51,518 nucleotides of DNA from Gallionellaceae bacterium (GTDB lineage Bacteria; Pseudomonadota; Gammaproteobacteria; Burkholderiales; Gallionellaceae): NCBI GenBank assembly GCA_019753125.1, contig JAIELH010000057.1:1-51518 (forward strand), given 5' to 3'. Below, piece after piece: positions 1-51,518 of this stretch (the stretch's first letter is position 1; every line of letters starts with the position of its first letter). The position numbers and the translations under genes are program-made. Under the pieces are notes generated by a model. It was not told the DNA's origin. It did no database searches and saw only the letters and a list, made by a program, of their open reading frames with translations.

Positions 1-354
1 AATGCCGACATCGCTCTGGCGCGGGAAATCGGCGCAGATGGGGTGCAGCTTACTGGCGCGCAATTGGCGGAGTTGAAGAGCAGGCCGGAACTGGATTGGT
101 GCGCTGCGTCATGCCACAACGTTGAGGAGTTGCGCCGCGCCGAAGCGCTGGGTTGCGATTTTGCGCTGCTGAGCCCGGTGTCGCCGACGAAAAGCCATCC
201 GGGAGCGCCGCATCTGGGTTGGGAAAACTTTGCGGCAATTGCGGCAGGTTCGTCGATTCCGGTGTATGCGCTCGGCGGGTTGACGCATGATGACATGCAG
301 ACCGCATGGCAGCATGGTGCGCATGGCATCGCTCTATTGCGTCAGGCTTGGTGA
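1..354 (+). CDS. Nudix hydrolase / thiamine-phosphate-synthase-like fusion protein, C-terminal part (partial)
   Basis: The reading frame is open from base 1 to the TGA at 352-354, so the gene is cut by the window edge and only about 117 C-terminal residues are visible. They match the TIM-barrel ThiE/TenI fold: a GADGVQL strand, a CH-containing segment, an LLSPVSPTKSHPG loop like the phosphate-binding loop of thiamine-phosphate synthase, and a final YALGGL strand. In betaproteobacteria this domain is commonly fused behind a MutT/Nudix domain in the gene next to yacG-zapD-coaE, as here. The Nudix half is therefore inferred from context, not seen. The 3' end overlaps convergent yacG by 13 bases. 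Confidence 0.75.
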   Translation, partial: NADIALAREIGADGVQLTGAQLAELKSRPELDWCAASCHNVEELRRAEALGCDFALLSPVSPTKSHPGAPHLGWENFAAIAAGSSIPVYALGGLTHDDMQTAWQHGAHGIALLRQAW

Positions 355-539
355 GATGGCTCGGTAAATTCCTGCCCGTCCGCAGGTTGCGCGACGCGAT
401 ATTCCTCGTTCGCCCATTTGCCCAGATCGACCATTTTGCAGCGTTCGCTGCAAAACGGGCGGAAACGATTATTGGCATCCCACTGATGTTCTTTGCCGCA
501 TTGCGGGCATGCGACGATCGGTGGCGTCTTGGATTGCAT
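342..539 (-). CDS. yacG: DNA gyrase inhibitor YacG (zinc-binding)
   Basis: A 65-residue protein with the YacG zinc site: CPQC near residues 11-14, then a second pair in FCSERC around residue 30, followed by the typical VDLGKWANEEYR segment. In E. coli the family binds GyrB and inhibits gyrase. I chose the ATG at 539 because it overlaps the zapD stop (TAATG), which suggests translational coupling. A TTG at 557 would add six residues lying inside zapD. The gene is last in the pilC-pilD-coaE-zapD-yacG run and converges on the Nudix/ThiE gene. Confidence 0.9.
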   Translation of the reverse strand: MQSKTPPIVACPQCGKEHQWDANNRFRPFCSERCKMVDLGKWANEEYRVAQPADGQEFTEPSHQA

Positions 540-1300
540 TATGAGGAGAGGCTGCAAAAAGTCAGGTCAAACGGCACGTCGTGTTCAAACAAGGTGGTTT
601 TAGCGGCAAAATCGGCGGCGATAAAGCGGATATTGATCGCGTATTTGTTGGCGCCCACTTCGGGGATGCAGGGCAGATTTTCGTCCAGGCTGAGGCGCAG
701 CATTTGCGCGACGCGCCCACCCTGCATTTGCTGGAAAGTACCCTGATGTGCGGTGAAGCGCAACACCTTGCTGCTGTCGCGCAACAGGCGCAATACGATA
801 TTCATGCCTTCTTTGATCGGAAGGAACGGGGCAAGCCACGCGGTTAAATCATCGCGACGTGACTGGGCGCTTTTCTCCAGCCAGTAGTGATAGGAGGGCA
901 GGTCGAATTCGCACATGCCGCCCGGTATGCCGGCGCGCTGTTTGATGCCCATCAGCCATTCGTTATCGCGCAGGTGCTGGCCGGTTTTTCCGGGCATCGC
1001 GAGCAGGCCGGTCGAAGCCGCATCAATTTTTGTAATGAGTTCGTCCAGCGCATCTTCGGAAATTGCCGGGTTGTTGTGCAGCGCGGAAAAAAACCGCTTC
1101 TGCCGTTCGAGTTCCTGCAGCAATTCGGACTTCAGATCGGCGCGATAGGAAACTTCAAGAATTTCAAACAGGGTAATCAGCGCGGCATGGTGGTCCATGC
1201 TATGCCCGCGCGCTGTGAAGTGCGCCATGCGCGCAAACAAATCGTTGAGGCGCAACAAGGTGCGCACTTTTTCGTTGAGAGGAAACTCGTAGTCGATCAC
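539..1300 (-). CDS. zapD: Cell division protein ZapD
   Basis: A 253-residue protein, close to the family's usual length of about 250. It opens with the conserved PLNEKVRTLLRL segment near the N-terminus and has the mostly helical content expected of ZapD (formerly YacF). ZapD binds the FtsZ C-terminal tail and bundles protofilaments at the Z ring in the cytoplasm. The start is a GTG at 1300; no strong Shine-Dalgarno sequence is visible, but the distance to PLNEK matches the family. The gene lies between coaE and yacG, the usual betaproteobacterial order. Confidence 0.9.
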   Translation of the reverse strand: MIDYEFPLNEKVRTLLRLNDLFARMAHFTARGHSMDHHAALITLFEILEVSYRADLKSELLQELERQKRFFSALHNNPAISEDALDELITKIDAASTGLLAMPGKTGQHLRDNEWLMGIKQRAGIPGGMCEFDLPSYHYWLEKSAQSRRDDLTAWLAPFLPIKEGMNIVLRLLRDSSKVLRFTAHQGTFQQMQGGRVAQMLRLSLDENLPCIPEVGANKYAINIRFIAADFAAKTTLFEHDVPFDLTFCSLSS

Positions 1301-1357
1301 GGCGGCATCAGCGAATAGATTTCGGTGGCGAACAGTATATTGAATAACCTTGTATCG

Positions 1358-1990
1358 TCAATTGTTGTTTGATAGTTTCGAGTAACGTTCATGCAGTATG
1401 GCGACCTGCTCGTTCAAGCTCTCCAGGGTGGTGGTATTGCGTATTACATCGTCGGCCAATTGCAACCGTTCGGCGCGCGGGGTTTGCCGGGCAATGATGG
1501 CGCGCACTTCGGCTTCGGTCATGCGGCTGCGCCGGATAACACGCTCAACCTGGGTGTTTTCGCCGCAATCTACCACCAATATGCGCTGCACCATTTGTTG
1601 AAATGCCTGGCTTTCCGGCAGCAGCGGCACGACCAGGATCAGGTACGGCTTTGCCGACAGTTGCTGCATTGCGGCTTTGGCCTGCTCGCGTATCAGCGGG
1701 TGCAGTATCCCTTCCAGGCGCTGTTTGGCGGCGCTATCTGAAAAGATTAAGGCGCGCATTTTTGCGCGATCCAGCGCGCCGTCATCCATGAGGTAGCTGC
1801 CGCCAAAGGCGGCATGGATTGCCGGGATTGCCTCGCCGCCGGCTTGCGTCAGGCAATGGGCAATCGCGTCAGTGTCAACGATGCCAGCACCCTGTTTTGC
1901 GAACAATTCGGCGACGGTGCTTTTGCCGCTGCCTATTCCGCCGGTAAGCCCCACGCACAGCCGCTTGTTCTGAGCTTGTCGAAGAGTCAT
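1358..1990 (-). CDS. coaE: Dephospho-CoA kinase
   Basis: A 210-residue kinase that phosphorylates dephospho-CoA to CoA, the last step of coenzyme A synthesis. The P-loop GLTGGIGSGKST lies at residues 14-25, followed by the DTD motif (VDTDAIAH) and the LHPLIR segment. The frame stays open about 97 codons upstream, but that part is antisense-like sequence inside pilD. The ATG at 1990 is chosen because it gives family length and overlaps the pilD stop as ATGA. Confidence 0.93.
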   Translation of the reverse strand: MTLRQAQNKRLCVGLTGGIGSGKSTVAELFAKQGAGIVDTDAIAHCLTQAGGEAIPAIHAAFGGSYLMDDGALDRAKMRALIFSDSAAKQRLEGILHPLIREQAKAAMQQLSAKPYLILVVPLLPESQAFQQMVQRILVVDCGENTQVERVIRRSRMTEAEVRAIIARQTPRAERLQLADDVIRNTTTLESLNEQVAILHERYSKLSNNN

Positions 1991-2859
1991 GGGTGTGCGA
2001 GCAACTGCAGGTAGCTTTGTGTGATCTGCTGGCCCCAGAACAGCGCGATCAAGCCGCCGCCGGCAAGGTAGGGGCCGAACGGGATCGGGATGTTGCGACC
2101 GTGTTTGGCGGCCACGATCAGCGTGACGCCAACCGCTGCCCCGACCAGCGAGGACAGCAGGATGATCAAGGGCAGCATTTGCCAGCCCATCCATGCGCCA
2201 AGCGCAGCGAGCAGCTTGAAATCGCCGTAGCCCATGCCCTCCTTGCCGGTGAGCAACTTGAACAACCAGTACACACTCCATAACGTGAGATAGCCGAACA
2301 CCGCTCCCAGCAGCGCACTGGGCAGGCTGGTGAAAGTGCCGAGCAAGTTGAACAATAAGCCTGCCCAGAGCAGCGGCAGCGTGATGTCGTCCGGCAGCAA
2401 CTGCGTGTCAAAGTCGATTGCCGTGAGCGCGAGCAGCGCCCAGATCAACAGCAGCGCACCCGCTGCCGTCCAGCCAAAGCCGAAATGCCATGCGGCATAG
2501 CCGCACAGGAGGCCGCTGATCGCTTCGATGACCGGGTAGCGCGGCGAGATGGCGGCGCCGCAGCCCTTGCACTTGCCACGCAACAGCAGGTAGCTGGCGA
2601 TCGGAATATTTTCCAGCGCGCCGATGGCGTGGCCGCAATGCGGGCAGGCGGAGCGTGGAACGAAGAGATTATAGGGGGGGCGGGCAACAGGTTCTTCGCC
2701 GCGCAGTTCGGCGCATTGCTGCTGCCAGCCGAGCTCCATCATCTTCGGCAAGCGATGGATCACGACGTTCAAGAAACTGCCGACCATTAAACCTAGAACA
2801 ACGCACATGCCGGTAAATACCGGCGGTGACATTTGGAGAAGATGGAAGAATTCAGACAT
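1987..2859 (-). CDS. pilD: Type IV prepilin leader peptidase / N-methyltransferase PilD
   Basis: A 290-residue inner-membrane aspartyl protease that cleaves and N-methylates type IV prepilins and type II secretion pseudopilins. The cytoplasmic zinc domain has two CxxC pairs (C72/C75 and C97/C100). The two catalytic aspartates are visible in AIDFDTQLLPDD (D149) and MGYGDFK (D213). Several hydrophobic spans follow the zinc domain. The ATG at 2859 was preferred over an upstream in-frame start at 2904 because it gives the normal MSEFFHLL-type N-terminus. It sits directly downstream of pilC. Confidence 0.93.
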   Translation of the reverse strand: MSEFFHLLQMSPPVFTGMCVVLGLMVGSFLNVVIHRLPKMMELGWQQQCAELRGEEPVARPPYNLFVPRSACPHCGHAIGALENIPIASYLLLRGKCKGCGAAISPRYPVIEAISGLLCGYAAWHFGFGWTAAGALLLIWALLALTAIDFDTQLLPDDITLPLLWAGLLFNLLGTFTSLPSALLGAVFGYLTLWSVYWLFKLLTGKEGMGYGDFKLLAALGAWMGWQMLPLIILLSSLVGAAVGVTLIVAAKHGRNIPIPFGPYLAGGGLIALFWGQQITQSYLQLLAHP

Positions 2860-2928
2860 GTAGTTCGTTTCGGCGCGGGCTAATCCGCGAGCTGGCCAGA
2901 ACACGCGCCGTGTTTTTTATTGTTGCGG

Positions 2929-4149
2929 TTAGCCAACTGCCTGGCCCATCTTGAAGATTGGCAGGTACATCGCGACCACCATGCCGCCGATCAGCGTGCC
3001 GAGCACTACCATGATGACCGGTTCCATCAGGCTGGAAAGCGCTTCCACGGCGTCATCCACTTCGGCCTCGAAAAAATCGGCAACCTTGCTCAGCATCGAA
3101 TCCAGCGAGCCGGCTTCTTCGCCGATCGCCACCATCTGTAACACCATACTCGGAAATACGCCGGTATCTTGCATCGCGACGGTCAAGCTTTCACCGGAGG
3201 TGACGGCGCGCTGAATCGCCTTGGTGGCGTCAAAATACACTATATTGCCCGCTGCGCCCGCTACCGAGTCAAACGCTTCCACCAGCGGTACGCCGGCCGC
3301 GAACATCGTCGAAAGGGTGCGCGCCCAGCGCGCGATGCTGGCGATCTTGATCAGGTGGCCGAAGATCGGCAGTTTCAGCATCATCCGGTCCATCGCGCTT
3401 TGCATTTTCTTGCTGCGTTTCCAGAAATAGAAAAAAGTGTAGAAGCCGCCGCCAACCCCGCCAAAAATTGCCCACCACCATTTCACGAAGAAATCGGAAA
3501 TGCCCATGATTACCAGTGTCGGGGCAGGCAGGTCGGCGCCAAAGCTGGAAAACAGCTCCTTGAAAGCGGGAATCACGAAAATCATGATTACTGCGGTGAT
3601 AACGAAGGCGATGACGATGATCGAGACCGGATAGAACAACGCCGATTTGATCTTGCTCTTGATCGCCTGGATTTTTTCCTTGTAGCTCGCCAGGCGGTCC
3701 AGCAGCGTATCCAGAATACCCGCAGCTTCACCCGCCCCGATCAGGTTGCAATACAATTCGTCGAAATACAGCGGATATTTCTTGAAGGCCTGTTGCAAGC
3801 TGCTGCCGGTCTCCACGTCGGTTTTGATGTCGAACAGCAGCTTTGCCACCGAGGGATTACTGTGCCCCTTGCCAACGATATCGAATGCCTGCAGCAGCGG
3901 CACGCCGGATTTCATCATCGTGGCCAACTGACGTGTGAACAGCGCGATGTCTTTCTCGCCGATAGGTTTGGTGCTGGCACGCAGGCGTTTTACTTTCAGG
4001 ACGTTGATGCCTTGGCGTCGCAGCGCGGAGGAAACGGTGGCCTCGCCGGGCGCGCGCATCTCGCCTTTGACCAGCTTGCCGGTTTTGTCCTTGCCTTCCC
4101 AGAGGTAGGAATATTCTTTTGCTTTTTGAACTTTTTGTGCGACAGCCAT
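2929..4149 (-). CDS. pilC: Type IV pilus inner-membrane platform protein PilC
   Basis: A 406-residue member of the GspF/PilC family with two repeated cytoplasmic helical domains, each followed by membrane segments. The typical motifs FTRQLATMMKSGVPL and, in the second half, ARTLSTMFAAGVPLVEAF are both present, as is the VIMVVLGTLIGGMVVAMY C-terminal span. It is the platform on which the PilB and PilT ATPases act in pilus extension and retraction. The ATG at 4149 has a GGGAG ribosome site six bases upstream; a GTG two codons earlier is less likely. pilB is not in the window. Confidence 0.94.
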   Translation of the reverse strand: MAVAQKVQKAKEYSYLWEGKDKTGKLVKGEMRAPGEATVSSALRRQGINVLKVKRLRASTKPIGEKDIALFTRQLATMMKSGVPLLQAFDIVGKGHSNPSVAKLLFDIKTDVETGSSLQQAFKKYPLYFDELYCNLIGAGEAAGILDTLLDRLASYKEKIQAIKSKIKSALFYPVSIIVIAFVITAVIMIFVIPAFKELFSSFGADLPAPTLVIMGISDFFVKWWWAIFGGVGGGFYTFFYFWKRSKKMQSAMDRMMLKLPIFGHLIKIASIARWARTLSTMFAAGVPLVEAFDSVAGAAGNIVYFDATKAIQRAVTSGESLTVAMQDTGVFPSMVLQMVAIGEEAGSLDSMLSKVADFFEAEVDDAVEALSSLMEPVIMVVLGTLIGGMVVAMYLPIFKMGQAVG

Positions 4150-4223
4150 AGCCACTCCCTTGGGTCACGACTTAACGTTGGCGGGCATCATGCCGAGCTT
4201 TGTGGTTATTGTAAAGCTGAAAT

Positions 4224-4281
4224 GGAGAGTGGGGAGTAGGAAGCAGGGAGTGGGAAAACCAGCTCCCGCTCTCCACTCTCC
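4224..4281. repeat. Purine-rich imperfect inverted repeat between pilC and the CorC-type gene
   Basis: Upstream of pilC, a G/A-rich run built from GGGAGT-like units (4224-4255) is followed by a C/T-rich run containing the reverse complement (GGAGAGTGG at 4224-4232 against CCACTCTCC at 4273-4281). RNA from either strand could fold into a long hairpin. There is no clear T-run, so it is not a standard terminator. Confidence 0.5.
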
Positions 4282-4286
4282 ACTTC

Positions 4287-5564
4287 CTATTGTTTTCCCA
4301 TTTGTGCCGGGAATATTCGCGCCATTTTTACGATCCGATCCTGGGTCTGGATGATTTCGATCGGGTAACCGGCGATTTTCAAGCTGGTGCCGGTTTCCGG
4401 GATGTCTTCCAGATGTTCGAGTATCAGGCCGTTCAGCGTTTTTGCGCCTTTCAGCGGCAGATGCAGCCCCAGTTTGCGGTTCAGCTCGCGCAGGCTGCTG
4501 CTGCCCTCAAGCAGGAAGCTGCCGTCTTCCTGGCGCAGAAACTTCCCGGCTTGCGCCGGCGATTGTGTCGTGAATTCCCCGACGATTTCTTCCAGGATAT
4601 TTTCCAGCGTCACCAGGCCGAGCAGTTCGCCGTATTCGTCCACTACCAGCCCAAGCCGCGTATGGCGCTCCTGGAATTGTTGCAGTTGTTTGAGCAACGG
4701 CGTGTCGGAAGGGATGAAATATGGTTCGTGGAGTGTTTCGCGCAGTTGCACTATGTCCAGCGCGGCTTCCTGCAACAATGCCGGAGCGCGCTTGATGTGC
4801 AGGATGCCGATGATGTTGCTGGGTGCATCGGCATAAACCGGCAGCAGCGTATGGTGGCAGGTGATGATCTGCTGGCGCAGCTCGGCAGGCTCGGCATTGA
4901 TGTCCAGCGCTTCGATCTGGTTGCGCGGAATCATCACATCGTTGACGGTGATGCGTTCGAGATCGACCAGGTTCAGCAGCATCTTCTGGTGTTTGCGCGG
5001 CATGAAGTGTTCTGCATCCAGCACCAGACCGCGCAATTCTTCCAGCGTCATTTTTTGTTTGCTCTGGTCGGTCTGTATCCGGATGCGCAGCAGCCACAGA
5101 AAGCCTTTGACCAGTGCGGTGGCCACCGAGACGACCGGATGAAACAGCGTGATCAGCGGCGTGAGCACATAGCTGGCGGGCAATGCGATGCGTTCCGGAT
5201 AGCTCGCGGCGATGACCTTGGGCATGATTTCGCTGAACACCAGCAACGCGAAGGTAATGGCCAGCGTACCCAGCAGGATCGCCACATCGTCCTGCCCGAA
5301 CAGGCGCAGGATAATGATGTTGGTCACCGCGGCGGAGGCGACGTTAAGCAGCGTATTGCCGAGCAGGATCGAGCCGAGCAGTTTGTCGACCTTGCCGAGC
5401 AGGCGGCTGGCCAATCTGGCGCTACGGTTTCCTTTGCGCACCAGACTGTTCAGGCGATAGCGGTTGATCGCCATCATGCTGGTTTCCGATCCGGAAAAGA
5501 ATGCGCTGCACAATAGCAGCAGCAACAGGATGCCAAACAGCGTACTTAAGGGGATATCGTCCAA
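4287..5564 (-). CDS. CNNM/CorC-family membrane transporter (DUF21, two CBS, CorC_HlyC domains)
   Basis: A 425-residue protein with the classic CNNM layout. An N-terminal DUF21 membrane domain with several spans (residues 1-190, including the FFSGSETSMMAIN motif) is followed by a CBS pair (about 200-330, containing VNDVMIPRNQIEALD) and a C-terminal CorC_HlyC domain (about 345-420). The family is linked to Mg2+/Co2+ efflux or homeostasis; HlyC/CorC is the usual annotation label. The start appears to be TTG at 5564, with a weak ribosome site, but no better start preserves the first membrane span. It is downstream of lgt on the same strand. Confidence 0.88.
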   Translation of the reverse strand: MDDIPLSTLFGILLLLLLCSAFFSGSETSMMAINRYRLNSLVRKGNRSARLASRLLGKVDKLLGSILLGNTLLNVASAAVTNIIILRLFGQDDVAILLGTLAITFALLVFSEIMPKVIAASYPERIALPASYVLTPLITLFHPVVSVATALVKGFLWLLRIRIQTDQSKQKMTLEELRGLVLDAEHFMPRKHQKMLLNLVDLERITVNDVMIPRNQIEALDINAEPAELRQQIITCHHTLLPVYADAPSNIIGILHIKRAPALLQEAALDIVQLRETLHEPYFIPSDTPLLKQLQQFQERHTRLGLVVDEYGELLGLVTLENILEEIVGEFTTQSPAQAGKFLRQEDGSFLLEGSSSLRELNRKLGLHLPLKGAKTLNGLILEHLEDIPETGTSLKIAGYPIEIIQTQDRIVKMARIFPAQMGKQ

Positions 5565-5619
5565 AGTTGTGCTTAGAAGACTAGGATGTCTGGAATGGTG
5601 CGAGAGAGTCTGGCATGTG

Positions 5620-6402
5620 TCAAGCGGGACGCCGCAAGCTCCGTGTCATCAGGAATGTTCCGGCAATCACCATCGGCAGGCTCAGCCATTGCCCCATGCT
5701 CATGCCGAGCGACAGCAGGCCGAGGAAATCGTCCGGCTCACGGGTGAATTCGCCGAGGAGGCGGAAACTGCCATAGCCGATCAGAAACAGGCCGGATACC
5801 GTGCCTACCGGGCGCGGTTTGCGCGCATACAGCCACAGCAGAGTGAACAGCAGCAAGCCTTCCAGCGCGAATTCATAGAGTTGCGAGGGATGGCGCGGCA
5901 AATTGTCCACTCTGGGGAAGATCATCGCCCACGGCACATCGGCCGGCCGCCCCCACAACTCGCCATTGATGAAATTGCCCAGCCGGCCGAATGCCAGGCC
6001 GGGCGGAACCAGCGGGGCAATGAAATCGGTGATTTCCAGCCAGCGCAGCCGCTGCTTGTGCGCGAACCAGGCCATTGCGGCCAGCACTCCCAGAAAGCCG
6101 CCATGGAACGACATGCCGCCCTGCCACACCGCGAGGATTTCCAGCGGATGCCCGAGGTAATACGAAGCCTTGTAAAAGAACACATAGCCCAGCCGCCCGC
6201 CGAAAATCACGCCGAGCACGCCGTAAAACAGCAGGTCGTCGAGCAGTCTGGCGTCGATCCGGGGATTGTTCAGTATGGCGATGCGCTTGCGCCCCAGCCA
6301 CAGGAAGGTCAGAAAGCCGGCCAGGTACATCAGCCCGTACCAGTGGATCGCGAGCGGACCGAGTTGTATCGCGACGGGGTTGAATTGGGGGTGAACAAGC
6401 AT
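5620..6402 (-). CDS. lgt: Prolipoprotein diacylglyceryl transferase
   Basis: A 260-residue multi-span inner-membrane enzyme that moves diacylglycerol from phosphatidylglycerol to the lipobox cysteine of prolipoproteins. Key family residues are visible: H100 in the SFHGG motif and R140 in the Lgt signature [13 protein letters not shown]. The ATG at 6402 is preferred over an in-frame start six codons upstream. Its ribosome site (AGAGG) falls inside the terminal repeat of the palindromic element at 6404-6546. It is divergent from ilvD. Confidence 0.95.
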
Positions 6403-6403
6403 G

Positions 6404-6546
6404 ATAAAACCTCTGCACAACTACTGCGCTTGTTGATACTGCGTTAAAAAATGGTTCAAAATCCTCATGTACAAAAGTACATTCCGGTTTCTCACCATTT
6501 TTTGCCTTGCCTCAACTGCGCTCGCTACGTTGTGCAGAGGTTTTAT
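6404..6546. repeat. 143-bp palindromic (MITE/REP-like) element between lgt and ilvD
   Basis: The 17-base ends are exact inverted repeats: ATAAAACCTCTGCACAA at 6404-6420 and its reverse complement at 6530-6546. Inside is an imperfect palindrome (AAAAAATGGT near 6445, ACCATTTTTT near 6495) whose centre reads ATGTAC-AAAA-GTACAT. It has no coding potential. The end repeats carry AGAGG, which serves as the likely ribosome site of lgt on the minus strand. Confidence 0.75.
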
Positions 6547-6611
6547 GGTGGAATCGGGTAAAATGTGCGGTTGGATTATACGTGTGCTTTGCCACTATTG
6601 AAGGAAATAAC

Positions 6612-8462
6612 ATGCCAGCTTACCGTTCCCGCACTTCCACCCATGGCCGCAACATGGCCGGCGCACGCGCTTTATGGCGCGCCACCGGCATGGCCGAGGG
6701 CGACTTCGGCAAGCCGATCATCGCGATCGCCAACTCGTTTACCCAGTTTGTGCCGGGCCATGTCCACCTGAAGGATATGGGGCAACTGGTCGCGCGCGAA
6801 ATCGAGAAGGCGGGCGGCATCGCCAAGGAGTTCAACACGATTGCCGTCGATGATGGTATTGCGATGGGACATGACGGCATGTTGTATTCGTTGCCCAGCC
6901 GCGACTTGATCGCCGATTCGGTGGAATACATGGTCAATGCCCATTGCGCCGACGCGCTGGTGTGCATCTCCAATTGCGACAAGATCACACCCGGCATGGT
7001 AATGGCGGCGATGCGCCTGAACATCCCGGTGATATTTGTCTCGGGCGGGCCGATGGAAGCGGGCAAGGTGAACTGGCATGGCCAGACCAGAGGGCTGGAT
7101 CTGGTCGATGCAATGGTGGCGGCGGCCGATAGCCATTGCAGCGACGAGGAAGTGGAGGCGATCGAGCGTTCCGCCTGCCCCACCTGCGGCTCCTGCTCCG
7201 GCATGTTTACCGCCAATTCGATGAATTGCCTGACCGAGGCGCTGGGTCTGTCGTTGCCCGGCAACGGCTCGCTGGTCGCGACACATGCTGAGCGCAAGCA
7301 GTTGTTCCTGCGCGCAGGGCAGGTGATCGTCGAGCTGTGCAAACGTTATTACGAGCAGGACGATGCTTCGGTGCTACCGCGCAGCATCGCCACGTTTGCT
7401 GCATTCGAGAATGCAATGACGCTGGACATCGCGATGGGCGGTTCGACCAACACGGTGTTGCACCTGCTCGCGATCGCGCATGAAGCGGGCGTGAATTTTA
7501 CGATGCAGGATATGGACAGGCTGTCGCGCCATGTGCCGACGCTATGCAAGGTCGCACCGTCGTCCGAATATCATATGGAAGACGTGCATCGTGCCGGCGG
7601 AATCCCCGCAATTCTGGGCGAACTGGATCGCGCCGGATTGTTGCACGGCGAAACCGGTACGGTATATAGCAAAACCTTGCGCGATGGCCTCAAACACTGG
7701 GATATCGTGCAGACCGCTGACGAAACTGTGAAAAAATTCTTTCGTGCCGCGCCCGGCGGTGTCGTCACGACGCTGGCCTTTTCGCAGTCAATGCACTATC
7801 CGGAGCTGGATGCGGATCGCGCCAATGGTTGCATCCGCAACAAGGCGCACGCCCATTCGCAGGACGGCGGGCTGGCGGTGCTGTATGGCAATATCGCGCT
7901 GGATGGTTGCATCGTGAAGACAGCAGGTGTCGATGAGAGCATCCTGAAATTCAGTGGGCGGGCACGCGTATTCGAGAGCCAGGACGACGCGGTCGCGGCC
8001 ATTCTTGCCGACCGGATCGTCGCGGGCGATGTGGTGGTAATCCGCTATGAAGGGCCGAGAGGCGGGCCGGGCATGCAGGAAATGCTGTATCCGACCAGCT
8101 ACCTGAAATCGAAAGGGCTGGGCAAGGCGTGCGCGCTACTCACCGACGGGCGTTTTTCCGGCGGCACGTCCGGCCTGAGCATCGGGCACGTTTCTCCGGA
8201 AGCAGCAAGCGGCGGCGCGATCGCGCTGGTGCAGGAAGGCGACCGTATCGAGATCGACATTCCGCAGCGCAGTATCAGCCTGGCGATTTCCGACATTGAG
8301 TTGGCGCAACGCCGCGCAGCGATGCAGGCCAAGGGCAAGCAGGCATGGAAGCCGGCAACAGAGCGCCGGCGCAGGGTATCGGTTGCGTTGCGCGCTTACG
8401 CCGCAATGGTGACCAGCGCCGACAAGGGCGCGGTGCGCGATGTGGCGCAGGTCGAAAAATAA
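6612..8462 (+). CDS. ilvD: Dihydroxy-acid dehydratase
   Basis: A 616-residue enzyme, the same length as E. coli IlvD. It dehydrates 2,3-dihydroxy-acids to 2-oxo acids in isoleucine and valine synthesis. Cluster and magnesium motifs are visible: NCDKITPG with C122, and [11 protein letters not shown] with C189, C192 and C195. [13 protein letters not shown] matches the E. coli-type [4Fe-4S] branch. The ATG at 6612 has AAGGAA eight bases upstream. The frame is open 35 codons further upstream, but that stretch runs through the palindromic element and is not IlvD-like. Confidence 0.96.
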
Positions 8463-8500
8463 TACGGCGTGAAATTCTGATAACCCGACAAGATATAAAA

Positions 8501-9412
8501 ATGGCCACAGTTCAGGAACTAAATACGCAATTTGGCATCAATCGCCAGCTTGTTTTTCGCGAAGATGCGAGCGGGTTGATCGTTGCGGAAATCGGCAATG
8601 CGCAGGCAAACGCAACGTTATGTTTGCAGGGCGCACACCTGATGACCTGGCAGCCAAAAAACCAGGCCGTACCGGTGGTGTGGCTGTCGCGCGACGCCCG
8701 ACTGGCCGAGGGAAAATCGATCCGGGGCGGCGTGCCGGTATGCTGGCCGTGGTTCGGCGCACACGCTTCGGATGCAAGCCTTCCCGCGCATGGTTTTGCG
8801 CGCACCGTGCCTTGGGAGGTTGTCGAAACCGGTGCCGAAGCAAACGGCGCGACACGGTTGTCGCTACGCCTGCTGGCAAGCGCAAAAACACGGGCGCAGT
8901 GGCCGCACCAGGCGCAGCTCGTATTGAAGGTGGTTGTTGGTGAAACGTTACGCATGGAATTGACCACGGAAAATACCGGAACATCCGACTTCGTCATCAG
9001 CGAGGCGCTGCATACTTATTTCCGGATTGGCGATATCGGCTCGGTACGCGTTGCCGGCTTGTCGGGCCGTGAATTCTGGGACAAAGTCGGCGGCAGTACG
9101 CTCAGGAAACAGCAGGGTGCGATCAGCTTTTCGGCGGAAACAGACCGCGTGTATATCGATACCGCTGAAGAATGCGTAATTGAGGACGAACAACTTAACA
9201 GGCATATTCATATTGCCAAGTCCGGCAGCCTATCCACCGTGGTGTGGACGCCGTGGATTGAAAAGGCCGGCAGGATGGGTGATATGGGGCAGCCGGATGG
9301 CTGGCGCGAAATGCTGTGCATAGAATCGGCCAATGCCTTCGATAATGCGGTAAAAGTCCCGGCCGGAACCAGGCACACGCTCAGTATCGAATACCGTGTC
9401 GAATCGTTGTAA
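8501..9412 (+). CDS. D-hexose-6-phosphate mutarotase (YeaD family)
   Basis: A 303-residue galactose-mutarotase-fold protein of the glucose-6-phosphate 1-epimerase/YeaD type. Supporting segments include GAHLMTWQPK, VVWLSRDA, IRGGVPVCWPWFG, PAHGFART (the His of the active site) and the later EALHTYFRIGDI, all landmarks of the family. It interconverts alpha and beta anomers of hexose-6-phosphates in the cytoplasm. The ATG at 8501 is chosen because the longer open frame upstream overlaps ilvD out of frame. It follows ilvD by 38 bases and may be co-transcribed. Confidence 0.88.
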   Translation: MATVQELNTQFGINRQLVFREDASGLIVAEIGNAQANATLCLQGAHLMTWQPKNQAVPVVWLSRDARLAEGKSIRGGVPVCWPWFGAHASDASLPAHGFARTVPWEVVETGAEANGATRLSLRLLASAKTRAQWPHQAQLVLKVVVGETLRMELTTENTGTSDFVISEALHTYFRIGDIGSVRVAGLSGREFWDKVGGSTLRKQQGAISFSAETDRVYIDTAEECVIEDEQLNRHIHIAKSGSLSTVVWTPWIEKAGRMGDMGQPDGWREMLCIESANAFDNAVKVPAGTRHTLSIEYRVESL

Positions 9413-9550
9413 TTATTGAACTCAAATCTGGTAGCGAGAGTGGGCGGCACTCCCGCAATGGATGGGTATTGAAATTTTTTATATCGTGAACCAATTCATC
9501 AACCCGGCGGTCAATTGCAGGGTTTAATGGATTGTCTGAAAAGGAGAACT

Positions 9551-9976
9551 ATGCATAAACGGAATATCTTGCTGACATCGTTGTTGGTCGTTTTGTATGG
9601 CTGTCAGCCGGGAGCACCCGCACAACAAGTTATAGCGCCTGCCGCAGCGATAACTTCAACTGCTGTGCAGCCTGCTACGTTGCATCATGCGGCCACGCAA
9701 GCCGCCAATGCTGTGGTGTCAATGGAAGAGGGCACGGAATTGGCGAAAAAAATCGGCTGTTTTGCCTGCCACTCAATCGAGAAAAAATTGCTTGGCCCGT
9801 CATGGAAAAATGTGGCGGCACGCTTTAACGGCAATCCTGACGCTGAAATTTATTTGATGAACAAGTTTCTCAATGGCGGCAGCGGCGCATGGGGCAGCAT
9901 AGCGATGCCCGGCTACCCGCATGTGAGCGAGGCGGATCGCAGGACTCTGGCAAGATGGGTGCTGTCGCTGAAATAG
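9551..9976 (+). CDS. Small c-type cytochrome, probable lipoprotein
   Basis: A 141-residue class I cytochrome c. Residues 1-17 form a hydrophobic signal, with LYGC at 15-18 as a possible but non-ideal lipobox; then comes an Ala/Pro/Thr-rich linker (about 20-58). The haem motif CFACH is at 70-74 and the likely axial Met is M119 in AMPGYP. The domain resembles cytochrome c551/c552 electron carriers. AAGGAG lies six bases before the ATG. It is followed 156 bases later by a second cytochrome of the same fold. The redox partner is unknown. Confidence 0.85.
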   Translation: MHKRNILLTSLLVVLYGCQPGAPAQQVIAPAAAITSTAVQPATLHHAATQAANAVVSMEEGTELAKKIGCFACHSIEKKLLGPSWKNVAARFNGNPDAEIYLMNKFLNGGSGAWGSIAMPGYPHVSEADRRTLARWVLSLK

Positions 9977-10132
9977 CTTGTCAACGCGAAGGAAGTTGAG
10001 CGCGTTGTAGCCTTCGTAATATTGTTTTATACTGCCGGGCTGTTTTGGCGGGCAAAGTTGTTAAGAATCATCGGTGAAGGGTGACCTTCACATTGTTAGT
10101 CAGTTATTTTTTAACATAAAACGGAGAAAAGC

Positions 10133-10453
10133 ATGAAGTCTATTATTACAGGTTTGTTGGTGGCGGCAGGTTTGATGGTTGCGGGTGGCGCGTCGGCAGT
10201 TGATATGCCGAAACTAGCGAAGGACAGGGGGTGCGTTGCTTGTCACGCGATCGGCAAGAAGGGTGTTGGCCCGGATTGGATGGAAGTATCCCAGAAGTAC
10301 AAGGGCGATGCTACTGCCGAAGCCAAGCTGAGCGAAAAAGTGGCCAAGGGCGGTGTGGGCGTATGGGGCAAGATGCCGATGCCTGCCAATCCTAAGGTAA
10401 CTCCCGCAGAAATGAAGGAACTGATCACCTTCGTTCTGGGCTTGGCCAAGTAA
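10133..10453 (+). CDS. Periplasmic cytochrome c-551/c-552-like protein
   Basis: A 106-residue protein with a signal peptide cleaved after ASA (residues 20-22), CVACH at 34-38 as the haem c site, and M81 or M83 in KMPMPAN as the axial ligand. Length and motif spacing fit monohaem cytochrome c551/c552, a soluble periplasmic electron shuttle. CGGAGAAAAGC before the ATG supplies a ribosome site. A strong terminator follows directly, so the gene ends a transcription unit. The haem domain resembles that of the preceding gene, suggesting an old duplication with one membrane-tethered copy. Confidence 0.92.
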   Translation: MKSIITGLLVAAGLMVAGGASAVDMPKLAKDRGCVACHAIGKKGVGPDWMEVSQKYKGDATAEAKLSEKVAKGGVGVWGKMPMPANPKVTPAEMKELITFVLGLAK

Positions 10454-10470
10454 GGTAACAAGTAATTCAG

Positions 10471-10496
10471 AAAAACCGGCGCAAGCCGGTTTTTTT
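10471..10496 (+). terminator. Rho-independent terminator after the cytochrome c gene
   Basis: AAAAACCGGC-GCAA-GCCGGTTTTTT: a GC-rich stem with flanking A and T runs, 18 bases past the stop codon. It can also act on the opposite strand. Confidence 0.92.
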
Positions 10497-10537
10497 GTGG
10501 CCGTAAATTGACAATTCAAGCCCGTCCTTCACATAAT

Positions 10538-10736
10538 CCTAGAAACCTCAGTTGACCGCTCATTGAAGTGCATAGATCAATGGCTAAAATGGTTTTTGTG
10601 TTGCTTTGCCGTCTCACCGATTGGGTGAGCGCACTACGGGGCGGATTGCACGGTTCTGGCAGCGCATGGCGTCGTTATGCCTTGCCCTGCACCCCCATAA
10701 CCGCACACTCCGCCCCGTCCAACTGAGGTTTCTAGG
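10538..10736. mobile_element. MITE-like element with terminal inverted repeats and a 5-bp direct repeat
   Basis: About 199 bases bounded by CCTAGAAACCTCAGTTG on the left and its reverse complement on the right (one extra C inside the right arm). Both ends are flanked by ATAAT (10533-10537 and 10737-10741), which looks like a 5-bp target duplication. A second inner inverted pair (ACGGGGCGGA near 10636 and TCCGCCCCGT near 10709) makes most of the element palindromic. No open frame of useful size exists. It ends 32 bases before livJ. Confidence 0.8.
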
Positions 10737-10768
10737 ATAATCCGCCCGCATTCTTCAGGAGATCATTC

Positions 10769-11962
10769 ATGTCGTTTTATTGTGTACGGCCACTGTTGCT
10801 CGCCGCTTTACCCTTATTGCTGGTTGCGTGCGGAAAATCTTCCAGCGAACAAGCGGCTCCTGCCGGCAAGGCGGCATCTTCCGGCGAGTTGCTGGTGCGC
10901 ATCGGGGCTGTCGCGCCGCTTACCGGCAATCAGGCGCATATCGGCAAGGATAACGAGAGCGGCACGCGCATGGCGATAGATGACGCCAACGCCAAGGGCA
11001 TCATGATTGGCGGGCGCAAGGCGCGTTTCGAACTGGTCAGCGAGGACGATCAGGCCGACCCCAAGACCGCCACCATTGTGGCGCAAAAACTGGTGGACAA
11101 CAAAGTGAGCGGCGTGGTCGGCCACCTTAATTCCGGCACGACCATTCCCGCCTCAAAAATCTATAACGACAACGGCATTGTCCAAATTTCTCCTTCCGCT
11201 ACGGCGGTCAGTTACACCGCGCAGGGCTTCAAGACCGTGTTCCGCGTGATGGCGAATGATGCCCAGCAGGGCCATGTGCTGGGCGAGTATGCAACAAAAA
11301 ATCTCGGCGCAAAAAAGATTGCCGTGATAGATGATCGCACCGCTTACGGGCAGGGGCTGGCCGATGAATTCATCAAGGCGGCGCAGGCGAACGGCGCGCA
11401 AATCGTGGCGCATGAATACACCAATGACAAGGCGGTGGACTTTACTGCCGTGTTGACCGCAGTAAAAGGCAAGAAACCGGAACTGTTGTTCTTTGGAGGT
11501 ATGGACCCGCAGGCAGGTCCGATGGCGAAACAGATCAAGGGGCTCGCGTTGGACCTGAAGTTCATGATGGGCGACGGCGGCTATACCCCGGCATTCATCA
11601 AGCTGGCGGGCGATGCGGCAGAAGGCGCTTATGCTTCGCTGCCCGGCGTACCGCTTGCCAAGATGCCAGGCGGCAAGGAGTTTGAAGCGCGCTTTGTCGC
11701 AAAATACCAGCCGATCCAGTTGTACGCGCCGTATTGCTACGACGCAGTCAATGTGATGATCGCCGCAATGCAAAAGGCCGGTTCTACCGAACCGGCAAGC
11801 TACCTGCCAGCGCTTGCCGGTATTTCATACGACGGGGTAACGGCAAAAATACAGTTCGACGCCAAGGGTGACCTCAAAGATGGCGCCGTGACAATGTATC
11901 AGGTGCAACAGGGCAAGTGGCAGCCGCTGGAAACGCTGGCCGCAAGCGCTGCGGCGCATTGA
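10769..11962 (+). CDS. livJ: Branched-chain amino-acid-type ABC transporter substrate-binding lipoprotein
   Basis: A 397-residue periplasmic binding protein of the Leu/Ile/Val type I fold. Residues 1-21 form a lipoprotein signal with LVAC as the lipobox. The mature part begins with VRIGAVAPLTGNQAHIGKD and contains the GVVGHLNSGTTIP and QISPSATA ligand-loop motifs. AGGAG lies eight bases before the ATG. It heads a five-gene transporter operon. The real substrate (Leu/Ile/Val, another amino acid, urea or an amide) cannot be read from the sequence. A MITE-like repeat sits just upstream and may have replaced the native promoter region. Confidence 0.92.
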   Translation: MSFYCVRPLLLAALPLLLVACGKSSSEQAAPAGKAASSGELLVRIGAVAPLTGNQAHIGKDNESGTRMAIDDANAKGIMIGGRKARFELVSEDDQADPKTATIVAQKLVDNKVSGVVGHLNSGTTIPASKIYNDNGIVQISPSATAVSYTAQGFKTVFRVMANDAQQGHVLGEYATKNLGAKKIAVIDDRTAYGQGLADEFIKAAQANGAQIVAHEYTNDKAVDFTAVLTAVKGKKPELLFFGGMDPQAGPMAKQIKGLALDLKFMMGDGGYTPAFIKLAGDAAEGAYASLPGVPLAKMPGGKEFEARFVAKYQPIQLYAPYCYDAVNVMIAAMQKAGSTEPASYLPALAGISYDGVTAKIQFDAKGDLKDGAVTMYQVQQGKWQPLETLAASAAAH

Positions 11963-12023
11963 TGAAGCGCCTGTAAAACAGGAAGCGGCACGTTTGCAGC
12001 GTGTCGTTTTTTGTTTACCAATT

Positions 12024-12947
12024 ATGGAAATATTCTTTCAGCAAATCGTCAATGGCTTGGTGCAAGGCAGTGTTTACGCGCTGGTCGCACTCGGCTATAC
12101 CATGGTGTACGGCATCCTCGGTCTGATCAACTTTGCGCACGGCGAAGTAGTGATGATCGGCGCGATGCTGGCGCTTTCCTCGTTAAACGCGATGCTGGGC
12201 TGGGGGATGCCGCCGTTGCTGGCTTTGCCGTTGAGTCTGGCATTCACGATGCTGGGCTGCATGGCTTTGGGCTATGGCATCGAGCGCATTGCCTATCGCC
12301 CGCTGCGCCACGCGCCGCGCTTGGCGCCGCTGATCACCGCGATCGGCGTTTCGATCGTGCTGCAGAATCTGGCGATGATGGTCTGGGGGCGGCAGTATCA
12401 TGCGTTTCCGCAGATGATCGCCAACAACACGCACACCTTGGCCGGCGCAATCATCAATGACGTTCAGATCATCATTTTCATTACGGCATTGGCAATCATG
12501 GCGGGGCTGATGGTGGTGGTGCACCGCACCCGGTTGGGGCGCGCAATGCGCGCCGTCGCCGAGGATCAACATGCCGCGCAATTGATGGGGGTGGACATCA
12601 ACCGCGTGATTTCCATCACCTTCATGCTCGGTTCGGCGCTGGCCGCAGTAGCGGGGTTGATGGTTAGCGCCAACTATGGGCTGGCGCATTACTACATGGG
12701 TTTCTTGCTTGGCCTGAAAGCCTTCACCGCTGCGGTGCTGGGCGGGATCGGCAACCTGCGCGGAGCGATGCTGGGCGGGCTGTTGCTCGGCCTGATCGAA
12801 AGCCTGGGGGCGGGCTACATCGGTGACCTGACCGGCGGTTTCATGGGCAGCAACTATCAGGATGTGTTCGCGTTCTTCGTGTTGATTGCGGTGCTGGTGC
12901 TCCGCCCATCGGGTTTGTTGGGTGAGCGCCTGGCGGAGCGTGCATGA
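12024..12947 (+). CDS. livH: Branched-chain amino-acid-type ABC transporter permease LivH
   Basis: A 307-residue inner-membrane permease with about eight hydrophobic spans. It starts with the LivH signature FFQQIVNGLVQGSVYALVAL and carries MVYGILGLINFAHGEV. The conserved cytoplasmic coupling region (GRAMRAVAEDQHAAQLMGVD) is present. The ATG at 12024 was chosen over an in-frame start ten codons upstream because it matches the family N-terminus. It follows livJ by 61 bases and precedes livM by 34. Confidence 0.93.
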   Translation: MEIFFQQIVNGLVQGSVYALVALGYTMVYGILGLINFAHGEVVMIGAMLALSSLNAMLGWGMPPLLALPLSLAFTMLGCMALGYGIERIAYRPLRHAPRLAPLITAIGVSIVLQNLAMMVWGRQYHAFPQMIANNTHTLAGAIINDVQIIIFITALAIMAGLMVVVHRTRLGRAMRAVAEDQHAAQLMGVDINRVISITFMLGSALAAVAGLMVSANYGLAHYYMGFLLGLKAFTAAVLGGIGNLRGAMLGGLLLGLIESLGAGYIGDLTGGFMGSNYQDVFAFFVLIAVLVLRPSGLLGERLAERA

Positions 12948-12981
12948 ACCAGGCAATTGGAATTAAATTATTTTTCCCGAG

Positions 12982-14082
12982 ATGACGATCAACCAAAAAT
13001 CAAAACCGCTGCTTGCCGTGCTCGCTATCGTGCTGCTGTTGCTGCCGTTCTTCATCGACGCACTGCTCGGGCGCGGCTGGGTGCGTATCGCGGATTTCGC
13101 GATGCTCTATATCATGCTGGCGCTCGGCCTGAATATCGTGGTCGGCTACGCGGGACTATTGGATCTGGGCTACATCGCATTCTTCGCGGTGGGCGCATAC
13201 TGCTACGCGCTCACCGGGTCGCCGCATCTGGCCAGCGCGTTTCCGCTGTTGTTTCCGCATGGCATACACCTGTCGTTCTGGGTAGTCCTGCCGTTGGCGG
13301 CTTTATTGGCGGGCGGCTTTGGCGTGTTGCTTGGTGCGCCGACGCTGCGACTGCGCGGCGATTATCTGGCGATTGTCACGCTCGGCTTCGGCGAGATCAT
13401 CCGCATTTTCCTGAACAATCTCAATGCGCCGCTCAATCTGACCAACGGCCCGCAAGGCATCAGCCGCATCGACCCCGTCAACGTGGCGGGTGCGCCGCTG
13501 AACGCCACGCAGCAGATACTCGGCGTCACGCTACCCTCGGTGCATCTGTATTTTTACCTGTTCCTGGCCTTCACCGCACTGGTGGTATTCACTTCGCGGC
13601 GCCTGGAAAAATCGCGTATCGGCCGTGCCTGGATGGCGATCCGCGAAGACGAGATCGCCGCATCCGCGATGGGCATCAACACGCGTAACCTCAAGCTGCT
13701 GGCGTTTGCGATGGGTGCGATGTTCGGTGGCGTGTCCGGCGCATTGTTTGCAGGTTTTCAGGGGTTTGTCAGCCCGGAAAGCTTCAGCCTGATGGAATCG
13801 GTCATGGTGCTATGCATGGTGGTGCTGGGCGGCATGGGCAACATTGCCGGGGTGATACTCGGCAGTGTGTTGCTGGCGTTGCTGCCCGAGGTGTTGCGCC
13901 ACGGCGTCGTGCCGTTGCAGCAGGCGCTGTTCGGCAAGATGATTATCGACCCGGAGAGCTTGCGCATGCTGCTGTTTGGTGGTGCGTTGGTCGTGATGAT
14001 GCTGTATCGCCCGGCCGGCTTGCTGCCGTCGCGGGTGCGCCGCCGCGAGCTGGATACCGATGAAGTGGCGGAGACAGTATGA
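12982..14082 (+). CDS. livM: Branched-chain amino-acid-type ABC transporter permease LivM
   Basis: A 366-residue permease, partner of LivH. Many hydrophobic spans are visible, along with LivM landmarks: ALGLNIVVGYAGLLDLGYIAFFAVGAY, split here by position at about residues 47-73, and the coupling segment GRAWMAIREDEIAASAMGIN. The stop is followed by a 153-base gap containing a perfect 31-bp inverted repeat before livG. It forms the heterodimeric channel energised by LivG and LivF. Confidence 0.93.
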   Translation: MTINQKSKPLLAVLAIVLLLLPFFIDALLGRGWVRIADFAMLYIMLALGLNIVVGYAGLLDLGYIAFFAVGAYCYALTGSPHLASAFPLLFPHGIHLSFWVVLPLAALLAGGFGVLLGAPTLRLRGDYLAIVTLGFGEIIRIFLNNLNAPLNLTNGPQGISRIDPVNVAGAPLNATQQILGVTLPSVHLYFYLFLAFTALVVFTSRRLEKSRIGRAWMAIREDEIAASAMGINTRNLKLLAFAMGAMFGGVSGALFAGFQGFVSPESFSLMESVMVLCMVVLGGMGNIAGVILGSVLLALLPEVLRHGVVPLQQALFGKMIIDPESLRMLLFGGALVVMMLYRPAGLLPSRVRRRELDTDEVAETV

Positions 14083-14106
14083 CGCAGGCAAACGCAGCAA
14101 CAAATC

Positions 14107-14195
14107 GTAGGATGGGTGGAGCGCAGCGATACCCATCGTCCTGCTTTTGTTTGTACAACCGATTGATGGGTATCGCTGCGCTCCACCCATCCTAC
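14107..14195. repeat. Perfect 31-bp inverted repeat (hairpin) between livM and livG
   Basis: The left arm (14107-14137, starting GTAGGATGGGTGGAGC) is the exact reverse complement of the right arm (14165-14195), with a 27-base spacer. The arms resemble a YAGGATGGGT-type intergenic repeat that I recall from other proteobacteria. There is no trailing T-run. Placed inside the operon, it could shape mRNA processing or lower livGF expression. Confidence 0.85.
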
Positions 14196-14235
14196 CTATC
14201 TTCGATACATTGCTGCGAACAGTTGTGGAGCCTGA

Positions 14236-15018
14236 ATGAATAGCATTTCTGCCTCCCCTTTGTTGCAATTCTCCTCTATCAGCAAGCAGTTTGGCGGATT
14301 GAGCGCGTTAAGCGATGTGTCGCTGCACATCCGGCGCGGCGAAATTTACGGTCTGATCGGCCCGAACGGCGCGGGCAAGACTACGCTGTTCAATGTCATC
14401 ACCGGGCTGTATCAGGCGAGTGCGGGCGAGTTTCAGTTTAACGGCAAAAATTATCAGTCATGTAAACCGCATGTTCTGGCGCGGGCCGGCATCGCGCGCA
14501 CCTTCCAGAATATCCGGCTGTTCGCCAACCTCAGCGCGCTGGAAAACGTTATGATCGGGCGGCATGTGCGCACGAAGACGGGCGTGATCGGCGCGTTGCT
14601 GCGTAACCGGGCGGCGCGCCATGAAGAGCGCGCGATCGCCGAACGCGCACGCGAGTTGCTGGATTATGTCGGGATAACGAAGCCGCACCAGACGCTGGCG
14701 CGGCACCTGTCGTACGGGGAGCAGCGCCGCCTGGAGATCGCACGCGCGCTGGCGACCGACCCGCTGCTGCTGGCGCTGGATGAACCCGCCGCCGGCATGA
14801 ACGCCACCGAAACCGAGAGCCTCAAGACGCTGTTGCAGACGATACGCGCCAGCGGCATCACCGTGCTGCTGATCGAGCACGACGTGAAACTCATCATGGT
14901 GCTATGCGACCGCGTCGCGGTGCTGGACTACGGCAAAAAGATCGCCGAGGGCATCCCGGACGAGGTGCGCCGGAAGCCAGCCGTGATCGCCGCCTATCTG
15001 GGAGGCAGCGATGACTGA
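14236..15018 (+). CDS. livG: ABC transporter ATP-binding protein LivG
   Basis: A 260-residue ATPase with Walker A GPNGAGKTT (near residues 36-44), the Q-loop region FQNIRLF, ABC signature LSYGEQRRLEIARAL, Walker B LLLALDEPAAG and the switch His in IEHDV. The MNATE and AYLGG segments near the end are typical of LivG. It overlaps livF by eight bases, indicating translational coupling. The LivG-LivF pair energises LivHM. Confidence 0.94.
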   Translation: MNSISASPLLQFSSISKQFGGLSALSDVSLHIRRGEIYGLIGPNGAGKTTLFNVITGLYQASAGEFQFNGKNYQSCKPHVLARAGIARTFQNIRLFANLSALENVMIGRHVRTKTGVIGALLRNRAARHEERAIAERARELLDYVGITKPHQTLARHLSYGEQRRLEIARALATDPLLLALDEPAAGMNATETESLKTLLQTIRASGITVLLIEHDVKLIMVLCDRVAVLDYGKKIAEGIPDEVRRKPAVIAAYLGGSDD

Positions 15019-15727
15019 CTCACTGCTCGAAATACATGACCTGCAAGTCGCCTACGGCGGCATCCATGCGGTGAAAGGCGTCACGCTGCAAATCGCGCCG
15101 GGTGAACTGGTCGCGCTGATCGGCAGCAACGGCGCGGGCAAGACCACGACGCTGAAAACTCTGGCGGGCCTGCTGCATCCGGTCAGCGGGCAGATCCGCT
15201 ACGACGGCAAAGACCTGCACAATATTGCCGCACACCAACGTGTGGCAATGGGCATCACGCTGGTGCCGGAAGGGCGCGGCATCTTCGCGCGCCTCACCGT
15301 GCAAGAGAATTTGCAGATGGGCGCATACAGCCGCAACGGCCAACATGAAATTGCGGCAGACTTGGCGCGTATGTACGAACTGTTTCCGCGCCTCGCCGAA
15401 CGCAAAGATCAACTGGCCGGCACGCTTTCCGGCGGCGAGCAGCAGATGGCCGCGATGGCGCGCGCCTTGATGAGCCGCCCGCGCCTGCTGATGTTGGATG
15501 AACCCAGCATGGGGCTCGCGCCATTGATGGTGCAAAAGATATTCGAAACTGTCCGCGACATTGCGGCGCTCGGCATGAGCATCCTGCTGGTCGAGCAGAA
15601 CGCCAGGCTCGCCCTGCAAGCCGCCCAGCGCGGCTATGTGATGGAAAGCGGCGCGATTACGTTGGCTGGCGCATCGGGCGAACTGCTCGGCAGCGAGGCG
15701 GTGCAACGCGCCTATCTGGGTGGTTAG
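15011..15727 (+). CDS. livF: ABC transporter ATP-binding protein LivF
   Basis: A 238-residue ATPase with Walker A GSNGAGKTT, LVPEGRGIF (a LivF hallmark), ABC signature LSGGEQQMAAMARAL, Walker B LLMLDEPSMGL and EQNARLAL. The ATG lies inside the end of livG. It is the last gene of the livJHMGF operon and converges on the pseudouridine synthase gene. Confidence 0.94.
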   Translation: MTDSLLEIHDLQVAYGGIHAVKGVTLQIAPGELVALIGSNGAGKTTTLKTLAGLLHPVSGQIRYDGKDLHNIAAHQRVAMGITLVPEGRGIFARLTVQENLQMGAYSRNGQHEIAADLARMYELFPRLAERKDQLAGTLSGGEQQMAAMARALMSRPRLLMLDEPSMGLAPLMVQKIFETVRDIAALGMSILLVEQNARLALQAAQRGYVMESGAITLAGASGELLGSEAVQRAYLGG

Positions 15728-15744
15728 ACGAAATTAAGACGTGT

Positions 15745-15812
15745 GGTGAGCAGACAAGGTCTCATCTGCCTACGCGGTTTGGTATCCGCGTGGGCACAGA
15801 ATCGTGCTCACC
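15745..15812. other. Nested stem-loop in the convergent livF / rluF gap
   Basis: An outer pair GGTGAGCA (15745-15752) / TGCTCACC (15805-15812) encloses an inner pair TGCCTACGCGG (15767-15777) / CCGCGTGGGCA (15786-15796). There is no T-run. As it lies between convergent genes it may be a factor-dependent bidirectional terminator. Confidence 0.5.
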
Positions 15813-15835
15813 CTGCGACAGAAATACCACGCAAA

Positions 15836-16567
15836 CTAGAACTGCTCGCTCTCATCTAGATACCGCCACTGCCCGACCGGCAGGTTGCCCAGTTTCACCT
15901 TGCCGATACGGATGCGTTTCAAGCCGGTAACGCTCAGCCCGACCAGTTCGCACATGCGGCGGATCTGGCGTTTTTTTCCCTCGCGCAGCACGAAGCGCAA
16001 CTGGTCTTCGTTCTGCCAGGTGACCTTCGCGGGCTTCAGGTATTGGCCGTCCAGCTTGAGTCCCTGATTAAGCAAGGCCAGTCCGCTGTCTTTCAGTTTG
16101 CCCTGCACGCGCACCAGATATTCCTTGTCCACTTTGGAATCTTCACCGATCAGTTGCTTGGCGATGCGGCCATCCTGTGTAAGCACCAGCAAACCCTGCG
16201 AATCAATATCCAGGCGGCCTGCCGGAGCGAGGCCGAGCAGTTGGCTGCGATGAAAGCGCAGCGGCGACGGGTCTTCCGCCCAGTGCGTCGCGTCATCCAG
16301 CAACGTGATCGCCGGTTTGTAATTGTGCTCCGCCTGGCCGGACACATAGCCGATCGGTTTATTGAGCAGGATCGTCACGCGCTGCTGCTGGGTGTTTTGC
16401 GCGGCGCTACGCAACGTGATCTGCTGGATCGGGTAAACCTTGCTGCCCAGCTCGCTGACCGTTTCGCCATCCACCTGCACCCAGCCTTTTTCGATATAGC
16501 CATCCGCTTCGCGGCGCGAGCACAAGCCGAGTTCTGACATGCGTTTGGACAGGCGGATTTTTTCCAT
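15836..16567 (-). CDS. rluF: rRNA pseudouridine synthase, RluF-like (RsuA family)
   Basis: A 243-residue protein with an N-terminal S4 RNA-binding domain (about 5-50, LSKRMSELGLCSRREADGYI) followed by the RsuA-type catalytic domain. The catalytic Asp is D120 in GRLDIDSQGL. The C-terminal KKRQIRRMCELVGLSVTGLKRIRIG segment and the LPVGQWRYL end resemble RluF, which modifies 23S rRNA near U2604 in E. coli; RluE or RluB specificity is not excluded. The ATG at 16567 gives the usual S4 start; the longer frame upstream is not conserved-looking. Confidence 0.85.
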   Translation of the reverse strand: MEKIRLSKRMSELGLCSRREADGYIEKGWVQVDGETVSELGSKVYPIQQITLRSAAQNTQQQRVTILLNKPIGYVSGQAEHNYKPAITLLDDATHWAEDPSPLRFHRSQLLGLAPAGRLDIDSQGLLVLTQDGRIAKQLIGEDSKVDKEYLVRVQGKLKDSGLALLNQGLKLDGQYLKPAKVTWQNEDQLRFVLREGKKRQIRRMCELVGLSVTGLKRIRIGKVKLGNLPVGQWRYLDESEQF

Positions 16568-16879
16568 AAGCGTAATTGCATTCAAATGTTCGATTGGCAA
16601 TTTAACCCAGAAAAAGCAGTTAGTCCACGAAATACACGGAAGCGCGAAATTTCTCAATGAGATGCCTCTCTAGGCGGCACAATCATTGACACCGCCAGCA
16701 TGGTCGCCTCAAGCTCCGCCAGAAATGCAGCCAATGACATTTGGGTATGAAAGCGCATATGGCGCACAGAATTTGCACACGGCGCAAGCGTTGTGCCAAC
16801 CGGCATGCGCCATTCGCAATACTGGACAGCACAAGCGGCCGCTGCTAGTCTTTACAGGCTTTAATTTTCCCCGCAAACC
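16568..16879. other. 312-bp divergent intergenic region between rluF and cobS
   Basis: No gene is seen. It should hold the promoters of minus-strand rluF and plus-strand cobS. An 8-base inverted pair (ATGGCGCA at 16759-16766, TGCGCCAT at 16806-16813) is present. I looked for a second cobalamin riboswitch ahead of cobS, but the GCCACTG B12 box and the conserved core are absent. Confidence 0.6.
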
Positions 16880-17659
16880 ATGTTGCAAGAACTGCGCTTA
16901 TTTCTTACTGCCGTCCAATTCTTCACGCGCATCCCGGCGCCCGCGTGGGTTGGCCATTCCGCGCAGCAACTCGAACAGGCGGCGCGCTACTTTCCGCTGG
17001 TCGGCGTCTGCATAGGCGCGCTTTCCGCAGCCGTACTGTGGCTCGGCGCGCAAGCTCTACCGCTGCCGCTGGCGGCAGGATTAAGCATCGCAGCGAGCAT
17101 CCTCGCTACCGGCGCATTCCACGAAGACGGCCTGAGCGATTTTGCCGACGGCATGGGCGGCGGCCACAGCAAGGAAAAAGTGCTGGCGATCATGAAGGAT
17201 TCGCGCGTCGGCGTATACGGAGTGATTGCCCTCGTACTGGTGCTGCTGCTGAAATATCAGGCGCTACTGGAATTATGCAGTGAACAATCGCCGCTGTTCG
17301 TCGCCGCCGCACTCATCGCGGCGCACGCCATCAGCCGTTTAATGGCGGCCAGCATCATGCTGGCCCAGCGCTACGTCCGTGACGACGACAGCGCCCGCGC
17401 CAAACCCGCCGCACAGAAAATCAGCCGAGCCAGTTTCGCGATCGCATCGCTCACCGGCATCGCCGCCACGGGCCTTCTGTTCGCAGCAGGCGCTCATCCC
17501 GCCTCAGTATTCATCGCCGTAGCCGCCGCATTCATGATGCGCGCGTACCTTGCGGCGCGGCTGCAAAAGCGGCTGGGCGGCTACACCGGCGACTGCCTGG
17601 GCGCGGTGCAGCAACTCAGCGAGCTGGCGTTCTATCTGGGTTTGCTGATCAATATCTGA
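16880..17659 (+). CDS. cobS: Adenosylcobinamide-GDP ribazoletransferase (cobalamin synthase)
   Basis: A 259-residue polytopic membrane enzyme that joins adenosylcobinamide-GDP to alpha-ribazole(-phosphate), giving the complete nucleotide loop. Family motifs are clear: LTAVQFFTRIPAP at the N-terminus, the metal-binding GAFHEDGLSDFADGMGGG segment near residues 78-95, and GYTGDCLGAVQQLSE near the C-terminus. No good Shine-Dalgarno sequence is visible. The stop overlaps the cobC start (TGATG). It is the only loop-assembly gene, with cobC, transcribed opposite to the main cobalamin operon. Confidence 0.94.
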   Translation: MLQELRLFLTAVQFFTRIPAPAWVGHSAQQLEQAARYFPLVGVCIGALSAAVLWLGAQALPLPLAAGLSIAASILATGAFHEDGLSDFADGMGGGHSKEKVLAIMKDSRVGVYGVIALVLVLLLKYQALLELCSEQSPLFVAAALIAAHAISRLMAASIMLAQRYVRDDDSARAKPAAQKISRASFAIASLTGIAATGLLFAAGAHPASVFIAVAAAFMMRAYLAARLQKRLGGYTGDCLGAVQQLSELAFYLGLLINI

Positions 17660-18219
17660 TGTTCACTCTGTATCTGATCCGCCACACGACGCCGCATATT
17701 GCGCCCGGTATCTGTTACGGACAACTCGACATCGGCGTGACCGGCAGCTTCGAAAAGGAAGCGAACGACGTCCTGCGCTGGCTGCCGCCTGTAGAACTCA
17801 TCATCACTTCGCCGCTACAACGCGCCAGACGGCTGGCCGAACACCTCGCACAAGCCCAGCGCTGTGAACTGCGCAGCGACGCGCGCCTGATGGAAAAACA
17901 CTTCGGCGCATGGGAAGGAAGAGCGTGGAACGACATTGCGCGCCGCGAAATCGACGCCTGGGCTGCTGATGTACCGGGCTACGTCCCGCCGGGCGGAGAG
18001 TCGGCGCAGCAGTTGATGCAGCGAGTGCAAACGTGTTTGCACAGTGTGACGCAACTGCCGCAGCGAAACATCGCGCTGATCGCGCACGGCGGCAGCATTC
18101 GCGCGATACTGGCGCAGATTGGCGGTGTGGCGCTGACTGATACGCTGAATTGGAAGATTGAGTATGGGGCGGTGGTTGGTGTACGCACGTACCGGAAATC
18201 TGCCGGGCTGCCCCCATAG
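17659..18219 (+). CDS. cobC: Alpha-ribazole phosphatase / histidine phosphatase family protein
   Basis: A 186-residue histidine-phosphatase-fold protein. LIRHTTP near the N-terminus has the phospho-accepting His (H9) preceded by Arg; GICYGQLDIGVT is typical of CobC-like members, and IAHGGSIRAIL carries the second catalytic His. Coupling to cobS points to removal of phosphate from alpha-ribazole-5'-phosphate or adenosylcobalamin-5'-phosphate. It converges on cobT with a 29-base gap. Confidence 0.88.
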   Translation: MFTLYLIRHTTPHIAPGICYGQLDIGVTGSFEKEANDVLRWLPPVELIITSPLQRARRLAEHLAQAQRCELRSDARLMEKHFGAWEGRAWNDIARREIDAWAADVPGYVPPGGESAQQLMQRVQTCLHSVTQLPQRNIALIAHGGSIRAILAQIGGVALTDTLNWKIEYGAVVGVRTYRKSAGLPP

Positions 18220-18248
18220 GCGAAGTTGTTTTTGCAAGAGCCCAAAAA

Positions 18249-19307
18249 CTAAATCTTCTCCGACACTCCCGCTTCCGCAAACGTCGCCATCCCGCTATGC
18301 AGCGCGCATGCCAACTGCAACAGCGGCACCGCGACCGCCGCGCCACTCCCCTCACCCAGGCGCATGCCCAGTTGCAACAGCGGCTCGGCCTGCAACGCTT
18401 CCAGCATCAGGATATGTCCGGGTTCTGCAGAGCGGTGTGCGTACATCAGCCAGCTCGTCACGCTTGGCTGGATACGCGCCGCGAGCAGCGCTGCGGCAGT
18501 GGTGATGTAGCCGTCCACCAGCACCGGAACGCCGCGCTGTGCGCAAGCGATGAAGGCGCCGGTCAACGCGGCGATTTCAAAGCCGCCGAGGCGGCGCAAC
18601 GTTTCCAGCGGATCATTCAGATGCGCCGCATGCAGCGCGAGTGCGCGCGCCACCACTGTTGCCTTGTGTTGCACGCCTGTCTGATCGAGACCGGTTCCGG
18701 GGCCGGCGAGTTGTTGCGGTTGCAGGTTGAGCAGGGCGCATGCCAGTGCGGCGGCGGCAGTGGTGTTGGCGATACCCATCTCGCCGCCGATGAACAGGGT
18801 TGCGCCGGATTTCGCGGCACGCGCGGCACTGTCATTGCCCGCCTGCAAGGCTGCCGCCAACTGTCCTTCAGTCATCGCGGCTTCCAGTGTGAAGTTGGCT
18901 GTGCCCTTGCCCAGGTTGCATTGCAGTACACCGGGCAACTCGCCGGTATCGAATGCGGTGCCGAGGTTCACGACTTCCATCATAGCGCCAAGCTGTTTGG
19001 CCAACACGCTGATGGCCGCGCCGCCGCGCGCGAAATTTTTCACCATCTCGGCGGTCACCGCCTGCGGAAAAAGCGACACGCCTTCTTCCGCAACACCGTG
19101 GTCGCCTGCGAACACGCTGATGTAAATATCACTCATTTGCGGCTTTTCGCGCCCCTGCATCGCAGCGAGCTGGATCGCCAATGCTTCCAATTTCCCCAGT
19201 GCGCCGGGCGGTTTAGTCAGTTGCCCCTGGCGCGCCTGTGCTGCGTTGCGCGCCGTTTCATTCATGGCTTGTGCCGGCTGTTTCAGCCAATTCAGATTGG
19301 TATTCAT
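18249..19307 (-). CDS. cobT: Nicotinate-nucleotide--dimethylbenzimidazole phosphoribosyltransferase
   Basis: A 352-residue enzyme that makes alpha-ribazole-5'-phosphate from 5,6-dimethylbenzimidazole and nicotinate mononucleotide. Visible motifs are [24 protein letters not shown] and [10 protein letters not shown]. The catalytic Glu is E319 in LGEGSGA, matching Glu317 of the Salmonella enzyme. It is the last gene of the minus-strand cobalamin operon, 10 bases after cobU. The upstream DMB source is probably bluB in the same operon. Confidence 0.95.
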
Positions 19308-19317
19308 GATGCTTGCT

Positions 19318-19830
19318 TCATCCTTTCAAATTAAGTGGCAAACCCGCCACCGTTAAAATCACCTTCTCACAGCATTGCGCCACCGCCTGATGCAGCCGCC
19401 CCGCCTCATCGCAATAGCGCCGCGTCAACTCGCCCAGCGGCACGACCCCCATGCCGGTTTCGTTGCTCACCAGGATGATATGGCCCGGCAATAGCGGCAG
19501 CACTTCCAGCAACGCGGACACTTCTTGGCGCAGCCGCGCCTCGTCCTGCACACATAACAAATTGGTCAGCCACAGCGTCAGGCAATCCACCAGCACGCAT
19601 TGTCCTGCGGCGGCGCAGCGTTGCAGCGCGGCGGCCAGCGCCAGCGGTTCTTCCACCAACTGCCAATGGCCGGGGCGCTGTGCCTGATGGTGTGCGATGC
19701 GTGCACGCATCTCATCGTCTCCTGTTGTGGCAGTGGCCAGATAAGTGACATGCAGTCCACTCTCTTGCGCATGCTGTTCGGCAAGACGGCTCTTGCCGGA
19801 GCGTGCGCCGCCCAGTATCAACTCTCTCAT
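19318..19830 (-). CDS. cobU: Adenosylcobinamide kinase / adenosylcobinamide-phosphate guanylyltransferase
   Basis: A 170-residue bifunctional enzyme (CobU/CobP). The P-loop GGARSGKS is at residues 7-14. [10 protein letters not shown] holds the guanylylated His (H47 or H48, equivalent to Salmonella His46), and [12 protein letters not shown] is the Walker-B-like strand. It phosphorylates adenosylcobinamide and transfers GMP to it. The ATG at 19830 overlaps the cobQ stop as ATGA; a longer upstream frame runs inside cobQ and is rejected. Confidence 0.94.
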
Positions 19831-21314
19831 GCTTCTGCCCCCAGCAATTGCCCGGTTTTTACTCCAAATAATTGTAAGACCCGCGGCATATCCAGATGCG
19901 CTTCCAGCGTATCGGCCAGACGCTCGATGTTCCGCTCGCACAAGGCGTGATAATCAAATGGCACCGGTGCCTGCAATCCGGCCCATTCCAGCAACGCGGC
20001 GCAGGCCTGCGGCGCTTCGAACACGCCGTGCAGATAGGTTGCGATGATCTGTCCATCGTCCGAGGTTGCGCCATCCGTGCGGCCATCATCGAGTTGTGCG
20101 AACGGTCGCTGCAATCCATCACCATCACTGACCCCGGCATGAATCTCGTAGCCGCTCACCGGTATGTCGCCCTGTGCGAGCCTGCCTTGCACATTGCACA
20201 GTTGCTTGTACGGTTGCAGCGTGGTGGTGAAATTCAGATAGCCGAACCCGTTGCTGCTGCCCGGATCACCTTCGATGCCGTGCGGGTCGTGTAGCGCGCC
20301 GCCCAACATTTGCATCCCGCCGCAAATGCCCATCAGCTTGCCGCGATAGCGCAGATGCCGCGCCAGATAATCTTCCCAACCTTGCGCACGCAGCCAGTCG
20401 AGATCGGCGCGCACATTCTTGCTGCCGGGCAAGATCACCCAGTCGGCGGCGGGCGGCGGCGCATCGGGTGCGACCCAGTGCAGCGACACTTGCGGATGCC
20501 AACGCAGCGGGTCGAAATCGGTATGGTTGCTGATGTGCGGCAGGACAGGCACCACCACGCGCAAGCAATCAGGTACAGATTCTGTTGTAGTGCGTGAGAT
20601 GGAATCCTCGGCTTCCAGATGCAGTCCGTGCAGATACGGCAGCACACCCAGCACCGGCTTGCCGGTGCGCTGTTCCAGCCAGTCCAGCCCACCCTGCAAC
20701 AGCGCGATGTCGCCGCGAAAGCGGTTGATGATGAAACCGCGCACACGCGCCTGTTCGCGCTCGCTCAGCAACGCCAGTGTGCCGACCAGATGCGCGAACA
20801 CGCCGCCGCGGTCGATGTCGGCGACCAGGATCACCGGGCAATCCACCGTTTCGGCAAAGCCCATATTGGCGATGTCACCGGCGCGCAGATTGATTTCGGC
20901 GGGGCTGCCCGCGCCTTCCACCACGATCATCTGATATTGCATGGACAGCCGCTGGTGCGAAGCGAGCACCGCCTCGCGCGCCACGCGTTTGTAATCGTGA
21001 TAGACCGCCGCTTCCATGTTACCGATCGCGCGCCCGTGGATGATCACCTGCGCGCCGGTGTCGCTGTTCGGCTTCAGCAGCACCGGGTTCATGTCGGTAT
21101 GCGCAGTCAGACCCGCCGCCTGCGCCTGCACCGCCTGCGCGCGCCCGATCTCGCCGCCGTCCGCAGTCACCGCGCTGTTCAGCGCCATGTTCTGCGGCTT
21201 GAACGGCGCGACATTTATGCCGCGCCGTCTGAGTACACGGCACAGGCCTGCTACCACGGTGCTCTTGCCAGCATCGGAAGTCGTGCCCTGGATCATCAGT
21301 GTCGTCGCGGTCAT
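19827..21314 (-). CDS. cobQ: Cobyric acid synthase
   Basis: A 495-residue ATP- and glutamine-dependent amidotransferase that amidates carboxylates b, d, e and g of adenosylcobyrinic acid a,c-diamide. The N-terminal dethiobiotin-synthetase-like domain begins with [19 protein letters not shown] (P-loop), followed by [11 protein letters not shown]. The C-terminal glutaminase domain carries the nucleophile Cys in [10 protein letters not shown] and the His of YLHGVFE. It overlaps cobD upstream and cobU downstream by four bases each. Confidence 0.95.
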
Positions 21315-22312
21315 ATTGAATGCATCCGTTTGAGTGCAGCAGTCAGCCTATCCCACTCCGCCACGCTGCCGGGCAAGCCAAATCGCACGCTGCGCGGTTG
21401 CGTGAACAAACGTGTGAAGATGCCGCATTGTGCGAGTTGCCGATGGATAGCCTCGGCCTGCTCTGTCAGCACCCACTGAAACAGGCCGCAGCCACCGGCG
21501 GGCAGCAGACCTGCTTCGCTCAATAATTGTGCAAGGCGCGCCCCATCACGCAACAAGCGTTCCCGTGTTGCCGCTTGCCAGGCGCGATCAAGCAATGCAG
21601 CCTGCGCCACATGGCGCGAGGGACCGGCCACACTCCATGGCCCCAGCGCTACGCGCAGGCGCGCCAGCAGTTCGGCATGCGCCAGCACGAAACCAACGCG
21701 TGCACCGGCCAGCCCGAAAAATTTTCCCAGTGAACGCAGCACGATCAATCCCTGCGGCATCTGTGGCGGCGCAAAGCTGGCCTGTGCACTCGCTTCAATA
21801 AAGGCTTCGTCCACGATCAGCCAGCCGCCGCACGCCGACAGTTGCGTATGCCATTCATGCAACTGCGTGTGGGTAAATAATTCGCCGGTTGGATTGTTCG
21901 GCTGCATCAGCACCAGCACGTCAAGGTTGTGTATCTGCGCAGCGATTTCATCTGCGCACAATTCCTGCACCTGATGTTCCGCGCTACGCCAGGCATGGGC
22001 GTGCTCGGCATAACCCGGATGCAGCACCCCTGCGCGGCAGTGGCTGCGCAAGCGCGGCAGCAGTTGTATCGCGGCCTGCGAGCCGGCGACGGGCAACAGG
22101 TCAGACGTGCCGTAATAGCGGGCTGCCGCTTCCTCCAGTCCATCCTGTTCCTGCGGCAAACGCGCCCAGGCCGCGAGTGGAATTTCCGGCGGCACGAAGG
22201 GGATGGGATTGATGCCGGAGGACAGGTCCAGCCAGCCCTCCACTGCGATGCCATGGCGTGCAGCTGCGGCGCGGATTTGTCCGCCATGTTCCAGCATACC
22301 GTGCTCAGCCAT
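21311..22312 (-). CDS. cobD: L-threonine-O-3-phosphate decarboxylase (CobD/CobC type, PLP enzyme)
   Basis: A 333-residue aspartate-aminotransferase-fold protein. It has [12 protein letters not shown] at the N-terminus, [13 protein letters not shown], the [10 protein letters not shown] strand, and [16 protein letters not shown], where the Lys binds pyridoxal phosphate. Family function is decarboxylation of threonine phosphate to (R)-1-aminopropan-2-ol phosphate for the nucleotide-loop arm. It overlaps cbiB upstream by eight bases and cobQ by four. A threonine kinase to supply its substrate is not in the window. Confidence 0.9.
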
Positions 22313-23255
22313 GCAGCAATCCGATCAATAACAGCACGGCAACCCACAGCCACACACCGTGTTGCACCAGCGCAATGGCGCGCGCAATGTCGGATGCCTG
22401 CGGCGCACTGCCCGCGCCCAGCACAGGGCGCGTCTCGCAGACGCCGTGGTAATTTGCCGCGCCGCCCAGCGTCACATTCAGACTGCCCGCGCCGCTCGCC
22501 ATCACCGGCCCGCCGTTCGGGCTGTCCCAGGCATGTGCCTGTTGCCGCCAGCAGTGCAGGGCGCTACGCGTATTGCCGAGCAGCGCATAGGTGAGCGCGG
22601 TGAGCCGCGCCGGAATGAAATTCAGCACATCGTCCAGCCGCGCTGCCGCCCAGCCGAAATGGTTATAGCGCGCATTGCGGTAGCCCCACATCGCATCCAG
22701 CGTATTGCTCAGACGATACAGCAGCGCCCCCGGCGCACCGGCGACGACGAACCAGAACAGTGCGCCAAATATCGCGTCGCTGCCGTTTTCCAGCACCGAT
22801 TCCACCGTGGCGCGCGCCACGCCGGACTCGTCCAATTGGCCGGTGTCGCGGCTGACTATCAAGCTCAACTGGCGGCGCGCATCCGGCAAATCTCCGGCAG
22901 AAAAAGCGTTAACCACGCGCTCGGCGTGCTCACGCAGACTGCGCGGCGCGATGGCGAAATACAGCAGCACGATGGAAAACAGCGTCCCGAAAATTGAGGA
23001 CTGTTGCAGCACTGCCGCGAGTGCCACGAGCGGGGTCAGTAGCACGCTGACTGAGATGATGCCGCGCAGGTAGCGCGCGGTGGGAGCGGCATTCGATGGC
23101 CCGTAAAACAGGTTCTCGGCTTGCCGCGCCAGATTGCCGAAGCCAGCCAGCGGGTGAAAGCGGCGCGGCTCGCCCAATAACCGGTCGAGCAACACTGCCG
23201 CCAATATCATCAGCGGCACTTCCAGATGATTCAACAATTGCACCGTCTGCATCAT
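22305..23255 (-). CDS. cbiB: Adenosylcobinamide-phosphate synthase CbiB
   Basis: A 316-residue membrane protein that attaches aminopropanol (phosphate) to adenosylcobyric acid. Landmarks are AAVLLDRLLGEPRRFHPLAGFGNLA at the start (about residues 22-46), YLRGII, the ARRQLSLIVSRDTGQLDE segment, NGSDAIFGALFWFVVAGAPGA and NGGPVMASGAGSLNVTLGG. The start is uncertain: the ATG at 23255 overlaps the bluB stop (ATGA) and is preferred; an ATG at 23270 is the alternative. Confidence 0.92.
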   Translation of the reverse strand: MMQTVQLLNHLEVPLMILAAVLLDRLLGEPRRFHPLAGFGNLARQAENLFYGPSNAAPTARYLRGIISVSVLLTPLVALAAVLQQSSIFGTLFSIVLLYFAIAPRSLREHAERVVNAFSAGDLPDARRQLSLIVSRDTGQLDESGVARATVESVLENGSDAIFGALFWFVVAGAPGALLYRLSNTLDAMWGYRNARYNHFGWAAARLDDVLNFIPARLTALTYALLGNTRSALHCWRQQAHAWDSPNGGPVMASGAGSLNVTLGGAANYHGVCETRPVLGAGSAPQASDIARAIALVQHGVWLWVAVLLLIGLLHG

Positions 23256-23935
23256 GCTGCCGCGTGGCATCCCCAACTGTTTTCAAATAACATCTCGTGC
23301 AACGGCTGCGGGGTGCGCCATTGCTCCAGTTGCAGCATCGGTGCGGCATAGAATTCCGGCACCGGTCCGAGACATAAAACCGCAATTGGCTTACCGCCTG
23401 ACGGAATGTCCAACAATGCAGCGAGCGCCATTGGATCAAACAGTGACACCCAGCCCATGCCAAGATTTTCCGCGCGCGCCGCCAGCCACAGATTCTGAAT
23501 TGCGCACGCGACGGAACACAGCGCCATTTCCTCCGGCATGGTGCGCCGTCCGAATACCGTGCCGTCATCGGGCGCCAGTACGGCAACCAGCAGTTCCGCG
23601 CATTCGTGTATGCCTTCCACCTTCAAGCGCATGAATTCCGCCTCGCGCCCGCCTAACGCCTGTGCGGTCAGCATGCGCTCCTCATCCACCAATGCGGCGA
23701 TGGCCGCGCGCAATGCCGCATCGCGCGCGCGGATGAAACGCCATGGCTGCATCATGCCGACACTGGGCGCGCTGTGTGCGGCCTGCAACAGGCGTTGCAG
23801 CACTGCCTCTTCGATCGTAGCACCCGGCAGAAAATGGCGCATGTCACGGCGAGCCGCAATAACGCGGAAAAAAGCCGCCCGTTCGCTTGCCGAAAAATAC
23901 TCGCCACTGGCCAATTTTTCTTCAGCCGTTTTCAT
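23252..23935 (-). CDS. bluB: 5,6-dimethylbenzimidazole synthase BluB
   Basis: A 227-residue nitroreductase-fold flavoenzyme. It has ARRDMRHFLPG, the AAHSAPSVGMMQPWRFI flavin/active-site segment, and NLGMGWVSLFDP near the C-terminus, as in BluB. It destroys reduced FMN with molecular oxygen to release 5,6-dimethylbenzimidazole. It therefore requires oxygen, although the ring is built by the oxygen-independent early-cobalt route. The ATG at 23935 lies 14 bases inside the end of cobJ; the longer open frame upstream is antisense-like noise. Confidence 0.93.
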   Translation of the reverse strand: MKTAEEKLASGEYFSASERAAFFRVIAARRDMRHFLPGATIEEAVLQRLLQAAHSAPSVGMMQPWRFIRARDAALRAAIAALVDEERMLTAQALGGREAEFMRLKVEGIHECAELLVAVLAPDDGTVFGRRTMPEEMALCSVACAIQNLWLAARAENLGMGWVSLFDPMALAALLDIPSGGKPIAVLCLGPVPEFYAAPMLQLEQWRTPQPLHEMLFENSWGCHAAA

Positions 23936-24908
23936 CGAGCACGTTCTCAAGCTTGTCATCCATCTCGACAGGCTCGGCCAATACTTCGACGATATATTCG
24001 ACCGGCAAGCCATAACGCGCCGCCAACTGCTCCGGCGTTTCATTGCTGGCGTGCAGCGTTTCCATCCAGCCCAGCAAGCCGCTGGAAAGCGAGCGCCCGG
24101 CACGCTCGCCGTTCCTGGTGTCCCCGCTTTCCACGTTGTACTTGTTGGCGTAACCGCGCGGTGTGACCATCAGTCCGTCACGCACGAAGGTATTTGAATT
24201 GCCGATCAGCACGGTCGAGTGCATGCCGATGTCGCATTCGTTCATTTGCGCCAGCGTGGTGAACTCGATGCGCTGCTTGGGACGATAGGCGGATTTGACG
24301 ATCGCCACCGGCGTATCGGGACGGCGGTGGCGCAGGAACAGGCGCTGCGCTTCCACGATCTGGCGCGTGCGGCGGCCGCTCTTCGGGTTATACAGTGCCA
24401 CCACGAAGTCAGCTACCGCAGCCGCATTGAGGCGCCGCGCGATCGCCGGCCACGGCGTGAGCAGGTCGGACAGCGAAATGGCGCAAAAATCGTGCGTGAG
24501 CGGCGCGCCGACCAGCGCGGCGCAAGTGTTCAGCGCGGAAGCACCGGGCACGATTTCCACCTCTATGCCGGATTGCGGCGTCCAGCCTGCCTGGAACAGC
24601 ACCTCGTAAGTGGGACCGGCCATGCCATACACTCCGGCGTCACCCGAGGAAATCAGCGCCACTTTCTTGCCGGCATTTGCCCGTTCCAATGCCTCGATGG
24701 CGCGGTCAAGCTCCTCGGTCATCGATTTTTTCACCACCTCCTTGTCCCCTATCAGGTCTTTGACCAGCCTGATGTAAGTGGTGTATCCAATCACGACATC
24801 GGCCTCGGCGATGGCGCTGCGCGCCCGTGCGGTCATGTGTTCGATGTTGCCGGGGCCTATGCCGACCAGCATGATTTTTCCGGATTGTTCTTTAGTGCTG
24901 GTGTTCAT
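23922..24908 (-). CDS. cobJ: (Cobalt-)precorrin-3B C17-methyltransferase with C-terminal extension
   Basis: A 328-residue protein. Residues 10-255 are a complete CobJ/CbiH methyltransferase: IMLVGIGPGNIEHMT, the SAM loop ALISSGDAGVYGMA, EIVPGASALN, LYNPKSGRR and FTTLAQ. It methylates C17 and drives ring contraction. Normal family length is about 240-260 residues. The last 65 or so (from about 262, including NETPEQLAARYGLPVEYIVE) form an extra, Cys-free, helix-turn-helix-looking tail of unknown role. It overlaps cobE upstream by four bases and bluB downstream. Confidence 0.93.
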   Translation of the reverse strand: MNTSTKEQSGKIMLVGIGPGNIEHMTARARSAIAEADVVIGYTTYIRLVKDLIGDKEVVKKSMTEELDRAIEALERANAGKKVALISSGDAGVYGMAGPTYEVLFQAGWTPQSGIEVEIVPGASALNTCAALVGAPLTHDFCAISLSDLLTPWPAIARRLNAAAVADFVVALYNPKSGRRTRQIVEAQRLFLRHRRPDTPVAIVKSAYRPKQRIEFTTLAQMNECDIGMHSTVLIGNSNTFVRDGLMVTPRGYANKYNVESGDTRNGERAGRSLSSGLLGWMETLHASNETPEQLAARYGLPVEYIVEVLAEPVEMDDKLENVLDENG

Positions 24909-25300
24909 TGTGTAATCCTTGCGATGGAAATTGTTGCGTTGCGGCCATCTGGGCCGCGCAGTTTGTATTTTTCTACGAGCAGTTGGCTCATGTCTGTTGC
25001 GGCAGCAAGCAGCGCGGCGGCTTCCGACACCGAAGGCGTGCCGGCATATTTGCGCACCACTTCGGAAGGATTGGGAACAACCACTCTGGCAAGTTCAGCC
25101 GCCGGGTAAAACCTTATGTGCCAGCCGCGCACTGCCGCAATATCCAGCAAGCCCGGTTCATCGGCCTTGAGATCGATGCTGGCCACGGCGCACACATCGG
25201 ATGCAATGACGCCTGCCTGTTCCAGCGCGGCATCCACTGCCTGTGCAATGGTGGCGGCAGGCGTGCCACGGTCGCAGCCGATACCCAGTGCAACCCTCAC
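24905..25300 (-). CDS. cobE: CobE / CbiG C-terminal domain protein
   Basis: A 131-residue stand-alone version of the CbiG C-terminal (CobE) domain, with GIGCDRGTPA, ASIDLKADEPGL and NPSEVVRKYAGTPSVSEAAAL. It follows by 12 bases a gene encoding the other CbiG domains, so the usual single cbiG gene is split in two here. The start is GTG at 25300, with a GGGGA ribosome site. It takes part in opening the delta-lactone ring and losing acetaldehyde in the anaerobic pathway. Confidence 0.88.
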   Translation of the reverse strand: MRVALGIGCDRGTPAATIAQAVDAALEQAGVIASDVCAVASIDLKADEPGLLDIAAVRGWHIRFYPAAELARVVVPNPSEVVRKYAGTPSVSEAAALLAAATDMSQLLVEKYKLRGPDGRNATISIARITQ

Positions 25301-25312
25301 GCCCGTTCCCCT

Positions 25313-26068
25313 TTATGTTTTATCATCAGCCGGGCTGTAGACCACCAGCCGGTCGCGGATAGCCGCATGCAATGCGGCGGGCAAAACTTCTGGCTTGCGA
25401 TGCGTGACCCACAGCACCGCGCCGTAACGTGCCAGATCGAGTTCTTCAATTTTTTCCAGCAACTGGATATTGGCGGGCAGCGGGTTGCTGCGACCATTGG
25501 CATGGCGCACCCACCAGTCGCGGCTGCCCGCCTCCTGCACCAATGCGACCTGCTCATCGTTGACCACGGCAGCACTGGTGCGCACGATTACCTGTTTACT
25601 TGCCGCGAAAGTCCAGCCCAGTTCGCGCCCGAGCAAATCCACTGCCAGCGTTTCGCGCGCATCGGATGCGGTGGTAAGCACCGGCAGCGCGCCCAGCGCA
25701 CGTGCCAGCCTCCCGGCCAGTTCGTTGGCGCCGCCAAGATGCCCTGCAAGCACCGGGATAGTATAGCGCCCTGCCTCGTCCATCACCACCACGCCGGGGT
25801 CATGTTCCTTGTCTTTCAAGTGCGGCGCCATCAGCCGCACCATCGCACCCAGCGAGACGATGGCGATGATGCCATCAAAATTTGCGAACAGCACAGGGAT
25901 CTGCTCGTTGGTCTTGCCGGCGTAGCAATGCGCGGCGCCGGGTGCGGCTTCCTCGGCTTCTGACCGGAATTTCTCCGGCGCGAAAAGCTGCGCGCCAGGC
26001 AATGCGGCAACAATCTTGCCGGCGAGCGCAATGCCGTGGCGGGTAATGGAAACGACGGCGATCTTCAT
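25313..26068 (-). CDS. cbiG: Cobalt-precorrin-5A hydrolase CbiG, N-terminal and middle domains
   Basis: A 251-residue protein holding the CbiG N-terminal domain (IAVVSITRHGIALAGKI, FDGIIAIVSLGAMVRLMAPHL) and the middle domain with the hallmark VLAGHLGGANELA. It lacks the C-terminal domain, which is encoded by the next gene. The ATG at 26068 overlaps the cbiL stop (ATGA). CbiG opens the ring A lactone of cobalt-precorrin-5A. Its presence, with CbiD and CbiX, marks the early cobalt insertion route. Confidence 0.92.
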   Translation of the reverse strand: MKIAVVSITRHGIALAGKIVAALPGAQLFAPEKFRSEAEEAAPGAAHCYAGKTNEQIPVLFANFDGIIAIVSLGAMVRLMAPHLKDKEHDPGVVVMDEAGRYTIPVLAGHLGGANELAGRLARALGALPVLTTASDARETLAVDLLGRELGWTFAASKQVIVRTSAAVVNDEQVALVQEAGSRDWWVRHANGRSNPLPANIQLLEKIEELDLARYGAVLWVTHRKPEVLPAALHAAIRDRLVVYSPADDKT

Positions 26069-26880
26069 GCGGTTTCCGCAGCAGCAACTTGCTTGCGCTC
26101 CACGCGTTTGCGGCAACCACGTCGCAGTTCGCCGCGCGCGCGCTGCGGATTCTGCACGATCATCAGCGAGAGGTAATTCACCTTCTCGCCCTTGAGGCTT
26201 GCCACATCGCAGACGATACGCTCGCCCGGCGCACCGACCTTCTCGACAAAGCAGCTCGTGGCGACGAGTCCCCTCCGTTCGAGCAACTCGACGGTTTCGT
26301 CTATCATGGGTTTGACCTTGAGCAGCACCAGCGTGTCGAACTCGTCTATCAAATGGTCGATGAACTCGACTCCGTATGCGGCGGGAATCACGGCCAGCGT
26401 TTCGTCCTCCTCGGCGAGTATGGTGCCGGTCGCGGCTGCCGCCGCAGCAAAGGACGACACGCCCGGGATGGTTTCCACCTCGACTTCAGGCACGAGCTGG
26501 CGAACCACGCGGGCGAGATGGCCGAACGTGGCGAAAGTCGAGGCATCGCCCTCGACGAGAAAGACGAGATCGCGCCCCTCGGCAAGCAGCTCGATGGTGC
26601 GCACTGCCGCGCGCGCCCAGGCCTTGTCGAGAATCTCCGGGTCGCGGGTCATCGGAAAAACCAGTGCTTCGGCATCGGCGGGCACGGCGAGGCCGCCGCG
26701 CTCGGCAATAGCCAGCGCGTACGAGCTTTCCTCGGCTTTCTTGACCGGGTAAAGCCAGCGCGCGCCCGATTGCAGCACGGCCCAGGCGCGCCGTGTGATC
26801 AATTCAGGATCGCCGGGGCCCAGCGAGGCGCCGATCAAGCGGCCGTATTTTATTTTGCCGTCCTGTTTAATTAAATTCAT
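26065..26880 (-). CDS. cbiL: Precorrin-2 / cobalt-factor II C20-methyltransferase
   Basis: A 271-residue SAM-dependent methyltransferase. It has the family start GRLIGASLGPGDPELITRRA, the SAM loop VFLVEGDASTFATFGHL, ETIPGVSSFAAAAAATG and a C-terminal YLSLMIV strand. It methylates C20 before ring contraction. The ATG at 26880 overlaps the cbiET stop as ATGA. A basic tail (RRGCRKRVERKQ) follows the domain, making it slightly longer than typical CbiL. Confidence 0.92.
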   Translation of the reverse strand: MNLIKQDGKIKYGRLIGASLGPGDPELITRRAWAVLQSGARWLYPVKKAEESSYALAIAERGGLAVPADAEALVFPMTRDPEILDKAWARAAVRTIELLAEGRDLVFLVEGDASTFATFGHLARVVRQLVPEVEVETIPGVSSFAAAAAATGTILAEEDETLAVIPAAYGVEFIDHLIDEFDTLVLLKVKPMIDETVELLERRGLVATSCFVEKVGAPGERIVCDVASLKGEKVNYLSLMIVQNPQRARGELRRGCRKRVERKQVAAAETA

Positions 26881-28163
26881 GGTGTCGCTTTCCTTGTGGC
26901 GGTGATGATCCATACCGGGTTCTGGGCTGCAAGGCGATGCATGTCGAGTATCGGCTGGCTGCGTGCAGCTTGCAGTTGCACCACCTCCCAGTCCGCTCCC
27001 GCTACCGCGAGCGCACCGGTGGCTGCGGCGAGATTTTCTATCGTCACGAAATTCATCACCAGCCGCCCGCTAGGTTTGAGGCGGGAAAGCACCAGCTGGA
27101 TCAGGCCTGCAAGCTCGCCGCCCGAACCGCCGATGAACACAGCGTCCGGGTCGGGCCAGGTGTCGAGTTGATCGGGCGCCTTGCCTTCGAACAGGGTGTA
27201 ATTGGTGGCACGCAAAATCTGCGCATTCTCGCGCGCGTTGGCTGCATCCGCCGCATTCTTCTCGATCGCCCAGACGTGGCCGCGACGCGCGATACGTGAG
27301 GCTTCCAGGCCCACCGAGCCGGTGCACGCGCCGATGTCCCATACGATGCTGTCGTCAGTCAGGGCGAGCTTGGCGAGCGAAACCGCGCGCACTTCCAGCT
27401 TGGTGATGAGTCCTTTCTCCGGACGGCGCTGCACATATTCCTCGTCCTCGAACCCGAACAGGGCGCGCCGGGAGCGCGGTGCAATGCGCTCGAGCACCAC
27501 GATATTGGGTGAGGAAAACTCGCGTGACGCCGCCTCGGAAAGCGTAAGATTTGCGCTGATTTTTTCGTCCGGCAACAGCAGGCACGCAGCCACCGACAGC
27601 CGCAATTCGTCGCCATACCCGACTGCCAGCAAAGCGCGCGCAATGCGTTCCGGGCCGTTTTCGCGGCTGGTGAATGACGCGAGCAGATCGTGTTCAGCGA
27701 CGGCACGCACCAGTGCATACAGACCGTGCTGCGGTGTGGCGCCCGAAAACCACTCGCCCGCATCCTTGCCGTGCACCGAGACGATGTGCGCCTGCTGCCA
27801 CGGACGCCCGAGCCTGGCGAACGCGAGTTGCACCGTGGAAGGTGTGGGCAGTATCTCGATATTTTCTGCGCCCACTTTTTCAAGCAGCAGCTTGGCAATG
27901 CCATGACAGAGCGGATCGCCGGTGGCGAGCACGGCAACAGTCTGTCCTTCTGACAGCGCTGCTGTTATCCACTCCGGCACGCGCACCAATGCGCCATCCA
28001 TGTCGAATTGCTTTGCCTGCGCGGCGAGATGCGGTGCAACCAGTTCCAGCGTGCGCCCCGCGCCGATCACGCAGGACGCTGCCGCAAGCCTGTCGCGGGA
28101 GTGTCCGGACAAACCAGGCCACCCGTTGTCCAGGATACCGATAATCGAACAAGACTTAGCCAA
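26877..28163 (-). CDS. cbiET: Bifunctional precorrin-6Y C5,15-methyltransferase / decarboxylase CbiET (CobL)
   Basis: A 428-residue fusion. Residues 1-200 are the CbiE methyltransferase half (IIGILDNGWPGLSG, VLATGDPLCHGIA, LPTPSTVQLAFARLG). Residues 235-425 are the CbiT half, with the SAM-binding strand VWDIGACTGSVGLEASR, AIEKNAADAANAREN and DAVFIGGSGGEL. It methylates C5 and C15 and decarboxylates ring C. The start is TTG at 28163, preceded by GGAGGA eight bases upstream, and lies within the last codons of cbiD. It overlaps cbiL by four bases. Confidence 0.93.
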   Translation of the reverse strand: MAKSCSIIGILDNGWPGLSGHSRDRLAAASCVIGAGRTLELVAPHLAAQAKQFDMDGALVRVPEWITAALSEGQTVAVLATGDPLCHGIAKLLLEKVGAENIEILPTPSTVQLAFARLGRPWQQAHIVSVHGKDAGEWFSGATPQHGLYALVRAVAEHDLLASFTSRENGPERIARALLAVGYGDELRLSVAACLLLPDEKISANLTLSEAASREFSSPNIVVLERIAPRSRRALFGFEDEEYVQRRPEKGLITKLEVRAVSLAKLALTDDSIVWDIGACTGSVGLEASRIARRGHVWAIEKNAADAANARENAQILRATNYTLFEGKAPDQLDTWPDPDAVFIGGSGGELAGLIQLVLSRLKPSGRLVMNFVTIENLAAATGALAVAGADWEVVQLQAARSQPILDMHRLAAQNPVWIITATRKATP

Positions 28164-29301
28164 GTGCTTCTTCCTCCAATGTCACGATGGGCTTGCCTGC
28201 AAAGTCGCAGGCAAGAATGGTAAGCCGGTGCGGCCCCGGGTAGATTGCGCGCAAGGTGCGCAGCGCACGCTGCGCCAGCGCGCGGTGGAATGCGACGGTA
28301 AGCCCCATCTGATCCAGCTTTTCCGCGGCAAACCGCGCGGTTTCCGCGGCGCGGATTTCTTCCACCAGTTCGGCGGGCGCGCCCACTTCGATTGCGGCTT
28401 CGGCGATCAGGCCGCGATCCACCTCCTCGCGCCATGCATGGGTGACCGGCAAGCCTTGCGCGATCTTGGTGAGCTTGCCCACCATCGCGCCGACGATGAT
28501 GTGCTCCATTTCATGTTTCAGCGCAGACTGGAAAGCGGCCCTGACGAAATCGCCCATCTGCACGAAACAGGATTCATCGAGTTTATTAAAAACCCGCATC
28601 GCACATTTCTCGGTGCGCCCGCCGGTGGTGAACACCACACTCTTCTGTCCCTGGTTCGCAGCCACTTGCACAGCCTGCACCACACTTGCGCGGAACGCTG
28701 CGGTGGAATAGGGCCGCACGATGCCGGTGGTGCCAAGGATGGAAATTCCGCCGAGTATGCCGAGCCGCGCATTGAGCGTTTTTTTCGCCATCTCGTCGCC
28801 GCCGGGCACAGAGATCGTCACTTCCAGCCCGTCACCTGCCTCCAGTATGGGTGCGCCTGCCGCCTGCACGTTCTCTATGATGTTGCGTCTGGGCACCGGG
28901 TTGATCGCCGGACCGCCCACTTCGAGGCCCAGGCCGAGTTTGGTCACGATGCCCACGCCTGCCCCGCCCTTGAGCTGGATACCGTTGCCGCCCGGGATGC
29001 GCCGCACGTCGGCGGTGAGATGTGCGCCATTCGTCGCATCCGGGTCATCGCCCGCATCCTTGATGCTTACTGCATGCGCATGCATGCCATCCACGCTGCC
29101 TTCGATGATGTGAAACGCAACGCGTTGCGTGTTAGGCAGCACGCACTCCACCTGCTCCGGCACGCTGCCTTCTATCAGCCCCAGCGTGGCAGCTGTAGCC
29201 GCGGCTGCGGCGTTGATCCCGGTGGTGAACCCGGTGCGATTGCCGCGCTGGCGCTTGCCATTGCCTTTGCGAATCTTCCCGGTTTCGGCAGGACTGCTCA
29301 T
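28156..29301 (-). CDS. cbiD: Cobalt-precorrin-5B C1-methyltransferase CbiD
   Basis: A 381-residue protein with the CbiD start RTGFTTGINAAAAATAA and segments NGIQLKGGAGVGIVTK, NPVPRRNI, ILGTTGIVRPYSTAAF and FTTGGRTE. It methylates C1 of cobalt-precorrin-5B in the anaerobic pathway. It is five bases downstream of cbiC and overlaps cbiET by eight. Confidence 0.94.
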   Translation of the reverse strand: MSSPAETGKIRKGNGKRQRGNRTGFTTGINAAAAATAATLGLIEGSVPEQVECVLPNTQRVAFHIIEGSVDGMHAHAVSIKDAGDDPDATNGAHLTADVRRIPGGNGIQLKGGAGVGIVTKLGLGLEVGGPAINPVPRRNIIENVQAAGAPILEAGDGLEVTISVPGGDEMAKKTLNARLGILGGISILGTTGIVRPYSTAAFRASVVQAVQVAANQGQKSVVFTTGGRTEKCAMRVFNKLDESCFVQMGDFVRAAFQSALKHEMEHIIVGAMVGKLTKIAQGLPVTHAWREEVDRGLIAEAAIEVGAPAELVEEIRAAETARFAAEKLDQMGLTVAFHRALAQRALRTLRAIYPGPHRLTILACDFAGKPIVTLEEEALG

Positions 29302-29306
29302 CCTGT

Positions 29307-29984
29307 TCAGGCGGCTTTAGCTTCGCGCTGACACGCCTCGGCCAGCGACAGGAAGGCGTGTAATGCGGCCACCACCAGGGTGGAACCGCCTTTTCTGCCC
29401 TCGGTGATGATCCACGGCACATCCTGCTGCGCGGCAAGCAGCGCCTTGGACTCGGCGGCGGAAACAAAGCCCACCGGCATGCCGATTACCAGAGCCGGTT
29501 TTGCACCTTCCTCGCGGATCAGGCGCACCAATTCGATCAGCGCAGTGGGCGCGTTGCCGATGCCGACGATGGCGCCATCGAGCAGCCCCAGGCGATGTGC
29601 TTTGCGCATCGCCTGCACGGCGCGCGTGCTGTCCTCTGCCTTGGCCTGCGCGATCACATCGTCATCGGAAATGAACTGCCGCACGGTCAGCCCAAAGTGC
29701 TTCAGGCGTATCGGCGAGAGGCCGACGCAAATCATTTCCACGTCGGCGACGATGGTCGTATCGCCTCGCAGCACGGCGGCAAGCCCTGCGCGTATCGCGT
29801 CGGGGTGGAAGCGCGCCAGCCCGTTGAACTCGAAATCGCCAGTGGCGTGGATCATGCGCCGCACCAGCGGCCATTGCTCGCTGGTGTAAGTGTGATGCGC
29901 GACTTCGCGGTCTATGATGGCGAAGGAGTCGTGCTCGATGGCGGCTCCGGCCGCGGTGAGTTGCTCGGTAACGCGATTATTCAT
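29307..29984 (-). CDS. cbiC: Precorrin-8X / cobalt-precorrin-8 methylmutase
   Basis: A 225-residue enzyme that moves the C11 methyl group to C12, giving (cobalt-)cobyrinate. It has SFAIIDREVAHH, the catalytic His in VRRMIHATGDFEF (H46), DVEMICVGL, AIVGIGNAPTALIEL and VIGMPVGFVSAAESK. It lies nine bases after cbiX. Confidence 0.95.
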   Translation of the reverse strand: MNNRVTEQLTAAGAAIEHDSFAIIDREVAHHTYTSEQWPLVRRMIHATGDFEFNGLARFHPDAIRAGLAAVLRGDTTIVADVEMICVGLSPIRLKHFGLTVRQFISDDDVIAQAKAEDSTRAVQAMRKAHRLGLLDGAIVGIGNAPTALIELVRLIREEGAKPALVIGMPVGFVSAAESKALLAAQQDVPWIITEGRKGGSTLVVAALHAFLSLAEACQREAKAA

Positions 29985-29993
29985 GGTGTCCTC

Positions 29994-30848
29994 TCAGCAT
30001 GTATGTGCGTGATTATGATCGTGATCATGTTGGTGATGGTGGTGGTCGTGTGCTGCAGCCAGGCGATATTTGCAGCCGTCGCAATCCAGTCTGCCGCCTG
30101 TTGCAGCATGGTCGCGCACACGCGCATCGACTATTTTATTGATGCCTGCGTCGAAGCCAAAGTAACCGCCCAGCGCAAAGGCAATGTGCGGATAGCTCTG
30201 GCGCAGACGTGCGGCCTGCTGCTCGATGCGCTCGATCAGCACACCGGTGAAAAGATAAACCGGCTGGATCACGATTTGCGTCATGCCCAGTTTCACCTGA
30301 CGCTGCACCACAGTTTCCAGGCGCGGCAAAGTGATGCCGGTGAAGGCAATGTCCACCAGATCATGTTGCATATCTTCGAACAGCCAGCGCGCCATCTTGG
30401 CGATCTCGCCATTCGCTCCCGCATCCGATGAGCCGCGTCCGAGCAGGATAATGCCGGTGGTGCGTGGATCGGGCACAGCCAGTTCTTTCAGCAAGTGCTC
30501 GATGCGATGCCGGAGTATGGCGTGGATTTCGCGCCCCATGCCCAGCGGCGCGGTGCTGACGAACTCGATGCCGGGATGGCGCGTACGCGCGGCTGCGACT
30601 GCTTGCGGTATATCCATCTTGACGTGGCCTGCCGCATTCAGAAACAGGGGCACCACGATCACCTGTTTGCTATTCGCAGCAGCTTTATCCAGTCCATCGT
30701 TCATCAGCACCTTGCCATGTTCGATGAAGCACACCTCGACATGCAAACCGGAATGATGCGAGCGCCATGTTTCGGCGAAGCAAAGGATTTCCTCGTTGCC
30801 TGCGGTTTTGCGCGAGCCGTGGCCGATCAGCAGAATTGTTTCGTTCAA
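29994..30848 (-). CDS. cbiX: Sirohydrochlorin cobaltochelatase CbiX, long form with His-rich tail
   Basis: A 284-residue chelatase made of two related halves. Metal-handling histidines are seen in LLIGHGSRK (H10) and NAAGHVKMD (H75). It inserts Co2+ into sirohydrochlorin, committing the pathway to early cobalt insertion. The C-terminus carries CDGC (C256/C259), like the Fe-S-linked MXCXXC site described in long CbiX, and then an extreme histidine run (residues 267-282, HDHHHHQHDHDHNHAH) and a final Cys. The tail may store or deliver cobalt. It lies directly downstream of cbpB. Confidence 0.94.
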   Translation of the reverse strand: MNETILLIGHGSRKTAGNEEILCFAETWRSHHSGLHVEVCFIEHGKVLMNDGLDKAAANSKQVIVVPLFLNAAGHVKMDIPQAVAAARTRHPGIEFVSTAPLGMGREIHAILRHRIEHLLKELAVPDPRTTGIILLGRGSSDAGANGEIAKMARWLFEDMQHDLVDIAFTGITLPRLETVVQRQVKLGMTQIVIQPVYLFTGVLIERIEQQAARLRQSYPHIAFALGGYFGFDAGINKIVDARVRDHAATGGRLDCDGCKYRLAAAHDHHHHQHDHDHNHAHTC

Positions 30849-30893
30849 GATGTTTCCTTCCCTTTGTGCGAGGCGTGCGCCTGCGCAGTGTCC

Positions 30894-32276
30894 TCAGTTG
30901 AGCGCATGATTGAAAACCGTCTCCGTGTCTCCGTCCCATCCGTCCCACAGGTAGTCGTTGGCCTTGCCGTCGGCGATCAGGCGCAAGGCGTAGTTGACCT
31001 GCTCCTTGTAGAACTCGCAGAAAGCACCGGTTTTTTCCATGCCGCCGTTCATTTCGTATGCCTCGGCCGGGCAGGGCGAGCCGCAGAAATGGCGGATCGC
31101 GCAGTCACCGCAAGGGCTGAAAGTATCGACATCACGCGTTGTCACGGTCTGAAAAGCAGCTGAGGCTAGCGCCGCTTCGACGCCGCCTTCGGCCAGCAAA
31201 TTGCCGCCGTTGAAACGCGGCAGGCCGATGAATTCGCTGCAAGGGTACAGGCCGCCATCTGCCGCCAGGGCAAAAAAGGCGCGGCCACCGCCGCAGGGCG
31301 AGATATCGCACATCAGCCGCCGAGCCGTCGGCGCGAGAATGCCAATGAGGATGTTGGCGAAATTGGCGACTATCAGCTTGCGCCCCGTTTCACGATAGAG
31401 TTCATGAGTGCGATCCATCGCGGCGAAAAACGACTTTGCCATATCGCCGTCGGCCGGTTTCACTCCTCGCGCGCCAGGCAGGGTGCAGCGCACCGTATTG
31501 AGCATGCAGGTTGGCACTTCGCTGGCGTGGAACAGCTCGACCATCTGCGTCAGGTAAGGCAGGTTTTCGGTGGTGCAGGTGGTGATGACGCTCCATGAGC
31601 CGTAGCCTTTCAGCTTCTTCATCGCCGCCAGCACTTTGTCATGCACACTCTTGCCTCCCCAGGTTTTGCGCGTGGCATCGGTGATGCCGGCGAAGGGGCC
31701 GTCCAGCGAAAGGCCGATGCTGACGTTGCGCGAGGTGAGAAATTCCAGCGCCGCATCATCGAGCAACGTGCCATTGGTTTGCAGGCCAAAAACAAAATCC
31801 TCAGAGAATGCATCGATGGCGGAGAACACCGCCTCCTTGTTCATCAACGGCTCTGCGCCGTGAAAAATGGCGCGCGGCTTGCGCTCTTCGGGCATCACCG
31901 AGCGAAAGTAGTCGCGCAATTTTCCGAGCGAAGCGTTCAGTGTTTCTGGCGGCATGTGACTGCCGTTGCTGCGCTGCTCGCCGGGCAGGTAGCAGTAGGT
32001 GCAATTGAGGTTGCAGCGCTCGGTGGGATTCAGATAGACGCCGGAGGGCTTCAGTTCGAAGCGCAACGCATGCAGTTCGCGGGCGAAGCTGTCGGCCTTG
32101 GCACGATAGCTGTCGAGCAGCGGGCCGCCAGTGATTTCTTCATGGATACGCGTCTTGTCGACCAGCGCCCAGAAGGCGGTGTTCGGGTCGGTGACAGCGG
32201 CATATACATCATGGCCGATGTCCACGGGAATGAATGCCGGGCCGTTGCCGGCCCGGCTCAAAGCCTCAACGGTCAT
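30894..32276 (-). CDS. cbpB: Radical SAM/SPASM peptide-modifying enzyme, CbpB-like
   Basis: A 460-residue enzyme. The radical SAM cluster motif is CNLNCTYC (C88, C92, C95), followed by FHGAEPLMNKE in the GGEPL position and a barrel ending near residue 310. The C-terminal SPASM region has Cys at 323, 328, 346, 389, 392, 398, 402 and 420, enough for two auxiliary Fe-S clusters. This layout is typical of RiPP maturases. The start is the ATG at 32276, which overlaps the stop of the 49-residue peptide gene (AAATGA). A 63-codon upstream extension is a false frame across that peptide gene. I recall a named family, CbpB, tied to cobalamin operons; the reaction is unknown. Confidence 0.88.
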   Translation of the reverse strand: MTVEALSRAGNGPAFIPVDIGHDVYAAVTDPNTAFWALVDKTRIHEEITGGPLLDSYRAKADSFARELHALRFELKPSGVYLNPTERCNLNCTYCYLPGEQRSNGSHMPPETLNASLGKLRDYFRSVMPEERKPRAIFHGAEPLMNKEAVFSAIDAFSEDFVFGLQTNGTLLDDAALEFLTSRNVSIGLSLDGPFAGITDATRKTWGGKSVHDKVLAAMKKLKGYGSWSVITTCTTENLPYLTQMVELFHASEVPTCMLNTVRCTLPGARGVKPADGDMAKSFFAAMDRTHELYRETGRKLIVANFANILIGILAPTARRLMCDISPCGGGRAFFALAADGGLYPCSEFIGLPRFNGGNLLAEGGVEAALASAAFQTVTTRDVDTFSPCGDCAIRHFCGSPCPAEAYEMNGGMEKTGAFCEFYKEQVNYALRLIADGKANDYLWDGWDGDTETVFNHALN

Positions 32277-32422
32277 TTGGCCACTTTCTTGTCCATCAGC
32301 ACGTAATGCGAGAGGCCGATGCCATCCGGGTTGCAACTCTTGCGCACAGCGATAATCGGTGCTGGTGCAGCGGAAACGGTGGCGGCGGTTTGCGGGTGTT
32401 GTTTGCTTTTGGTTTGTTGCAT
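32273..32422 (-). CDS. cbpA: Candidate RiPP precursor peptide, CbpA-like (49 aa)
   Basis: A short gene read directly from the sequence: ATG at 32422 with AAGGAG six bases upstream, and TGA overlapping the cbpB start. The N-terminal part (1-26) is Gln/Lys/Ala/Pro/Thr-rich and leader-like. The C-terminal part holds SCNPDGIGLSHYVLMDKK (residues 29-46), with a single Cys (C30), a single Tyr (Y40) and H39. The other His is H9. It has no signal peptide or membrane segment. Tight coupling to a radical SAM/SPASM enzyme makes it the probable substrate. The position between cbiF and cbiX links it to cobalt or corrinoid metabolism by context only. Confidence 0.85.
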   Translation of the reverse strand: MQQTKSKQHPQTAATVSAAPAPIIAVRKSCNPDGIGLSHYVLMDKKVAK

Positions 32423-32467
32423 GGTCATCTCCTTGAGTGTAAAAAAATAAAAAGTGTTGCCGCAAGG

Positions 32468-33253
32468 TTATTGCGCCACCTTCACGCCCTTGCGGAAGCG
32501 ATGGGTGAATCTGGCGTCATACAATTTCGATCTCTTCAATTCCGGCCATTGGCGCGCCCCCAGCGCGGGGCTGATGATAATCATGGCCTGGCTGTTGATT
32601 TTCTGCTCCCGGCACTTATCGCGGATATCTGCCAAGGTGCCACGGATGATTTTTTCTTCGCCGGGCCAGCTCGCCTTGTGCACCACCAATATCGGCGCAT
32701 CATCGCGCCAGCCTGCCGCCAGCAATTCCTTCCTGACTTCGCCCAGCAGCGTGATGGAAAGAAACACACACAGTGTGCTGTGATGTCGGGCCAGGTCCCT
32801 CAGCGTCTCGCCATCCGGCATCGGGGTGCGGCCTTCCATGCGCGTCAGGATCACCGTCTGCGTGACTTCCGGCAGTGTCAGGCTCTCCACTGCCGCTGCC
32901 GCAGCAGCCATCGCCGAAGATACACCGGGCACCACGCCGACGTCGATACCCGCCGCATCGAGCGGTTGCACCATTTCAATCAGCGCGCCGTACAGCGTCG
33001 GGTCGCCGGTCTGCAAGCGCACCACCGTCGCGTGTTTGGCCGCCCGGTCGATCAACCAGGCGGTGATCTCTTCCAGCGCCATGCTTTTCGAGTCGCAAAT
33101 CTCGCACCCAGTGCGTGCCCAGCGCGTGGTTGCTTCGGCGACCAGCGAGCCAGCGTAGAGTATGGCTCCCGCACTGGCTACCAGATCGCGTCCCTTGACC
33201 GTGATGAGATCGGGATCGCCGGGACCCGCGCCAACGAACCAGACTTTACCCAT
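32468..33253 (-). CDS. cbiF: (Cobalt-)precorrin-4 C11-methyltransferase
   Basis: A 261-residue SAM methyltransferase with VWFVGAGPGDPDLITVKG, LYAGSLV, RLQTGDPTLYGALIEM, VVPGVSSAMAAAAA, RTPMP and a CVFLSI strand, all standard for CbiF/CobM. It methylates C11. The ATG at 33253 overlaps the stop of the CbiM-like gene (TGATG). Forty-five bases separate it from cbpA. Confidence 0.94.
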   Translation of the reverse strand: MGKVWFVGAGPGDPDLITVKGRDLVASAGAILYAGSLVAEATTRWARTGCEICDSKSMALEEITAWLIDRAAKHATVVRLQTGDPTLYGALIEMVQPLDAAGIDVGVVPGVSSAMAAAAAAVESLTLPEVTQTVILTRMEGRTPMPDGETLRDLARHHSTLCVFLSITLLGEVRKELLAAGWRDDAPILVVHKASWPGEEKIIRGTLADIRDKCREQKINSQAMIIISPALGARQWPELKRSKLYDARFTHRFRKGVKVAQ

Positions 33254-33903
33254 CAATTTGCCAGCTTGAGCGACTTCACCGCGAAACAAATATCGACGAT
33301 TTTGCTATCCTCATGACGCTTGAGCAGGCGCAATGCGGAGTAGGTCAGCAGCGGTTCGCAGGCGACCAGCGCCAGATAGGACGAAGCAAAAGTTGCCCAT
33401 GCTGTAAATGATGTCGCTACATTGCTCATCGCCAGCCAGAAACCCACCATTATGGTGACGCCGCTGTAATACATCGCATCCAGCTTGAGAATATTTTTCC
33501 AGGTGATGACGCTATCCTGTTCGCGCAATTTGCGACCCAGCGTGTAATGCACGGCGATCAGCGGCACGATCAGCGACAGGCTGTTCACGGCCAGGTGCGG
33601 CAGATCCAGCGGATCGAACAACACGCCTTGCAACAGCAGGCCCACGGCGAATCCGATCAAGGTGGGCACAAAACCCAGCGTCAGGTAAATCACCATCGCC
33701 CCGACGAAGTGCAGTTCGGACGGCCCCACCTTGACGAAAAACCCCTGCATGAACAGCGAGAAAAATACCGCCGCCACCAGCATGCGCACGATGTCGGCCG
33801 GATTCTTGATCAGGTCTTTTGTGTAAGCAAGCAGCAGTCCAGCCGCGCCGACGTTGGCAGCCAAAATTTTGGCTTGAGCGATGATTCCGGGTTCGATGTG
33901 CAT
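33253..33903 (-). CDS. CbiM-like cobalt (ECF-type) transport membrane protein
   Basis: A 216-residue polytopic protein with about six hydrophobic spans. The N-terminus MHIEPGIIAQAKI keeps the His2 that binds metal in CbiM/NikM. H65 in SELHFVGAM matches the position of the second NikM metal histidine (about 67). It therefore looks like a substrate-binding subunit for Co2+ or Ni2+. Partner genes cbiN, cbiQ and cbiO are not nearby, so it either borrows an energising module from elsewhere or acts alone. Operon context favours cobalt. The stop overlaps cbiF. Confidence 0.75.
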   Translation of the reverse strand: MHIEPGIIAQAKILAANVGAAGLLLAYTKDLIKNPADIVRMLVAAVFFSLFMQGFFVKVGPSELHFVGAMVIYLTLGFVPTLIGFAVGLLLQGVLFDPLDLPHLAVNSLSLIVPLIAVHYTLGRKLREQDSVITWKNILKLDAMYYSGVTIMVGFWLAMSNVATSFTAWATFASSYLALVACEPLLTYSALRLLKRHEDSKIVDICFAVKSLKLAN

Positions 33904-33938
33904 GGTGTTCTCCTTATGGTCAGTGAGTCAAAAATGAG

Positions 33939-35228
33939 TTACGGGGTGAAAAAATGTGCGGCCGCCGCTAAATTCGACGGCAGGTAATAATGCAAATAAG
34001 AGGCGTGCAGCCTGCCCTTGCGATACACGGCTTCCGGCTTGCCGCGTGTTCGCATCGGAATGGTCATGGCAACGGGCTCGCACGATGTCTGCATTGCGGA
34101 GTGATGGAAGGTGTGGCCACGAAATTCCCCTTCCGGCAGCGACACGCTGTGCATGCCGAGGTTGGCCAGTTTCTTCTGCATTACCGCATGGCCCTGCAAC
34201 ACACCCACCATACCGGCTCGAACCCCCTGGGCATCGGTCAAGGTTTCCAGCAAATAGAGCATGCCGCCGCATTCGGCAAATATGGGTTTGTTCGCCGCAT
34301 GATGCGAGCGAATCGCATCGCGCATTGCCGCGTTTGCTTGCAGTGTTTGCAGGTGCAGTTCCGGATAACCGCCGGGCAAATAGAGACTGTCCGCTTCGGG
34401 CAAAAGCGCATCGGTAAGCGGAGAAAAAAATTCAAGCTCTGCACCTAACGCACACAGCGCATCGAGGTTGGCATGATACAGAAACGAGAAAGCGGCATCC
34501 CTTGCCACCGCAATCCTGATGCCTGCAAGTTTGCGTTGCGGCATTGCGGCACTGGCAGGTGCAAAAGCGATGGGTTCAGGCAAGGCCGCACATGCTTGTT
34601 CGGACAGTTTGCTCGCGGCATGCGCGATGCGCTGATCCAGATCGGCAATCTCCCGCGCCTGCACCAGCCCGAGATGGCGATGCGGCAGGCTCAACTCGGC
34701 ATCGCGCGGCAGGGTGGCGAAGCAACGTATGCCGGTCGGCAGGCCCTCCCCGAGCATATCGGCATGATTGGGGCTCGCGACGCGGTTGGCCAGCACACCG
34801 AAAAGTTTGATATCGCTCCGATAATTGGCCAGGCCGTAGACGATGGCCCCGAAGGTCTGCGCCATTGCACTGGCGTCAATGACTGCCAGCACCGGGATGC
34901 CGAACAATGCGGCCAAGTCGGCGCTGGAAGGTGTGCCGTCGAACAGCCCCATCACGCCTTCCACAATAATCAAGTCGGCTTCCGTGGCGGCCTGATAGAG
35001 CAGTTCACGACAATGGTCTTCGCCACCCATCCACAGGTCGAGCTGATAAACCGGATGGCCTGATGCGCGCTCCAGGATCATCGGGTCAAGAAAATCTGGC
35101 CCGGTCTTGAACACACGCACGACCCGACCCTGCCCGCGATGATAATGCGCCAACGCCGCCGTCACGGTAGTTTTGCCATGTCCGGAAGCGGGAGCGGCAA
35201 CCATCAGCGCAGGACAGGGCGCGCTCAT
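33939..35228 (-). CDS. cbiA: Cobyrinic acid a,c-diamide synthase
   Basis: A 429-residue glutamine amidotransferase (CbiA/CobB). The N-terminal P-loop is VAAPASGHGKTTV; FKTGPDFLDP and VEGVMGLFDG follow. In the C-terminal glutaminase domain FAECGGMLYLLE provides the nucleophile Cys and HASYLHYYLP the His. It amidates the a and c carboxylates of (Co-)cobyrinate. It overlaps cobO by four bases (ATGA). Confidence 0.95.
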   Translation of the reverse strand: MSAPCPALMVAAPASGHGKTTVTAALAHYHRGQGRVVRVFKTGPDFLDPMILERASGHPVYQLDLWMGGEDHCRELLYQAATEADLIIVEGVMGLFDGTPSSADLAALFGIPVLAVIDASAMAQTFGAIVYGLANYRSDIKLFGVLANRVASPNHADMLGEGLPTGIRCFATLPRDAELSLPHRHLGLVQAREIADLDQRIAHAASKLSEQACAALPEPIAFAPASAAMPQRKLAGIRIAVARDAAFSFLYHANLDALCALGAELEFFSPLTDALLPEADSLYLPGGYPELHLQTLQANAAMRDAIRSHHAANKPIFAECGGMLYLLETLTDAQGVRAGMVGVLQGHAVMQKKLANLGMHSVSLPEGEFRGHTFHHSAMQTSCEPVAMTIPMRTRGKPEAVYRKGRLHASYLHYYLPSNLAAAAHFFTP

Positions 35229-35839
35229 AACTCAACGCCTTTCTGCGCCTGAATGCCGGTACGATAGGCGTGTTTGATGTCGCGCATCTCGGTGACGGTG
35301 TCGGCAAACTCAATGAGCGCATCGGGTGCAGCACGGCCAGTTAATACCACATGCTGCATGGGCGGGCGTGCTCGCAAGGCGGCGAGCACCGTTTGCAGAT
35401 CGAGATAGCTATGTTTGAGCGCGATGTTGATTTCATCCAGCACCACCAAATCCACTGCGGGATCGGTGAGGAACGCTATCGCCTGCTGCCATGCACGGCC
35501 TGCGGCAGCAATGTCGCGCTCACGATCCTGCGTTTCCCAGGTGAAGCCTTCGCCCATTACGTGATAGCTGACTTCGGGGAAGCGGCGAAAGAATATTTCC
35601 TCACCAGTGGAAAAACTGCCCTTGATGAATTGCACCACGCCCACGCGCATGTTGTGCCCGAGGGCGCGTGCAACCATGCCGAACGCCGAGCTGCTCTTGC
35701 CCTTGCCGTTGCCGGTGTGCACCAGCACGATGCCGCGATTCTCCGTAGCACCGGCTATTTTTGCATCGACGATTTCCTTGTGGCGTTGCGTGCGCGCACG
35801 ATGCTTGTCATCGGCAGGAACAGCACTTTTATCGCCCAT
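35225..35839 (-). CDS. cobO: Corrinoid adenosyltransferase (CobO/BtuR type)
   Basis: A 204-residue ATP:co(I)rrinoid adenosyltransferase. The modified P-loop HTGNGKGKSSSAFG is near residues 41-54; VVQFIKG, WETQDRERD and VVLDEINIAL follow as in CobO/CobA. It installs the Co-C adenosyl bond. The start overlaps the btuM stop by one base, and the end overlaps cbiA. Confidence 0.95.
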   Translation of the reverse strand: MGDKSAVPADDKHRARTQRHKEIVDAKIAGATENRGIVLVHTGNGKGKSSSAFGMVARALGHNMRVGVVQFIKGSFSTGEEIFFRRFPEVSYHVMGEGFTWETQDRERDIAAAGRAWQQAIAFLTDPAVDLVVLDEINIALKHSYLDLQTVLAALRARPPMQHVVLTGRAAPDALIEFADTVTEMRDIKHAYRTGIQAQKGVEL

Positions 35840-36411
35840 TATTTACCTGCTGTTTTGACGGCAACGGGCGAGCGCACCGACAGCGCCGCATACAACGCAG
35901 CCGCACACGCCAGATACAGCAGGCCACCGGTCAGATATTGCGGATAGTATTGCGCCACGCGCGCGACATACTCAGCCACATTGACGTTCGGATAGCGTCC
36001 AGAAAACCAGTAAAACGCCCCGTTGGAAATGAAAAACGCCACGCTGACCGCGGCAAACGCGATGCCTGAAAATACCCCCAGGCTACGCCAGCTTTGCTGA
36101 TGAATGCGCGCATAGTAGCGGCCCGCGAGCCACAGCACCGCATAGGTCGGAATCAGAAACCAGTAGGCGGGCGTGACGCACCAATCGCTGACGCCCAGGT
36201 GGGTGATCGCGACATAATCCAACGCGCCCGCTTCAAGCAACAGGCCGGCAAAAAACAGCGGGCTGGCGATGAAGAAACCCGCCAGCATGAATACCGCCAC
36301 CGAAGCATCCGGCAGATGCAGTGCCGTGCCGAAATGATGCATGCGTGTGGCCGCCATCAAGGCTGCCAAAACAAAGCCGATTAATGCTGAACGTTGAGAT
36401 AACAGTTTCAT
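35839..36411 (-). CDS. btuM: Vitamin B12 transporter BtuM-like membrane protein
   Basis: A 190-residue hydrophobic protein with about six spans. It has FGTALHLPDASVAVFMLAGF in the first third and VSDWCVTPAY with its single prominent Cys at residue 78. BtuM of Thiobacillus denitrificans is a solitary ECF S-component that binds cobalamin cobalt through Cys80; length, span count and Cys position fit. It probably moves cobalamin or corrinoids across the inner membrane. It sits between btuB and cobO, just after a hairpin that may attenuate the operon. Confidence 0.78.
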   Translation of the reverse strand: MKLLSQRSALIGFVLAALMAATRMHHFGTALHLPDASVAVFMLAGFFIASPLFFAGLLLEAGALDYVAITHLGVSDWCVTPAYWFLIPTYAVLWLAGRYYARIHQQSWRSLGVFSGIAFAAVSVAFFISNGAFYWFSGRYPNVNVAEYVARVAQYYPQYLTGGLLYLACAAALYAALSVRSPVAVKTAGK

Positions 36412-36433
36412 GTTGCGCTCCTAAAAAATGAAG

Positions 36434-36459
36434 AAAAATGGGTGGGCGCAGCCCACCCT
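36434..36459 (-). terminator. Terminator-like hairpin between btuB and btuM
   Basis: On the minus strand GGGTGGGC-TGC-GCCCACCC (8-bp perfect stem) is followed by ATTTTTC. It lies 10 bases after the btuB stop and about 23 before the btuM start. This is a good candidate for partial termination inside the operon. Confidence 0.7.
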
Positions 36460-36466
36460 GCAAAAG

Positions 36467-38275
36467 TTAATTCTTGGGTTGGTAATTCAGCGTGAAGTAT
36501 AACCCGCGCCGAGGCTGATTGTAGAACTGCACAGCCTCGTATTGCTTGTCCAGCAAGTTGTCGACCCGCCCCTGCAACAACCAGGCAGGCGCGGCACGAT
36601 ATTCGGCACGCACATCGAGCAAGCCGTAGCCGCCCAAACGTTTGGCGCTGGTGTTGGCAAGGTCGTCAAAGCGGCGGCCTTCCGCATACAGCGAACTGGC
36701 CAAACGATACGCGCCGAAGTCATGCGCCACTTCGATGCGCGCCGCTTCGGTCGCGCGACGGTTCAGCAATTTGCCTTGATTCGCGCCGGAGGTCTGACGC
36801 GGATCTTGCAGGGTTAGCGTACCGTTGATGTCACAGTCAGCCAGATGCGTTTGAAGCTGGCCTTCCACACCATTCAAACGCGCAGTGTTGATATTAACCG
36901 GGTTAAAGAGCGCATCGTAACCAATCAAGTCAGTGATGTTGGTTTGATAGGCGTTAAGTAGCCATTTACCCCAAGCGCCGCGATTACTCAGTCCTACCTC
37001 CAGGCTGCGCGATAATTCAGGGCGTAGCGTCGCACTGCCGAATCCGGGGTAATACAACTGGTTGAAGGTCGGCGCCTTGAACGCCGTGCCATACGAAACC
37101 GTCAAACGTGTTGTATCGCTGATTGCATAACCGTAACCCAAGCCACCGGTATTATGGTTGCCGAACTGCTGGTTATCGTCGTGCCGCGCGCTGGCTTGCA
37201 GGCTATGCGCACCAAAACCGCCTTGATATTGCCCGAACAGCGCGCGATTGTCGCGTGTGGCGCTGCTATAAACAGTAGTGCTATCGATGCGATCATTCTG
37301 GTAATCGAGCCCTGCCGTGAGTAACTGATCGGGCTTGACGGCAAAATCGTTCTGCCACGACAGGCTGTCGCGTTGCGTGTTATAGCGGCTCGAAGTTGCA
37401 CCGTTCAGCAAATCGTTGTATTTATCCTGACTACGCCCGGCGCGCAATGTCATGTTCCAAGCTTGCATCGGCGAAAATTTCAGCGAGCCCCCCAGCACTT
37501 GTTGCACATCTTCGTTCTCATTTGCGCCGCCAGCATCATATTGGTTTTTGCTGTTGGCGCGCAGCAGTTGCGCATCGGCTACCGCGCCATTGTCAAAGCG
37601 ATAACCGCCGTTCAATCCGAGTGATAAATTGCGATAGCCGTCTTTGTCCAGGTCGGCTCCGATAACATTACGTTTCGCACTGAAACCGCTGGTTTCCTGT
37701 TGATTGATCCTGGCGTTAAACCAGCCTTGCTCACCGCCGCCGCTTAAACCTGCTGTTCCATTGGCTGTGCCATATTTCCCCGCAGTCGCACTGAACGAAG
37801 GGCTCAGCGCACCACCACCCTTGCGGGTAAAAATCTGGATCACCCCGCCGATCGCTTCCGAGCCGTACAGGCTGGCGCGCGGGCCGCGCACGATTTCGAT
37901 GCGTTCGATCTGTGCGACAGGGATGTCTTGAAAGGATGCCGTGCCAGTTGTTGCCGAGCCAATTTTAACGCCATCGACCAGCACCAGCACATGATCGGCA
38001 TTGGTTCCACGCAAAAATACCGAAGTTGTCTTGCCTGGGCCGCCATTGTTGCTGAGGGTCAAACCCGCCACGCCACGCAGCACATCCGGCAACGATTGCG
38101 CTTGCAGGCGGTCAATATCCTGGCGCGTGATGACAGAAACGGAAGCCAGGGTCGCATCGGCGGACTGCGCGGTGCGCGTCGCCGTCACGACGATTTCGTC
38201 TAATGTGCCGCTTGCTGCATAAGCCAAGGGAGCAGCCGCGCATAAAATGGCGGCAAGAAGTTTTTGCTGTTTCAT
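36467..38275 (-). CDS. btuB: TonB-dependent vitamin B12 outer-membrane receptor BtuB
   Basis: A 602-residue receptor. It has a signal peptide 1-20 (ending PLAYA), a TonB box around DEIVVTATR (26-34), a plug domain with LPDVLRGVAGLTLSNNGG, VFLRGTNADHVLVLVDGVK and IERIEIVRGPRASLYGSEAIGGVI (by position about 107-131), then a 22-strand-type barrel. It takes up cobalamin or corrinoids using TonB energy. The ATG at 38275 is chosen over an upstream frame because the signal peptide starts there. The cobalamin riboswitch and a hairpin near the ribosome site lie upstream. Confidence 0.94.
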   Translation of the reverse strand: MKQQKLLAAILCAAAPLAYAASGTLDEIVVTATRTAQSADATLASVSVITRQDIDRLQAQSLPDVLRGVAGLTLSNNGGPGKTTSVFLRGTNADHVLVLVDGVKIGSATTGTASFQDIPVAQIERIEIVRGPRASLYGSEAIGGVIQIFTRKGGGALSPSFSATAGKYGTANGTAGLSGGGEQGWFNARINQQETSGFSAKRNVIGADLDKDGYRNLSLGLNGGYRFDNGAVADAQLLRANSKNQYDAGGANENEDVQQVLGGSLKFSPMQAWNMTLRAGRSQDKYNDLLNGATSSRYNTQRDSLSWQNDFAVKPDQLLTAGLDYQNDRIDSTTVYSSATRDNRALFGQYQGGFGAHSLQASARHDDNQQFGNHNTGGLGYGYAISDTTRLTVSYGTAFKAPTFNQLYYPGFGSATLRPELSRSLEVGLSNRGAWGKWLLNAYQTNITDLIGYDALFNPVNINTARLNGVEGQLQTHLADCDINGTLTLQDPRQTSGANQGKLLNRRATEAARIEVAHDFGAYRLASSLYAEGRRFDDLANTSAKRLGGYGLLDVRAEYRAAPAWLLQGRVDNLLDKQYEAVQFYNQPRRGLYFTLNYQPKN

Positions 38276-38293
38276 TGTGATTTTCCCGAATGA

Positions 38294-38316
38294 GTTCCAA
38301 GGTTCCCCGTTGGAAC
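38294..38316 (-). promoter_or_regulatory. Hairpin ahead of the btuB ribosome site
   Basis: GTTCCAA (38294-38300) pairs with TTGGAAC (38310-38316), a 7-bp stem with a 9-base loop about 20 bases before the btuB ATG. It could be part of the riboswitch expression platform that gates translation. This is inferred from position only. Confidence 0.45.
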
Positions 38317-38461
38317 GTTCAAACACAGGAAATGATGAGGGCAAAACAGGAAGGAAGCGCGGTCAACCGGCATGGCTGGCCATTCTGCCGTCCATGCGCC
38401 GCCCGCTGCATTTCCCGACCTATGAAATTACCCAAAGTTTTCTTGGGGAATCCCTGCATTC

Positions 38462-38640
38462 AAGGCCGATATACGGGCTCGCAAGACAAAACGCATCGCC
38501 TTCCCATAAGATCCCTTGCAGGGATATGCTCACAGTGGCATATTGATGTGTCCACACTTGCTTACCGTTGCGGGGGCAGCACAGGTGTTTCACCTGTTTC
38601 CCGTTTAACCGGATGGCGCAAACCATCCGGCACCTCAATG
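38462..38640 (-). promoter_or_regulatory. Cobalamin (AdoCbl) riboswitch upstream of btuB
   Basis: On the minus strand the aptamer shows GGTGCC with TTAAACGGGAA, the P-stem ACAGGTG/CACCTGT, the invariant TGCCCCCGCAACGGTAAGC, and the B12 box GCCACTG (38539-38533). GGGAAGGCGATGCG and the closing GAGCCCG...CGGCC follow. This is the classic adenosylcobalamin-sensing fold. It heads the 20-kb cobalamin operon and should shut off btuB and downstream genes when cobalamin is plentiful. About 185 bases of leader separate it from the btuB start. Confidence 0.95.
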
Positions 38641-38648
38641 CGGAACGG

Positions 38649-38657
38649 ATTATAGCA
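38649..38657 (-). promoter_or_regulatory. Extended -10 promoter for the riboswitch/cobalamin operon
   Basis: TGCTATAAT on the minus strand is a perfect -10 box with a TGn extension, placed about 15 bases before the aptamer's conserved GGTGCC. No good -35 is found at the usual spacing, as is common for extended -10 promoters. Confidence 0.6.
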
Positions 38658-38732
38658 AATGTTACGAGGGCGGTTATCTCCAACCGGAAGATGGCGTTTA
38701 ATAGCCGTGTTGAAGGTTTGAAAGCTCAGCCA

Positions 38733-40712
38733 TCAAACCTTAAAACGTGCCACGGATTCCCTGAGCGCGCCGGACAGTCTATCAAGCTCGACCGCCGTAT
38801 CGCTGTTCGCTGCGGCTGCCGCACTGTTTTCCTCGGTCATCTGGGCGATTTTCTCGATATTTGTCGCAACCTGCTGGATAGCGGAGCCCTGCTCGCGTAT
38901 TGCAGCGATAATATTCTGAACGTTGCTTGCCACTTCGCGCGAATCTTCGCCTATCCCGCGTAGCGAGCTTTCTGCCTTGCCAACCAGATCAAGGCTGCCA
39001 ACAACCTGGGTATCGGCCTGATTCATGCTCGCAACCGCCTCGCCGATATGCCCCTGAATGCCGCTGATAAGCGTGGCGATTTCTGCGGTCGCTTTTCCGG
39101 TACGTTCGGCCAGCTTGCGCACTTCGTCCGCCACGACCGCAAAGCCCCTTCCCTGCTCGCCGGCGCGCGCCGCTTCAATCGCGGCATTCAACGCCAGCAG
39201 GTTGGTCTGGTCGGCCACCTCCTTGATTACCTGAACGATGCCGCCAATTTTTTTCGAGCTTTCGTCGAGACGCTCCACATTGACATTCGATTGCCGGATC
39301 AATGCGGCGACATCGTTCACGTTTTTCACCGTTTCGGTCATGACCGCAAGCGCCTGCCCGGCTCCGCTATGCGCCTTTTCGACTATCTCGCCAGCCTTGC
39401 GAGCATTCTCGGTGGTTTCGCTGACGCTTACCGAAACTTCTTCTATGGCCGAAGCGACCGTTGCAGCGGCGCCCGCCTGTTCATGCGAACTCTTGAAAAC
39501 TTCGTTGCTTGAAGCGGCCAGCACGCTGGATGCGCTCGCAATATTGCCGCTGGATTGTTTGGACTCCAGAATAATGCTGCGAAATTTCTGCAGCAAGCGG
39601 TTGATCGCCAGCCCGGCACGCGCCGTTTCCTGTGTGCCGTCCTCGGGAATGCTGCGGCTGAAATCGTCGTGCGCAACCGCATACTCGGCCGCATCCACAA
39701 CAACTTCCAGCGATTGCTTCACCTTGTGCGCCACCCATCCCGCCGCTACCGCCGCGATTGCAATCGTCAACACCAGCAGTATCAACTGCACCACAAGGGT
39801 CATGCGGCTGGACGACAACAGCTTGTCGGCATCGGAGCTGATATTTTTTGTGATAGCCTCTTCGACTTCATGCAAGCCGTCGATCCTGGCGGTGCTTTGC
39901 TTGAACCACACGGACGGATCCACATCAAATCCGCCCTGCACGGCCTTTTCGGCCACGATGCTGCGCATACGCTGCACTTCCTTTACCGCATCGCGTGCCA
40001 GCACCGCTTTCAGCAGCGCTTTTTCCGATTCGCTTGCGGCGTCGACAAAGGCGTCCAGAAAGGCTTCCTGTTTGAAGATTTTTCCTGTGATATTGTGGAA
40101 TTGGGCGGGCTCGACCTTGTTCGCGACAAAAGCCGCCACGGTCAGCGCACGCTCCTGCCCGGCATTTTCCTTGGCATTGACAAAAGTATGGTAGGTCAAC
40201 AGTTGCCACGAAGTTACCGGATCATTGTTGTGCTCGGCAGCATCGCTGATCAACTCGGTAAGCCGGCCGATTGCTCCAGTGAAAAAAACTGATGATTCCG
40301 TAGCGGGAATAGCCAGCCTTGCAGCCTGTTCGCGTGTTTTGGCCAGCCCCTCGAGGCTGCGCCAGACCTCATCGATGTCCTTTTTCAATTCCGGCATCGA
40401 GCCGTTGAACACCTCCATCATCTGTTTGTAGGCCGCCAGCTTCTCATCGGTTTTTGCGCGTATGCCCGGCAGCGCGTCCGCAAACTTTCCCCCTTTGGAC
40501 TGAATGAAACCGGCGGTAGCGCCGCGTTCGGTCTGCATGTAATGAATCAAGTCACCGGCCGCCACTGCGACCCCCATGATTTTCTTCGACTGGACTGCAC
40601 TCTGGTAGCGGCAAAAACTATCCCAGATCAGCGTGCCGGAAGACAAAACCAGCGCCGCCACAGGGACCAATACCAGCAACACAAGATATTGCGTAATCGT
40701 TAAGCGTTTCAT
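38733..40712 (-). CDS. Methyl-accepting chemotaxis protein with NIT-type sensor domain
   Basis: A 659-residue chemoreceptor. TM1 is at about residues 8-27. A helical periplasmic domain (about 45-300) contains [20 protein letters not shown], the NIT (nitrate/nitrite-sensing type) signature. TM2 lies near 305-328, then a HAMP-like linker and a cytoplasmic signalling domain with the hairpin tip [20 protein letters not shown] and [19 protein letters not shown]. It should signal through CheA/CheW; the ligand could be nitrate or nitrite but is unproven. GGGGGAG lies just before the ATG. No che genes are adjacent. Confidence 0.9.
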
Positions 40713-40893
40713 ACTCTCCCCCGTTGATTGTTGGCTCTATAAGAATCTCGGCCTTATTTTTATATTGGCATTACTTCTTGGATGTGCGCGTAACATACTG
40801 ACAGCCAAACAACTTCAGAGCAGTGTTTGTTCGAAGCTGCCTGGCTGGGTAAAGATTCCTTGGTTAACGCAAAACGCTGCCCCAACCTTGTGT

Positions 40894-41337
40894 TCAGGGA
40901 TGCAAACCTCCTGCATTGTTAGGTTTGAGATCGTAATAATGTGTATCCAGCACCGCCTTGAACGGCTTGCCATCCAGCTCGATGTGTTTAACCAGGCTGG
41001 ATTTCAAGGTATTGGCGTAATGCTTCCCCTCATGGCTGGACCACATGCCATTCTTGGCTGTCAATTCATTCTTGATGCGTTGAAATTCATTCAACAGGCG
41101 TTGATGGGTCAGCCGGTGCTGGGAAAAATCGAAACCAATCGTCTGTGCAATATTTTCTTCGACCACGAAACAGTCATGCAGATAATCTTCCAGCAGATCG
41201 AATAGTCCTGACAAGGCAGCCGCCTCACCTGCCGAAATCGACCTGGACAAGTCATTGATTGTGTTATGCAACCGCTTGTGCTTTGAATCGATAAGCCGGT
41301 TGCCGACACTTAATTTTTTTGACCACATAGATTCCAT
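40894..41337 (-). CDS. Hemerythrin-like protein with altered diiron ligands
   Basis: A 147-residue four-helix hemerythrin-family protein. It keeps H20 (LIDSKHKRLH), E60/E61 (VVEEN) and the HxxxH pair H74/H78 (QHRLTHQRL). Two usual ligand positions differ. The HFxxEE motif reads CFVVEE, with Cys56 where His is expected. The last HIxxxD motif reads HIELDG, with Asp one residue early. It may therefore bind iron differently or do redox sensing rather than O2 carriage. The ATG at 41337 has AAGGG upstream; ATG at 41328 is possible. A 24-bp palindrome lies 64 bases upstream. Confidence 0.75.
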   Translation of the reverse strand: MESMWSKKLSVGNRLIDSKHKRLHNTINDLSRSISAGEAAALSGLFDLLEDYLHDCFVVEENIAQTIGFDFSQHRLTHQRLLNEFQRIKNELTAKNGMWSSHEGKHYANTLKSSLVKHIELDGKPFKAVLDTHYYDLKPNNAGGLHP

Positions 41338-41400
41338 GCTGCCCTTGCGGCTATTGGATACTATGCGCTTTATACGTGCATCCTGCCGCAATGGATATAT

Positions 41401-41447
41401 GCCGAAATATCTAGATATTTCGGCTTAAGCCGCCTATATATTCCGGC
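41401..41447. promoter_or_regulatory. 24-bp perfect palindrome with extra half-site upstream of the hemerythrin gene
   Basis: GCCGAAATATCT joined to its exact reverse complement occupies 41401-41424. A further half-site-like ATATTCCGGC lies at 41438-41447. It is AT-centred, has no T-run and is 64 bases before the hemerythrin ATG, so it reads more like a dimeric-repressor operator than a terminator. It also lies 3' of spoT. Confidence 0.6.
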
Positions 41448-41479
41448 TGGCCACTCAGGCATTCCGGCCTGTTTGGCTG

Positions 41480-43594
41480 CTAGGCGGCGCTCTTTACCCG
41501 AACGATGCGCAGCACTTCCGGTATCTTGCGCAACCCGCGAAGGATGTTCGCAAGGTGCAGGCGATTGTTCACTTCCAGTGTGAAATGCAGTGCGGTATGC
41601 CTGCCCTCGCTGGCAAAATTGACGTTCTCGATGTTGGATTCCGCTTCGGCAATGGCGGCGGCGATTTTCGCCAGCACACCGCGCTGATTGGCGACCAGCA
41701 GCTTGATGTTGACTTCGAAAACACGGCTGATGTTTTTATCCCACGCAACTTCCAGCCATTGCTCGTTGCTGCCTTGGGCGCGGCGAATAGCGGGGCAGTC
41801 GCGGGTATGCACCACCAGGCTTTGCCCGCTCTTGACCACGCCGATGATCGGGTCGCCGGGAATCGGGCTGCAACACTTGGCGAACTGCACCGCCACGCCC
41901 TCGGTGCCCTGGATCGTGATAGCCTGCCTGGTCAGCGGTTCGTTTGAAACAGCTTCGCCAATCGAGGCGAGCTGCCGGGCCACCACTATATTGAGGCGGC
42001 GGCCAAGGCCGATGTCGGCGAGTATATCCTGCCGCGTTTTCAGGCCCGTTTCCCTGAGCAGCTTGTTCCAGTGCGCCTCATCCATGCTCTGCGGCTGGAT
42101 ACCCAGCGTATGCAGCGCCTGGTTGAGCAGGCGCTCGCCAAGCTCTGCCGACTCGCCGGACTGCATGGTCTTGAGGAAATGGCGGATGTGGCTGCGCGCC
42201 TTGCTGGTGGTGACATAGCCGAGCCAAGCCGGATCCGGTTTGGCATGCGATGCGGTAATGATCTCGACACAGTCGCCGTTCTTGAGTTCGGTGCGCAATG
42301 GCGCCAGTTCATGGTTCACCTTCACGGCAATGCAATGGTTGCCGATATCGGTGTGCACGCTGTAAGCAAAATCCACTGCGGTTGCGCGGCGCGGCAACGA
42401 CATGATCTTGCCCTTGGGGGTGAAGACATATACCGCATCCGGGAACAGATCCACCTTCAGGTGCTCCAGAAACTCTGCCGAATTGCCGCTCTGACTGAGG
42501 CTTTCCAGCAACTCCTGCAACCACTGGTGGGTTTTCTTGTGCAGGTCGTTGATCGATTCGTGACCGCTCTTGTACAGCCAGTGCGAAGCCACGCCGGCGT
42601 CGGCGATCCTGTGCATCTCGTGGGTGCGTATCTGGATCTCGATCGGCGTGCCGAACGGGCCGAACAATGTCGTGTGCAGCGACTGGTAGCCGTTCACCTT
42701 GGGAATCGCGATATAGTCCTTGAACTTGCCCGGAATGGGCTTGTACAGCCCGTGCAGCGCGCCCAGCGCCCTGTAGCAGGAATCGAAATCATCCACCAGC
42801 ACGCGGAATCCATAGATGTCGAGCACCTCGGCGAAAGCCAGCGATTTGCTCTGCATTTTCTTGTAGATGCTGTAGATATTCTTTTCGCGGCCGGCCACCT
42901 CGGCATGGATATGATGCTCGCCGAGCCGTCTCTGTATCGCCTCGAGTATCCGGTCAACCACCTGGCGGCGGTTGCCGCGCGCCACCTTCAGCGCCTTGGA
43001 CAACACCGCGTAGCGGTTGGCATGCAGGTACTTGAAACTCAAATCTTCAAGCTCGTGGTGAATGTCATGCAGGCCGAGGCGGTTCGCGATCGGCGCATAA
43101 ATTTCCATCGTCTCGCGGGCGATGCGCTCGCGCTTCTGGTGCGGCATGGCTTCCAGCGTGCGCATGTTATGCAGGCGGTCGGCCAGTTTGATCAGGATGA
43201 CGCGCACATCGCGCGTCATCGCCAGCAGCATCTTGCGGAAATTTTCCGCCTGCGCATCTTCGCGCGTCTCGAACTGAAGCTTCTCCAGCTTGCTCAGGCC
43301 ATCCACCAACTCCGCTACCGGCTTGCCGAATTTTTCGGCGATCTGGCCGGAGGTGATGCCGGTGTCTTCCACCACATCGTGCAACAGCGCGGCGATGATC
43401 GCCTGCACATCGAGACGCAGGGACGCGAGAAGGCGCGCTACGGAAATCGGGTGGGTGACATAAGGGTCGCCGGACTGGCGCGTTTGCCCTTGGTGCGCGG
43501 CGCGGCTAAACTCGATAGCGGCGCGGACATGCTCGGCATCCTGCGGTTTAAAGTAGGCCGCAACCTCTTCGAGAAGGGATTCTGCATCGGACAT
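41480..43594 (-). CDS. spoT: Bifunctional (p)ppGpp synthetase/hydrolase SpoT
   Basis: A 704-residue RelA/SpoT homologue. The N-terminal HD hydrolase domain is intact (H48 in YVTHP, HDVVEDT at 72-78, LADRLHNMRTL). The synthetase domain is intact too (VLDIYGFRVLV, KDYIAIPKVNGYQSLHTT). TGS (VYVFTPKGKIMSLPRRATAVDFAY near 385) and a C-terminal ACT domain follow. It makes and degrades the stringent-response alarmone. The gene order gmk-rpoZ-spoT is the classic one. Confidence 0.96.
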   Translation of the reverse strand: MSDAESLLEEVAAYFKPQDAEHVRAAIEFSRAAHQGQTRQSGDPYVTHPISVARLLASLRLDVQAIIAALLHDVVEDTGITSGQIAEKFGKPVAELVDGLSKLEKLQFETREDAQAENFRKMLLAMTRDVRVILIKLADRLHNMRTLEAMPHQKRERIARETMEIYAPIANRLGLHDIHHELEDLSFKYLHANRYAVLSKALKVARGNRRQVVDRILEAIQRRLGEHHIHAEVAGREKNIYSIYKKMQSKSLAFAEVLDIYGFRVLVDDFDSCYRALGALHGLYKPIPGKFKDYIAIPKVNGYQSLHTTLFGPFGTPIEIQIRTHEMHRIADAGVASHWLYKSGHESINDLHKKTHQWLQELLESLSQSGNSAEFLEHLKVDLFPDAVYVFTPKGKIMSLPRRATAVDFAYSVHTDIGNHCIAVKVNHELAPLRTELKNGDCVEIITASHAKPDPAWLGYVTTSKARSHIRHFLKTMQSGESAELGERLLNQALHTLGIQPQSMDEAHWNKLLRETGLKTRQDILADIGLGRRLNIVVARQLASIGEAVSNEPLTRQAITIQGTEGVAVQFAKCCSPIPGDPIIGVVKSGQSLVVHTRDCPAIRRAQGSNEQWLEVAWDKNISRVFEVNIKLLVANQRGVLAKIAAAIAEAESNIENVNFASEGRHTALHFTLEVNNRLHLANILRGLRKIPEVLRIVRVKSAA

Positions 43595-43643
43595 GTGAAA
43601 TCACATCGATCATCCAAATGGCGGACAACCGCCGTTTCCGGGG

Positions 43644-43850
43644 TTACGCCTGGCCGCGATTCAGGATTTCCTTGCCTACCTTGCCCTCGCTGATTTCACG
43701 CAGCGCGATAACGGTAGGCTTGTCCCGGCTATCTTCCACCAGATGTGTCGCGCCGTTTGCCAACTGGCGTGCACGGTAAGCTGCGGCCAGCGTCAACTCA
43801 AAGCGGTTCGGGATTTGCGAAAGACATTCTTCAACGGTAATGCGTGCCAT
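43644..43850 (-). CDS. rpoZ: RNA polymerase omega subunit
   Basis: A 68-residue protein starting [10 protein letters not shown] and containing [16 protein letters not shown] and [16 protein letters not shown], the omega core that cradles the beta' C-terminus and forms part of a ppGpp site. It lies between gmk (five bases upstream) and spoT. Confidence 0.96.
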
Positions 43851-43855
43851 ATGAT

Positions 43856-44473
43856 TTACTCCGGGTTCTGTAATTGGTTGATCAGCATCTGATGGTGTGC
43901 CAGTTGGTTTGTGCAGCGCAGCCTGGCAGAAAGCACAACCGCGTTCAGTTCGCGCAGCGCCTCGTTCAGATTGTCGTTGATGATAACATAATCGAATTCG
44001 GCGACGTGGGACACATCCTCGCGCACCGCCGCCATGCGCCTGGCGATCACGTCATGCTCGTCCTGGCCGCGCCCTTTCAGGCGCTGCTCCAGCGCCTCGA
44101 TCGAAGGCGGCAGGATGAAGATGCTGATGCACCGCGGAAACAGTTTGCGCACCTGCGCCGCGCCCTGCCAGTCTATTTCCAGCAGGATATCGCGCCCTTT
44201 GGCGATCTCCGCGCTGATCCATTTTTGCGAGGTGCCATAAAAGTTGCCGTACACTTCTGCGCTCTCGAGAAACTCGCCGCGTTTTGCCATCGCGAGGAAA
44301 GCCTCACGCTCGACAAAATGATAGTCCTTGCCGTCAACTTCGCCGGGGCGCGGGTTGCGCGTAGTGTAAGAAATCGACAGGTTGATCTGTGGATTGATAT
44401 TGAGCAAGGCACGCACCAGGCTGGTCTTGCCTGCGCCCGATGGTGCGCTGATGACGAATAAATTTCCAGGCAT
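43856..44473 (-). CDS. gmk: Guanylate kinase
   Basis: A 205-residue enzyme converting GMP to GDP. P-loop [12 protein letters not shown] at residues 9-20, [20 protein letters not shown] for GMP binding, YGNFYGTS and [12 protein letters not shown] are all present. It follows yicC and precedes rpoZ. Confidence 0.97.
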
Positions 44474-44499
44474 GGTTTATTCTCCCGATGAATTTAATG

Positions 44500-45372
44500 C
44501 TATTCCAGATTCTGAATCTGCTCGCGCATCTGCTCGATCAGTATCTTCATCTCCATCGCGCTGCGCGACACTTCCGCATCGACGGATTTCGAGCCCAGCG
44601 TATTGGCCTCGCGATTCAGCTCCTGCATCAAAAAGTCCAGCCGCTTGCCGACCGCGCCGCCCTGCGCAAGAATGCGGCGCATCTCGGTGAGGTGACTGGA
44701 CAGCCGCGACAATTCTTCATCGACATCTATCTTGCTGGCGAACAGCGTGATTTCCTGGCGGATGCGCTCGTCCCACATGTCCTGGGCATTCTGCAGCGCA
44801 TCGCGCAGCCGCGCGGCAAGTTTCTGCTCGTAGGCGGCGATCGCGGCGGGAACATGCGGCATCACGCTCTGGCGCAGCGCCTCGATTTTTTCGATGCGCT
44901 GCAACAAGAAATCCTTGAGCTTTTCGCCTTCGCGGGCGCGCGATGCGGAAAATTCCTGCAACACCTCCTGCATCAACCCGAACAGTGCGGTGCGCAGTTC
45001 GTCCGCCGATGCCGCAGGTGCCTCCAGCACGCCATTCCAGCGCAGCACGTCGGCCACGCTCAAGGTTCGCGCTTCCGGCAGCGCTGTTTGCACTTCCCTG
45101 TTCCACGCCGCGAGCTGCTGCAACAAGTCGCGGTTCAGCGCAGCGCCACTTTGCGCGCCGCGCGCCGCATAATTGATGCGGCATTCCACCTTGCCGCGCT
45201 GCAACTGTGCGGCAATCGCTTCGCGCAGCGCGCCCTCGAAACTGCGGAGCTCATCCGGCATGCGCAACTGTACATCCAGATAGCGATGGTTGACGGCGCG
45301 CAGTTCCAATGTCAGCGAACCGCTGTCAAGCTCCGCGCTGGCGGCGGCATAACCTGTCATACTTAAAATCAT
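44500..45372 (-). CDS. yicC: YicC family endoribonuclease
   Basis: A 290-residue protein of normal family length with the MTGYA start, LELRAVNHRYLDVQLRMPDEL and the C-terminal EVSRSAMEMKILIEQMREQIQN (by position near the end). YicC proteins are single-strand endoribonucleases implicated in sRNA turnover. The ATG at 45372 (MILSMTGYA) matches E. coli YicC (MIRSMTAYA). The much longer open frame upstream is antisense to the phosphatase gene and is rejected. It is divergent from the PP2C gene. Confidence 0.93.
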   Translation of the reverse strand: MILSMTGYAAASAELDSGSLTLELRAVNHRYLDVQLRMPDELRSFEGALREAIAAQLQRGKVECRINYAARGAQSGAALNRDLLQQLAAWNREVQTALPEARTLSVADVLRWNGVLEAPAASADELRTALFGLMQEVLQEFSASRAREGEKLKDFLLQRIEKIEALRQSVMPHVPAAIAAYEQKLAARLRDALQNAQDMWDERIRQEITLFASKIDVDEELSRLSSHLTEMRRILAQGGAVGKRLDFLMQELNREANTLGSKSVDAEVSRSAMEMKILIEQMREQIQNLE

Positions 45373-45447
45373 GGCAGAGACTTTCGGGTAACTGGCGCAC
45401 AAATAAAAGACTGTGCTCGGAGGTTGCATTATATTACGATTGTCATC

Positions 45448-46242
45448 ATGAATTTTTCCGTCCATCAAGTCAGCCATATCGGCAACCGCAAATTCAACCA
45501 GGATCGCGTTGCCTACGCCTACAGCAACGATGTGTTGCTGTTGGTGCTGGCGGACGGTATGGGCGGGCACCTGCACGGCGAGCTGGCTTCCCGCATGGTC
45601 ATAGAAACCTTTGTCGATTCGTTCGGCCCATATGCACAATCTTTTCCTGTCGATCCACGGCTGTTTCTGGAGAATACGATGCGCCGCGCCAATCAGCGCA
45701 TCCTGCAAGTCCCCCATGCCAGTGCGGCGGGTAGTGCCCCGGGATCAACGTGTGTGGCCGCATTGATTCAAGATGGCAAGGTGCATTGGGGTCATGCCGG
45801 AGATTCGCGTTTTTACCTGTTGCGCGACGGTGCGGTGCTGGCCGTGACCCGCGATCACTCGATAGTGCAGCAGTGGGTTGACTGGGGCATGATCAGCGTT
45901 GAAGAGGCGCGTCTCAATTCACAACGCAACAAGATCACCAACTGCCTCGGCGGCGCCAAAAACCTGTTTTACATGGAAGCCGGTGAACCGGTCGAATTGC
46001 GGCAGGATGACGTGCTATTGCTCGGCAGCGACGGCCTGTGGGGGCCGTTTACCGATAATGAATTAGCGGAGAAATTCGTCGCAACGCCTGTTGCCGAGGC
46101 GCTGAATAACCTGGCCGCTTGCGCGCTGGATCGCGAAGAGGGGAATTCCGACAATATCACCGGCATAGCGTTGCGCTGGGGAGCGCGCGAAGCCGCACAT
46201 GACACCGCCGAACCGGTAAGCTGCATCCTCGAAATCCACTGA
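45448..46242 (+). CDS. PP2C-family serine/threonine protein phosphatase
   Basis: A 264-residue PP2C/Stp-like phosphatase. Metal-binding motifs are all visible: GNRKFNQDR, LADGMGGHLHGELAS, GHAGDSRFYLLRDG, TRDHSI, LLGSDGLWG and GNSDNITGIAL. It should dephosphorylate Ser/Thr in cytoplasmic proteins; no partner kinase is in the window. The ATG at 45448 gives the standard start. It is 51 bases before rph on the same strand. Confidence 0.92.
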   Translation: MNFSVHQVSHIGNRKFNQDRVAYAYSNDVLLLVLADGMGGHLHGELASRMVIETFVDSFGPYAQSFPVDPRLFLENTMRRANQRILQVPHASAAGSAPGSTCVAALIQDGKVHWGHAGDSRFYLLRDGAVLAVTRDHSIVQQWVDWGMISVEEARLNSQRNKITNCLGGAKNLFYMEAGEPVELRQDDVLLLGSDGLWGPFTDNELAEKFVATPVAEALNNLAACALDREEGNSDNITGIALRWGAREAAHDTAEPVSCILEIH

Positions 46243-46293
46243 CCGCTTCCCGCTAACCACTTTCCGCCAACCATTTCCATACGAGCACACAAT

Positions 46294-47019
46294 ATGCGCC
46301 CAAGCCAGAGATCGCCGAACCAGTTGCGTGAAATTCGCATCACCCGCCGCTACACCAAACATGCCGAAGGCTCGGTATTGATCGAATGCGGCGACACCCG
46401 AGTCATCTGCACCGCCAGCGTCGAGGAACGCGTGCCGCCGCACAAGAAAGGCTCCGGCGAAGGATGGGTGACGGCGGAATACGGCATGTTGCCGCGCTCG
46501 ACGAACGAACGCATGGGGCGCGAAGCCGCGAAAGGCAAGCAATCCGGGCGCACCCAGGAAATACAGCGGCTGATCGGGCGCAGCCTGCGCGCCGTGGTAG
46601 ATTTGCAGAAACTCGGCGAGCGCACCATCCAGCTCGACTGCGACGTGATTCAGGCCGACGGCGGGACGCGCACCGCCAGCATCACCGGCGCCTTCGTCGC
46701 GCTGCACGATGCGGTGAACGGCTTGCTCGGCAGCGGCAAGATACCGGAGTCCCCGCTCAAGGATTTTGTCGCCGCGATCTCGGTCGGGATTTACCAGGGT
46801 GTGCCGGTGCTGGATCTGGATTATGTCGAAGACTCGGCATGCGACACCGACATGAATGTCGTAATGCTGGGCAACGGGCATTTCGTCGAAGTGCAGGGCA
46901 CGGCGGAAGGCCATCCGTTCACCCGCGCCGAAATGGACGAGCTGCTGGAGCTGGCGAAATCCGGCATCGAACAGCTGGTCGGAATGCAGCGTGCGGCATT
47001 AGGGCTCGTTAATGAATAA
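46294..47019 (+). CDS. rph: Ribonuclease PH
   Basis: A 241-residue phosphorolytic 3' exoribonuclease that trims tRNA 3' ends. It has [17 protein letters not shown], the phosphate-site region [20 protein letters not shown] and [18 protein letters not shown]. The C-terminus is full length, unlike the truncated rph of E. coli K-12. Its end overlaps rdgB by eight bases. Confidence 0.96.
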
Positions 47020-47725
47020 AGCCGTGCAAAAGCTCGTCATCGCCTCCAACAACCCCGGCAAGCTGCGCGAATTCCAGTTCCTGTTGCAGCCGCTCGGCAT
47101 CGAGGTGCTGACACAGTCGCAACTGAATATCGGGGAAGCGGAAGAGCCGCACGACACGTTTATCGAAAATGCTCTCGCCAAGGCGCGCCATGTCAGCCGT
47201 CTGAGCGGGTTGCCCGCATTGGCGGACGATTCCGGCATCTGCGTCACCGCGCTGGGCGGCGCGCCCGGCGTCCAATCCGCGCGCTATGCGGGCAACAAGC
47301 GCGGCTGCGACACGTTACTGGCGGAGCCAGCCGATTGCGGGAGCAGCCGCAAGGCCGCCGAACAACCTTCTCCGGAATTGACGCAGGAAGAAATGAGGCG
47401 GCAGGCGGATCAGCGCAACAACGACAAACTGCTGCAAGACCTGCAAGGCGTCACGGATCGCCGTGCGCATTACTACTGCGTGCTGGTGCTGCTGCGCCAT
47501 GCCGATGACCCGCAACCGCTGATTGCCGAAGGCGAATGGCATGGCGAGATCGCGATACAACCGGTTGGTGATGGGGGTTTTGGCTATGATCCGCTATTCT
47601 GGCTGCCGGCGCTGGGCAAGACCAGCGCGCAACTGGAACGCGAGCAAAAGCACGCGATCAGCCATCGCGGCAAGGCATTGCGGGTGTTGCTGGAGAAGTT
47701 GAACCCGGAATCAGGCTTGGTGTAG
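47012..47725 (+). CDS. rdgB: XTP/dITP pyrophosphatase (RdgB/HAM1) with internal insertion
   Basis: A 237-residue house-cleaning nucleotidase. Conserved motifs are [52 protein letters not shown] (by position near 69-94), [12 protein letters not shown] and AISHRGKAL. The family is usually about 195-205 residues. The extra length is a hydrophilic stretch at about residues 95-132, between SARYAG and the [10 protein letters not shown] helix, in frame and not disrupting any motif. Overlap with rph suggests co-transcription. Confidence 0.94.
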
Positions 47726-47879
47726 CGCCTTATCCTGTTTGGCGCACGACACGGCTTGTGGGCTTATTGGGCTGCCATCGAGGTTTTTGGCGGGATAGGT
47801 ACTCTCGAATAACCTGATTCTAGATGACCACAGATAAAAACCGGTAAGATATCCACGTTACAACATCGCCCCTATTCGC

Positions 47880-48644
47880 ATGCACTGGTTCACCAACCTC
47901 ATTGCCGCCTTTTTATTGCCGCCACTCAGCTTGCTGCTGCTATTTGCGCTGGGCATTTTTCTGCTGTACCGCCGCCACAAATTTGCCAAACCGCTGCTGC
48001 TCGCCGTATTCATTTTTCTCTGGATCGCCTCCATACCTTATTGCTCCGATAGTGCGCTGCACTTTCTTGAGGCGCGTACTGCCGCGTTGGGCAAGGCAAG
48101 CGCGCAGGCCGAGGCGATCGTGATTCTCGGCGGCGGGACGTATTTCAACGCGCCGGAATATGCGGGGCAGGACACCGTCGGCGAAGCCACGCTGACTCGC
48201 CTGCGCTACGGCGCGAAGCTACAGCGCGAAACTGGAAAGCCCATCCTGGTAACTGGCGGCAAGCCGCTGGGTAACAGCACTTCCGAGGCGCAGCAGATGC
48301 GTTCCTCGCTGGAGCAGGATTTCCATGCGCCGGTGCGCTGGACGGAAGATGCCTCAGATAACACCTTCGAAAATGCGCGTTACTCGTTCCAGATTTTGCA
48401 AAAAGTTGGTGTCAAAAAAATATATCTTGTTACGCATGCCTGGCACATGTCGCGTTCTGCCAACGTATTCCGCCATGCAGGATTTGAGGTGGTCGAAGCG
48501 CCGACTGCCTTTACGACGCGCTATCGGACTGACCTGTTGGCATTTCTGCCAAGCGCCGGAGCGTTGTATGACAGCAGAATCTTTATGCATGAAATAATCG
48601 GAACGTTCTGGTACCAAGTAAGGTTGTCAATCTCTAACATTTAA
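47880..48644 (+). CDS. YdcF/ElyC-like DUF218 membrane-anchored protein
   Basis: A 254-residue protein with two N-terminal membrane spans (about 7-30 and 38-55) followed by a DUF218 domain: AIVILGGG, TLTRLRYGAKLQRETGKPILVTGG, EDASDNTFENARYS and IYLVTHAWHMSRSANVF. E. coli ElyC of this family affects envelope and undecaprenyl-carrier metabolism; the substrate here is unknown. A 154-base gap after rdgB shows no other gene. Confidence 0.85.
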   Translation: MHWFTNLIAAFLLPPLSLLLLFALGIFLLYRRHKFAKPLLLAVFIFLWIASIPYCSDSALHFLEARTAALGKASAQAEAIVILGGGTYFNAPEYAGQDTVGEATLTRLRYGAKLQRETGKPILVTGGKPLGNSTSEAQQMRSSLEQDFHAPVRWTEDASDNTFENARYSFQILQKVGVKKIYLVTHAWHMSRSANVFRHAGFEVVEAPTAFTTRYRTDLLAFLPSAGALYDSRIFMHEIIGTFWYQVRLSISNI

Positions 48645-48653
48645 GGGGTAATT

Positions 48654-49070
48654 ATGAAAGCGCGCGTCAAATGGGTGGAACAGGCCTCTTTTCTTGGGGA
48701 GACCGAAAGTAATCACGCGGTATTGATGGACGGCCCGCCGACGGCAGGCGGTCGCAATCTTGGTCCGCGTCCGATGGAAATGCTGCTGCTCGGCACAGGC
48801 GGCTGCACCACCTTTGACGTGGTCAGCATCTTGAAGAAAAGCCGCCAGGATATTTCCGATTGCCATGTGGAACTGGAAGCGGAACGCGCCGAAACCGACC
48901 CCAGGGTATTTACCAAAATCCACATGCACTTCGTCGTGACAGGCAAGAATATCAAGCCGGAAGCTGTTGAAAAAGCGATCAAATTATCGGCCGAAAAATA
49001 TTGTTCCGCCTCCATCATGCTCGGCGCAACTGCCGCGATTACACATGACTTTGAGGTGATTCATGAGTAA
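48654..49070 (+). CDS. OsmC family protein (YhfA-like)
   Basis: A 138-residue OsmC/Ohr-fold protein. GPRPMEMLLLGTGGCTTFDVV holds C51, and EKYCSASIML holds C117, the two redox cysteines of the family. The NLGPRPMEML and final ITHDFEV segments resemble the YhfA subgroup. Function is probably peroxide reduction or an unknown thiol role. It starts 10 bases after the DUF218 gene with GGGG in the gap. Confidence 0.88.
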   Translation: MKARVKWVEQASFLGETESNHAVLMDGPPTAGGRNLGPRPMEMLLLGTGGCTTFDVVSILKKSRQDISDCHVELEAERAETDPRVFTKIHMHFVVTGKNIKPEAVEKAIKLSAEKYCSASIMLGATAAITHDFEVIHE

Positions 49071-49126
49071 AGGTGCAGAGAAAAGCGAAGGGTAAGGTAA
49101 GCACCCTGCTCGAATGCAGGTTTAAT

Positions 49127-49468
49127 TTAATTACTTTCGGGCGTATCGTCTATCTCGGCCGCGAAGTCACATCCCATACCAGCCGCAATGCGCGAGGCAA
49201 AAAATTTTCCGGCACGTTCACGCAACCTCTCCGGAATCAGGCTCAGGTATCGATCCGGGCAAACAACCATGCCGCACACATAGCGGTTTGTCTCATCCTG
49301 CCACAGCAGCGCACGGCATTTCCCCTTGAACTGGAGCAAAAAAATATACGCGACCGGGCAAGGTTCCAGCGCGCAGCAAACCCCGCAGCCATTGCAACAT
49401 GCGCCGTAATCCGGCTTGGACGGAAAGAGTGGATGCAACCCGACTGTTTGCGGCGACATGCCTTTCAT
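49127..49468 (-). CDS. Cys-rich YkgJ-like Zn/Fe-cluster protein
   Basis: A 113-residue cytoplasmic-looking protein dominated by GACCNGCGVCCALEPC (C24, C25, C28, C31, C32, C37), with further Cys at 51, 65, 70 and 100. The cluster resembles the YkgJ (CxxCxxCC) zinc/iron-chelating family, function unknown. ATG at 49459 is an alternative start. It lies alone between convergent osmC-like and co-oriented DGC genes. Confidence 0.7.
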   Translation of the reverse strand: MKGMSPQTVGLHPLFPSKPDYGACCNGCGVCCALEPCPVAYIFLLQFKGKCRALLWQDETNRYVCGMVVCPDRYLSLIPERLRERAGKFFASRIAAGMGCDFAAEIDDTPESN

Positions 49469-49619
49469 TTGGATTATGGATTAACAAGGCTAAGCAGCGC
49501 AGGTTTTCTGTGTGTGATGAACGCGCACCTTATTGCAATATGCCGTTATTTATTGCCTGGCGCGACTTGCATGGCTGGAGCTCATGATGTGGCAGTCAAC
49601 ACTTTCATTCATTGGCTTG

Positions 49620-50885
49620 TTAACGCAACAGCTCACGATAAAATTTATAGGTGTTTTTCCCGCTTTGCTTGGCCAAATACATTGCGTCATCGGCTTGTTT
49701 GATAAGCTGGCCAATCTGATTGGCGTCATCCGGAAAAAGCGCAATACCGAGACTACCTCCAATATGGCATTGCTGCCCGCTTAGTTTGAATGGTTCCGCC
49801 AGAACAGCAATTATCTTCTTGGCCGTCAGAGAGGCATTTTCCCCGGAGCCGATGTTGTCCAGCACAAAAGTAAATTCATCCCCGCCAACCCGGGCTACGG
49901 TATCAGATTCCCGGATAATTTCTTTCAACCTCTTGGCAACTTCCTGCAACAACAGATCGCCCGCCTCGTGCCCAAGCGTATCATTGACCTTTTTGAATCC
50001 ATCCAGATCAAGAAACAACACCGACAACTTGTAGTTATTGCGCTTGGCTAAACCAATGGAATGCTCAAGGTTATTCAGAAACAGCACCCGGTTCGGAAGG
50101 CCTGTCAAATAATCATGGTGCGCCAGATGCGCTATCTTTTGTTCGGTCAGCTTGCGCTCCGTAATATCCCGCGTAATACCGACAAAATATCGCAGCCCGC
50201 CCAGCACCATTTCCGATACCGATATTTCCATCGGGAACTGTTCGCCATTTTTCCGGAGAGCTATTACCTCGCGCCCCCGTTTGCCGATCATCCTTTTTAT
50301 TCCGGTCTGTATATACCGGGCGATATAGCTATCATGCTCGCTCCGGGTTTCTTCAGGCATCAGCAATGCCACGTTTTTACCCAGCACATCCTTTTGCAAA
50401 TAGCCGAATATTTGCTCGGCTGCCGGATTGAATCCCTGAATTTCTCCATATTCATCGATCATGATGATGCCATCCATCGCGTTATGGATAATGGCTTGTA
50501 ACTGCCGCTGGCTTTTTTCCAGCTCTTCCTTGACCTGCTTCAGGTTTGTCACCATCTGCCAGAACAATTTGACCTCAAGACCGCTCGCCACCCTCTTGTT
50601 GCCAAGAACCTTATTGACATCTTCGGCGACGTCATCATTTTGCGACAAGTTGAATACAATGCAGTCTGGATAGTCTTTGCAGGCTTTTAATGCTGAAACC
50701 GCATCGGTATAGGTCGGAATGCCGTACTCTTTCGCCATCCGTATTCCGGGCGCGTCAGGGTTTGTGTCCGCTATCGCTATAACCCTGACCAGACTATCTT
50801 CCATGAACATCTCGAGCAAAGCGCTGCCGCCACGCCCGGCCCCGATAATCAGGGCTGGATGCCCATGCATTTTCTGTGTAGACAT
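49620..50885 (-). CDS. Diguanylate cyclase with N-terminal Rossmann-like domain and PAS sensor
   Basis: A 421-residue soluble protein. Residues 8-105 look like a nucleotide-binding Rossmann domain (ALIIGAGRGGSALLEMF, then VIAIADTNPDAPG with D40 after strand 2). Residues 106-130 are coiled. A PAS domain follows (130-245, AMDGIIMIDEYGEIQGFNPAAEQIFGY by position), ending in YFVGITRDITERK. The GGDEF domain (about 255-420) has an intact GGDEF at 334-338 and an inhibitory RESD five residues before it, so it should make c-di-GMP with product feedback. No signal or membrane segment is seen. AAGGA precedes the ATG. Confidence 0.88.
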   Translation of the reverse strand: MSTQKMHGHPALIIGAGRGGSALLEMFMEDSLVRVIAIADTNPDAPGIRMAKEYGIPTYTDAVSALKACKDYPDCIVFNLSQNDDVAEDVNKVLGNKRVASGLEVKLFWQMVTNLKQVKEELEKSQRQLQAIIHNAMDGIIMIDEYGEIQGFNPAAEQIFGYLQKDVLGKNVALLMPEETRSEHDSYIARYIQTGIKRMIGKRGREVIALRKNGEQFPMEISVSEMVLGGLRYFVGITRDITERKLTEQKIAHLAHHDYLTGLPNRVLFLNNLEHSIGLAKRNNYKLSVLFLDLDGFKKVNDTLGHEAGDLLLQEVAKRLKEIIRESDTVARVGGDEFTFVLDNIGSGENASLTAKKIIAVLAEPFKLSGQQCHIGGSLGIALFPDDANQIGQLIKQADDAMYLAKQSGKNTYKFYRELLR

Positions 50886-50988
50886 GTCTATTCCTTACTA
50901 GAGACGGCAAAAAGCTTTATTAAATTTTAACAATTTTGACATATTAGCCCGAATATTGCATTAGCCCGCATTTGAATCCGCCAAACAC

Positions 50989-51013
50989 AAAAGCCCTCGC
51001 GAGGAGGGCTTTT
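50989..51013 (-). terminator. Rho-independent terminator of the rRNA operon
   Basis: On the minus strand AAAAGCCCTC-CTCGC-GAGGGCTTTT forms a 10-bp stem ending in a T-run, about 15 bases past the 5S rRNA. Confidence 0.92.
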
Positions 51014-51027
51014 GGTTTGTAAGGAGT

Positions 51028-51139
51028 CTGACGATGACCTACTTTCGCATGGGTAATCCACACTATCATCGGCGCGGAGTCGTTTCACTGTCCTGTTCGG
51101 GATGGGAAGGAGTGGGGCCAACTCGCTATGGTCGTCAGA
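51028..51139 (-). rRNA. rrf: 5S ribosomal RNA
   Basis: Minus-strand sequence beginning CTGACGACCATAGCG and containing CCCATCCCGAACAGG and GAAAGTAGGTCATCGTCAG. These are the conserved 5S loops and closing stem; about 112 bases. The ends are estimated from helix I pairing. Confidence 0.93.
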
Positions 51140-51291
51140 CAAACTGTCAGGTTTACTGCGCTGTTCTGCAGCTCACCGTGTTTGTGGTCCGCTGCTTCGG
51201 TTCTAACACCTCGTCAACGAACGGTATTTTTGGAAGAAGTAAAGCGGTGTTTTGATTGCACGTTGTCGCGAAACAACTTACTTAACGTTAT
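51140..51291 (-). other. 23S-5S internal transcribed spacer
   Basis: About 150 bases between the 23S 3' end and the 5S 5' end. No tRNA or open reading frame is seen. Confidence 0.7.
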
Positions 51292-51518
51292 AGGATCAAG
51301 CCTCACGGGCAATTAGTACTGGTTAGCTTAACGCATCGCTGCGCTTCCACACCCAGCCTATCAACGTCCTGGTCTCGAACGACCCTTCAGAAGGCTCAAG
51401 GCCTAAGGGAAATCTTATCTCAAGGCGAGTTTCCCGCTTAGATGCTTTCAGCGGTTATCTCTTCCAGATTTAGCTACCCGGCAATACCACTGGCGTGATA
51501 ACCGGTACACCAGAGATC
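51292..51518 (-). rRNA. rrl: 23S ribosomal RNA, 3' end (partial)
   Basis: Minus-strand sequence with GTACTAATTGCCCGTGAGG at the 3' end and, further in, CTGAAGGGTCGTTCGAGACC and GACGTTGATAGGC, all conserved 23S domain VI segments. It runs off the window, so only about 227 bases are present. Confidence 0.95.

Follow-up and report, generated by a model that had tools for sequence, protein, structure and literature searches.

Radical SAM/SPASM enzymes are recognized by a CX3CX2C motif combined with a seven-cysteine SPASM pattern, and several of them are known to modify ribosomal peptides. PapB, the SCIFF maturase and QhpD are thioether makers; freyrasin-type substrates carry a CX3D motif, and ranthipeptides (CX3D/E) combine a cysteine with an acceptor Asp or Glu four residues on. 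The substrate of the dynobactin maturase DynA receives a His-Tyr link and also a Trp link. The pairs PqqA/PqqE and MftA/MftC each consist of a very short, strongly conserved peptide and a SPASM enzyme, and in PQQ-like cofactor precursors a peptidase and a peptide chaperone accompany the pair. A further pair, CbpA (TIGR04164) and CbpB (TIGR04163), is named in the NCBIfam database and is uncharacterised as far as we could search: a full-text search of open-access literature for the model accessions and names, with subscription papers mostly outside its scope, returned no paper, none of the titles listed by further literature searches concerns the pair, and the passages searched in PMC7689651, PMC9062424, PMC8326336, PMC7470986 and PMC9600662 do not mention it, save for one ‘CbpA’-like word in PMC7689651.

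Here, we analyzed a member of this family in a window of 51,518 nucleotides, the whole stretch of DNA under study, from a Gallionellaceae bacterium (contig JAIELH010000057.1). The two adjacent genes exceed both models by a wide margin (CbpA 56.3 bits, curated cut-off 35; CbpB 732.4 bits, cut-off 375, covering profile positions 3–428 of 428), and the names CbpA/CbpB, which an earlier note on this DNA had given, proved correct. A Methylovirgula plasmid carries annotation under identical names. Nothing sets the window's genes apart from the models; their unusual points are the place within a cob operon and a mosaic sequence. The window thus holds an ordinary member of its named family in an unusual genomic place.

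The cbpAB locus of the window

The start of cbpB overlaps the end of cbpA (ATGA within AAATGACC), with cbiF on the upstream and cbiX on the downstream side of the pair. These coordinates agree with the earlier description of a 49-codon gene overlapping the gene of a 460-residue enzyme between cbiF and cbiX, and the riboswitch-led B12 operon postulated there was found as well: a cobalamin riboswitch (98.8 bits to RF00174) heads the operon and is the only such match in the genome assembly of the window, which is 88% complete. After the riboswitch, the order is btuB, a membrane gene akin to the solved cobalamin transporter PDB 8c7p, cobO, cbiA, cbiM, cbiF, cbpA, cbpB, cbiX, followed by cbiC, cbiD, cbiET, cbiL, cbiG and cbiH and, at the end, by a nitroreductase-family gene, cbiB, an aminotransferase gene and a cobQ-like gene, several of these names being interpretations of family matches. 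A 190-aa membrane protein encoded at 35839–36411, a candidate BtuM, had no match in a Pfam scan but scored 131 bits against the structure 8c7p. The cobalt uptake gene cbiM stands without cbiN, cbiQ or cbiO among the scanned operon genes.

Table 1 Features of the cbpAB region in the window.
Feature	Position	Strand	Description and basis
cbpA	32422-32273	minus	49 aa plus stop; predicted modified-peptide precursor; TIGR04164
CbpA conserved core, A25 to M43 (AVRKSCNPDGIGLSHYVLM)	32294..32350	minus	position statistics over 90 loci
cbpB	32276-30894	minus	460 aa plus stop; radical SAM/SPASM enzyme; TIGR04163
cbiX	29994..30848	minus	long-form sirohydrochlorin chelatase with His-rich C-terminal tail; PF01903 in two stretches, tail from translation
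cbiF	32468..33289	minus	TIGR01465, 339 bits
cbiM (cobalt uptake)	33253..33903	minus	PF01891, 104.1 bits
Cobalamin riboswitch at head of operon	38446..38652	minus	RF00174, 98.8 bits
Probable recombination-mosaic tract	30956..32335	minus	block comparison, tree

Pairing and distribution of CbpA and CbpB

The comparison was based on 91 loci, namely 80 from a species-level collection (the best 80 of 514 confirmed relatives), ten from a search across the phylum and the window itself. The 90 relatives (labelled L in the following; genomes are labelled G) are not independent, with L071 and L091 lying on one contig and L029/L030 and L021/L025 each in one assembly, and many of them come from metagenome-assembled genomes (MAGs). 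Within this set, a CbpA-like reading frame precedes cbpB on the same strand in 90/91 loci, and the adjacency of cbpA and cbpB is therefore more than chance. Relative to the cbpB match, the cbpA stop ranges from 7 nt past it to 360 nt before it (median 56 nt before). Only L050 is without CbpA, and merely 220 nt of contig precede its cbpB match.

Among 398 phylum-sampled genomes, CbpB scored over the cut-off in 11 and CbpA in the identical 11, with one copy each and no case of CbpA without CbpB. Within this sample, the pair is obligate. The earlier note would have been refuted by the absence of a conserved peptide beside other cbpB genes; such a peptide is there in 90/91 loci, and CbpA occurs in all 11 of these carriers. 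In the order of the window, CbpA was found in 4/300 genomes, the window's own counted, and the four other genomes of its genus are without it. From these counts, 11/398 in the phylum and 4/300 in the order, the distribution is rare and patchy.

Two cbpAB loci each are present in the MAG Azoarcus sp. BE2011_69_25 (L021, L025) and in Azoarcus sp. Aa7 (L029, L030). On the Methylovirgula plasmid pHY1 (L146; 7798–9377, 11215–12747), cbpAB lies about 1.8 kb before pqqA, pqqD and pqqE. Downstream of cbpAB in an actinobacterial MAG, a radical SAM gene (L063, 12276–13547) scores over the sulfatase-maturase cut-off, and weak second CbpB-like matches (24–27%) also lie downstream in L048, L060, L074 and L077.

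A cobalamin riboswitch directly upstream of cbpA

The strongest new point on the family, and a well supported one, is that cbpAB has a riboswitch of its own. In 75/90 relatives, a set including the best 80 of 514, a cobalamin riboswitch lies immediately upstream of cbpA. A covariance model (R1), built from nine loci that were also among those searched, detected it in 74/90, and Rfam added L069; four loci (L020, L021, L050, L081) were searched with R1 only. With Rfam alone, 10 of 14 initially scanned loci gave a cobalamin aptamer directly before cbpA. The covariance model was preceded by a fuzzy aptamer pattern, initial patterns having missed the cbpA-linked aptamers. All 74 R1 aptamers are on the same strand as cbpB and start 364–659 nt before its match. 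Outside the original set, the aptamer was found at L148 and L149 (at L148 also by Rfam) and not detected at the plasmid locus L146, while L147 is the place already counted as L024.

A terminator-like hairpin between aptamer and cbpA stands at or above the 99% level of single-base shuffles in 50/74 loci and below it in 24. In L005, for example, a promoter-like site is followed by the aptamer, a 20-pair hairpin with a T run and the gene. In 28/75 riboswitch-led loci, the next gene called lies within 300 nt and is convergent, so that the unit there consists of just cbpAB. A second cobalamin-riboswitch-like match on the opposite strand was seen within 800 nt upstream of cbpB in L010, L033, L034, L056 and L062, so that B12 may regulate cbpAB together with a divergent set of genes.

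The 15 relatives without a detected riboswitch are of different kinds. Three of them (L049, L050, L076) have less than 450 nt of upstream sequence (L050 220 nt, L076 431 nt), and L050, whose contig ends there, may have a riboswitch of its own. Seven (L020, L021, L035, L073, L079, L080, L081) lie in cob operons. The other five (L008, L036, L042, L043, L064) are not in cob operons and showed no aptamer even when Rfam was run leniently. The stretches examined for L008, L036, L042, L043, L076 and the plasmid locus L146 contained no riboswitch and no cob gene. The earlier note had argued from the neighbourhood of cbiM, cbiX and btuB; that this neighbourhood defines the system is not supported, given a riboswitch directly before cbpA in 75/90 relatives, and the cob-operon setting of the window's pair is the exception.

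The CbpA peptide and the CbpB enzyme

Over the 90 peptides, aligned on the GLSH that occurs in all of them, CbpA follows the motif IAxRKxCx[AP]xGxGLSH[YF][IV]LM. The two glycines and L, S and H are found in 90/90, followed by Y in 86 and F in 4; R..C is likewise present in 90/90, with one residue inserted between C and Gly in L061. CbpA consists largely of its core, with estimated lengths of 30–65 aa (start codons chosen by rule). The shortest forms (L059 30 aa, L068 32, L073 33) have few residues before the core, which suggests that there is no separate leader; by eye, neither a signal peptide nor a double-glycine leader was seen in CbpA. Third codon positions of the core are free to vary and close to saturation, whereas first and second positions are not, and pN/pS is 0.33 over 21 core codons (600 sampled pairs), which argues for selection acting on the peptide. 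A comparison of the core with solved proteins gave nothing meaningful (best E 0.1, an antibody chain).

CbpB carries the full radical SAM/SPASM cysteine set. In an alignment of the window with 82 of the 90 others (A5; eight near-duplicates left out), the triad C88-C92-C95, the seven SPASM cysteines C328, C346, C389, C392, C398, C402 and C420 and two extra cysteines (C264, C323) are invariant in 83/83 sequences. Together with the matches to TIGR04163, PF04055 (2.8e-16) and TIGR04085 (49.3 bits, cut-off 27), this confirms the radical SAM/SPASM maturase of the earlier note. PF13186 stayed under its cut-off (17.4 against 21.5), and no PqqD-like Pfam domain matched CbpB at E up to 10.

Beyond its own family, CbpB best matches the NCBIfam models for PapB, DynA, YhhB, the SCIFF maturase and QhpD, some of which form thioethers and others different crosslinks; the solved protein closest to it in sequence is 5wgg, the SCIFF maturase CteB. 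CbpB matches PapB, the SCIFF maturase and QhpD with 119, 99 and 99 bits but remains far below their cut-offs (340, 425, 453), and its peptide differs from thioether-maker substrates in having a single cysteine in 83/90 cases and Gly at the freyrasin-type CX3D position in 89/90. With Gly at the acceptor position in 89/90, CbpA is ruled out as a CX3D/E ranthipeptide; D or E stands one place nearer to the cysteine in 59/90. DynA, the second further match (111 bits), is likewise not reached (cut-off 450). CbpA resembles the dynobactin substrate in its invariant His beside Tyr or Phe, but lacks Trp in 89/90 peptides. As in PqqA/PqqE and MftA/MftC, a short conserved peptide is combined with a SPASM enzyme, yet a PqqD-like partner or a peptidase is missing among the families listed for genes adjacent to cbpAB.

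Link to de novo B12 synthesis and genomic neighbours

CbiC, which serves both B12 routes, was found in 10/11 CbpB carriers of the phylum sample versus 140/387 non-carriers (Fisher p 3.5e-4). It was also present in 27/30 carrier genomes, including all 11 named isolates; we selected these 30 from the 80 loci of the species-level collection (the best 80 of 514) and also used them for CbiD, CobN, CbiX/CbiK and CobW. The carriers missing CbiC (G411, G419 and G421 of the 30, G125 of the 11) are all MAGs or incomplete. The B12-related role suggested before is supported. The pair is dispensable for B12 synthesis, since 140/150 CbiC-positive sampled genomes lack it.

CbiD was detected in 25/30 of the chosen genomes and CobN over the cut-off in 7/30, while a PF01903 match occurred in 25/30, some of these being weak or to CbiK-like genes. 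Four genomes (G405–G408) have CobN over the cut-off and no CbiX or CbiK match, the isolates concerned being Blastochloris sulfoviridis, Rhodopseudomonas rhenobacensis, Rhodoblastus sphagnicola and R. acidophilus. Therefore, the pair is not tied to CbiX; it occurs with both early (CbiX/CbiK) and late (CobN) cobalt insertion. What unites the carrier genomes is that they require cobalt as well as the corrin ring.

Cobalt genes were found next to the pair where it lacks a riboswitch of its own. In 7 of the 16 loci without one seen (the window counted, three cut short), the gene right after cbpB is a cobalt gene: cbiX in the window, L020 and L021, which are related loci, CbiK in L073, CbiM in L050 and L081 and NicO in L064. 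In the other nine, the next gene lies far off, is encoded on the other strand, could not be identified as a cobalt gene or falls past the contig end. Matches to CbiX, CbiK, CbiM or NicO were found in 0/18 scanned co-directional next genes of riboswitch-led loci, and the cobalt link accordingly comes from the loci without their own riboswitch. The neighbourhood claim is further weakened by the isolates with CobN and without CbiX/CbiK, and by the presence of any cob or cobalt gene in just 26/91 loci (tblastn, E 1e-4, 21 queries, stretches of 2.9–21 kb). In L007, L023 and L031, cbiF abuts cbiX and the pair is located elsewhere.

We also considered CbpA as a substitute for known delivery parts. 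CobW is over the cut-off in 5/7 CobN-bearing carriers, and CbiX of the window has a His-rich tail of its own; a replacement of CobW and, for the window, of the CbiX tail was therefore rejected. No constant operon partner emerged, as the neighbour families listed occur in 1–5 loci each, the largest outside the cob and cobalt genes being RDD (5/58 upstream genes), and no recurrent protease or exporter was seen among the families listed for adjacent genes. The family scan covered 27 downstream and 58/79 upstream genes (21 dropped), and the families listed are 25/26 downstream and 25/70 upstream (45 of the 70 outside the list). These neighbour lists are approximate, because the gene calls rest on an approximate composition classifier.

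Origin of the window's copy

In a tree of 36/91 CbpB sequences, the window groups with L005 and L006 (support 100/99) and not with L020/L021. In L005 and L006, a riboswitch leads cbpAB and the stretch examined contains no cob gene; L020/L021 share the operon order of the window. A DNA block comparison, with one 6-nt end block left out, showed a mosaic tract (Table 1) with 82–97% identity to L005 per 60-column block versus 54–92% to L020, and flanks with 67–83% to L020 versus 31–64% to L005. The adjoining block 30955–30896 has 78% to L005 and 82% to L020, and toward its N-terminus the window's CbpA follows the L020/L021 type. The copy in the window is probably a recombination mosaic, most simply explained by a stand-alone copy having replaced an operon copy from the core through to the enzyme. 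Such an exchange would have moved core and enzyme as one and left the variable N-terminus in place, in keeping with the core as the part that the enzyme needs.

Proposed function of CbpA

We propose that CbpB crosslinks the CbpA core and that, at low B12, the product is left intact and helps to provide corrin synthesis with cobalt, a reading to which we give slightly less than an even chance. Its parts differ in strength. Family, pairing and riboswitch are well supported, and a modification of CbpA by CbpB is likely. The cobalt role, with cobalt as a putative ligand of CbpA, is put forward tentatively, as nearly balanced between true and false; among the options of the earlier note, cobalt handling is the best, though unproven. 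Judged by its riboswitch, the cbpAB module would probably be made at low B12. CbpB would then act on the short core RKxCx[AP]xGxGLSH[YF], where the invariant Cys most likely becomes one end of a crosslink; the link may be a thioether, our first guess because the peptide has one invariant Cys, or a different bond to a residue within GxGLSH[YF]. The modified peptide probably remains whole inside the cell, since no protease or exporter recurs among the families listed for adjacent genes and no leader could be recognised. Its most likely job would be to support cobalt supply to corrin-ring synthesis, which could be useful to early (CbiX/CbiK) and late (CobN) insertion. The full statement that mature CbpA is a radical-SAM-crosslinked, riboswitch-controlled cobalt-handling peptide for early- and late-insertion B12 makers is possible but rather doubtful.

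The tie to de novo corrin makers, the occurrence with both pathway types, the cobalamin riboswitch and the place among corrin-ring genes in some operons would also suit a mature CbpA that binds or carries a corrin intermediate or a finished cobamide in the cell instead of cobalt. We consider this unlikely, as the gene next to the pair is a cobalt transporter or chelatase gene in 7 of the 16 loci where no own riboswitch was seen, and a ring methyltransferase gene in none of these 7. The short, nearly invariant core and the SPASM maturase are also what one would see if CbpA, like PqqA and MftA, gave rise to a small peptide-derived cofactor for an enzyme needed at low B12; however, no recurrent peptidase or PqqD-like gene is among the adjacent-gene families listed, and only the pair itself is left in the 28/75 riboswitch-led loci with a convergent next gene, which makes a cofactor precursor quite improbable.

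Patchy distribution and one plasmid copy suggest horizontal spread and might point to a secreted metallophore, signal or antimicrobial. This is very unlikely for a peptide in which neither a signal peptide nor a double-glycine leader could be recognized by eye, next to which listed exporter families recur in at most 3/58 upstream and 2/27 downstream genes, and whose core is nearly invariant across phyla, a feature unusual for antimicrobials. A dedicated cobalt chaperone of the CbiX chelatase appears very unlikely indeed: cbiX is the gene right after cbpB in the window, L020 and L021, and 25/30 carrier genomes have a PF01903 match (some weak or CbiK-like), but four pair-bearing isolates have no CbiX or CbiK match, and in three loci cbiF abuts cbiX with the pair elsewhere.

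Given the ordinary window member, the interest of this locus lies in the family-level findings. New here are the same-genome pairing, the short core-like peptide, the riboswitch of its own, the tie to de novo B12 makers and the occurrence with both B12 routes. With the own riboswitch, the two-gene unit, the peptides of 30–33 aa and the link to de novo corrin makers, a family known by annotation becomes a testable system of one peptide, one enzyme, one regulator and one pathway. A role of CbpA in cobalt handling, if true, would fill a gap in the account of metal insertion by B12 makers; to our knowledge, no such metal-delivery agent, a crosslinked cobalt-handling peptide, is known in B12 biology. 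If CbpA instead carries corrinoids or becomes a cofactor, this would be equally new.
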